The notes beneath the pieces were generated by a model, which worked only from the letters and a program-made list of their open reading frames with translations, was not told the origin of the DNA and did not search any database. A stretch of DNA of 29,934 bases, taken from IMG/VR virus record IMGVR_UViG_3300020450_000064, positions 1 to 29,934 of that record; one strand, 5' to 3'. Both the position numbers and the translations under genes were made by a program. The stretch is from a virus. Of the stretch, positions 1 to 29,934 are shown piece by piece. Each line of letters begins with the position of its first letter. Positions within the stretch are counted from its first letter, which is position 1.

Positions 1-394
1 GTGCTGTAGAAACTATATTACTATAACCTAATACATCACCTACATCAGCAGCAGTAGTGACAATAGCATCACCAGTTGATATATTTTGAGTGAAACTATA
101 TGAATTTCCTTGAGTTGTTTGTGCTACATCAGGAAGTGCAAAAGTAGCAACTCCTGCAGTGCTTACAGCAGAGATACCACCTAGGTTACTAGCAGCACTA
201 CCACCAGAAGGTGTAATAGTTGTGCTGACACCAGATCCACTAGTGCTGTAAGAGTTACCTGCCCTCGATACCTGAGTATAGCCTGCATCAACCTGTAGTT
301 GAACAGAGCTAGTCAAACGGTGAGTAAGGTCTGCTCTCGCTGCCATTGGACTCATCAAACCAACCATACCAAAAAAGATTAATGCTTTTTTCAT
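1..394 (-). CDS. Exported Ser/Thr/Gly/Ala-rich protein, 5' part only
   Basis: The reverse strand is open from an ATG at 394-392 to the window edge (131 codons), so the gene is truncated at its C-terminal end. It starts with a convincing signal peptide: MKKA, then a hydrophobic stretch (LIFFGMVGLM) and an AAR-A type cleavage region near residues 20-22. The rest is low in charge and rich in Ser, Thr, Gly, Ala and Val, as in beta-rich surface or virion proteins. It is the only - strand gene seen and diverges from hsp20. I do not recognise the family. A virion or secreted surface role is inference from composition only. Confidence 0.72.
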   Translation of the reverse strand, partial: MKKALIFFGMVGLMSPMAARADLTHRLTSSVQLQVDAGYTQVSRAGNSYSTSGSGVSTTITPSGGSAASNLGGISAVSTAGVATFALPDVAQTTQGNSYSFTQNISTGDAIVTTAADVGDVLGYSNIVSTA

Positions 395-490
395 TGTTCT
401 TTAAGTAGATATAACTATCTGATCTATATAGGTGTCGAGAACCCCCTACAAATGTTCGGAATGTACAGTTTGCTTATGCCTCAATCTATG

Positions 491-498
491 ATTAAATA
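491..498 (+). promoter_or_regulatory. Possible weak late-promoter-like element before hsp20
   Basis: ATTAAATA lies 53 bases before the hsp20 start and resembles the T4-type late element TATAAATA with two mismatches. No good TTGACA box lies upstream. It is the best promoter-like site in the 395-551 intergenic region, but the match is poor. Confidence 0.25.
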
Positions 499-502
499 GT
501 AT

Positions 503-519
503 TGTCGCCTTCGGGGACA
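503..519 (+). other. UUCG-tetraloop hairpin in the hsp20 leader
   Basis: TGTC(g)CC-TTCG-GGGACA folds into a stem of six pairs with one bulged G, closed by the very stable C(UUCG)G tetraloop. No T-run follows, so it is unlikely to be a simple terminator. It lies about 33 bases before the hsp20 ATG. C(UUCG)G hairpins are known between genes in T4 mRNAs. A role in mRNA stability or processing is inference. Confidence 0.55.
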
Positions 520-551
520 CAAACATACTCGCTTACTTAAGGAGAACCATT

Positions 552-980
552 ATGGAAAAAATAGAAAGGTATCGCTCTACCGATTTACCAGATCTTTTAG
601 ATAAGATTTCAAGAAACAGTATTGGACTAGACAACTACTTCGATCAGTTTTTTAATATTCCTTCTTCCAACTATCCACCTTATAATTTAATTAACTTGAA
701 TAATCATGAGTCTAGACTAGAGATTGCTCTAGCAGGATTCAAAAAGGAAGAGGTAAAAGTCTACACAGAATATGGAAAACTAGTAGTAGAAGGAACTAAA
801 CCAGAAGAGAAACAAACCACAGAGTACTTCCACAGAGGACTAGCACGTAGAAACTTTAACAAATCTTGGACACTATCTGAAGACTGTGTAGTTGATAACG
901 TTACATTTGAGAACGGATTACTTACAATAGAGCTAAAGAAAATTGTTCCAGAAAAACATGCACGTAAAGATTACATCTAA
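552..980 (+). CDS. hsp20: Small heat shock protein Hsp20 (alpha-crystallin family)
   Basis: ATP-independent holdase chaperone of 142 residues, a normal size for the family. After an N-terminal arm (1-52) the alpha-crystallin domain spans about 53-132. It begins with SRLEIALAGFKKEEVKV, continues with the GKLVVEG strand, and ends in the family motif around 115-131 (VTFENGLLTIELKK). A strong AAGGAGA ribosome site precedes the ATG. hsp20 is a core gene of T4-like cyanophages. Whether it protects phage proteins during assembly or host proteins during infection cannot be read from sequence. The JmjC-like gene follows 8 bases downstream, so the two are probably co-transcribed. Confidence 0.95.
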   Translation: MEKIERYRSTDLPDLLDKISRNSIGLDNYFDQFFNIPSSNYPPYNLINLNNHESRLEIALAGFKKEEVKVYTEYGKLVVEGTKPEEKQTTEYFHRGLARRNFNKSWTLSEDCVVDNVTFENGLLTIELKKIVPEKHARKDYI

Positions 981-988
981 ATAGGTGT

Positions 989-1627
989 ATGAAATTACAT
1001 CATGAAGAAAACTACTGGTGGGATCTGTTTAGTTGGAAAGAACTAGAACACCTCATCAACTTAAGACCACTCATGTCTACCGACAGGGTGGTTCTTTTGC
1101 ATTCAAAAAAAGGATATAAATGGAATTTAGATACTTGGTCTACACAAGATTCTATTCCTGCTTCAGTTATTAAAGAAGTATTAGAGAATGGGTTTCTGTA
1201 TATCAAAGAAGCATCTAGGTTTACCAGAAAGATTAATGAACTAGCAAATGAAATAGAAAAAGAATATGGGTATCAAACTGATGCTCACATCTATGCAACT
1301 CTAAACCCAGACTTACCCCATCCTCTAGGTGCTCACATAGATGACAATGATAATGTTATAGTACAATGTGAAGGTGTAACTAACTGGAAGGTATGGGACA
1401 AGATGGATGTTATACCTGATAGTAGAAAGGATTGGGTAAACATAGATTTAGATAAACCTCCTACGCTAGATATAACGTTACTACCAGGTGATGCTGTGTG
1501 GATTCCAAAATATCATCCGCACCTTGCAACTTCTGAAGATGATAGATTATCAGTAAGTTTTCCTTCAAGAGGTAGTAAAGATGATTTATTTCAAGACAGA
1601 GAATGGGTAAAACTATCATCAATGTAA
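989..1627 (+). CDS. JmjC/cupin-type Fe(II)/2-oxoglutarate oxygenase-like protein
   Basis: A 212-residue protein with the layout of JmjC/cupin ribosomal-oxygenase-like enzymes. A likely HxD metal pair is H116-I-D118 in GAHIDDNDNVIVQCEG. The following strand (NWKVWD) matches the family's 'G.k.W.l' segment. The second His is probably H178 in GDAVWIPKYHPHLAT, with H176 an alternative. Family members hydroxylate protein side chains (for example ribosomal proteins L16 and L27) using Fe(II), O2 and 2-oxoglutarate. The substrate here is unknown. It follows hsp20 by 8 bases with a weak AGGTG ribosome site. Motif fit is good, but the exact subfamily is uncertain. Confidence 0.72.
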   Translation: MKLHHEENYWWDLFSWKELEHLINLRPLMSTDRVVLLHSKKGYKWNLDTWSTQDSIPASVIKEVLENGFLYIKEASRFTRKINELANEIEKEYGYQTDAHIYATLNPDLPHPLGAHIDDNDNVIVQCEGVTNWKVWDKMDVIPDSRKDWVNIDLDKPPTLDITLLPGDAVWIPKYHPHLATSEDDRLSVSFPSRGSKDDLFQDREWVKLSSM

Positions 1628-1791
1628 TCACTCACCCACTAACCGTATGCAATCTCATACTGTTTGGGTCACTTGGACTGATACAAGTAGTTCATACTAA
1701 TGCACATCATAAAATGGAGATAGATGTTCATGCATATTGTAAAAACAATATGGAATATCAAGAGTCTTTGAACCCAGAGGAAGATTGGTGA
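1603..1791 (+). CDS. Small membrane-anchored protein, unknown
   Basis: 62 residues starting inside the last 25 bases of the oxygenase gene in another frame. Residues about 7-32 form one hydrophobic span (VITHPLTVCNLILFGSLGLI), followed by a polar, acidic tail with two His and one Cys (NAHHKMEIDVHAYCKNN). An intrinsic terminator follows 16 bases after the stop, which supports this being the last gene of the hsp20 unit. No family recognised. The overlap and small size leave some doubt. Confidence 0.55.
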   Translation: MGKTIINVITHPLTVCNLILFGSLGLIQVVHTNAHHKMEIDVHAYCKNNMEYQESLNPEEDW

Positions 1792-1807
1792 TATATAATA
1801 TACAACT

Positions 1808-1834
1808 AAAGAGACTCATAATGGGGTCTCTTTT
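1808..1834 (+). terminator. Rho-independent terminator after the hsp20 unit
   Basis: AAAGAGAC (1808-1815) pairs perfectly with GTCTCTTT (1826-1833), extendable inward by a G-T and a C-G pair, and ends in a T run. It lies between the stop at 1791 and the next start at 1850 and separates the hsp20 group from the DNA polymerase group. Confidence 0.85.
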
Positions 1835-1849
1835 CTATTGGAATAAACT

Positions 1850-2080
1850 ATGAACTATTACTTGAATTGTAAACCTAATAATTACACAGGTGATTACGAT
1901 TTAATAACTTTAGACTTGCCAAGTGACATGTCTGGTGGTATAATGAAATACGTTAGACCTTTGGCAGAGGAATACAACAAATCTGAAACCAGAGTTTTAA
2001 AGGACATCATTAAAAATTCTATCTACGAAATCGAAAGGAGAGAAAATGAGCGTAAGAATCGTAAGAACAAAAAATGGTGA
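1850..2080 (+). CDS. Conserved-looking small protein, unknown
   Basis: 76 residues. It starts 16 bases after a terminator hairpin and is the first gene of the polymerase group. The N-terminal half is mixed alpha/beta (YDLITLDLPSDMSGG). The C-terminal half is strongly helical and charged, ending in a basic run (ERRENERKNRKNKKW). The last 35 bases overlap the next gene, whose start and AAAGGAGAG ribosome site lie inside it, suggesting translational coupling. No family recognised. Codon use and position support a real gene. Confidence 0.6.
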   Translation: MNYYLNCKPNNYTGDYDLITLDLPSDMSGGIMKYVRPLAEEYNKSETRVLKDIIKNSIYEIERRENERKNRKNKKW

Positions 2081-2462
2081 AGACATCATTTGCGATCTTT
2101 ATGAGGTAACTACTAAAGAAAAACCAAATGAACCTGTTGCGTTTCAACTATCACATCCATACAATGTATGGTTAGAGGGTGTTGATGAACCTAGAGTTCT
2201 TATTGAAACAGACGCACAACCAGAGGTTCAAAAACTTCCTGATCCCCAAATTCATTTCAGACCTTGGGCACCTTTATCAATATCTAAAAAAATTATGATG
2301 AAGATGGATGAAGTCGTATCAGCATACGAAACTTATCCAGAGGTTATTAAAAAGTACAATCATCTAGTGGAGGCAGACAATGGAAGAGGAAATGCTACAA
2401 CAGCAGATCAAAGTGATCTTATTGAGACAAAGGAAGGAATACCTGTTGGGGAAGGTGACTGA
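2046..2462 (+). CDS. Sm-like small protein upstream of DNA polymerase
   Basis: 138 residues with a strong AAGGAGAG ribosome site. The first 50 residues resemble an Sm/LSm fold: strand VRIVRTKNGEDIICDLYEV, then PVAFQLSHPYNVWLE. A later HFRPWAPLS segment leads into a helix with VVSAYETYPEVIKKY. Residues from about 112 on are polar and low in complexity; this tail is where the next gene overlaps by 83 bases, so its sequence is constrained by the other frame. LSm proteins form RNA-binding rings, and an RNA-binding or regulatory role is inference. It could instead be an unrelated small beta barrel. Confidence 0.6.
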   Translation: MSVRIVRTKNGEDIICDLYEVTTKEKPNEPVAFQLSHPYNVWLEGVDEPRVLIETDAQPEVQKLPDPQIHFRPWAPLSISKKIMMKMDEVVSAYETYPEVIKKYNHLVEADNGRGNATTADQSDLIETKEGIPVGEGD

Positions 2463-2637
2463 ACTTGACGAGGAACCAAGTTTGTTAATTGAAAATGTTT
2501 ATGAGATTATTTCTGACACAGAAATAAAACCATTTCCATCATTTACATCTCAACGTGATATGTTCTTGACATCTGAAACAGTTTTGACTATACTGGATCC
2601 TAGTCCTGCTATTGAAAAACTTTATAAAAAACAGTGA
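2380..2637 (+). CDS. LSm-like small protein overlapping its neighbour
   Basis: 85 residues preceded by GTGGAGG six bases before ATG; an in-frame ATG at 2392 is an alternative start. After a short polar helix, KVILLRQRKEYLLGKVTELDE fits an Sm1 motif, LLIENVYEII a third strand, and MFLTSETVLTILDPSP an Sm2-like strand pair, which is the compact LSm layout. The gene overlaps its upstream neighbour by 83 bases and the polymerase start by four (GTGA). Placement directly before gp43 suggests co-expression with replication genes. An Sm fold is inference from strand pattern and motif spacing. Confidence 0.65.
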   Translation: MEEEMLQQQIKVILLRQRKEYLLGKVTELDEEPSLLIENVYEIISDTEIKPFPSFTSQRDMFLTSETVLTILDPSPAIEKLYKKQ

Positions 2638-5111
2638 GTAAGTTTTATACGAACATTCAACTTGCAGGGGATACAATCCTCTACAGAGGATATGAGAACG
2701 GAGAGCCTGTGCAGTTTCGTTCTCATTTTTCTCCTACATTATATGTCTTATCCAAAAATAAAGAGAAGTTTACAACACTTGATGGAAGATATGTTTCACC
2801 TGTTAAGTTTGATAAACCAAGAGAAGGTAGAGAATTTATTCGTCAATATGATGGTGTAGAAGGTTTTGAAGTTCATGGGTATGAACGTTTTGTATATCAA
2901 TACATTAGACAAGAGTTTCCTAATGATGTAGATTACAATGTCAATCAGATAAAGATGTACGCAATGGACATTGAGGTTCAATGCGAAAACGGTTTCCCTG
3001 ATGTAGAAGCAGCAGCAGAAGAAATGCTGTCAATCACCATCAAAGATATGGTGACTAAAAAGTTTTACATCTGGGCAGTCAAAGATTTTAATACAGAACA
3101 TAAGAAGTTTATATTTGATACTGAACGTGAGATGCTTATGCATTTCATAGACTGGTGGGTGAAACATACCCCAGACATCTTGACAGGATGGAATGTAAAC
3201 CTGTATGATGTACCCTACATATGTCGTAGGGTTAAAAGAATCCTAGGCTCCAAGTGGATGAACTCTATTTCACCTTGGAATCGTGCAAATGAGAGGGAAG
3301 TTTATGTCCAAGGACGCAAGAACTATGCTTATGATGTTAGTGGGGTTAACATTCTTGACTATCTCGACCTTTACCGTAAGTTTACTTATAGTAACCAAGA
3401 ATCCTATCGACTTGATCACATCGCTTATGTCGAATTAGGACAACGTAAGGTTGACCATAGTGAGTATGAAAACTTCAAAGATTTCTATACATCAGATTGG
3501 CAGAAATTCATTGAATATAACATTCAAGATACAGAATTGATTGATCGTCTTGAAGAGAAGATGAAGTTATTAGATCTTGCCATAACTATGAGTTATGATG
3601 CCAAGGTTAACTTTGAAGATGTATACTCACAGGTTCGTATGTGGGATACAATGATCTACAACTATCTTACAGATAGAAATATTGTTGTCCCCCCTAAGAA
3701 GGGTGCAAAGAAAGATGAAAAGTATGCAGGTGCCTATGTTAAAGAACCGATACCAGGAAAGTATGATTGGGTGGTTAGTTTTGACCTTAATAGTCTGTAT
3801 CCTCACCTTATCATGCAGTACAATATCTCGCCAGAAACACTCTGGGAGACTAGACATGCCAGTGCGAGCGTTGAAAGGATTTTAAATGAAGAGATAACCA
3901 TCGAAGATGATGTATGTGTATGTGCTAATGGTGCACAGTATCGTAAAGACATACAAGGGTTTCTACCTGAGATGATGGATAAGATATACAAAGAACGTAC
4001 GATCTATAAAAAGAAAATGCTCTCAGCAAAACAAGCATATGAAAGAACACCGACTGATAAACTACAAAGAGATATCTCCAAGTTTAATAACATTCAGATG
4101 GCGAGAAAGATCCAACTTAATAGTGCTTATGGTGCTATTGGCAATCAATATTTTCGCTATTACAGTCTTGCCAACGCAGAAGCTATTACCCTATCTGGTC
4201 AAGTTTCTATTCGTTGGATTGAAGGTCGTATGAATAAATATCTAAACAAGATTCTTAAAACGGAGGATGTAGATTATGTCATTGCAAGTGATACTGATAG
4301 CATATATCTTAATCTCGGTCCTTTGGTTCAAAGTGTATACAAGGGGAGAGAGAAGGATGATAAAGTCATTGTTAGCTTCCTTGATAAGGTGTGTAATGTG
4401 GAATTTGAAAAGTATATTTCAGATTCTTATCAAGCGTTGGCCGACTACGTAAATGCTTTTGACCAGAAGATGTTTATGAAACGTGAGACCATTGCCAACA
4501 AAGGTATATGGACTGCAAAGAAAAGATATATTTTAAATGCATGGGACATAGAAGGTGTAAGATTTGATAAACCTAAGTTAAAAGTGATGGGCATTGAGGC
4601 AGTCAAGTCTAGTACACCTGGTGCATGTAGAGAAAAAATTAAAGAGTGTTTAACCGTTATTATGAATGAGGGAGAAGAGGCAGCACAGGAGTTTATTGCA
4701 AACTTTAAAGATCAGTTTAATGAGTTACCTGTTGAAGACATATCATTCCCCAGAGGATGTAACGGAATAAATAAATGGGCAAACCCATCCAGTATCTATA
4801 GTAAAGGAACACCCATTCATGTTCGTGGTGCGTTGTTATACAACTATTACAATAAAAAGAATAACTTAATGCACAAATATCCTCTTATACAAGACGGTGA
4901 AAAAATTAAATTTGTTTATTTAAAAACACCTAATAAGTTTGGAGAAAATGTAGTGTCATTCATCAGCACCTTTCCAAAGGAGTTTGGACTTGACAAACAG
5001 GTGGATTATGAGTTACAATTTGAGAAGAGTTTCCTTGACCCAATAAAAGTTATATTAGATACAATAGGATGGAAGTCGGAAAAAGTAGCAAGTTTGGAGT
5101 TTCTTTTTTGA
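2634..5111 (+). CDS. gp43: Replicative DNA polymerase gp43 (family B)
   Basis: 825 residues (T4 gp43 has 898) with a GTG start overlapping the previous stop as GTGA. The 3'-5' exonuclease is complete: Exo I D112/E114 (MDIEV), Exo II near D192 (GWNVNLYDVPY), Exo III D299 (YNIQDTELID). Polymerase motifs: A at 381-390 with D384 (FDLNSLYP), B at 491-504 (KIQLNSAYGAIGN), C with D553/D555 (ASDTDSIYL). The C terminus VASLEFLF resembles a sliding-clamp-binding peptide, as expected for docking to gp45. It copies the phage genome with helicase gp41 and primase gp61, both in this window. All catalytic carboxylates appear present; no truncation. Confidence 0.98.
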   Translation: MSKFYTNIQLAGDTILYRGYENGEPVQFRSHFSPTLYVLSKNKEKFTTLDGRYVSPVKFDKPREGREFIRQYDGVEGFEVHGYERFVYQYIRQEFPNDVDYNVNQIKMYAMDIEVQCENGFPDVEAAAEEMLSITIKDMVTKKFYIWAVKDFNTEHKKFIFDTEREMLMHFIDWWVKHTPDILTGWNVNLYDVPYICRRVKRILGSKWMNSISPWNRANEREVYVQGRKNYAYDVSGVNILDYLDLYRKFTYSNQESYRLDHIAYVELGQRKVDHSEYENFKDFYTSDWQKFIEYNIQDTELIDRLEEKMKLLDLAITMSYDAKVNFEDVYSQVRMWDTMIYNYLTDRNIVVPPKKGAKKDEKYAGAYVKEPIPGKYDWVVSFDLNSLYPHLIMQYNISPETLWETRHASASVERILNEEITIEDDVCVCANGAQYRKDIQGFLPEMMDKIYKERTIYKKKMLSAKQAYERTPTDKLQRDISKFNNIQMARKIQLNSAYGAIGNQYFRYYSLANAEAITLSGQVSIRWIEGRMNKYLNKILKTEDVDYVIASDTDSIYLNLGPLVQSVYKGREKDDKVIVSFLDKVCNVEFEKYISDSYQALADYVNAFDQKMFMKRETIANKGIWTAKKRYILNAWDIEGVRFDKPKLKVMGIEAVKSSTPGACREKIKECLTVIMNEGEEAAQEFIANFKDQFNELPVEDISFPRGCNGINKWANPSSIYSKGTPIHVRGALLYNYYNKKNNLMHKYPLIQDGEKIKFVYLKTPNKFGENVVSFISTFPKEFGLDKQVDYELQFEKSFLDPIKVILDTIGWKSEKVASLEFLF

Positions 5112-5263
5112 TGGCAATTTTTATTGTTGAATATAAAAAAGCATTTGGTGCAGGTGAGCACATGCAGGAAAAGGAATTTCACGATGAGGTAGAAGCACGT
5201 TGGTTTGAAAAATCAAAACAACGTTCTAATCACATCACTAAACTTACTAAACGTTCCACTTAA
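5111..5263 (+). CDS. Small protein between gp43 and uvsX, unknown
   Basis: 50 residues starting at the ATG of a TGATG overlap with the polymerase stop. It begins [15 protein letters not shown] and continues charged and helical ([17 protein letters not shown]) with a basic end. The frame remains open upstream inside gp43, but the stop/start overlap makes 5111 the natural start. It ends 1 base before the uvsX ATG, so it is translated with the replication genes. No family recognised. Confidence 0.65.
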
Positions 5264-5264
5264 C

Positions 5265-6272
5265 ATGAATTTTCTCAAAGATGTAGCAAAGGAGATTGAC
5301 AATGAATATGCTGCACTTGTCAGCGACGGAGTTTCAGCTGGTGACACAAGCGGTTTTATCGACACTGGTAGCCATGTATTTAATGCTCTACTATCTGGGT
5401 CGATCTATGGTGGTATCCCAAGAAACAAGATCACTGCTCTCGCAGGAGAGTCAAGTACTGGTAAGACTTATTTTTGTCTCGGCATCGTTCAGCATTTTCT
5501 TGAGTCTGATCCCGATTCTGGTGTCATATATTTTGAATCCGAATCTGCCCTTTCTAAAGATATAATAGAAAGTAGAGGTATAGATTCAGCACGTATGTTG
5601 ATAGTTCCTATCACTACTGTTCAAGAGTTTAGAACTCAGGCAATAAGAATTTTAGATAAATACCTTCAACAGAGTGATCGCAAACCATTGTTGTTTGTGT
5701 TAGACTCTCTTGGTATGCTTTCCACAACGAAAGAAGTTGAAGACTCTGAAGCAGGTAAAGAGACTCGTGACATGACTCGTGCACAAGTTGTTAAGTCAAT
5801 CTTTAGAGTTTTAACTTTAAAACTTGGAAAAGCAAATGTCCCCTTAATAGTTACAAATCACACTTATGATGTCGTCGGATCTTACATCCCTACTAAAGAA
5901 ATGGGAGGCGGCTCTGGTCTCAAGTACGCCGCGTCTACGATCATTTATCTTTCTAAGAAAAAAGAAAAGGATAAGACGGAAGTTATTGGTAACATTATTA
6001 AGGCTAAGACGGCTAAAAGCAGACTTACAAAAGAAAACTCAGACATAGAAACTAGACTCTTTTATGATGAAAGAGGTCTAGACAAATACTATGGATTACT
6101 TGAATTAGGAGAAAAGTATGGAATCTTTAACCGCAAAGGAAATAGGATCATTGTTGGTGATAGTAGTGTATATCCTTCTGCAATACTTAAGGATCCAGAG
6201 ACATACTTCACCGAAGAAATAATGGAGAAACTAGACGAAGCTGCTGCCAAAGAGTTTAGTTATGGCAACTAG
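5265..6272 (+). CDS. uvsX: UvsX RecA-like recombinase
   Basis: 335-residue RecA/Rad51-type strand-exchange protein that coats single-stranded DNA for recombination-dependent replication and repair. Walker A is GESSTGKT (61-68) and Walker B lies in LLFVLDSLG (142-150). A loop-region segment ([16 protein letters not shown]) and the preceding VTNHTYD match the RecA core. The frame extends upstream to a TTG at 5205, but the ATG at 5265 just after the previous stop gives the usual [16 protein letters not shown] start. The next gene overlaps its last 11 bases. Its partner UvsY was not identified in this window. Confidence 0.96.
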
Positions 6273-6828
6273 ATTATCAGATTATATTAGGACATATGAT
6301 GACAAACTTGATAAATCTTTTTGTGAAACTATCATTAAAACATTTCATGAATCCGACAGCATATATGTTGATCGAGAGCAGCGACCAACTTTCCGAGAGT
6401 TAAATATATCAGAGAGGTATTTGAATAAAGATCCTAAATGGATGTCTATTCAAGCAAGACTATCTGATATCTTAACTATAAGTGCTAAAAGTTATATTAA
6501 TTATTTGGATGTAGGACCTGACTTTCCTGTTCAATATGGATTTGAACAGTTCCGTATGAAGATGTATGATAATAATGGTAAAGATCAATTCAAAGATCAT
6601 GTTGATGTTGGAGATCATGCTTCTGCTAGAAGGTTTCTTGTTATGTTTCTATATCTCAATGATGTAGAGGAAGGAGGAGAAACAAATTTTCCTAAACTTG
6701 ATGTTGCAATAAAACCGAAGTGTGGTAGAATAGTTTTGTTTCCTGCCACATGGCAGTATAGACACTCAGGACTACCACCAGTGTCATCTAAAAAATACAT
6801 TGTTGGTTCTTATTTACATTACACATGA
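6262..6828 (+). CDS. Prolyl-4-hydroxylase-like Fe(II)/2-oxoglutarate oxygenase
   Basis: 188 residues, P4Hc type. The Fe ligands are visible: H113-V-D115 in [10 protein letters not shown] and H168 in [10 protein letters not shown], followed by [10 protein letters not shown], where K177 or K178 should bind the 2-oxoglutarate carboxylate. The segment [14 protein letters not shown] is the classic P4H sheet with GGxT. Such enzymes hydroxylate proline or other side chains. The substrate is not deducible. It sits between uvsX and gp41 with overlaps at both ends (11 and 4 bases), so it is expressed with replication proteins. Related oxygenases are common in T4-like cyanophages. Confidence 0.9.
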
Positions 6829-8192
6829 ATCTAGAAGTTACCATACTAAATAATCTGATATCAAATGAAGAGTTTACTCGCAAGGTATTGCCTTTTTTGA
6901 AATCAGATTATTTTACTGTACGATCATACAAGATAATCTTTGCTGAAATTCATGAGTATATTTCTAATTACAATGCATTACCTTCTCTGAATGCATTAAG
7001 TATTGAGTGTCAAGAGAGGACTGATCTAACTGAAGATCAATTTAAAGATATTATGGAGGTGTTAAGTGGCTTATCCAATGAGAAAGCAGAACTGGATTGG
7101 ATCGTTGATACAACAGAAAAGTGGTGTCAGGAGAGGGCGATTTATCTCTCGCTTATGGAGAGTGTCAAGATCGCAGATGGACAGGATGAAAAGAGGGATA
7201 AGGGGGCTATTCCACAAATACTAAGTGATGCGTTAGGTGTGTCGTTTGACCAAAATGTAGGTCATGATTACTTACAAAACTACGAAGAAAGATACGACTT
7301 CTACCATAAGACTGAAGAAAAGATTCCTTTTGACTTGGAGTTCTTCAACAAGATTACAAAGGGTGGTCTTCCTAACAAGACTCTCAATGTTGCTCTTGCA
7401 GGGACTGGTGTGGGTAAGTCTCTTTTTATGTGCCATGTCACTAGTAGTTGTTTGCTCCAAGGTAAGAACGTTCTCTATATTACTATGGAGATGGCAGAAG
7501 AAAAGATTGCCGAAAGAATAGATGCTAATCTACTGAACGTTCCTATTCAAAAACTACATGATTTACCACGAGCAATGTACGAGAATAAAATATCTGCATT
7601 AAGTAAAAAGACTCAAGGTAAATTAATTATCAAAGAATATCCTACAGCATCTGCACATGTAGGACATTTTAAATCATTATTAAATGAACTAGAACTAAAA
7701 AGAAATATTAAACCTGATATCATATTCATTGACTATCTAAATATATGTGCCTCCCAGAGATACAAAGGATCTATAGTAAATTCATACACATATGTTAAGG
7801 CAATCGCAGAAGAATTACGTGGTCTCGCAGTTGAAACGAATGTTCCAATCGTCACCGCTACTCAAACTACTCGCTCAGGTTTTGGGAGCAGTGATGTTGA
7901 TCTTACTGACACAAGCGAGTCTTTCGGTCTCCCTGCAACTGCTGACCTTATGTTTGCTCTTATTTCTACCGAAGAGTTAGAAGAACAGAATCAAATAATG
8001 GTCAAGCAATTAAAGAATAGATACTATGATCCTACTTTAAACAAAAGATTCTGTTTAGGTATTGACAGATCTAAGATGAGATTGTATGATGTTGATGAAG
8101 CACAGAAAGATCTCGTTGACGCAGGTGTTGAAGATAAGATCATTAAAAAAATTTCTGGTAAAAAATCCTTCGCTGAATTAAAGTATGATTGA
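6825..8192 (+). CDS. gp41: Replicative DNA helicase gp41 (DnaB family)
   Basis: 455 residues, matching T4 gp41 (about 475) in size. An N-terminal helical domain (1-150) precedes the RecA-type ATPase. Walker A is AGTGVGKS (192-199), Walker B is IIFIDYLN (299-306, D303), and the DnaB-type H4 segment is VTATQTTRSGFGSSD. ITMEMAEEKIAER matches the conserved helicase motif 1a. It moves 5'-3' on the lagging strand as a hexamer and recruits primase gp61, encoded downstream. The start ATG overlaps the oxygenase stop as ATGA. The last 8 bases overlap mazG. Confidence 0.96.
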   Translation: MNLEVTILNNLISNEEFTRKVLPFLKSDYFTVRSYKIIFAEIHEYISNYNALPSLNALSIECQERTDLTEDQFKDIMEVLSGLSNEKAELDWIVDTTEKWCQERAIYLSLMESVKIADGQDEKRDKGAIPQILSDALGVSFDQNVGHDYLQNYEERYDFYHKTEEKIPFDLEFFNKITKGGLPNKTLNVALAGTGVGKSLFMCHVTSSCLLQGKNVLYITMEMAEEKIAERIDANLLNVPIQKLHDLPRAMYENKISALSKKTQGKLIIKEYPTASAHVGHFKSLLNELELKRNIKPDIIFIDYLNICASQRYKGSIVNSYTYVKAIAEELRGLAVETNVPIVTATQTTRSGFGSSDVDLTDTSESFGLPATADLMFALISTEELEEQNQIMVKQLKNRYYDPTLNKRFCLGIDRSKMRLYDVDEAQKDLVDAGVEDKIIKKISGKKSFAELKYD

Positions 8193-8586
8193 TTTCTTAA
8201 AGTATACAAAATTTGTTAATGCTGTAACATCAAATGAAAGTAAGTACGGTGGACATTTTAAAGATCGTATAAAAGAATTAGATTCTAAAGACTTTGCCTC
8301 ACATAGAGCATTAACTGCTGCACTTGGATTGTGTGCAGAGTCAGGAGAATTTACTGAAATAGTAAAGAAGATATTATTCCAAGGTAAACCAGTTACTCAA
8401 GAAAATCTATTTCATATGAAACGTGAACTAGGTGATATCATGTGGTATTTTATACAGGCATGCATAGCACTAGATGTTTCACCAGAAGAGATCATAGAAA
8501 TGAATGTAGATAAATTAAAGAGTAGATATCCTGGCGGAGAGTTTGATGTTCACTACTCAGAAAATAGAGAGAAAGGAGATCTATGA
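8185..8586 (+). CDS. mazG: MazG-type nucleotide pyrophosphohydrolase
   Basis: 133 residues, single MazG domain. The metal-binding helices are clear: E52/E55 in LCAESGEFTEIVKK, and E81/D84 in MKRELGDIMWYF. These enzymes hydrolyse NTPs or dNTPs, or possibly (p)ppGpp, to monophosphates with Mg2+. Cyanophage MazG has been proposed to modulate host ppGpp, but later biochemical work favoured dNTP substrates such as dGTP and dCTP, consistent with recycling host nucleotides. It overlaps gp41 by 8 bases and the next small gene by 4. An AGGAGA-like site near its end serves that gene. Confidence 0.95.
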   Translation: MIDFLKYTKFVNAVTSNESKYGGHFKDRIKELDSKDFASHRALTAALGLCAESGEFTEIVKKILFQGKPVTQENLFHMKRELGDIMWYFIQACIALDVSPEEIIEMNVDKLKSRYPGGEFDVHYSENREKGDL

Positions 8587-8735
8587 ATTGTTGGCACTGT
8601 AAAACAGAATTAATATGGTCAAGTGATTATGATGTCGAGGATCTAAATGATGGAGAAGAGTCTGAGTATGATTTTTTTACCATCCTTACTTGTCCTAAAT
8701 GTTTATCTTACTATGAGGTATTTCACCACAAATAA
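8583..8735 (+). CDS. Small zinc-ribbon protein after mazG
   Basis: 50 residues, with ATGA overlap with the mazG stop and a strong AAAGGAGAT ribosome site. It begins MNCWHCKTELIW and ends with LTCPKCLSYYEVFHHK, giving two CxxC pairs about 37 residues apart, a treble-clef or zinc-ribbon layout. The centre is very acidic (DYDVEDLNDGEESEYD), which could mimic nucleic acid or bind a basic partner. A tiny zinc-ribbon gene next to mazG is seen in other phages, from memory. Function unknown. Confidence 0.78.
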   Translation: MNCWHCKTELIWSSDYDVEDLNDGEESEYDFFTILTCPKCLSYYEVFHHK

Positions 8736-9496
8736 TGGCATACTTAGTTCACCCCCTACCACCTAGAAAAGTTTGGGTAAAAAAAGAATATCTTTATGAT
8801 CTAGAAAAAGGTCATGGGGAACTTACACCTGGTATATGGATATCTGTAAGAAGTATACAGGCAAAAGCACTATACTTTGAGACATTACTTACTGACTATG
8901 GTGCACTGTTTGACAAGTTACCCTTGAGTGCATTTGTATGGAAACCAGATATTGATTGGGATAATCAATTACCATTAGATGTATTAGAACTATGGGATTG
9001 TTTTGACTATAACATTACAGTTGTAGAGAAACCTATACTAGGTAGATGTCAGTTCTTTGGTAAGGATAAGAAGATGCATCCTGGCGAGTATGAATTTACT
9101 ATCGACACTGCACATCCTGATTTTTCTGTACTAGATGTAAACTTTTCAGAGCATGATCCAGAGCATAAGACATTTAATATCATTGCACTAGACAACGGAC
9201 AGTTCGCTGCACAACCAAATAATAGATGTCAGTTCTTTGATAACAGTTTGGTTGATAATGATAATCTTAAACAACCTGACTTCAAAGTATGCACACAGAA
9301 CTATGCAGTAGAGACACTGCCTAAGTGGTGGTCTGTAGGACATACAGATGAGTGGGCATATAAAACAGGAGAAGAGGAAGTTGAACTGCAGATAGAACCA
9401 GAGTTGGGAGAACCAGAAGTATACTGGTCAAGTAAGGCATTAGATGACTTGGATGAAATAAATAAAAATAAAAACGATGGCGAAGGCAAAGATTGA
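8735..9496 (+). CDS. Conserved cyanophage protein, unknown
   Basis: 253 residues, starting in a TAATG overlap with the zinc-ribbon stop. Trp- and acid-rich, with no signal peptide or membrane span. Two similar segments stand out, GRCQFFGKDKK and NRCQFFDNSLV, about 55 residues apart, suggesting an internal repeat with a Cys in each. The tail is acidic (EEEVELQIEPELGEPE), then Lys/Asn-rich. I recall homologues in other T4-like cyanophages but cannot assign a function. It overlaps the next gene by 20 bases. Confidence 0.75.
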   Translation: MAYLVHPLPPRKVWVKKEYLYDLEKGHGELTPGIWISVRSIQAKALYFETLLTDYGALFDKLPLSAFVWKPDIDWDNQLPLDVLELWDCFDYNITVVEKPILGRCQFFGKDKKMHPGEYEFTIDTAHPDFSVLDVNFSEHDPEHKTFNIIALDNGQFAAQPNNRCQFFDNSLVDNDNLKQPDFKVCTQNYAVETLPKWWSVGHTDEWAYKTGEEEVELQIEPELGEPEVYWSSKALDDLDEINKNKNDGEGKD

Positions 9497-10604
9497 TGCC
9501 AACCGAGGAGATTTATTTGAAGCATTTTTTGCAGCAGCAGTAGCAGCAAGATTTGTTAAGAGGATGGAGAAAAAAACTGAGAGGAAACTGCCTCTAGTGG
9601 AAGGTAAAGATGTTGATAAGGTTCTCACTGAAATGATGAAGAGAGGATATAAGAAAAAAGTAAATGATGTAGGTAGTGCAGTTATGGATACTGTATCAGT
9701 TAGCGTTTCTATACCTGCAAAGGCAACAGCATTTCTACAGAAGAAAGAGAACTGGAAAAAGGTAACTGATCTTAGGGATGGTGCTATTAGATTTGTTAAT
9801 GGTAATCAAAAGATCAATATGCAATCAAAAGATCTATCTCTTAATGTCAAAGATGATACTATAAAAGTAATAGCAGCAGGAACAGAAGATCAGAAAGGTA
9901 CTAAGGCAGACGTTAAGGTAGAAATAAAATCAAAAGATAAAAAATATAAGACTACAGATTACTCTCTTAAAGTATCTGGTGGTGAACAGTTTCATCAGGT
10001 GTCTGGATTAGGATTTGATAAGTTTATCAATATATTTGGTGAGATGGGACTGAGTGTTAAAGAATCTGAAAAAATATATGAGAAGAAATTGACTGAGTTC
10101 TTTGATAGTGAAGTATATACTAAGAAATATTCTAGTAGAGAAGATGCTGAGAAAACTGGTGGTGGTGATAATTTAAAAGAATCAGCAAGGGTTGTATATG
10201 AACAGGCACAAAGAACACTTGAGAAAGGATTGAACGCAAACTTTGAATCAGATGTAAAGAAAAAGTTTGCAGACTATATTGTATTTGGATTGTCTAGGAA
10301 TGTAGAGACTGAACTAGTTAAATTTGAGAGTGAAAAAGAAGTTAAGAGTTTTGTTATTAATGAACAGTTCAAAGAACAACTACTACAAGGACGTTATACT
10401 ACTGAACTAGTTAAGACAGGTAGTCCTACTGTTAAAATATACCGTGCAGATGATAATGGTAAGAAGTTAGCAGGTAAAGAAAACTTTCTCATACAAATCA
10501 GATATAAACTTGAGGTTGCTAGTAGTTCATCTCAAGGTACTAAAGTGTATAAGTTCTACCCAAGGCACTATCTAGAGGCACAATCTGGTATGTTTTCACT
10601 TTAG
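9477..10604 (+). CDS. Conserved protein of unknown function, 375 aa
   Basis: The protein begins MAKAKIDANRGDLFEAFFAAAVAARF, an Ala-rich helix seen, from memory, at the start of several marine-phage proteins. The middle (about 110-190) is Lys-rich and beta-like (NVKDDTIKVIAAG, KADVKVEIKSK). The C-terminal third ends in beta-rich FLIQIRYKLEVASSS and KFYPRHYLEAQSG. No Cys, no membrane span and no catalytic motif were recognised. It sits between replication genes and the modular Lys-rich proteins, so a virion or DNA-associated role is possible but unproven. Confidence 0.72.
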   Translation: MAKAKIDANRGDLFEAFFAAAVAARFVKRMEKKTERKLPLVEGKDVDKVLTEMMKRGYKKKVNDVGSAVMDTVSVSVSIPAKATAFLQKKENWKKVTDLRDGAIRFVNGNQKINMQSKDLSLNVKDDTIKVIAAGTEDQKGTKADVKVEIKSKDKKYKTTDYSLKVSGGEQFHQVSGLGFDKFINIFGEMGLSVKESEKIYEKKLTEFFDSEVYTKKYSSREDAEKTGGGDNLKESARVVYEQAQRTLEKGLNANFESDVKKKFADYIVFGLSRNVETELVKFESEKEVKSFVINEQFKEQLLQGRYTTELVKTGSPTVKIYRADDNGKKLAGKENFLIQIRYKLEVASSSSQGTKVYKFYPRHYLEAQSGMFSL

Positions 10605-10612
10605 CCTAAATA
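10605..10612 (+). promoter_or_regulatory. Possible late-promoter variant before the head-protein cassette
   Basis: CCTAAATA lies 31 bases upstream of the ATG at 10644, a spacing like that of the clear late element before 15206. It differs from TATAAATA in its first two bases. Supported mainly by position and by CTAAATA recurring at 25886. Weak. Confidence 0.35.
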
Positions 10613-10643
10613 ATATTTGAGAGCGACCTCATTCCTATTATAA

Positions 10644-11789
10644 ATGAAGAAATTTAGTTTATTCCTTGCTGAAGCAGAAAGAACAATGGCAGCAAAGGAA
10701 GCAGAGAAACGAAATCTTAGACACGTTGGTTACGGAAAGTATGCCGATCAAGCTGGCAATGTAACACACATGTCAAAAGCAGGGAAGCTTGTAAGACTTA
10801 CAGCAGCAGAATTAGCTGCAGGAGATGCAACCAATGGAGGAGAAGAAACGTCATCTGGCGATGGTCAGGTCGATCAAGGTAGCATATCTATTACTTTTGG
10901 AAGATTTAATCCTCCAACTACAGGACATGAGGCACTCATAAAAAAAGTAGCAGAGAGTGCAAAAAATGGAGAGTATCGAATATACCCCTCAAGGACGCAG
11001 GATGATAAGAAGAACCCCCTTGACCCTTCCACGAAGGTTAAGTTTATGCATAAAGCGTACCCAGATCATACAAATGCTATCATCTCTAATGAAGAGATGC
11101 GTACAATATTTGATGTTTTGGGATCGCTAGACTCAGAAGGATATAGTGATGTTAATATTATTGTAGGTGGTGATAGAGTTAGTGAGTTTAATTCACTAGC
11201 ACAGAAATATAATGGACAAGCTTATACATTTGAAAACATACGTGTGACATCAGCAGGTGATAGAGATCCTGATGGTGAAGGTATAGAAGGTATGTCTGCA
11301 TCTAAACAACGTAAGTTTGTATCTGAAAATAATTACGAAGAGTTTGAAAAGGGATGTCCTAAAGGATTAAAACCAAAAGACAAACAGGAATTGTTTAATA
11401 CACTCAAAGGAGCAATGAATATTGAAGAGTGTATAGATGACTTTAATGAAGTTTCGTTTCATTTATATGAGATCGCACCTAAATTAGATCCGAAGGGGTT
11501 GCGTGAAGCATACCTCACCGAAGGATTATTTTCTATAGGTAGTTATGTCGAGAACCTCAACACAGGGATCATTTCTAAGGTTGTTAGTCGTGGTAGCAAT
11601 TACGTCATCAGCATTGATGAGCATGATAATCTATTTCGCAGTTGGTTAAAAGACTTAGTAGAAGTTAAAGGATGGTTACAACCATCTGAACGTGAGTATG
11701 CAACAGATAGTTTAGATGCTTACGTGCGTAAATTAACGCCAGGACAATTTCTAAAGAAGATAAATAAAAAGGAGAAAGTACTGCAATGA
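10644..11789 (+). CDS. Nucleotidyltransferase with capsid-targeting-like N terminus
   Basis: 381 residues, modular. MKKFSLFLAEAE resembles the T4 capsid-targeting sequence (MKTYQEFIAEA in internal proteins), with an LAE|A site (8-11) fitting the gp21 prohead-protease rule. Residues 82-235 are a HIGH-type nucleotidyltransferase: GRFNPPTTGH (86-95), VGGDRVSEF, and MSASKQR (217-223) as the nucleotide-binding S-x-x-x-x-R segment. NMN/pantetheine-phosphate adenylyltransferases and glycerol-phosphate cytidylyltransferases share this fold. LTE|G (291-294) then precedes a small SH3/KOW-like domain (GSYVENLNTG). An enzyme packaged and injected with DNA is inference; the substrate is unknown. Confidence 0.82.
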   Translation: MKKFSLFLAEAERTMAAKEAEKRNLRHVGYGKYADQAGNVTHMSKAGKLVRLTAAELAAGDATNGGEETSSGDGQVDQGSISITFGRFNPPTTGHEALIKKVAESAKNGEYRIYPSRTQDDKKNPLDPSTKVKFMHKAYPDHTNAIISNEEMRTIFDVLGSLDSEGYSDVNIIVGGDRVSEFNSLAQKYNGQAYTFENIRVTSAGDRDPDGEGIEGMSASKQRKFVSENNYEEFEKGCPKGLKPKDKQELFNTLKGAMNIEECIDDFNEVSFHLYEIAPKLDPKGLREAYLTEGLFSIGSYVENLNTGIISKVVSRGSNYVISIDEHDNLFRSWLKDLVEVKGWLQPSEREYATDSLDAYVRKLTPGQFLKKINKKEKVLQ

Positions 11790-12313
11790 CAATGAAGACC
11801 TTTACTGACATAAAATTACCTGATATGAGCGACGCATATCGTCAGGTACAAGACATAGCTGAAAAGAAAGCATCTAAAGATTACGATGGTGATGGTAAGA
11901 TCGAAAGCGGATCAAAAGAACATGCAGGAGCAGTTCATAATGCTATCCAAAAGAAGAAAGGTCTAAAACCTGACGGAAAAGACACTCGTAAGGAAGAGGT
12001 AGAAGTAGATGAAGCTACACTAGCAACAGCACGTAAGAATATTGGTAGAGATCCTAAGAAAAAATCTTGTTGGGATGGATATAAGGCAACTGGAACCAAG
12101 ATGAAAGGTGGTAAAGCAGTACCTGATTGTAAGAAAGAAGAGGTAGAACAAATTGATGAGATATCTGCAGATCTAGCACTCAAAGCTTCTAAAAAAGCAG
12201 ACATAGAGAGAGGAAAAGCAGCACATGCAGGTGACAAAGAGAAGGCAGTGTCTAAATTACAACAAGCAAAACGTTTATATAAGAAACAAGCCGCAAAAAG
12301 ATTAGGAAAATAG
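11786..12313 (+). CDS. Modular Lys-rich protein with EF-hand-like and Cys modules
   Basis: 175 residues. The first ATG (11786) overlaps the previous stop; the second (11792) gives MKTFTDIKLPDMSDA, closer to a capsid-targeting start. SKDYDGDGKIESGSKE resembles a calcium-binding loop (D-x-D-x-D-G) but lacks Glu at position 12. KKSCWDGYKATGTKMKGG followed by PDCKKE is a Cys-bounded module that I have seen in other cyanophage proteins. VDE|A and IDE|I resemble prohead-protease sites. The tail is helical and basic. Probably a virion-internal protein, judged with its neighbours. Confidence 0.7.
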   Translation: MTMKTFTDIKLPDMSDAYRQVQDIAEKKASKDYDGDGKIESGSKEHAGAVHNAIQKKKGLKPDGKDTRKEEVEVDEATLATARKNIGRDPKKKSCWDGYKATGTKMKGGKAVPDCKKEEVEQIDEISADLALKASKKADIERGKAAHAGDKEKAVSKLQQAKRLYKKQAAKRLGK

Positions 12314-12315
12314 TA

Positions 12316-14604
12316 ATGCTTAGTTTTAAATCTCTATCTGAAAAGAAAACTAAAGTCAAAATCAACCCCAAAAAAGAAGACATAACTGAAGGTTCTGGGG
12401 ATGATATTGATTTGAAAAAGAATCACGGTGATGACTGTGATTGTATCAAATGTGAAAAGAAGCGTCGCAGCGAAGACATTGATGAGGAAAAAAATCCTTA
12501 TTCAATGAAAAATAAATTGAAGATGGTCGGGTCATCCATTAAAGATAGAGTAAAACAAAAAGCAAGAGCTTTAACAACTACTCATACAGAATCTGCAAGT
12601 TTAAAAAAAGCAAAGATAAACTTTAACACTTCTAAAAAAGGTGGCAAGACAATTTATAAGGTTAATAAAAATGATGAGGCTGATGCTCAAAAGGCAATGA
12701 AGAATGATCCAAAATATATTTCTGGTAAAACTAGAGTGCAAGCACATCAGGAAGCATACGGTGGTAAAGGTTCATCAAGAAAAGCAAGATTATCATCCAT
12801 TCATCCCCCTACAGCAAAAGCAGCGATTAAAAATATCCCTGACGATGAAAGTGATAGGGGATCAGGAAATAAAGCTAAAAAAAGAATGGCAAAAATGTCA
12901 GAAGCGAAAGTAGATAAGAAAATTCCTGATTGGAAAAGATCAGCAGCAAGGAACGCACGTTATGGTAATCCTTATGGTTCACTTGCATTAGGTGGTGGTA
13001 TCCAAAGAGATAGAAGAGATGATCATTATAATAGAAGAGGTAAGAAAACTAAAGGATTGAAAGAAGTCATTCAGATGACTAAGAAAGCATACAACAAACT
13101 TCATAAGGATTTTAAGAGTGATGATCCTAAGAAACCTAGAACTACAAAGTATGTACCAGGTAAAGGAACAGTATCAATGCCTGTCAAGTTTGTTGATGAA
13201 GCAAAGGTAGATAAAGGACGTAGTGATTATGGTAAAGCATCTATAAGAAACTATAGAAGAAAAGGACCAGGTCATGATGATCCTGGCATGTTTGATCCCG
13301 AAGGTAAGAGAGGTAAGGCAATAGAACTACGTCGGAAAGAACACAAAGAACGTAGAGGTGTTAAAGGTGCAAAGGTTCCTGCGTACAAGAGAGAAGATGT
13401 AGAAATGGAAGGAACATCTTATGGTATCTTTAAAGGTGATGGTAAACCTAAAGGTCAAATGGCAGCATTTGCTAAGAAATCTAAAGAGAAAAAAAATCTT
13501 AAGGATACTATAATGTCTATAGGCACTCCTCCAACAGTGAAGGAAAGTAAGGGTCATAAGTATGATAATTCATTCATAGAAGGTGAAACAGGAAGTAAAA
13601 GAGCAAGAAGAAATACAACCTCTGCTATGAATAGATCTGGTCTGGGTATGGCTAAACCAGAACGTGAAAGAAAGGAAAGACAAGATAGACATAAGGCAGA
13701 CAGAGGAAAGAAAACTAAGGGAACTAAGGCAGGACATAGTGGTAGTGCATATCCACAGAGGAGTCATACTATAGACACAATGTATCCTCATAAGAAAACT
13801 GCTCGTTTAAAAGCAAAAGCTGCAGCAAGAAAGAAACTAAAAGAGATGATGGAGGGTGCAGCATGGACAAAAAAGTCAGGTAAGTCTGCCTCTGGTGGAC
13901 TTAATGAAAAAGGAAGAAAGTCTTACGAGAAAGCAAATCCTGGTTCAGATCTCAAAGCACCTGTAACTGACCCTAATCCAAAGAAAGGTGGTAAGGCAGA
14001 AGGCAGACAAAATTCATTCTGTAAGAGAATGAAAGGTATGAAGAAGAAGTTGACATCTAAGAAGACTGCTAACGATCCAGATTCAAGAATTAATAAGTCA
14101 CTTAGAAAATGGAGATGTAACGAGAGTGATACTTTAGAAAAGTTTTCATCCTTAAGTCTTATAGATAGTGTACAAACTCAGGAGAATGTCTATGGTAGTC
14201 AAGAAAAAATCTCAGAAAAGACAACAGAAGAGACAAAACTTGACAAAACGGTTGACGAAGCAACCAGATATAAAAAAGAAACTGGTTACGTAAAGGGTGG
14301 GACTAAAAAACCTACCTCTCCAAAGAAAAAAGACGCAGCATTAGACGCAGTGCTATCTAAAATTACAAGCAAGTATGGTAAGAATGCCATCATGCGACAG
14401 GGTAGTAAGCAAGCTAAGAAAGTTAAAGGTGCCAAATCTACTGCAGGAACTGGTAAATACAAGAAGGCAGCAGATGAAAAGAAACAACTGAAGAAAGATG
14501 CTAAGGAAATGGGTTATGGTAAGGATACCAAAGGGTATATCGAAACCAGAGCTAGGTATGGTAGTAAAGAAAATATGAAGAAAGGTCGCGGTTTAGGAAC
14601 TTAG
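12316..14604 (+). CDS. Very basic modular protein, candidate head-internal polyprotein
   Basis: 762 residues, extremely rich in Lys, Arg and Gly, beginning MLSFKSLSE (compare capsid-targeting MKxFxxFLxE). Prohead-protease-like sites recur: ITE|G (23-26), SEA (195-197), VDE|A (293-296), VKE|S (408-411), MME|G (511-514), VDE|A (646-649). Between them lie modules; three end in similar RRGKKTKG/RRGVKG/DRGKKTKG segments near 240, 346 and 462. Residues 514-602 (GLNEKGRKSYEKANPGS ... FCKRM ... LRKWRC) form a recognisable phage module, probably DUF6321 by memory. Composition suits DNA-binding peptides released in the capsid. No enzyme motif seen. Confidence 0.75.
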   Translation: MLSFKSLSEKKTKVKINPKKEDITEGSGDDIDLKKNHGDDCDCIKCEKKRRSEDIDEEKNPYSMKNKLKMVGSSIKDRVKQKARALTTTHTESASLKKAKINFNTSKKGGKTIYKVNKNDEADAQKAMKNDPKYISGKTRVQAHQEAYGGKGSSRKARLSSIHPPTAKAAIKNIPDDESDRGSGNKAKKRMAKMSEAKVDKKIPDWKRSAARNARYGNPYGSLALGGGIQRDRRDDHYNRRGKKTKGLKEVIQMTKKAYNKLHKDFKSDDPKKPRTTKYVPGKGTVSMPVKFVDEAKVDKGRSDYGKASIRNYRRKGPGHDDPGMFDPEGKRGKAIELRRKEHKERRGVKGAKVPAYKREDVEMEGTSYGIFKGDGKPKGQMAAFAKKSKEKKNLKDTIMSIGTPPTVKESKGHKYDNSFIEGETGSKRARRNTTSAMNRSGLGMAKPERERKERQDRHKADRGKKTKGTKAGHSGSAYPQRSHTIDTMYPHKKTARLKAKAAARKKLKEMMEGAAWTKKSGKSASGGLNEKGRKSYEKANPGSDLKAPVTDPNPKKGGKAEGRQNSFCKRMKGMKKKLTSKKTANDPDSRINKSLRKWRCNESDTLEKFSSLSLIDSVQTQENVYGSQEKISEKTTEETKLDKTVDEATRYKKETGYVKGGTKKPTSPKKKDAALDAVLSKITSKYGKNAIMRQGSKQAKKVKGAKSTAGTGKYKKAADEKKQLKKDAKEMGYGKDTKGYIETRARYGSKENMKKGRGLGT

Positions 14605-14620
14605 GTGATATAATAGAGAT

Positions 14621-14893
14621 ATGAATATACTACCCGACGAATTTAATCCAGTTGTACTTAGAGAGAAGTATGGTGACACTTTTGATGACGAAAAATATAG
14701 ACAGGCATCAAGGAAAAAAGAAGCTGAACTGAAAAAGAAGAAAAGCATCATGATGCATGGCAAGAAAAAGTATGCAGATATTGTTTCTAAAGGTAAAAAA
14801 GCAAAAGAAAAGATCAGAGACCCTAGAGGAATCAAGTTCAAAGATAAGAAGGGCGAAGGTTATATGAAGGGCGGTAAAAAAACATACGCTTAG
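14621..14893 (+). CDS. Small basic protein, unknown
   Basis: 90 residues, starting 16 bases after the polyprotein gene. An N-terminal acidic part (ILPDEFNPVVLREKYGDTFDDEKY) leads to a strongly Lys-rich helical region (about 25-65) and a glycine/lysine tail (GYMKGGKKTYA) resembling segments of the preceding modular protein. No family recognised. Same strand, composition and spacing suggest it belongs to the same set, possibly virion-internal. Confidence 0.65.
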   Translation: MNILPDEFNPVVLREKYGDTFDDEKYRQASRKKEAELKKKKSIMMHGKKKYADIVSKGKKAKEKIRDPRGIKFKDKKGEGYMKGGKKTYA

Positions 14894-14928
14894 ACTGATA
14901 TATAGTGTGAAGTAATTATTATTAGATC

Positions 14929-15126
14929 ATGCTATCATTTCTATTACCATTCGCTAAGAAGATTGTCGCAGACGCAGTAAACAAAATTCCAGATGACGGA
15001 GAGTTGGGTGAAAAACTCATAGACCTTTGTATTATTGTTCTGGAAAAGGCAGTTAAACTGACTAAAACCACTGCTGATGATAAACTATTAGAAACAGTTA
15101 AATCTGCTTTAGAAACACGTAGTTAA
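14929..15126 (+). CDS. Small helical protein, unknown
   Basis: 65 residues. Starts MLSFLLPFAKKIVADAV, an amphipathic to hydrophobic helix, followed by helices with LIDLCIIVLEKAVKLTK. A membrane-active role such as a holin-like peptide is conceivable, but the N-terminal helix is short and interrupted by KK. A strong terminator follows 7 bases after the stop, making it the last gene of the 10644-15126 unit. No family recognised. Confidence 0.65.
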   Translation: MLSFLLPFAKKIVADAVNKIPDDGELGEKLIDLCIIVLEKAVKLTKTTADDKLLETVKSALETRS

Positions 15127-15133
15127 ACATACT

Positions 15134-15165
15134 AAAATAGGGGGTTCTAAACCCCTATTTTTTAT
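15134..15165 (+). terminator. Strong intrinsic terminator
   Basis: AAAATAGGGG (15134-15143) pairs with CCCCTATTTT (15152-15161) around a short loop, followed by more T. It ends the unit before the structural gene at 15206, and its 3' edge touches the late promoter element at 15163. Confidence 0.92.
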
Positions 15166-15170
15166 AAATA
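15163..15170 (+). promoter_or_regulatory. T4-type late promoter TATAAATA
   Basis: Exact match to the T4 late-promoter element read by gp55-type sigma with gp33 and the sliding clamp. It lies 35 bases before the ATG of the structural protein at 15206 and directly after a terminator, so it should start a late transcript. Confidence 0.85.
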
Positions 15171-15205
15171 ATCTTAGATAGGAATAAGCTAGGAGTACTG
15201 AAACA

Positions 15206-15778
15206 ATGCCATTATACGGTGTAACTGATGCTGATGAGAGCAAACCCAAGTGGGCTGTGAGAGGTGGAGCTGTTGATCCATCAAATATCTTTGCAACTGC
15301 TGACGGTTGGGTTCTACGTCACTATAAGAAAGGAGATCAAACAGAATTTTGGGACGAGATTCTCGTCGCAGTTGACGGTTTGGTCGGAGCAGGTTCAAGA
15401 GGAACCGACACCCTAGGTGGTGCTGATATTACTGCAGTATTCTTTGAGAGTACAACATACGCAGCAGCAGACACTGGAACAGTTGTAGTTATCTACAATG
15501 AACTAGTTGATGTAACTGCAGGTGCTACTCTTGTGGTAACCAATACTACTGATAGTGCTAGTATCACTGCTACATATGCTAGAGGAACAGGTACAAACCG
15601 TATCGAGTTTGACTTTACATGTGCTGCAGCAAGTAAGGTACATACTATTGGTGCTCAAACAATTTCTGGAACAATCAAGGACGCTGGTACAAATACAGCA
15701 TCCGATAAGGTATTCGTTCTAGGTGATACAATCGGAGCAGGTGGTTCTGGTTCTACCAAGACAATTACTACAACTTAA
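15206..15778 (+). CDS. Probable virion structural protein
   Basis: 190 residues, preceded by an exact late promoter and AGGAGT ribosome site. N-terminal MPLYGVTDADESKPKW and GWVLRHYKKGDQTEFWDEILV match the start of structural proteins I recall from T4-like cyanophages. From about 75 on it is beta-rich and almost free of Lys (VTAGATLVVTNTTDSASIT), ending in a Gly/Ser/Thr tail, the composition of a capsid decoration or fibre-type beta domain. Structural assignment rests on late promoter and composition; the location in the particle is unknown. Confidence 0.7.
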   Translation: MPLYGVTDADESKPKWAVRGGAVDPSNIFATADGWVLRHYKKGDQTEFWDEILVAVDGLVGAGSRGTDTLGGADITAVFFESTTYAAADTGTVVVIYNELVDVTAGATLVVTNTTDSASITATYARGTGTNRIEFDFTCAAASKVHTIGAQTISGTIKDAGTNTASDKVFVLGDTIGAGGSGSTKTITTT

Positions 15779-15781
15779 TAA

Positions 15782-16144
15782 ATGAAATTTGACGAACTGA
15801 ATGAGGAGACCTACATTCTGTTCGCCATTAAACATTATGAAAATCCTCATTGTGTTACACGTGAGGATTTTGATGAAGACATGAAGCGTTTTAAGTATCT
15901 AAAACGACTCTTAAAACGTTATGTTAGAGGAGGTCCGTTGAGGACTCATCTTATTATTAACCATCTTATCATCCTTTATAATGTATTTGGCGAGGCAGCA
16001 ACTCCCCTTATCTTTTATAGACTTGAACGAGAGTATTGGTCAATACTCAAAACTATATTAATTTATTTGAATAAATATCCAGTAGGGATGCTTCCTGACT
16101 TGGAAGTAGATGATGACATCAACGATGATCTTAGAAACATATGA
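15782..16144 (+). CDS. Conserved helical protein of T4-like marine phages
   Basis: 120 residues starting 3 bases after the structural gene. It is mostly helical, with KRFKYLKRLLKRYVRGG, then HLIINHLIILYNVFGEAATPLIFYRLE and YWSILKTILIYLNKYP, and an acidic tail. I recall this family (likely DUF7207, unverified) as widely conserved beside late genes in cyanophages and related phages. No catalytic motif; hydrophobic stretches look like buried helices rather than membrane spans. It overlaps the next start as ATGA. Confidence 0.78.
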   Translation: MKFDELNEETYILFAIKHYENPHCVTREDFDEDMKRFKYLKRLLKRYVRGGPLRTHLIINHLIILYNVFGEAATPLIFYRLEREYWSILKTILIYLNKYPVGMLPDLEVDDDINDDLRNI

Positions 16145-16719
16145 ACGAAGAAATGATGACAGCAGGTACAGGAGGTTTTAGCGGTAGTGCTAATGCCAAA
16201 GGTCCTGTTGCAGGTTTCGATCCTGTTATGAAGTTCAGAAAGAAAATGGCAAAGCGAAAGAAAATCAAAGAAGATAATGAAATAGATCGTCCTATTGATA
16301 TGAGTGGTCGTTCTAGATTATTTCAATATAAAGTTAATATACCAAAGGTCGGTGAAACTATAGTATATGCAAATTCACCTGCACAACTGACACAGAAACT
16401 TCGTCTGTTGATTAACCCTCGTTACAGAGGAGACATCAAGATCGAAAGAATATTACCTGCTAACGCTGCTAAGTTCTTTATGGACAAGCGTATGGCACAT
16501 CTAAAAAATGTTGATACTACTGCACAAGCAAACAAACGTTTGTATGCTAAGGAGGAATTAGAACAGAAGTTTAAAAATCAACAAGCACAAGCCAAGGTAG
16601 CAATAGAAAAGAAAAAAGTTGAACTAAAGAAGAGACAACTTCAGACTCAACTACAAATGAAGACACAAAGTTTAAGAAAACAAGCGAGAGCAGGAACTGA
16701 ACAAGACGAGACAAGGTAA
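16141..16719 (+). CDS. Conserved cyanophage protein with Gly-rich start and basic helix
   Basis: 192 residues. The first 45 (MMTAGTGGFSGSANAKG, then FDPVMKFRKKMAKRKK) form a flexible Gly/Ala segment plus basic patch, similar to linker modules in other cyanophage proteins. Residues 55-125 form a compact alpha/beta domain (FQYKVNIPKVGETIVYANS, LRLLINPRYRG). The C-terminal 60 are a long Lys/Gln-rich helix, probably coiled coil. Function unknown; core, scaffold or recombination-accessory roles are all possible. Confidence 0.68.
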   Translation: MNEEMMTAGTGGFSGSANAKGPVAGFDPVMKFRKKMAKRKKIKEDNEIDRPIDMSGRSRLFQYKVNIPKVGETIVYANSPAQLTQKLRLLINPRYRGDIKIERILPANAAKFFMDKRMAHLKNVDTTAQANKRLYAKEELEQKFKNQQAQAKVAIEKKKVELKKRQLQTQLQMKTQSLRKQARAGTEQDETR

Positions 16720-17111
16720 TGTCTGATATAAATGCAGCAATAATAGAAAGGTTAGAAAAAGTAGTTGACACTCTTCAAGAAAACAGTGTGAAGATGGGTC
16801 AACTTCTTGCTGTACACAATGAAAAATTAGATAAACAAGATCAGATTGATGATGTCTTGTTTGAAAAGTTAGATAATTTAAACAAAGATATTAATAGAGA
16901 GACAAATGCAATTAAAAAAGGTTGCGAAAGAGATATACGTAAGGTTGATGACCGCCTCAGACTTATTGAAAAAAAGATGTGGTCTATTTTTGGTGCTCTT
17001 ACTGTTATATCTTTCCTCGTGTCTGCACCAGGACAGCAACTACTCAAAAACTTGACAAGTAATACACAAACGAGTATGATAAGCGGACATATCGTCCATC
17101 TTAGTGACTGA
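16719..17111 (+). CDS. Coiled-coil protein with C-terminal membrane span (XhlA-like layout)
   Basis: 130 residues starting in a 1-base stop/start overlap. Residues 5-85 are strongly heptad-like (IIERLEKVVDTLQEN, VDDRLRLIEKKM). One membrane span at about 87-105 (MWSIFGALTVISFLVSAPG) is followed by a short polar tail. This layout matches haemolysin XhlA-type phage membrane proteins associated with lysis. The last 8 bases overlap the primase gene. No lysozyme-like gene is nearby, so a lysis role is inference; a membrane tether for another complex is an alternative. Confidence 0.68.
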   Translation: MSDINAAIIERLEKVVDTLQENSVKMGQLLAVHNEKLDKQDQIDDVLFEKLDNLNKDINRETNAIKKGCERDIRKVDDRLRLIEKKMWSIFGALTVISFLVSAPGQQLLKNLTSNTQTSMISGHIVHLSD

Positions 17112-18117
17112 ATTTGTTGACGCACATTATGTAAATTTACTTTCTAATAGACTAGACAAGTTTGTTAGAAAGAAAACTGATGTATACAACTTCCGATGCC
17201 CTTACTGTGGTGATTCACAGAAACACAGGAACAAGGCAAGGGGGTATTTTTTTCGTCTAAAAACAGATTTAGTTTATAAGTGTCATAACTGTGGTGTTGG
17301 TAGAACTCTACCTAATTTTCTTAAAGACAATGCTCCTGATCTCTATGATGAATACATCATGGAGAGATATAAGAGTGGAACAACAGGCAAAGGATCATAT
17401 GTTCCTAAACCAAAATTTAATAAACCAGTTTTTAAGAAGAGAGAAGATCTTGAAAGTATTTCTTCTCTAAATAAAGAGCACCCTGCTGTAAAGTATCTTG
17501 CAGATAGACAAATTCCTAAAAAATTTTGGGACGAACTCTTTTATACAAAAAACTTCTGTACTTGGGTTAACAAAAACAAACCATCGTTTACTGAAATCCA
17601 GAACGATAAACCTAGGATCGTTATCCCATTCATTAAACCAAGTCAAAAAGAAGATGGAGGATATCACGAAGGATGGTTCGGATTCCAAGGACGATCCCTC
17701 GACCCCAAAGACCAACTAAGATATATTACTATCATGTTGGATGAAAATCAATCAAAAGTATATGGACTCCATAGAATTAATCCACATGAAAAAGTTTACA
17801 TCGTCGAAGGACCCTTCGATTCGCTCTTCTTGGAAAACTCGGTTGGCATGGCTGGCTCCGACATTGATCCTAGGTCGTATAATTGGAGCGATTATATTTG
17901 GGTTTATGATAACGAACCTCGCAACAGAGAAATCGTCAAACGGATCTCAAACACCATTGATAGAGGAGACAAGGTAGTAATATGGCCAAAACAAATACAA
18001 CAAAAGGACATCAATGACATGTATCTAACTGGACATAACGTTCAATCTCTGGTAGAATCTAATACATACCACGGACTTAAAGCAAAAATTAAATTATCTG
18101 AATGGAAAAAAGTATGA
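17104..18117 (+). CDS. gp61: DNA primase gp61
   Basis: 337 residues, close to T4 gp61 (342). GTG start overlapping the previous gene by 8 bases. An N-terminal zinc ribbon uses C32/C35 (RCPYCGDS) and C60/C63 (KCHNCGVG). A Toprim domain follows, with E235 in YIVEGPFDSLF and the acidic pair at D269 (IWVYDNEPRN). It makes short RNA primers on the lagging strand together with helicase gp41. The next gene nrdA starts at the ATGA overlap of its stop. Confidence 0.94.
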   Translation: MTEFVDAHYVNLLSNRLDKFVRKKTDVYNFRCPYCGDSQKHRNKARGYFFRLKTDLVYKCHNCGVGRTLPNFLKDNAPDLYDEYIMERYKSGTTGKGSYVPKPKFNKPVFKKREDLESISSLNKEHPAVKYLADRQIPKKFWDELFYTKNFCTWVNKNKPSFTEIQNDKPRIVIPFIKPSQKEDGGYHEGWFGFQGRSLDPKDQLRYITIMLDENQSKVYGLHRINPHEKVYIVEGPFDSLFLENSVGMAGSDIDPRSYNWSDYIWVYDNEPRNREIVKRISNTIDRGDKVVIWPKQIQQKDINDMYLTGHNVQSLVESNTYHGLKAKIKLSEWKKV

Positions 18118-20411
18118 CAAATGTAGTTAAGAGAAATGGTGACACTGCACCGTTAGACTTAGAAAGAGTACATCATATAGTTGAACATGCTTGTAGAGGT
18201 CTTGCAGGTGTATCAGAATCTGCAGTAGAAATGAACTCTGGTCTACAGTTTTTTGATGGAATTAAAACAGAAGACATTCAAGAAATTCTTATTCGTTCTG
18301 CTAATGATTTAATTACATTAGAGAACCCTAATTATCAGTATGTTGCTGCTAGACTTCTTTTATTTGGATTAAGAAAGGAAGTATATAAAGGACATCCAGA
18401 CAAACATCCTACTTTAAAATCACATGTAGATCTTTGTGTTGAAAAAAATCTCTATGATTCTGCAATAGTAGACAAGTTTACTGATGAAGAGTGGGAACTA
18501 TTAAATTCTTATATAGATCATGATAGAGACTACCTATTTACCTACGCAGGTATACGTCAGGTAGTAGATAAATATCTTGTACAAGATCGTAGCACTGGCA
18601 AGGTCTTTGAGACACCACAGTTCATGTATATGATGGTGTCAGCAACTCTCTTTCAAGATGACGACAAGTTTTATCGACTAGAGTATATTAAAAAGTATTA
18701 TGACGCAATCTCAAAACACAAAATCAACATCCCAACACCAATCATGGGAGGAGTTAGAACCCCCATTCGCCAATTTGCAAGTTGCGTTTTGGTTGATTCT
18801 GATGACACCCTCGATAGTATCTTTAGCAGTGATATGGCTATTGGCAAATATGTCGCTCAAAGGGCAGGTATTGGTATCAACGCGGGTAGGATCCGTGGGA
18901 TCAACAGTAAAATCAGGGGTGGAGAAGTTCAACACACTGGTGTTGTCCCCTTCCTTAAAAAGTTTGAGTCAACTGTCAGATGCTGTACTCAAAACGGGAT
19001 CCGAGGCGGGAGTGCCACTGTCCACTTTCCTATCTGGCATCAGGAAATCGAAGACATCATCGTGCTCAAGAACAACAAAGGCACAGAAGACAACAGAGTC
19101 AGGAAGTTAGATTATAGTATTCAATTAAGTGGTCTCTTTTATAAAAGATTCATCTCTGATGGAGTCATTACTCTATTTTCACCACACAATGTACCAGGTT
19201 TGTATGAAGCATTTGGTATGCCAGAGTTTGATGAATTATATGAACAGTATGAACAGGATGATACAATCCCTAAGAAGACTGTTAAAGCACAGACATTAAT
19301 CCTTGATATACTTAAGGAGAGATCAGAGACTGGTCGTATCTATTTGATGAATATTGATCACTGTAATACTCATAGTTCATTTAAAGACAAAGTAGAAATG
19401 AGTAACCTTTGTCAAGAGATTACTTTACCAACTAAACCATTACAGCATATAGATGATGAGAATGGTGAAATTGCTTTGTGTATATTATCTGCTATTAATG
19501 TAGGTAAAATTAATAATATTAAAGAACTAGATGACTTATGTGATCTTGCAGTCAGAGGGTTGGATGCATTGATAGACTATCAACAGTATCCTGTAAAGGC
19601 AGCAAAACACTCTACAATCAATCGTAGATCTCTTGGTATAGGATTCATTGGTTTGGCACATTACCTTGCTAAGAACGGTGCTAAGTATGACTCACCAGAG
19701 GCATTAAAATTAGTACATGATTTGACTGAAAGATTCCAGTTTGCATTACTTCACTCATCTAATATGCTTGCTATGGAAAAAGGTGCTTGCGGTTATTTTG
19801 GTAAGACAAAATATGCTCAGGGAATATTACCAATAGATACATATAAGAGCGATGTAGATGAGATAATATCAAATGATCTATCATGTGACTGGGAAAATCT
19901 CCGAGGAAGGATTAAAGAATATGGTTTAAGACACAGCACTCTGTCTGCACAGATGCCATCTGAATCCTCTTCAGTTGTGTCTAATGCAACCAATGGTATA
20001 GAACCACCTCGCGATTACTTGTCTATTAAAAAATCAAAGAAAGGACCTCTTAAGCAAATTGTTCCTTCTTATCAGTCCTTGAAGAATAACTATACTCTTC
20101 TATGGAATATGAAATCTAATGAAGGATATATTAAAATCACTGCTGTAATGCAAAAGTTCTTTGATCAAGCAATCTCTGGTAACTGGAGTTACAATCCAGA
20201 GAATTATCCAGACAATGAAGTGCCTGTTAGTGTAATGGCAAACGATCTTCTAACAACATACAAGTATGGGTGGAAGACATCTTATTATCAAAACACATAT
20301 GATGCTAAGAAAGACGGTGATGATGTTGTTAGTCAAACTGACAATGTTGATAATCTAATAGAAAACCTACTATCCACCGAGGAGGAAGAGTGTGAGTCCT
20401 GCAAAATCTGA
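18114..20411 (+). CDS. nrdA: Class Ia ribonucleotide reductase large subunit NrdA
   Basis: 765 residues from the ATG overlapping the primase stop (ATGA); an in-frame ATG at 18102 would add four residues. N-terminal ATP-cone: VVKRNGDTAPLDLERVH and FFDGIKTEDIQEIL, the allosteric activity site. Catalytic residues by alignment to E. coli: C224 (QFASCVLV), N431-x-C433-x-E435 (SNLCQEI), and the partner Cys in GEIALCILSAIN. The C terminus ECESCKI carries the CxxC pair re-reduced by glutaredoxin/thioredoxin. It converts NDPs to dNDPs with NrdB (next gene). Confidence 0.97.
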   Translation: MTNVVKRNGDTAPLDLERVHHIVEHACRGLAGVSESAVEMNSGLQFFDGIKTEDIQEILIRSANDLITLENPNYQYVAARLLLFGLRKEVYKGHPDKHPTLKSHVDLCVEKNLYDSAIVDKFTDEEWELLNSYIDHDRDYLFTYAGIRQVVDKYLVQDRSTGKVFETPQFMYMMVSATLFQDDDKFYRLEYIKKYYDAISKHKINIPTPIMGGVRTPIRQFASCVLVDSDDTLDSIFSSDMAIGKYVAQRAGIGINAGRIRGINSKIRGGEVQHTGVVPFLKKFESTVRCCTQNGIRGGSATVHFPIWHQEIEDIIVLKNNKGTEDNRVRKLDYSIQLSGLFYKRFISDGVITLFSPHNVPGLYEAFGMPEFDELYEQYEQDDTIPKKTVKAQTLILDILKERSETGRIYLMNIDHCNTHSSFKDKVEMSNLCQEITLPTKPLQHIDDENGEIALCILSAINVGKINNIKELDDLCDLAVRGLDALIDYQQYPVKAAKHSTINRRSLGIGFIGLAHYLAKNGAKYDSPEALKLVHDLTERFQFALLHSSNMLAMEKGACGYFGKTKYAQGILPIDTYKSDVDEIISNDLSCDWENLRGRIKEYGLRHSTLSAQMPSESSSVVSNATNGIEPPRDYLSIKKSKKGPLKQIVPSYQSLKNNYTLLWNMKSNEGYIKITAVMQKFFDQAISGNWSYNPENYPDNEVPVSVMANDLLTTYKYGWKTSYYQNTYDAKKDGDDVVSQTDNVDNLIENLLSTEEEECESCKI

Positions 20412-21552
20412 ACCTAAAGGAATGACTGTATTTAATCGAGTAAAAGTAGAAACTACTAAACAACCTATGTTTTTTGGAGCACCATTGAGTGTTCAACGTT
20501 ATGACAATTATAGATATCCTACATTTGATAGGTTGACACAACAACAGTTAGGATATTTTTGGAGACCAGAAGAGGTTTCTTTACAAAAAGATCGTGCAGA
20601 TTATCAAAACCTTACAGATAATCAGAAGCATATCTTTACTAGTAATTTAAAGTATCAGATCATGCTTGATAGTGTACAAGGACGTGCACCAGGTATGGCT
20701 TTTATACCATACTGTTCTTTACCAGAACTAGAAGCATGCATGCAGGTATGGCAATTTATGGAGATGATTCATAGTAGATCATACACATATATTATTAAGA
20801 ATGTATATCCAGACCCATCAGTTGTCTTTGATACTATTCTTGATGATGAGAAGATCATGTCTAGATCAGAATCTGTAACTCAATCATATGATGAGTTCAT
20901 AGATTATGCACAAGAGTACAGTAGTAGTAGTTTATGGACAAAGGATGGTAAGGGATCTCCTACTGCTAAGTGGACAGTAAAAGATTTAAAAAGAAAATTA
21001 TATCTTGCAGTTGCTAACGTTAATATCCTAGAGGGTATTAGATTCTATGTAAGTTTTGCATGCTCATTTGCTTTCGGTGAGAACAAACTTATGGAAGGAT
21101 CAGCAAAGATACTATCTCTTATCTCTAGAGATGAATCACAACACCTAGTTCTTACTCAACAAATATTAAAAAATTGGGAAAAGGGTGACGATCCAGACAT
21201 GATAGAGATAGCTAAAGAGGAAAGGGGAACTGTCTCTAAGATGTTTGAGAAGTGTGTCAACGAAGAGAAGGCATGGGCAGACTATCTATTTAAAGATGGT
21301 AGTATGATTGGATTAAATGCTAAACTGTTATATAATTATGTGGAGTGGATTGCTAACCGTCGTATGAAAGCGATTGGTTTAAAAACCATATACGATCAAC
21401 CATTGAGGAACAATCCTTTACCTTGGACTGAACACTGGTTAAACAGTAAGGGTCAACAAAATGCACCTCAAGAAACGGAGATCGAATCTTATGTCGTTGG
21501 AGGAATCAAACAAGATGTCAAATCAGACACCTTCGCAGGATTTAAACTTTAG
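20392..21552 (+). CDS. nrdB: Class Ia ribonucleotide reductase small subunit NrdB
   Basis: 386 residues, GTG start overlapping nrdA by 20 bases, with GGAGGAAGA just upstream as ribosome site. Diiron ligands: D93 (IMLDSV), E124 and H127 (FMEMIHSRSY), E214 (ILEGIRF), E248 and H251 (SRDESQHL). Y131 aligns with the radical tyrosine Y122 of E. coli, so this is a tyrosyl-radical class Ia enzyme. The C-terminal tail DTFAGFKL should dock onto NrdA. All key residues are present. Confidence 0.97.
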   Translation: MSPAKSEPKGMTVFNRVKVETTKQPMFFGAPLSVQRYDNYRYPTFDRLTQQQLGYFWRPEEVSLQKDRADYQNLTDNQKHIFTSNLKYQIMLDSVQGRAPGMAFIPYCSLPELEACMQVWQFMEMIHSRSYTYIIKNVYPDPSVVFDTILDDEKIMSRSESVTQSYDEFIDYAQEYSSSSLWTKDGKGSPTAKWTVKDLKRKLYLAVANVNILEGIRFYVSFACSFAFGENKLMEGSAKILSLISRDESQHLVLTQQILKNWEKGDDPDMIEIAKEERGTVSKMFEKCVNEEKAWADYLFKDGSMIGLNAKLLYNYVEWIANRRMKAIGLKTIYDQPLRNNPLPWTEHWLNSKGQQNAPQETEIESYVVGGIKQDVKSDTFAGFKL

Positions 21553-21703
21553 TTTGGAAGAATGTAAGAAAGCAATCATAGATGCTGCTGAAGAGTATGA
21601 TAGATTGCTAGAAAAAGCAGGTAATGAATCACCTCCCGAAGGTACAGCAGAGGCAATGTGGGAGATGGAAAAGAAAAAGTGCAGACAGAGGGAGCAAGAA
21701 TGA
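21515..21703 (+). CDS. Small acidic helical protein after nrdB, unknown
   Basis: 62 residues from an ATG inside the last 38 bases of nrdB, with GGAGG 12 bases upstream. Acidic and helical (LEECKKAIIDAAEEYDRLLEKAG), then a basic tail (KKKCRQREQE). Overlapped by the next start as ATGA. The upstream frame stays open further, but the ribosome site favours 21515. No family recognised. Confidence 0.55.
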   Translation: MSNQTPSQDLNFSLEECKKAIIDAAEEYDRLLEKAGNESPPEGTAEAMWEMEKKKCRQREQE

Positions 21704-21867
21704 AGACGTATCACATCTATCTTAAAGAAGAATGTCTATTCAAAGATTTGAATGAAGAAGAGTTTGATGTGATATGGGGTAGAATATACAGGTCATACTT
21801 TAAGGATGATCTGACATACGTGTCTGTAATAGATCAAGAACTAGCAGCAGAAGAACATAGTTGTTAA
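21700..21867 (+). CDS. Small conserved-looking protein, unknown
   Basis: 55 residues, ATGA overlap with the previous stop and GGGAG ribosome site. MKTYHIYLKEECLFKDL then EEFDVIWGRIYRSYF suggests a small beta-alpha fold; it ends in Cys. It is the last gene of the primase-nrdAB unit, 13 bases before a new promoter. No terminator is visible between them, so read-through into the noncoding region is possible. No family recognised. Confidence 0.65.
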   Translation: MKTYHIYLKEECLFKDLNEEEFDVIWGRIYRSYFKDDLTYVSVIDQELAAEEHSC

Positions 21868-21880
21868 GTAAAAATACCTG

Positions 21881-21909
21881 TTGACAAATAATTAGGGTAA
21901 TGATATATT
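21881..21909 (+). promoter_or_regulatory. Sigma70-type promoter for the candidate noncoding RNA
   Basis: TTGACA (21881-21886), a 17-base spacer, and TATATT (21904-21909). An almost perfect host-type promoter with predicted start near 21916, at the base of the first hairpin. No gene follows for 350 bases, which points to an RNA product. Confidence 0.85.
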
Positions 21910-21914
21910 ATAAA

Positions 21915-22175
21915 TGTGCCTGATCAGCACATCGGGAGTGACTGAATAAACTTACTGGCATATAGCTAGTTAAGGTGATGAGACACAGGTGGTGCTGCTC
22001 CTAGGGAACTAGGAGAATCGACTTACCAGTCGGGTCTCAGGCAGAGATGTTTTTCTAACTGTAGAAATGCCCATCTCTTGTTGGTATACAGGATTCCAAC
22101 CTCCCTCTTTACCCAACAACCAAAAATAAGCGTGGGAATAATATCCCAACTGGAGGGTTCGCATCCTCCTTTTTA
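21915..22175 (+). ncRNA. Candidate structured noncoding RNA, about 260 nt
   Basis: Framed by a promoter (21881) and a terminator (22152), with no reading frame of note. Visible helices: TGTGC/GCACA (21915, 21927); ACTGGC/GCTAGT with one G-U (21954, 21965); TGAGAC/GTCTCA (21979, 22034) enclosing two perfect hairpins, CTCCTAG-GGAA-CTAGGAG (21998-22015) and CGACT-TACC-AGTCG (22019-22032), thus a three-way junction; AGAGATG/CATCTCT (22043, 22072) enclosing TTTCTA-ACTG-TAGAAA; TTGTTGG/CCAACAA (22078, 22113); TGGGA/TCCCA (22133, 22144). I do not recognise it as tmRNA, 6S, RNase P or a group I intron. Function unknown; a regulatory or decoy RNA is possible. Confidence 0.75.
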
Positions 22176-22178
22176 TTT
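22152..22178 (+). terminator. Intrinsic terminator of the noncoding RNA
   Basis: GGAGG (22152-22156) and CCTCC (22165-22169) around an 8-base loop, then TTTTTATTT. The next promoter's TTGACT begins at 22177, inside the T-rich tail, so the two units are packed without a gap. Confidence 0.85.
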
Positions 22179-22205
22179 GACTAAATAATTATGTCATGAT
22201 ATAAT
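22177..22205 (+). promoter_or_regulatory. Sigma70-type promoter with overlapping inverted repeat
   Basis: TTGACT (22177-22182), 17-base spacer, TATAAT (22200-22205); the start would be near 22212, right at the first base of the riboswitch-like element. A perfect inverted repeat, ATGTCA-N8-TGACAT (22191-22210), surrounds the -10 box and could be an operator. Confidence 0.8.
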
Positions 22206-22212
22206 GACATTA

Positions 22213-22258
22213 CGTTCATCCTGATATACTCAGGACGCAAGTAAGCCGACTCGGAACG
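22213..22258 (+). promoter_or_regulatory. Glutamine-riboswitch-like element (Downstream-peptide/glnA type)
   Basis: CGTTC (22213) pairs with GAACG (22254) as P1, and TCCTGA (22219) with TCAGGA (22230) as P2. The conserved core reads CGTTCATCC ... GGACGCAAGTAAG ... GGAACG, close to the CGUUCAYCC/GGACGGAAGUAGG/GGAACG consensus I remember for the glnA and Downstream-peptide glutamine aptamers of cyanobacteria and marine phages. It begins at the predicted transcription start and precedes a short gene, as known Downstream-peptide RNAs do. Deviations (GCAAGTAAG for GGAAGTAGG) leave ligand identity to test. Confidence 0.75.
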
Positions 22259-22261
22259 GAT

Positions 22262-22462
22262 CGTTCATCCTTATGATTTCTACATTAATTGCCACTACTA
22301 TAGTTACAGTCTCCTGTGGAGACATCAATGCTCTAGTTGATCGTGCTAAAACTTACCCTGACCTTAGCACACAAGAACGACAAGAGATTATTGATCTGTA
22401 TTATGAGTTTGGTATGACACAGGGTCTAAATTGTAAGGACGCAAAAGCCGACTGAAGGAACG
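22262..22462 (+). other. Second riboswitch-like core split around a gene
   Basis: A second 5' half, CGTTCATCCTT (22262-22272), lies directly before the ATG of the 60-codon gene. A matching 3' half, AAGGACGCAAAAGCCGAC ... GAAGGAACG, lies at 22435-22462 across its stop codon. CGTTC pairs with GAACG and TCCTT with AAGGA, so the gene would occupy the P2 loop. Sequence identity with the first copy (GGACGCAA, GCCGACT, GGAACGG) is clear; whether the long-range fold forms is inference. Confidence 0.5.
22273..22455 (+). CDS. Short riboswitch-associated peptide, possibly exported
   Basis: 60 residues. MISTLIATTIVTVSCGD looks like a short signal or lipoprotein-type N terminus with a Cys at 15. The rest is helical and acidic (NALVDRAKTYPDLSTQERQEIIDLYYEFG), with a second Cys and the end KDAKAD, encoded by riboswitch-like core sequence. 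No ribosome site is obvious because the start follows TCATCCTT directly; translation may be controlled by the RNA fold. In cyanobacteria, genes downstream of glutamine riboswitches include short inhibitors of glutamine synthetase (IF17), but no clear homology is seen here. Confidence 0.6.
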   Translation: MISTLIATTIVTVSCGDINALVDRAKTYPDLSTQERQEIIDLYYEFGMTQGLNCKDAKAD

Positions 22463-22497
22463 GGGCTAAAAATCCCAACTACTTTAGGAGAAACCAA

Positions 22498-22641
22498 ATG
22501 GCAAAAGTCACATACAGAGGTGTCGAGTATGATACCGATGAGTACAAAGAAATGATTCTCGAAGAGGATCAGAAGCGTCAGAGACACGAACTAATGTATC
22601 GTGGTCTTAAAGTTACTAAGAAGGTAACTGGAGGTGTGTAA
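22498..22641 (+). CDS. Small DUF4278-like protein
   Basis: 47 residues with a strong TTTAGGAGA ribosome site 7 bases before ATG. Two YRG motifs (VTYRGVEYDTDEY and LMYRGLKVTKK) match the small cyanobacterial DUF4278 family, whose function is unknown. Charged and helical between the motifs. It belongs to the riboswitch-led transcript and overlaps the next start by one base (TAATG). Confidence 0.75.
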   Translation: MAKVTYRGVEYDTDEYKEMILEEDQKRQRHELMYRGLKVTKKVTGGV

Positions 22642-22727
22642 TGATTGTTACAGCAGAGATAATGATTGCAGCAGCAATATTTCTCACAATCATAAACGCT
22701 GAGATACAATTACTTTATAGAAAGTAA
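22641..22727 (+). CDS. 28-residue single-span membrane peptide
   Basis: Starts in a TAATG overlap with GGAGGTG as ribosome site. The whole peptide is one hydrophobic span (MIAAAIFLTIINAEIQLL) with a basic end (YRK). A terminator follows 21 bases later. No family recognised; the strong ribosome site and overlap support translation. Confidence 0.6.
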   Translation: MIVTAEIMIAAAIFLTIINAEIQLLYRK

Positions 22728-22748
22728 ATTGTTTGTTTCAACATAAAA

Positions 22749-22777
22749 ACCCCTGTCTTTGACAGGGGTCTTTTTTA
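22749..22777 (+). terminator. Strong intrinsic terminator before talC
   Basis: ACCCCTGTC-TTT-GACAGGGGT is a perfect 9-pair hairpin followed by CTTTTTT. It ends the riboswitch-led transcript. Its loop and 3' arm contain the TTGACA of the next promoter. Confidence 0.93.
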
Positions 22778-22791
22778 TGGTATAATAAATA
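22759..22791 (+). promoter_or_regulatory. Promoter of talC, built into the terminator
   Basis: TTGACA (22759-22764) sits in the terminator hairpin, then 16 bases to TATAAT (22781-22786). A late-type AATAAATA (22784-22791) overlaps the -10 box, so early and late polymerase could both start here. The spacing to the ATG at 22811 fits both. Confidence 0.75.
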
Positions 22792-22810
22792 TTGGAAATA
22801 ATAATATGAA

Positions 22811-23464
22811 ATGAAAATCTTTTTAGACTGTTCTGATCCTGAGTTTATCAAAGATGCCTTTGATACAGGATTAGTTGATGGTATTACTACCAATCCTAGT
22901 TTGATGCTGAAGAATGGACATGATCCAGTAACAGTAATCAAACAGATTTCAGAGATCTTTCCTTTCCACTCAAGTATTTCAGCAGAAGTTGTAGGTGAAA
23001 CTACAGAACAAATGCTAGACATGGCAGATGAGTATGTTGATATAGGACCTAATATTACTATTAAGGTTCCTTTAACACCTGCAGGTCTAAAAGCATGTAA
23101 GAGTTTAACAGAGGATGACATCCCTGTTAACGTTACATTATGTTTTTCTACAGCACAAGCGATACTAGCATCAAAGGCAGGAGCAACATATGTTTCTCCT
23201 TTTGTTGGTCGTGTATATGATCAATCATTTGATGGATTAAAACTCATAGAGGAGATAGCAGATGTCTACGCTACACATCAATCTAAGACCCAAGTTCTTG
23301 CAGCATCTATTAGGGAAGTCGGTCAAGTATCCTCTGCTTTTAGAGTGGGTGCTGATATCTGCACTATTCCTCCCAAAGTTTTTACAGGAATGTACAAACA
23401 TATTCTTACAGATAAAGGGTTAGAACTGTTTGATGCAGACTGGACAAAACTAGTGGGTGGATAG
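22811..23464 (+). CDS. talC: Transaldolase TalC
   Basis: 217 residues, the short TalC/fructose-6-phosphate aldolase-like class. The N terminus MKIFLDCSDP and DGITTNPSL match the family; the Schiff-base lysine is K85 in ITIKVPLTPAG. NVTLCFSTAQA and YVSPFVGRVYDQ complete the barrel. It transfers dihydroxyacetone units in the pentose phosphate pathway. Cyanophage talC is known to be expressed during infection, favouring NADPH and pentose for dNTP synthesis, in line with nrdAB nearby. A tiny upstream ATGAAATGA is not a gene. Confidence 0.97.
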   Translation: MKIFLDCSDPEFIKDAFDTGLVDGITTNPSLMLKNGHDPVTVIKQISEIFPFHSSISAEVVGETTEQMLDMADEYVDIGPNITIKVPLTPAGLKACKSLTEDDIPVNVTLCFSTAQAILASKAGATYVSPFVGRVYDQSFDGLKLIEEIADVYATHQSKTQVLAASIREVGQVSSAFRVGADICTIPPKVFTGMYKHILTDKGLELFDADWTKLVGG

Positions 23465-23629
23465 GTGAACGGACGATTGAATAAAGTTCAAATGCTCGCA
23501 AAGATCTTGCGAATGAAAGATGGTTTACATAGGCATCAATGGTATCCTCATTGGAGTAACAATGAGAGAGCAGCAGCACAGATGATCTTAAACAACGTCC
23601 TAGATGTACTTGATGAATACTGGGAGTAA
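23465..23629 (+). CDS. Small protein after talC, unknown
   Basis: 54 residues with a GTG start directly after the talC stop. Helical and basic at first (LNKVQMLAKILRMKDGLHRH), then QWYPHWSNNERAAAQ and NNVLDVLDEYWE. Trp-rich for its size. I recall similar small proteins in other cyanophages. An alternative start is the ATG at codon 10. Function unknown. Confidence 0.65.
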   Translation: MNGRLNKVQMLAKILRMKDGLHRHQWYPHWSNNERAAAQMILNNVLDVLDEYWE

Positions 23630-23633
23630 TCCA

Positions 23634-23801
23634 ATGCAAAAGAAAAATTTAAAGGTATTAGTTGCTGACCTAGAAAGAGCAATAGCAGAACTAAAAGCAG
23701 AGGTATATTCAGATACCACTGCCTATAGTACTATAAGTAGTGATACTGATAAACATACTACTTACTTTGACATCAACGACGAAGACGGAATGTGCGACTA
23801 A
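23634..23801 (+). CDS. Small conserved-looking cyanophage protein
   Basis: 55 residues, preceded by TGGGAG as ribosome site. MQKKNLKVLVADLERAIAELKAEVYSD is a clear helix; the second half is Ser/Thr/Asp-rich and ends DEDGMCD. Its 3' end overlaps the reading frame of the GIY-YIG gene by 62 bases. Similar short proteins occur in other T4-like cyanophages, from memory. Function unknown. Confidence 0.68.
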   Translation: MQKKNLKVLVADLERAIAELKAEVYSDTTAYSTISSDTDKHTTYFDINDEDGMCD

Positions 23802-24228
23802 CTATGAAAATCCCTGGCTATATCAAGGTTCAACTTTCTCTTCTGACGATATTGGCAATTTCGTCGGTTTCGTCTACCGCATTACAAATCTACAAAATGG
23901 GAAGGTCTACATCGGGAGAAAGTATTTCTACCAAAAACGAAAACCTAAAGGAGGCAAGCGACGTGTTACGTCAGAGTCTGACTGGAAGCGGTATTACGGA
24001 AGCTCTGCAGAACTTAAACAAGACGTTAAAGAGTTTGGAAAAAACATATTCAAAAGGGAAATTATAAGCCTACATAAAACACAGGGGAGAGTTAACTATG
24101 AGGAGACTCGTCAACTCTTTCTCAACAACGTACTTACGGAGGCAGATGCTGATGGTAAACCTAAATTCTACAATAGCAACATACTTGGTAGGTACATGCG
24201 TAAAGACTACTTTAATGGTTGCGACTAA
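23740..24228 (+). CDS. GIY-YIG (SegE-type) free-standing endonuclease
   Basis: The open frame gives 162 residues from a GTG. The domain begins near residue 43 with GFVYRITNLQNGKVYIGRKY, the GIY-YIG core, followed by a Lys-rich loop (QKRKPKGGKRR), ESDWKRYYGSS and a helix with FKREI and E121 in NYEETRQLF. This fits the SegE-type group related to homing endonucleases that cut DNA to promote their own inheritance. The true start is unclear: no in-frame ATG precedes NYENPWLYQG, so GTG at 23740 or TTG at 23767 is likely. Function could also be structural DNA processing. Confidence 0.75.
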   Translation: MILINILLTLTSTTKTECATNYENPWLYQGSTFSSDDIGNFVGFVYRITNLQNGKVYIGRKYFYQKRKPKGGKRRVTSESDWKRYYGSSAELKQDVKEFGKNIFKREIISLHKTQGRVNYEETRQLFLNNVLTEADADGKPKFYNSNILGRYMRKDYFNGCD

Positions 24229-24247
24229 CTAATCTTTATAGTATAAT
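24219..24247 (+). promoter_or_regulatory. Possible sigma70-type promoter
   Basis: TTGCGA (24219-24224, four of six consensus bases), 17-base spacer, TATAAT (24242-24247). It overlaps the end of the endonuclease gene and would drive the three small genes at 24272-24912. Confidence 0.5.
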
Positions 24248-24271
24248 AACGGTTAGCAATAGGTATTCTCC

Positions 24272-24400
24272 ATGAAAGACGATTCGCATATTGATCTATG
24301 CAATGAATGGATGACAGAGGAGTATATTGATTTAATCATAGATCAGTTACATCACTTTGCTGAAATAGGCATGGAGGATGAGGGTTCAATTCCTTCCTAA
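24272..24400 (+). CDS. Small acidic protein, unknown
   Basis: 42 residues, 25 bases after a TATAAT box. Acidic and helical (MTEEYIDLIIDQLHHFAE) with a short tail. The ribosome site (AGGT) is weak. A UUCG hairpin begins at its stop codon. No family recognised; the coding assignment rests on position and composition. Confidence 0.5.
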   Translation: MKDDSHIDLCNEWMTEEYIDLIIDQLHHFAEIGMEDEGSIPS

Positions 24401-24425
24401 CCGATTCCCTTCGGGGATAATGGTT
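24399..24425 (+). other. UUCG-tetraloop hairpin between small genes
   Basis: AACC-g-AT-t-CCC-TTCG-GGGAT-aat-GGTT forms a long stem with small bulges and a C(UUCG)G loop. No T-run follows, so read-through to 24443 is expected. Second such hairpin in the window (the other is at 503-519). Confidence 0.55.
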
Positions 24426-24442
24426 CATTAAGGCAAACTCTT

Positions 24443-24634
24443 ATGGAAAGATTCTCACAAAGCATTCAAATTTTAAGGGATGCAGTCGATAGAAAGATTA
24501 TTCTTGACATCGAATATCCAGTAATCTATAACCAGATTATGAGATTCTTAGAGACAAAAGGTGTTCAATTCTACGGTGATGTAGATGAGAACTACGACAT
24601 TTTTTTAAACCAATTAGAAAAGGTACTACTATGA
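24443..24634 (+). CDS. Small helical protein, unknown
   Basis: 63 residues (MERFSQSIQILRDAVDRKI, then YNQIMRFLETKGVQFYGD), mixed helix and strand. It overlaps the next start as ATGA. The ribosome site is weak (AAGGCA). The preceding UUCG hairpin separates it from the 42-residue gene. No family recognised. Confidence 0.6.
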   Translation: MERFSQSIQILRDAVDRKIILDIEYPVIYNQIMRFLETKGVQFYGDVDENYDIFLNQLEKVLL

Positions 24635-24912
24635 CTTGCGGATTACTACACTCTAAATTAAATACAGCAATCTCTGCTGTAAAGGAAGCATTAAAAGAAG
24701 CTTTAGATAGTCCAGATTTTGATAAAGATACACTCGATGAGTTATGGATGATTCATTCAAGACTGGCATCTGTAGTGGATAAGACATCACATAATCATGA
24801 TGATGGGTCAATATCTATTGAGACACCTGACTTCAAAGGATATAACTTTGATCTCTATAAGAACGATCCGCTATCAGGATCGGTAACGTTTCCTGTAACA
24901 GAGGAGGTATAA
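24631..24912 (+). CDS. Small acidic protein, unknown
   Basis: 93 residues, ATGA overlap with the previous gene. The N-terminal half is helical (LNTAISAVKEALKEALDSP), followed by SRLASVVDKTSHNHDDGS and an acidic beta-like tail. Ends with GAGGAGGTATAAATA: the stop codon lies inside a perfect late-promoter octamer. No family recognised. Confidence 0.6.
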   Translation: MTCGLLHSKLNTAISAVKEALKEALDSPDFDKDTLDELWMIHSRLASVVDKTSHNHDDGSISIETPDFKGYNFDLYKNDPLSGSVTFPVTEEV

Positions 24913-24915
24913 ATA
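24908..24915 (+). promoter_or_regulatory. Exact late-promoter octamer before a gene-free stretch
   Basis: TATAAATA overlaps the stop codon of the preceding gene. No gene follows before the terminator at 24994, so a start here would give an RNA of roughly 90 bases. It may instead be chance overlap with the stop codon. Confidence 0.4.
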
Positions 24916-24993
24916 GAAGAGTCTTTGCCAATAGACATTCCAAAAACTAGATGGTATAAGCGAGATTGTTATTATACATTAGTCAATCTTATA

Positions 24994-25022
24994 AGGGTCA
25001 TCAGAAATGATGATCCTTTTTT
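24994..25022 (+). terminator. Intrinsic terminator before the hli cluster
   Basis: AGGGTCATC (24994-25002) pairs with GATGATCCT (25009-25017), with one G-T pair, followed by a run of six T. A second hairpin just upstream, TATAA-gcg-AGATTG with CAATCTTATA (24956-24994), precedes it. Confidence 0.87.
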
Positions 25023-25057
25023 ATATGGATTTATATATATTTTCTGCATTTAGGGGG

Positions 25058-25086
25058 TTGACATAACTTAATCTTTTATATATAAT
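25058..25086 (+). promoter_or_regulatory. Consensus sigma70-type promoter of the hli cluster
   Basis: TTGACA (25058-25063), 17-base spacer, TATAAT (25081-25086). Both hexamers and the spacing match the consensus exactly, predicting a start near 25093 and a leader of about 20 bases before the first hli gene. Confidence 0.92.
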
Positions 25087-25111
25087 ATTGTTACGTTTCT
25101 TAACAAAACTT

Positions 25112-25312
25112 ATGACAACAGTTACAGAATCAGGTGGAAGACAGAACATGTACCCAACTGAAACACGTCCATACTTGGATGAATCTTACGAGGGTTACGG
25201 TCCTAATGCTGAAAAACTCAATGGTAGACTAGCAATGCTTGGTCTTGTAACAGGATTCATTTCATACTTCTTCTCAGGAAGTTTCTTTTTCTTTGGAATC
25301 TTAGGATTCTAA
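25112..25312 (+). CDS. hli: High-light-inducible protein (first of four)
   Basis: 66 residues from the ATG at 25112; the frame is open further but upstream codons lie at the promoter. A 30-residue polar N terminus leads into the chlorophyll-binding helix NAEKLNGRLAMLGLVTGFIS (E-x-x-N-G-R-x-A-M-x-G), then a second very Phe-rich stretch (FFSGSFFFFGILGF). It lacks the TGQxIPG end of the other three. Hli proteins bind chlorophyll and protect photosystems from excess light, here during infection. Confidence 0.93.
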   Translation: MTTVTESGGRQNMYPTETRPYLDESYEGYGPNAEKLNGRLAMLGLVTGFISYFFSGSFFFFGILGF

Positions 25313-25389
25313 AGAGTAACAAAAATGTTACACAATTTCACAAGATGAAATTTCAATCACAATTCACAATCACACAGAGGTACAAACTC

Positions 25390-25497
25390 ATGACTCCAGA
25401 AGCAGAAAGATTTAACGGTTGGGCAGCGATGCTCGGTTTCGTAGCAGCAGTAGGTGCATACGCAACAACAGGTCAAGTAATACCAGGTATTTTTTAA
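25390..25497 (+). CDS. hli: High-light-inducible protein, short form (second)
   Basis: 35 residues: MTPEAERFNGWAAMLGFVAA then YATTGQVIPGIF. One chlorophyll-binding helix (E-x-F-N-G-x-x-A-M-L-G) and the typical phage Hli ending TGQxIPG. AGAGG lies 11 bases before this ATG, so it is preferred over an in-frame ATG at 25345. The 77-base gap from the previous gene holds two hairpins (25316-25331, 25334-25352) without T-runs. Confidence 0.9.
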   Translation: MTPEAERFNGWAAMLGFVAAVGAYATTGQVIPGIF

Positions 25498-25610
25498 TGA
25501 ACAACAACGACATCCTACTTAAAGCACAAGGTCGTGCAGCAATGATGGGATTCATTTTCTTATGTGGATCTTACATCGTTACAGGTCAACTTATCCCAGG
25601 CATAGTATAA
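25497..25610 (+). CDS. hli: High-light-inducible protein, short form (third)
   Basis: 37 residues starting in a TAATG overlap with the previous gene. The helix KAQGRAAMMGFIFLCGS carries G-R-A-A-M-M-G in place of the usual N-G-R-x-A-M-x-G and lacks the upstream Glu pair, which may weaken chlorophyll binding. Ends VTGQLIPGIV. Overlaps the next start by one base. Confidence 0.88.
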   Translation: MNNNDILLKAQGRAAMMGFIFLCGSYIVTGQLIPGIV

Positions 25611-25780
25611 TGTTCGGAACAAGATCACAAGACGTAGAGAACGTCGCTTCAACTAGGAAGCAACCAGAAAAAGAAAAGGTTGTAGCAGAACGTGTAAACG
25701 GTCAAGCAGCAATCTTAGGATGCGTAGCACTTATCGGTGCGTATGCAACAACAGGTCAAATCATACCAGGCATATTCTAA
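25610..25780 (+). CDS. hli: High-light-inducible protein (fourth)
   Basis: 56 residues from the ATG in a TAATG overlap. A 30-residue charged N terminus precedes AERVNGQAAILGCVALIGAYA and the end TTGQIIPGIF, nearly identical to the second copy. Gln and Ile replace Arg and Met in the N-G-R-x-A-M core. It shares a transcript with the other three and the next membrane peptide. Confidence 0.92.
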   Translation: MFGTRSQDVENVASTRKQPEKEKVVAERVNGQAAILGCVALIGAYATTGQIIPGIF

Positions 25781-25866
25781 TGACCAAAGAAAAAACTGCA
25801 GGACTTACTATACTACTATCAATATTTGCAGTGGTATCTTCAAGTTCTGTCCCAGTTTTTGTATAG
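25780..25866 (+). CDS. 28-residue membrane peptide after hli genes
   Basis: TAATG overlap with the fourth hli. MTKEKTAG then LTILLSIFAVVSSSSVPVFV is a single membrane span. No match to a photosystem subunit I can defend, though position with hli genes suggests thylakoid location. Translation is likely through coupling. Confidence 0.6.
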   Translation: MTKEKTAGLTILLSIFAVVSSSSVPVFV

Positions 25867-25921
25867 TTTTCAAAACTTTACAAAACTAAATACTTACTCG
25901 TAACAAAAATACACAAATCTA

Positions 25922-26092
25922 ATGGACTTATTGTCAACATCAAATGAAATCTCCCCGATAGCAGCAATCTTATGGTGCTTCTATCCTATATCAGCATTGG
26001 TTGTTATCAATTTGTTCTTATCACTTGGTCAGGATGACGACGATGATGATCAAGGAGGTGGGATTATGATTCCTGCATATCAAGGAGCATAA
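25922..26092 (+). CDS. Small membrane protein with poly-Asp tail
   Basis: 56 residues. One membrane span (AAILWCFYPISALVVINLFL) is followed by a run of six Asp and a GGG-rich tail ending MIPAYQGA. CTAAATA, a possible late-promoter variant, lies 29 bases upstream. I recall similar short proteins beside hli and psbA in cyanophages. The acidic patch could bind metal or a basic partner; function unknown. Confidence 0.65.
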   Translation: MDLLSTSNEISPIAAILWCFYPISALVVINLFLSLGQDDDDDDQGGGIMIPAYQGA

Positions 26093-26141
26093 TCATAACT
26101 TATTAATTTTTTTAAACAAACGCTGAGGAGCACAAGCACAA

Positions 26142-26243
26142 ATGACTCAATTTTTATTGAAGAACGCAGGATTCATGCCTGTATTTGAATTTTTATTCTT
26201 TCTAACTGTTGGAATTACAGCAGGATCACTAGGACTAATCTAA
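26142..26243 (+). CDS. 33-residue membrane peptide
   Basis: MTQFLLKNAGFMPVFEFLFFLTVGITAGSLGLI: one Phe-rich membrane span with a Gly-rich end. GAGGAG lies 11 bases upstream, a long spacing. The FFLTVGITAG stretch is faintly like the PetM subunit of cytochrome b6f, but this is too short to rely on. It overlaps the next start (TAATG). Confidence 0.6.
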   Translation: MTQFLLKNAGFMPVFEFLFFLTVGITAGSLGLI

Positions 26244-26404
26244 TGAGTGATTACATGTCACAATCATACCACGATGTTATGCAAGTATACAGACGACCTA
26301 TGTCTGTGAGATATATTCCTAACATACTAGGATCGTTTGTGACATTTTCAATCTTATTCATAGTGTTACCTAAAATATCATATGCATTGCAAAACGTTAG
26401 TTAG
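26243..26404 (+). CDS. Small single-span membrane protein
   Basis: 53 residues, TAATG overlap with the previous gene. Polar, basic N terminus (YHDVMQVYRRPMSVRYIP) then one span (NILGSFVTFSILFIVLP) and a short tail. Basic residues before the span predict the N terminus in the cytoplasm. Last gene of the membrane cluster; a late promoter follows. Function unknown. Confidence 0.6.
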   Translation: MSDYMSQSYHDVMQVYRRPMSVRYIPNILGSFVTFSILFIVLPKISYALQNVS

Positions 26405-26412
26405 TATGCTAG

Positions 26413-26420
26413 TATAAATA
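26413..26420 (+). promoter_or_regulatory. T4-type late promoter TATAAATA
   Basis: Exact late-promoter octamer 21 bases before the ATG at 26442 and just after a membrane-protein stop codon. It would place the 63-residue gene and the halogenase group under late control. Confidence 0.75.
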
Positions 26421-26441
26421 TTGGTAGAATTTAATTTTATT

Positions 26442-26633
26442 ATGTCGGCAGATAAAGGAAATGCAATCACATGGGTTGCAACAAGAAAGGTAGATGATTA
26501 CCTTGAGTACCTAGTATCAGCAACTGCATGGAACCCAGACAAGAGGTTCGCAAAAATATTTGATACAAAAACAAAAGCAAGAGCATTCTTAAAAGAGTGT
26601 GGACAAAAAGGAACTGTTCGTAAACACGCATGA
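26442..26633 (+). CDS. Small conserved-looking protein, unknown
   Basis: 63 residues from the ATG at 26442 (the frame is open from a TTG at 26421, inside the promoter region). AITWVATRKVDDYLEYLVSA, then FAKIFDTKTKARAFLKECG: a small beta-beta-alpha-like fold, basic at the end. First gene after the late promoter and overlapping the oxygenase start as ATGA. No family recognised. Confidence 0.62.
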   Translation: MSADKGNAITWVATRKVDDYLEYLVSATAWNPDKRFAKIFDTKTKARAFLKECGQKGTVRKHA

Positions 26634-27214
26634 CAGTAAGGAAGATACCTTTAATCACACCAATAGCATTATCAAGCGTTCCAAATCATGAATCCATTAA
26701 GTCTAACTTGATGGATTTAATTAATTCTTGTGATGCAAGAAGAATTTTAGATGAGAAAGTTAATACTTTAGATATTACTAGGTGTGATTATGACATGGAA
26801 ATACCTAATGAGGATTTCGTAGACAACCCAAGACCTTGGGTTGATTATCTGCGACCACATTTAGTTCCTGTTATCCAAGAGATATATGACCAGTTAGGAT
26901 TTGATACTCTACAGGTACATAAGATATGGTTTCAACAGTACGACACTGAGTCAATACATGGATGGCATGTGCATACTTATGCTCAGTGGACTAGCGTATA
27001 TTATCTTGATCTTCCAGATGAATCACCACGAACAGAAATAATAAATCCATTTACACAGAACGATATACAAACACTAGAAATTAAGGAGGGTGACGTTGTT
27101 ATGTTTCCAAGTTATGTGATACATCAAGCACCTAGAAATAAAGGAACTAAGACTAAGACTATAATTAGTTGGAATAGTTGTGCTGACATTAGACCTGGTT
27201 ATGAAGTTCAATAG
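26630..27214 (+). CDS. Putative 2OG-Fe(II) oxygenase beside the halogenase
   Basis: 194 residues resembling the 2OG-FeII_Oxy_5 (TIGR02466-like) family. The H-x-H segment H113-V-H115 with WTSVYYLDLP matches that family's HxH...SGVYYL motif, and H165 in FPSYVIHQAP is the distal His; KTIISWN closes the sheet. Such enzymes are predicted oxygenases of unknown substrate. Starts in an ATGA overlap with the previous gene and overlaps the halogenase by 14 bases, so the two are tightly coupled. Confidence 0.78.
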   Translation: MTVRKIPLITPIALSSVPNHESIKSNLMDLINSCDARRILDEKVNTLDITRCDYDMEIPNEDFVDNPRPWVDYLRPHLVPVIQEIYDQLGFDTLQVHKIWFQQYDTESIHGWHVHTYAQWTSVYYLDLPDESPRTEIINPFTQNDIQTLEIKEGDVVMFPSYVIHQAPRNKGTKTKTIISWNSCADIRPGYEVQ

Positions 27215-28718
27215 TATTGTAATTGTAGGTGGTGGTAGTGCAGGATGGATGACTGCTGCTACTTTAGTTAAAGTATTTCCAGACAAAAAGATAACAGTAA
27301 TAGAACCAGAGAAACAATCTGGTATTGGTGTAGGTGAGAGCACTACACAATTAATGAGAAGGTGGCAAGAATTATTAGAGATACCTAATGAAGATTTTAT
27401 AACCAAGTTTGATGGAACTAATAAACTTGCTATAAAATTTGAAAATTTTCATAAAAAAGGTGACTCATTTTACTATCCCTTTGGTCGTATAGATCAGAGG
27501 CATTACAATGTACAAGAATGGTTTGCACATCAGTATCTAAGTAAGAAACCTTTTGAAGATTTTGTAAATGATATGTCACCCATATCAGAATGCTTAGAGA
27601 ACAATACAGTTCCAGAACAAATTGACTTTTGGAAATTAGATAAGGATGCTGCATGGCACTTTGACACTCATAAATTCTATACCTATTTGCGTGATGAATA
27701 TTGCATACCTAGAGGAGTAAATGTAATCAAGGGAGAAGTTTACTACACTCTATTAGATGAAGAGAAGTATATCAAAGGTGTTATATTAGGTAATGATGTA
27801 ACAGTTATAGGTGATCTATACTTTGACTGTTCTGGATTCAATCGTGTCTTAATACAGGATGCACTTAAAGTTCCTTGGGTTGAGTTTAATAATAAAACAT
27901 ATACTAATAGTGCATGGGCAGCACAGAGACCTTACAAAGATAAGGAAAAGGAATTAAAGTTATACACAAACTCAGTTGCTATGTCTAGTGGATGGGTATG
28001 GGAGATACCACATTGGAATAGTATGGGAACTGGATATAATTATTCTGATGAACATATTGATAAGTATGATGCACTAGACGAGTTTAAAAGATATCTTGGT
28101 CCTGCTGTTGCAGAGGAGATGGAGTTTAAACATATCAAGACTAGGAATGGTATGAGTGAGAGGATGTGGGTACGTAATTGTGTCAGCATAGGATTGAGTG
28201 GTGCATTTATAGAACCATTAGAATCAAATGGATTGATGAGTATACATGAGTTCCTACTTGTGTTTTGTAACATTGCTGAAGGTAAAGATACACTCAATAG
28301 TTTTGATGCACATTCATTTAATCATGTGTGTAGAGAACAGTTCTTATACTTTGCAGACTTCATTACCTTACACTATGCTATGACTGCTAGAAATGATACT
28401 GCCTTCTGGCATGACATACAAATGCAAGACTTTACTGATAGTCCTTTACTGAAACAGGTATATGATATACGTGGAGGATCTTTCTGGAATCTACCTAAGA
28501 CACTTACCTTTGAAAATTTAAACGCTACTCTTTATATGATTGCAGGACATAAAATCAATCCATATACTCAGGTCAAGTTATCTAACATGAAGTTTTGGGA
28601 TGAGGGATTTAATATGAAGACAGAGAATTTAGGTAGTGTTATTCAAAGATACAATGAGATAAAGAAAGGTCTACAGTTCCCATCAGCAGTGGAGTATTAT
28701 GGAAATTATCACAGATAA
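27201..28718 (+). CDS. prnA: Flavin-dependent tryptophan-halogenase-like enzyme
   Basis: 505 residues from the ATG at 27201; a GTG upstream is less likely. FAD site VGGGSAGWMTAA (GGGSAG at 10-15) and GVGESTTQ; halogenase motif WVWEIP (265-270, the WxWxIP signature that blocks monooxygenase activity). K75 in TNKLAIKF aligns with catalytic Lys79 of PrnA and E341 in EPLESNG with Glu346. Known members use FADH2, O2 and chloride or bromide to halogenate tryptophan or other indoles. All key residues are present; the substrate, free or protein-bound, is unknown. Trp-halogenase genes have been noted in some cyanophages. Confidence 0.9.
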   Translation: MKFNSIVIVGGGSAGWMTAATLVKVFPDKKITVIEPEKQSGIGVGESTTQLMRRWQELLEIPNEDFITKFDGTNKLAIKFENFHKKGDSFYYPFGRIDQRHYNVQEWFAHQYLSKKPFEDFVNDMSPISECLENNTVPEQIDFWKLDKDAAWHFDTHKFYTYLRDEYCIPRGVNVIKGEVYYTLLDEEKYIKGVILGNDVTVIGDLYFDCSGFNRVLIQDALKVPWVEFNNKTYTNSAWAAQRPYKDKEKELKLYTNSVAMSSGWVWEIPHWNSMGTGYNYSDEHIDKYDALDEFKRYLGPAVAEEMEFKHIKTRNGMSERMWVRNCVSIGLSGAFIEPLESNGLMSIHEFLLVFCNIAEGKDTLNSFDAHSFNHVCREQFLYFADFITLHYAMTARNDTAFWHDIQMQDFTDSPLLKQVYDIRGGSFWNLPKTLTFENLNATLYMIAGHKINPYTQVKLSNMKFWDEGFNMKTENLGSVIQRYNEIKKGLQFPSAVEYYGNYHR

Positions 28719-29352
28719 AACTATCTTTGATATAAACAACCCATACCCAGAGACCTTTAAGGTCGGTGAGTTAGAGGTATTAATATTCAATGATTTTTTA
28801 AAGAAACCTGATGAGTATAAGAAACTCTTAAAACAAATACCTGTCTTTGAATCTGATTACTTTTATCCTACTGCATCACCTGGTTGGAGACAGTTAATAC
28901 CATATGAGTTCTTTCTTAAGATAGAAAGTTTACTTAGTAATTGGGTAGGTTTTAATCCTTGGGTAGAACAATCATTTACTAACATCTATAAGGATAAGAT
29001 GAGATGTAACTGTAAAGCATGGTACCCTCATCATGATAGTAAAGAATATGTATTGAACTTATGGTTGAGTGAAGGTCAAGGTGGCACAGCATTTTATACT
29101 TGGAATAATTATGCTCAAGGTATACATTTACCAGAACATATACAAGATAAAGTTTTTAGTAAACAAGTTCGTGGTTCATTTGATTATGAAGAGTTTGTTG
29201 GTGATGAAAACTGGAAGATGTATCACCTTGAACCCATACAATACAATCGTGCTATCTTTTATAATGGAAATTATTTTCACTCAGCATACTTACCGAAACA
29301 ATCATACACTGATGACATCAGGTATTCTCTAGTGCTCATGGGGAATGAGTAG
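28699..29352 (+). CDS. DUF6445-like oxygenase-fold protein
   Basis: 217 residues, overlapping the halogenase end by 20 bases. The 2OG-oxygenase metal set looks complete: H111-H112-D113 in WYPHHDSKEYVLNLWL (H111/D113), H194 in NGNYFHSAYLP and R208 in DDIRYSLVLMG. GQGGTAFYTWNN is the sheet connecting them. DUF6445 proteins, as I recall, often sit beside tryptophan-halogenase genes in bacteria such as Caulobacterales and Xanthomonadales, matching this location. Reaction unknown. Confidence 0.8.
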   Translation: MEIITDKTIFDINNPYPETFKVGELEVLIFNDFLKKPDEYKKLLKQIPVFESDYFYPTASPGWRQLIPYEFFLKIESLLSNWVGFNPWVEQSFTNIYKDKMRCNCKAWYPHHDSKEYVLNLWLSEGQGGTAFYTWNNYAQGIHLPEHIQDKVFSKQVRGSFDYEEFVGDENWKMYHLEPIQYNRAIFYNGNYFHSAYLPKQSYTDDIRYSLVLMGNE

Positions 29353-29410
29353 ATTTACTCAATAAGACAAACTTATAATATTCATTAAGAATTGTAATAA
29401 TCAAATACTC

Positions 29411-29440
29411 TTGACAGAGTTACATATCTTCATATATAAT
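29411..29440 (+). promoter_or_regulatory. Sigma70-type promoter of psbA
   Basis: TTGACA (29411-29416), 18-base spacer, TATAAT (29435-29440). The predicted start near 29447 leaves a 144-base leader before the psbA ATG. The 29353-29410 stretch before it is AT-rich with no gene or terminator seen. Confidence 0.88.
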
Positions 29441-29446
29441 ATATAA

Positions 29447-29590
29447 CGTGGGGTTTTCCACACAGACCACTGCTCCCAACCAAGACCTCTGTAGGCAGTA
29501 TAATACTTCGTCTTTCATATCCAGTAGCGAGGGGTTACTGGAAATAAGTTTCGCATCTTCCCTGATGCCCTACTTACAAACGTCCTAATA
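29447..29590 (+). promoter_or_regulatory. Structured psbA leader (PhotoRC-like candidate)
   Basis: The leader folds into several hairpins: GTGG/CCAC at its 5' end (29448, 29458), ACTGC/GCAGT (29469, 29495), TCCAGTA/TACTGGA with a 9-base loop (29520, 29536), and GCATC/GATGC (29553, 29564). PhotoRC RNA motifs are known upstream of psbA in cyanobacteria and cyanophages; I cannot confirm by eye that this is one of them. No strong ribosome site precedes the ATG, so the leader may control translation. Confidence 0.5.
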
Positions 29591-29934
29591 ATGACAACTC
29601 TAAACACAAGAACCTCCCAACAGGGTGGTTTACTAGCAGGCTGGCCTCAGTTCTGCGAATGGGTTACTTCAACAAACAACAGAATCTATGTTGGTTGGTT
29701 CGGAGTACTCATGATCCCATGCTTACTCGCAGCAGCAGCATGTTTCATCGTTGCATTCATTGCAGCACCTCCTGTCGATATCGACGGAATTAGAGAGCCT
29801 GTAGCAGGTTCATTCTTATATGGTAACAACATCATCTCAGGTGCAGTTGTTCCATCCTCAAACGCAATCGGTCTACACTTCTACCCAATGTGGGAAGCAG
29901 CAACAGTAGATGAGTGGTTGTACAATGGTGGTCC
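29591..29934 (+). CDS. psbA: Photosystem II D1 protein PsbA, 5' part
   Basis: The first 114 codons of about 360, cut by the window end. [19 protein letters not shown] then [20 protein letters not shown] (first transmembrane helix), [16 protein letters not shown] and [21 protein letters not shown] are diagnostic of D1. Cyanophages express psbA during infection to replace the fast-turning host D1 and keep photosynthetic energy flowing to phage replication. No intron or in-frame stop in the visible part. It forms a functional set with the hli cluster upstream. Confidence 0.98.

Follow-up and report, generated by a model that had tools for sequence, protein, structure and literature searches.

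The structured RNA described here is a member of the known manA family (RF01745), which is common in marine cyanobacterial viruses. It lies in the window (the whole 29,934-nucleotide stretch analysed). A regulatory role is likely, while the host-takeover role suggested in the earlier note drew no direct support. The regular order found around manA, with a promoter before it and a terminator after it, suggests control over whether transcription continues. Taken alone, the window gives an ordinary result, another member of the manA family.

Identity of the RNA and source of the window

The window is a virus record that resembles T4-like cyanophages through its nrdA, nrdB, transaldolase and SegE-type endonuclease genes, and its closest relatives are P-RSM3, P-SSM4 and P-RSM4 with about 77% DNA identity. 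The Rfam covariance model of manA matched the RNA over its full length (model positions 1-192 of 192) with an E-value of 2e-52, the gathering score being 55.2 bits (Table 1). The full record holds one copy by the RF01745 search, and this copy contains the manA core GTGACTGAATAAACTT. All 11 annotated cyanophage genomes searched had manA above the cut-off, one copy each at the search sensitivity used. The earlier note had proposed a new phage noncoding RNA; the match to a known Rfam family overturns that claim and rules out a new RNA family. The note did not recognise the RNA as a tmRNA, 6S RNA, RNase P RNA or intron, and these classes, together with tRNA, are ruled out since the region has no such Rfam or ARAGORN match. 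A pattern scan of genome contigs returned 75 matches, which were rejected as mostly chance 16-mer matches in unrelated bacteria.

Table 1. Features of the manA locus in the window, with the linked hairpin of relatives
Feature	Position	Strand	Remarks
Sigma-70-type promoter TTGACA-N17-TATATT	21881..21909	+	TTGACA 21881-21886, 17-nt spacer, TATATT 21904-21909; 11/12 consensus bases; kept in sibling contig L034
manA RNA (RF01745)	21914..22110	+	Rfam score 187.3 bits; helices by covariation
P1 helix	GGGAG 21934-21938 with CTCCC 22101-22105	+	closes junction; covariation
TGAGAC/GTCTCA helix	21979-22039		exact
CTCCTAG/CTAGGAG stem, GGAA loop	within 21998-22015		exact
CGACT/AGTCG helix	region 22019-22032		exact
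AGAGATG/CATCTCT helix	22043-22078		exact
3' hairpin of manA	22080-22100		manA model helix
Hairpin TGGGA/TCCCA, between manA and terminator	22133..22148	+	compared with L034
Intrinsic terminator GGAGG-GTTCGCAT-CCTCC-TTTTT	22152..22174	+	GGAGGGTTCGCATCCTCC 22152-22169, then TTTTT 22170-22174; kept in L034, outermost pair changed
TAAATA, candidate phage late-promoter motif for next cassette	22182..22187	+	motif also in L034 and P-RSM6
37-nt hairpin, carriers			L020, L022, L027, L031, L044, L049, L050, L053, L055, L092 and about 85 more

Fold and covariation

The manA structure in the window is real and above chance. All 55 base pairs of the Rfam model form standard pairs, and the folding z-score of the RNA is -2.8. 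Every helix that had been named from the sequence in the earlier note is present and coincides with a helix of the Rfam model, so that the three-way junction and the nested stem described there belong to the manA fold. Three helices of the model had been overlooked: the junction also holds a CAG/CUG hairpin, the long-range helix P1 closes it, and a further hairpin lies towards the 3' end (Table 1).

Compensatory changes in the stems of relatives, named in the earlier note as a check, were strongly evident in an alignment of 76 sequences, where 90.6% of the cells at Rfam pairs were standard. Changes on both sides of a pair occurred in 398 cells against a shuffle mean of 92.8 (none of 500 shuffles was as high) and affected 33 pairs against a shuffle mean of 19.7, and structures slid by 1-3 columns gave only 43-97 such cells. 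P1 was paired in 100% of the 76 sequences, with AU replaced by UA in six and GC by AU in two. Only 55-57% of cells were paired in two helices, the inner stem at 22052-22067 and the hairpin at the 5' terminus, partly because gap placement by MAFFT ignores structure.

Promoters upstream of manA

A sigma-70-type promoter adjoins manA upstream in 106 of 115 copies of the unfiltered set, as compared with 15 of 522 random sites on the same contigs. Among flank-nonredundant copies, 75 of 83 are directly preceded by one, a strong promoter being defined by at least 10 of the 12 sigma-70-type consensus bases. Of the eight copies without one, six have TTGACA and then TATAAA when judged by eye, which makes the rule almost exceptionless. 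The early-type promoter predicted for the window is likewise in place (Table 1). The distance from the end of the -10 box to the GGGAG strand of P1 is mostly 20-32 bases (20-21 being commonest), and with this spacing transcription would begin at or next to the 5'-terminal hairpin of manA.

In 40 manA copies, as well as in the variant-core loci L006 and L011, an upstream terminator overlaps the promoter: its hairpin encloses the -35 box and its T-run forms part of the promoter spacer. We found 47 of these fused terminator/promoter elements, 42 of them directly upstream of manA; with somewhat tighter settings the scan found 45 in 977 kb, as against none in shuffled sequence. In these elements the -35 box TTGACA lies inside the terminator hairpin and the T-run inside the spacer, followed by TATAAT or CATAAT. 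Examples are located in the window at 22749-22786, ahead of the transaldolase gene, and around 3446-3482 in L001.

Terminators and genes downstream of manA

By an energy-based scan, 44 of 119 manA copies have a hairpin with a U-tract within about 125 nt downstream, as compared with 16 of 602 control sites, many of the related contigs in these and the other counts for relatives being non-independent. An earlier scan, blind to hairpins with internal loops, had detected only 17 of 119. An ORF of at least 45 aa starts no more than 30 nt from the U-tract in 29 of the 44 terminator-bearing copies, and no more than 15 nt in 16 of them. A promoter does not fit into 30 nt, and thus these genes would be reached by readthrough only. 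Terminators directly abutting the ATG were observed for 7 of 50 manA-led ORFs versus 6 of 833 other ORFs. The succession of promoter, manA, terminator and close ORF in relatives is the layout of transcription attenuation. For the other 75 of 119 relatives the same scan found no terminator, and so attenuation is not the full story.

In the window, seven of eight positions of the P1 3' strand AACCTCCC could form pairs with GGAGGGTT, the 5' half of the terminator, which makes this pairing a possible antiterminator. It is no better than in shuffled sequence (window fraction 0.13), and we therefore dropped it as proof of attenuation.

In cyanophages, manA copies follow pstS, gp23, regA or ferredoxin genes and precede transaldolase, gp32, purL or small ORFs. 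The genes downstream of manA are highly diverse; gp32, transaldolase and hsp20 are named by their clustering with copies from annotated phages, and labels such as ThyX, HAD-like or ManA-like for other downstream clusters would be tentative, resting on recognition of the sequence. In L024, a tRNA gene directly follows manA (3764-3834, by Rfam), and in L079 a tRNA-like 3' end was seen by eye immediately 3' of it.

The window copy and its sibling

The window and the sibling contig L034 share the order of promoter, manA, compensatory hairpin, terminator, TAAATA, glutamine-aptamer-like element and small ORF. The terminator of GGAGG/CCTCC with five T residues noticed earlier was confirmed, as was the lack of a reading frame ahead of it, there being no plus-strand ORF of at least 40 aa within 21910-22178. 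The counterpart of the TGGGA/TCCCA hairpin in L034 is TAGGG/CCCTA, with two compensatory differences. Both contigs therefore have the layout of a free-standing RNA, with its own promoter, its own terminator and no intervening ORF. The description of the RNA as autonomous stands for these two copies and fails for most relatives, where manA occupies the 5' UTR as the leader of a gene; in the window, the terminator and about 163 nt separate manA from the first ORF past the terminator, which starts at 22273. With no gene directly after the terminator in either contig, a free RNA of about 260 nt is also possible.

The TAAATA of Table 1 may be a phage late-promoter motif. Together with a possible promoter at 22177-22205, also ahead of the ORF at 22273, it implies that the genes beyond may be expressed without readthrough. 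The possible promoter is not conserved in L034, which makes it unlikely as a conserved start for the next cassette. In P-RSM6, the glutamine cassette comes first and manA lies directly upstream of the transaldolase gene. Compared with this order, manA in the window lineage is separated from the gene that it leads elsewhere, and its default product there may be the free RNA of about 260 nt.

A 3' hairpin linked to manA in relatives

A 37-nt hairpin (GACCTAAGATGCAACT...AGTNGGGCAGATGGTC) was found in the relatives' loci only beside manA, 8-16 nt 3' of P1. Its 97 copies comprise 84 with a manA core no more than 260 nt upstream, 12 copies at contig ends and one with a variant-core manA. Eleven of the 12 contig-end copies show manA 3' sequence, and the remaining one (L248) has two bases upstream. 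A relaxed pattern gave 98 matches, and the two not classed as manA-linked were contig-end copies. In the manA-core scan, which is unbiased towards the hairpin, 26 of 119 copies carry it; the window copy does not. The hairpin has no Rfam match and is almost invariant except in its loop, with one both-sided change, so that the case for its structure is mainly one of constancy, with covariation lending weak support. It contains a tandem-GA internal loop (UAAGA/GA) that could be kink-turn-like, and a U-rich tail follows it in 45 of 97 copies. At L242, a divergent manA-like RNA without the usual core precedes the linked hairpin.

Neighbouring RNA elements

The window contains a glutamine-aptamer-like RNA at 22262-22462 (CGTTCATCC...GGACGCAA..AGCC..GGAACG) with a complete ORF (22273-22455) inside the loop of its second stem. 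Split elements of this kind also occur in L001, L002, L034, L045, L048, L060, L069, L085, L105 and others, giving 20 distinct cases in which the stem covaries and the peptides fall into at least three dissimilar types. The nested ORFs encode 50-68 aa; their ATG lies within the stem or next to it, and the stop is supplied by or abuts the aptamer 3' half in different frames (..DAKAD*, ..GRK*, TAG before GACG). The ORF-containing stretch has no Rfam glutamine-riboswitch match, which the insertion of about 150 nt could explain, and the assignment is based on pattern and covariation only. No description of such nested-ORF elements was found in the literature searched, and they are possibly more novel than the manA finding. 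An unsplit glutamine-riboswitch-like aptamer (RF01739, 33.6 bits, just short of the gathering score of 35) at 22211-22262 is directly upstream of the split one, in a tandem arrangement. Elsewhere in the window, a PhotoRC-II RNA (RF01717, 62.4 bits) occupies 29458-29555 with a strong promoter at 29411-29440 upstream. ARAGORN also called a tRNA-Gln(ctg) on the minus strand at 22903-22984, antisense within the transaldolase ORF; this call is probably false, as the Rfam tRNA model does not support it.

Proposed mechanism and alternatives

Our preferred reading, to which we give about an even chance, is that manA in the window is a promoter-proximal leader acting by transcription attenuation. A host-type RNA polymerase would initiate at the promoter, at or beside the 5'-terminal hairpin as its position implies, and the nascent RNA would adopt the manA fold closed by P1, the fold itself being backed by covariation. 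About 45 nt past manA, the polymerase would reach the intrinsic terminator that the sequence shows. There, the state of the manA fold, presumably set by a ligand, a protein or an infection signal, would choose between stopping and readthrough. Stopping would release a free RNA of about 260 nt, while readthrough would lead into the small-ORF cassette, which carries a glutamine-aptamer-like element, and farther downstream reach the transaldolase gene. Attenuation is supported by the promoters upstream (75/83), the terminators (44/119) and the ORFs close to the U-tract (29/44), as well as by the abutment of terminators on start codons (7/50 versus 6/833) and the position of manA before transaldolase in P-RSM6. 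Against it, the varied downstream genes would be unusual for a riboswitch sensing a metabolite of a single pathway. A broader version, which we put forward tentatively, is that manA is a phage-wide attenuation device at the starts of early transcripts, often behind a fused terminator/promoter, that decides on termination before many unrelated genes, the linked 37-nt hairpin perhaps serving as an expression platform or protein site.

The relatives without a terminator (75/119) would fit a leader or riboswitch that controls translation or mRNA stability instead of termination. Under this rather unlikely alternative, the 5' hairpin and compact fold would either shield the message or switch access to the ribosome site of the gene that follows, in line with an RNA that starts at or beside the 5' hairpin and with a next gene, such as gp32 or transaldolase, often about 20-130 nt after manA. 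However, it explains neither the excess of terminators abutting start codons nor a copy like that of the window, whose terminator has no gene beside it.

Another alternative is that manA in the window lineage has become a stand-alone, trans-acting small RNA of about 260 nt, along the lines of the autonomous RNA proposed in the earlier note. The joint retention of promoter, manA, compensatory hairpin and terminator in the window and L034 argues for it, as do the missing ORF ahead of the terminator and the TAAATA that the next cassette has of its own. The arrangement was seen only in two closely related contigs, though, whereas elsewhere manA is mostly a leader and its Rfam class is cis-regulatory, and we consider the proposal unlikely.

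The put RNA of phage HK022 and EAR RNA are processive antiterminators that act on RNA polymerase. A similar action of manA, by which early operons would be transcribed through terminators, would agree with its place at transcript starts, the many unrelated genes downstream and the terminators that follow it without a later promoter, but it seems very improbable, and most manA copies have no terminator.

Comparison with known systems

In the available part of Weinberg et al. 2010 (PMC2864571), manA is rated as certain to be an RNA and to be cis-regulatory, and as a probable riboswitch. The window copy shares with that family the full-length model match, the core, the helices and the marine and cyanophage range, and differs in having an intrinsic terminator with no gene directly after it. 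A manA RNA of the same Rfam family is annotated in the isolated T4-like cyanophage S-CREM1 (PMC9964418), with 100.6 bits as compared with 187.3 bits for the window copy; the available part of that paper contains no promoter or terminator analysis of it that we could find. Likewise, we found no mention of the constant promoter, the frequent terminators or the extra 3' hairpin for manA in the available parts of the two papers. The literature searched gives no ligand for manA and no experimental function.

The family has been a candidate riboswitch since 2010 and is carried by viruses that rank among the ocean's most abundant, and its near-constant promoter and frequent start-codon-abutting terminator offer a simple and direct test of its role. 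No significant antiterminator pairing was found for manA, which may belong to the transcription-attenuating riboswitches and resembles them in the succession of a structured 5' RNA, a terminator and then, in the relatives, a gene.

Follow-up and report, generated by a model that had tools for sequence, protein, structure and literature searches.

A halogenase and oxygenase gene trio of a marine cyanophage and its possible role in tail-fibre maturation

Genes for a 2OG-Fe(II) oxygenase-fold protein (P0001), a flavin-dependent halogenase (FDH; P0002), and a DUF6445 protein (P0003) form an overlapping trio in a marine cyanophage fragment of 29,934 nt (IMGVR_UViG_3300020450_000064, the whole of which is called here the window). 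On balance, and by a modest degree, the trio is best read as a module that has become separated from a tail-fibre maturation cassette and would halogenate and hydroxylate fibre residues; we infer both the chemistry and the substrate. The enzymes probably decorate the host-gripping protein rather than make a small molecule, because the operons of their relatives join them with glycine-rich (Gly-rich) tail-fibre genes. The earlier note on this DNA had left two alternatives for the target; a protein residue is favoured by these operons, whereas no support was found for an indole metabolite. It had also called the purpose unknown, and the tail-fibre operons leave it less open than that by pointing to a putative fibre role.

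All three genes are on the plus strand, P0001 (194 aa; phrog_81) at 26630..27214, P0002 (505 aa) at 27201..28718, and P0003 (217 aa) at 28699..29352, the halogenase overlapping the oxygenase gene by 14 bp and the DUF6445 gene overlapping the halogenase by 20 bp. The overlapping arrangement over 26630-29352 described earlier is confirmed for the two outer reading frames, and the start of the FDH, for which the ORF list gives a GTG at 27180, is placed at the ATG at 27201 because its relatives align from there. The matches to PF13759, PF04820, and PF20043 all exceed the curated cut-offs, in agreement with the original three-gene annotation. Upstream, a 63-aa ORF (26442..26633, plus strand), assigned to phrog_15230, whose PHROG entry gives no function, shares bases of its stop codon with the ATG of the oxygenase gene and is probably cotranscribed with the trio. 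The DNA from about 26413 matches cyanophages that carry no trio at that place and, as judged from these sequences, the ORF has no specific tie to the trio. On these grounds it was rejected as a substrate or dedicated RiPP precursor peptide, in a RiPP test that covered this adjacent ORF. A T4-late-promoter-like TATAAATA (26413..26420, plus strand) stands 5′ of the four-gene run, approximately 21 bp ahead of the 63-aa ORF. L007 keeps the site at this position and L009 has AATAAATA there, and the late-promoter-like site is upheld; such sites are no more numerous across the window than chance predicts (3 observed vs 3.07 expected), and their number was rejected as proof of a late promoter. The start of psbA (29591..29934, plus strand) sets the trio in a photosynthesis-gene region. 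A defence role was discarded, as the trio gave no PADLOC match.

P0002 is, by profile and motifs, a member of the FDH family (PF04820, E = 1.8e-94, 317.6 bits, cut-off 21, in the Pfam profile search), and halogenating activity is predicted for it. What we take to be the FDH motif set, namely, GxGxxG, WxWxIP, and the catalytic Lys and Glu, is present throughout: the flavin motif reads GGGSAGW and the second motif WVWEIP (W265-P270; 27993..28010, plus strand). The catalytic-type Lys75 (codon 27423..27425, plus strand) and Glu341 (codon 28221..28223, plus strand), which become K74 and E340 when P0002 is numbered without Met, are invariant in 15/15 aligned phage FDHs, so that the intact WxWxIP, Lys75, and Glu341 first read from the sequence are upheld. 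The Asn of the ESNG string, which is found in 75 of the 84 sampled loci and in the whole window clade, occupies the position of PrnA Thr348, a halide-site residue. The best PDB match is VirX1 (PDB 6QGM, E = 8.7e-80), the characterised iodinase of cyanophage Syn10 (CPUG_00131), which shares with P0002 the family and the catalytic Lys and Glu but differs in its 31% identity, in its neighbouring but separate branch, and in carrying ESTG. GxGxxG is named as an FDH motif in the part of PMC8407142 available to us, in which no native substrate is given for VirX1. The free-tryptophan halogenases PrnA, RebH, and Thal also have PF04820, WxWxIP, Lys, and Glu in common with P0002, but their motifs and C-terminal part differ, and the HMMER matches stop by residue 433. 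P0002 has STTQLM and YPFGR and, by eye, no YYHG or HYHG string; its first-site and PFG motifs are like those of VirX1 and unlike those tabulated for 5- and 6-Trp-FDHs (ATFS.., HPFE., and YHG..; PMC8269204), and the PrnA/RebH type is not recognized in it.

P0001 is assigned to the 2OG-Fe(II) oxygenases by profile (PF13759, E = 3.4e-12, 47 bits, cut-off 27) and by its predicted fold (pLDDT 87; 360 PDB matches at E ≤ 0.001), which matches 2OG oxygenases including prolyl hydroxylases, one of them solved in complex with EF-Tu. It carries HxH, common in the PF13759 family, and not HxD, plus a distal H165, and a Lys at the position of the usual 2OG-binding Arg of the family. P0003 matches PF20043 (DUF6445, E = 5.2e-10 in the Pfam profile search) and contains the HxD...H...R motif of 2OG-Fe(II) oxygenases; H111, D113, H194, and R208 are invariant in 19/19 aligned sequences, which bears out the complete H-D-H-R set reported before. 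The 50 listed Foldseek matches of its model (pLDDT 63) read as 2OG/Fe-type enzymes, with a best E of only 2.7e-3. The PHROG and RefSeq label of P0003, “minor coat protein,” was rejected, being contradicted by the DUF6445 profile, the motif, and the fold matches.

The trio is not a chance arrangement, since at least two further cyanophage contigs from the environment carry it, with identities for P0001, P0002, and P0003 of 91%, 97%, and 92% in L007/L008 and of 62%, 78%, and 73% in L009; the co-occurrence in other phages, for which a survey had been suggested, is thereby seen. The further claim of similar bacterial neighbourhoods holds for FDH with DUF6445, but the full set with 2OG_Oxy_5 was found in 1 of 80 loci (L073), in a scan that missed FDHs in many high-GC loci. 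Among 39 FDH-bearing bacterial genomes (drawn from 40 loci chosen among the 80), 28 contain DUF6445, at 46 places in all, at least 20 of which are within 10 kb of an FDH among the 150 matches listed. The bacterial neighbourhoods (L073 and L107) resemble the trio in that an FDH adjoins DUF6445, in L073 also with a 2OG_Oxy_5 gene, but they differ in having several FDHs, TonB-receptor-like genes (on reading), and no fibre.

In three loci (L203, L204, and L125), FDHs 63% identical to P0002 are located in long one-strand operons headed by Gly-rich tail-fibre genes. The operons of L203 and L204, unbroken on a single strand, open with three Gly-rich fibre genes, followed by genes for a chaperone-like protein of 163 aa and a protein of 74 aa, two tandem FDHs of VirX1 type, a DUF6065-like protein, and a protein of 81 aa. 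Their middle part comprises, in order, 2OG, DUF6445-like, 2OG, JmjC, 2OG-type, two DUF6445, and two 2OG-type genes, and they end with a gene of 242 aa (231 aa in L204), a 2OG gene, and orthologues of P0001 (42%) and P0002 (63%), giving approximately eleven oxygenase-type genes (2OG, JmjC, and DUF6445). In L125, the FDH lies two genes past a Gly-rich gene matching phrog_863 (“tail fiber assembly”) and phrog_21412 (“tail fiber protein”). The FDH of S-SRM01 is flanked by a “putative tail fiber” and a “gp37-gp38 adhesin tip complex,” and VirX1 itself is encoded in a fibre-FDH-oxygenase operon. According to PMC9608196, Pam3 gp24/gp25 are a Gly-rich tail fibre (distal adhesin) and a chaperone of about 162 aa, which the 163-169-aa genes found here resemble in coming after Gly-rich genes; however, no PDB chain among solved structures was matched by the fibre or the chaperone-like profiles, and the attempt to tie the Gly-rich and 163-aa-type proteins by sequence to a chaperone or adhesin of solved structure was given up.

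The proximity was also counted in 23 phage records, hand-picked at about one per phage species from 65 records and further matches. Among 24 FDH sites in 21 of these, a Gly_rich_2 gene stands no more than 2 kb away at 10 (random mean 0.81) and a PF13759 (2OG) gene at 14 (random mean 3.07), both with p ≤ 2e-4 over 5000 random placements, which ignore shared ancestry. Seven short FDH pieces (two each in S-ShM2, S-SSM7, and P-TIM40 and one in Sf-FP1) and the 2OG and Gly-rich matches under cut-off were left out. Of 72 de-duplicated IMG/VR FDH loci, 56 have an oxygenase-type gene within 3 kb, 47 a Gly-rich gene within 5 kb, and 42 both, in a sample which leans to the clade of the window because it consists of the best 80 of at least 586 loci plus L009 and L011-L015. 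In a quick tree, the window FDH falls outside the VirX1 branch, where 13/14 members are fibre-linked, and within a separate 12-row branch (SH-aLRT 98) that also holds the first-of-tandem FDHs of Syn10, S-RIM44, and P-TIM40, which come after fibre genes. Those of Syn10 (CPUG_00132) and S-RIM44 (Np420711_101) share ESNG with P0002 and stand directly past Gly-rich fibre genes, but they are 34-37% identical to it and have no DUF6445 directly behind them. The “fibre” label of L011 in this tree was rejected as due to an unrelated Gly-rich-looking minus-strand ORF; its cassette type is that of L203/L204, where true fibre genes stand further upstream.

Several observations speak against the tail-fibre role. 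The trio of this genome lies in the psbA region of a fragment record with no fibre gene beside it; none was seen on inspection of the ORFs of the 30-kb window, or found in the 35.8-kb contig, also a fragment, of the closest relative. Fourteen of the 24 FDH sites are more than 2 kb from Gly_rich_2, the FDHs of S-MbCM6, S-PM2, and Syn1 are near photosynthesis genes or tRNAs, and the FDH of L127 (60%), with no fibre beside it, adjoins a family-8 glycosyltransferase. In Syn10, an orthologue of P0003 (61.5%) is near psbA with no adjoining FDH. In S-SZBM1, genes 51 to 54, which are just upstream, have their products among the virion proteins listed in the available part of PMC9146016, unlike the Gly-rich proteins 48 and 49, and according to its authors TEM showed no long tail fibre.

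If the trio serves tail-fibre maturation, P0002 would draw on reduced flavin, oxygen, and sea-water halide and place a halogen on an aromatic side chain (Tyr, His, or Trp) exposed at the receptor-binding tip of the fibre, and P0001 and P0003 would hydroxylate neighbouring residues or prepare the site of the FDH. All three enzymes would act late in infection and, because the trio lies beside psbA, in trans in this phage. The likely benefit would be an adhesin with altered binding or stability.

Cyanophage “tryptophan halogenases” have been catalogued as auxiliary metabolic genes, and PrnA, pyrrolnitrin, and “antibiotic protection” have been invoked for them as speculation (PMC2984593, PMC9964418). 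Accordingly worded for the trio, the FDH would halogenate a small indole or phenol to an antibiotic-like or signalling compound finished by the oxygenases. This appears rather unlikely: the FDH family of P0002, the auxiliary-gene region around the trio, and the many small aromatics taken by VirX1 in vitro (available part of PMC8407142) suit it, but no further pathway gene is seen beside the trio, the STTQLM and YPFGR motifs are those of the VirX1 kind, and the relatives are found in fibre operons. It is unlikely that a host or other phage protein (e.g., a photosystem, transporter, or transcription protein) is modified in place of the fibre; adjacency to psbA, the HTVC008M FDH, which lies between terminase genes and overlaps a 2OG-type gene, and the fold match of P0001 to the prolyl hydroxylase solved with EF-Tu would agree with such a target, yet the repeated fibre linkage is left unexplained.

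Loss of halogenation, with the ESNG clade yielding a hydroxylated or other oxidised product from an FDH fold, is quite improbable. The prevalence of ESNG and the Lys that replaces the 2OG-binding Arg of P0001 would fit it, whereas the flavin motif is retained along with Lys75, Glu341, and WxWxIP, and VirX1, which among characterised phage FDHs is the best match, is active (PMC8407142). Action on a glycan or nucleotide-sugar intermediate seems highly improbable, as the FDHs of L127 and S-SSM7, which adjoin glycosyltransferase or sugar-type genes, are just two such contexts among those viewed gene by gene.

Returning to tail-fibre maturation, a wider proposal for marine tailed phages, which we hold with evenly balanced confidence, is that a maturation line with one to three FDHs and up to a dozen 2OG/JmjC/DUF6445 oxygenases halogenates and hydroxylates the Gly-rich fibre tips that bind the receptor; the trio of the window would be a detached late-expressed unit of this line, and the native substrate of VirX1 would be the tail fibre. 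Titles and abstract openings of the open-licence PMC papers listed in our searches yielded no halogenase-to-tail-fibre link. The operon structure gives viral halogenases a candidate substrate class. If the proposal is true, this would be, to our knowledge, the first known halogenated phage receptor-binding protein, the abundance of 2OG oxygenases in marine phages would be explained, and part of the “auxiliary metabolism” catalogue would shift to virion maturation.

The 29,934-base virus record has the gene content of a T4-like cyanophage (DNA polymerase, UvsX, DnaB-like helicase, NrdA/NrdB, and transaldolase), followed by three genes and then by psbA. As the earlier note had described, the three overlap and encode a 2OG-FeII_Oxy_5-type protein (P0001, PF13759, 26630-27214), a flavin-dependent halogenase (FDH; P0002, PF04820, 27201-28718, from the ATG at 27201), and a DUF6445 protein (P0003, PF20043, 28699-29352). 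A 63-aa ORF (phrog_15230) upstream runs into P0001. The late promoter proposed for the trio stands as a candidate site, TATAAATA, about 21 bp ahead of this ORF and kept in the viral contig L007 (AATAAATA in L009), but TATAAATA occurs in the window at chance level (3 found vs 3.07 expected); the trio is presumably expressed late.

P0002 matches PF04820 at 317.6 bits in a profile search. The halogenase motifs described as intact are indeed so: WVWEIP represents WxWxIP, and Lys75 and Glu341 (K74 and E340 of P0002) occupy invariant columns in an alignment of 15 phage FDHs (motif tables appear in PMC8269204). The H-D-H-R set of P0003 is likewise complete, H111, D113, H194, and R208 being kept in 19/19 aligned sequences, three of them bacterial. 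Its predicted model is modest (pLDDT 63), and the 50 Foldseek matches listed all read as 2OG/Fe-type (best E 2.7e-3). PHROG (phrog_1644) and RefSeq label P0003 and gp213 of NC_008296.2 as "minor coat protein"; for a DUF6445 protein of the oxygenase-fold type, this is probably a misnomer that is spreading. The predicted model of P0001 is good (pLDDT 87). At E ≤ 0.001 it matched 360 PDB chains: two uncharacterised marine proteins ranked first, followed by 2OG-type oxygenases, prolyl hydroxylases among them. Because P0001 carries HxH, and Lys in place of the 2OG-binding Arg of its relatives, there is less certainty about its activity. It also weakly matches phrog_274, "DNA endonuclease V"; this PHROG-style name and "ferrochelatase" recur in or near oxygenase cassettes (SfFP1_98, L014:4123-4848, genes adjoining the S-H38 FDH), where they look like mislabels.

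The co-occurrence survey suggested earlier recovered the whole trio, order unchanged, in the viral contigs L007/L008 and L009, and the FDH-DUF6445 half, at a contig edge, in L004 and L005. Two ORFs adjoining the L009 trio (8110-9188) resemble, by reading, orotate phosphoribosyltransferase and a PurN-type protein. L148 carries 2OG-FDH-DUF6445 ordered as in the window, downstream of a gene matching Gly_rich_2, the glycine-rich tail-fibre profile. Among named phages, Syn9 and Syn10 encode the nearest relative of P0003 (61.5%), close to psbA and with no FDH adjoining it; P0002 reaches at most about 40% identity to the FDHs of named phages.

Halogenase genes are counted in 20 of 153 cyanophages (PMC10452541), and VirX1 of Syn10 is described in PMC8407142. 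The Syn10 operon has genes for two Gly-rich proteins and one of 164 aa, then for two FDHs, VirX1 (CPUG_00131, matching the PDB 6QGM chain in translation over the rows compared) and CPUG_00132, then DUF6065-like (our own label, with no Pfam match), 2OG_Oxy_5, DUF6445-like, and 2OG-type genes. This plan is common to S-RIM44, P-TIM40, Sf-FP1, P-RSM6, S-CREM1, S-WAM1, S-SZBM1, and Sf-FR1, with a looser form in Sf-CH11, and several upstream genes in such operons are deposited as tail fibre or collagen-like. Whole-record profile searches were put to placement tests. Of 24 FDH sites, 10 had a Gly_rich_2 gene no more than 2 kb away (0.81 expected) and 14 had a PF13759 gene at that distance (3.07 expected); of 20 Gly-rich clusters in those records, 14 had PF13759 within 6 kb (5.67 expected). 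Each result had p ≤ 2e-4, the floor of 5000 placements and a value inflated by shared ancestry. In S-SRM01, a reservoir phage (L040, 7989-10570), an FDH has a putative tail-fibre gene on one side and a "gp37-gp38 adhesin tip complex" gene on the other. Shortened FDH-like ORFs of 367-391 aa, matching the profile without its middle part, occur in S-ShM2 (21027-21989), S-SSM7 (168252-169244), and P-TIM40 (183737-184705) and are possibly non-halogenating relatives.

Among 72 de-duplicated IMG/VR loci (from the best 80 of at least 586 plus L009 and L011-L015, leaning to the clade of P0002), 56 have an oxygenase-type gene within 3 kb of the FDH (39 with the two directly adjoining), 47 have a Gly-rich gene within 5 kb, and 42 have both. 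"Gly-rich" is here partly a composition rule, with at least one false call (L011). A DUF6445-like gene lies within 5 kb in 13. Outside the psbA setting, the FDHs nearest to P0002 share 60-64% identity. In L203 and L204 such an FDH closes a one-strand operon of roughly 16 kb. At its head stand three Gly-rich fibre genes (L203 has two and part of another), then genes of 163 and 74 aa. There follow two VirX1-type FDHs, DUF6065-like and 81-aa genes, then 2OG, DUF6445-like, 2OG, JmjC, 2OG-type, two DUF6445, and two 2OG-type genes, and the last four genes encode a protein of 231-242 aa, a 2OG protein, the orthologue of P0001, and the FDH. A JmjC_2/Cupin_8 protein lies inside the fibre cassette at L203 9468-10190 and L014:383-1105. 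L125 has a Gly-rich gene at its start, and its 63% FDH holds the first-of-tandem place; in L205 with L126, a fibre-headed array converges on a 2OG-FDH module. The exception is L127, whose FDH (7315-9521, 60% identical) lies beside glycosyltransferase family 8 and sugar-type genes, with no fibre gene seen beside it in that locus. A quick-method tree of 118 rows groups P0002 with the first-of-tandem FDHs from Syn10, S-RIM44, and P-TIM40, in a branch of 12 rows (SH-aLRT 98). An ESNG FDH nested in the viral branch comes from a MAG contig assigned to Deltaproteobacteria (L044) whose genes are chromosome-like; gene transfer or misbinning would explain it.

The earlier note had also mentioned bacterial halogenase/DUF6445/oxygenase neighbourhoods, and the FDH-DUF6445 part was recovered: DUF6445 lies within 10 kb of a listed FDH in at least 20 of 46 places and at least 15 of 28 bacterial genomes. 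The partnership is therefore not confined to the phage setting. TonB-receptor-like genes were read near the bacterial loci L073, L107, and L121. Halogenation of a metabolite, the main rival explanation, is considered rather improbable; PrnA/antibiotic speculation appears in PMC2984593 and PMC9964418. PMC3037559 proposes 2OG modulation, and PMC12774648 describes plentiful EGLN3-like 2OG oxygenases in marine phages. The reading somewhat favoured here is that the trio belongs, as a detached unit, to a system for modifying tail fibres; gene order, orthology, and intact motifs are the observed part of it.

A Gly-rich fibre with its chaperone is presented for Pam3 (PMC9608196). Tyr167, His197, and His220 of the L125 Gly-rich protein are invariant in 13/13, and the conserved Tyr and His of this domain are offered, as a suggestion only, as the modified residues. 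The available text of the S-SZBM1 proteome (PMC9146016) names neighbours 51 to 54 and not the Gly-rich proteins 48 and 49; these two may be absent, have few tryptic sites, or yield modified peptides that a plain search would miss. In the proposed system, the FDH and oxygenases would act on the fibre tip, using halide taken from sea water, and in the window's phage the trio would act in trans.
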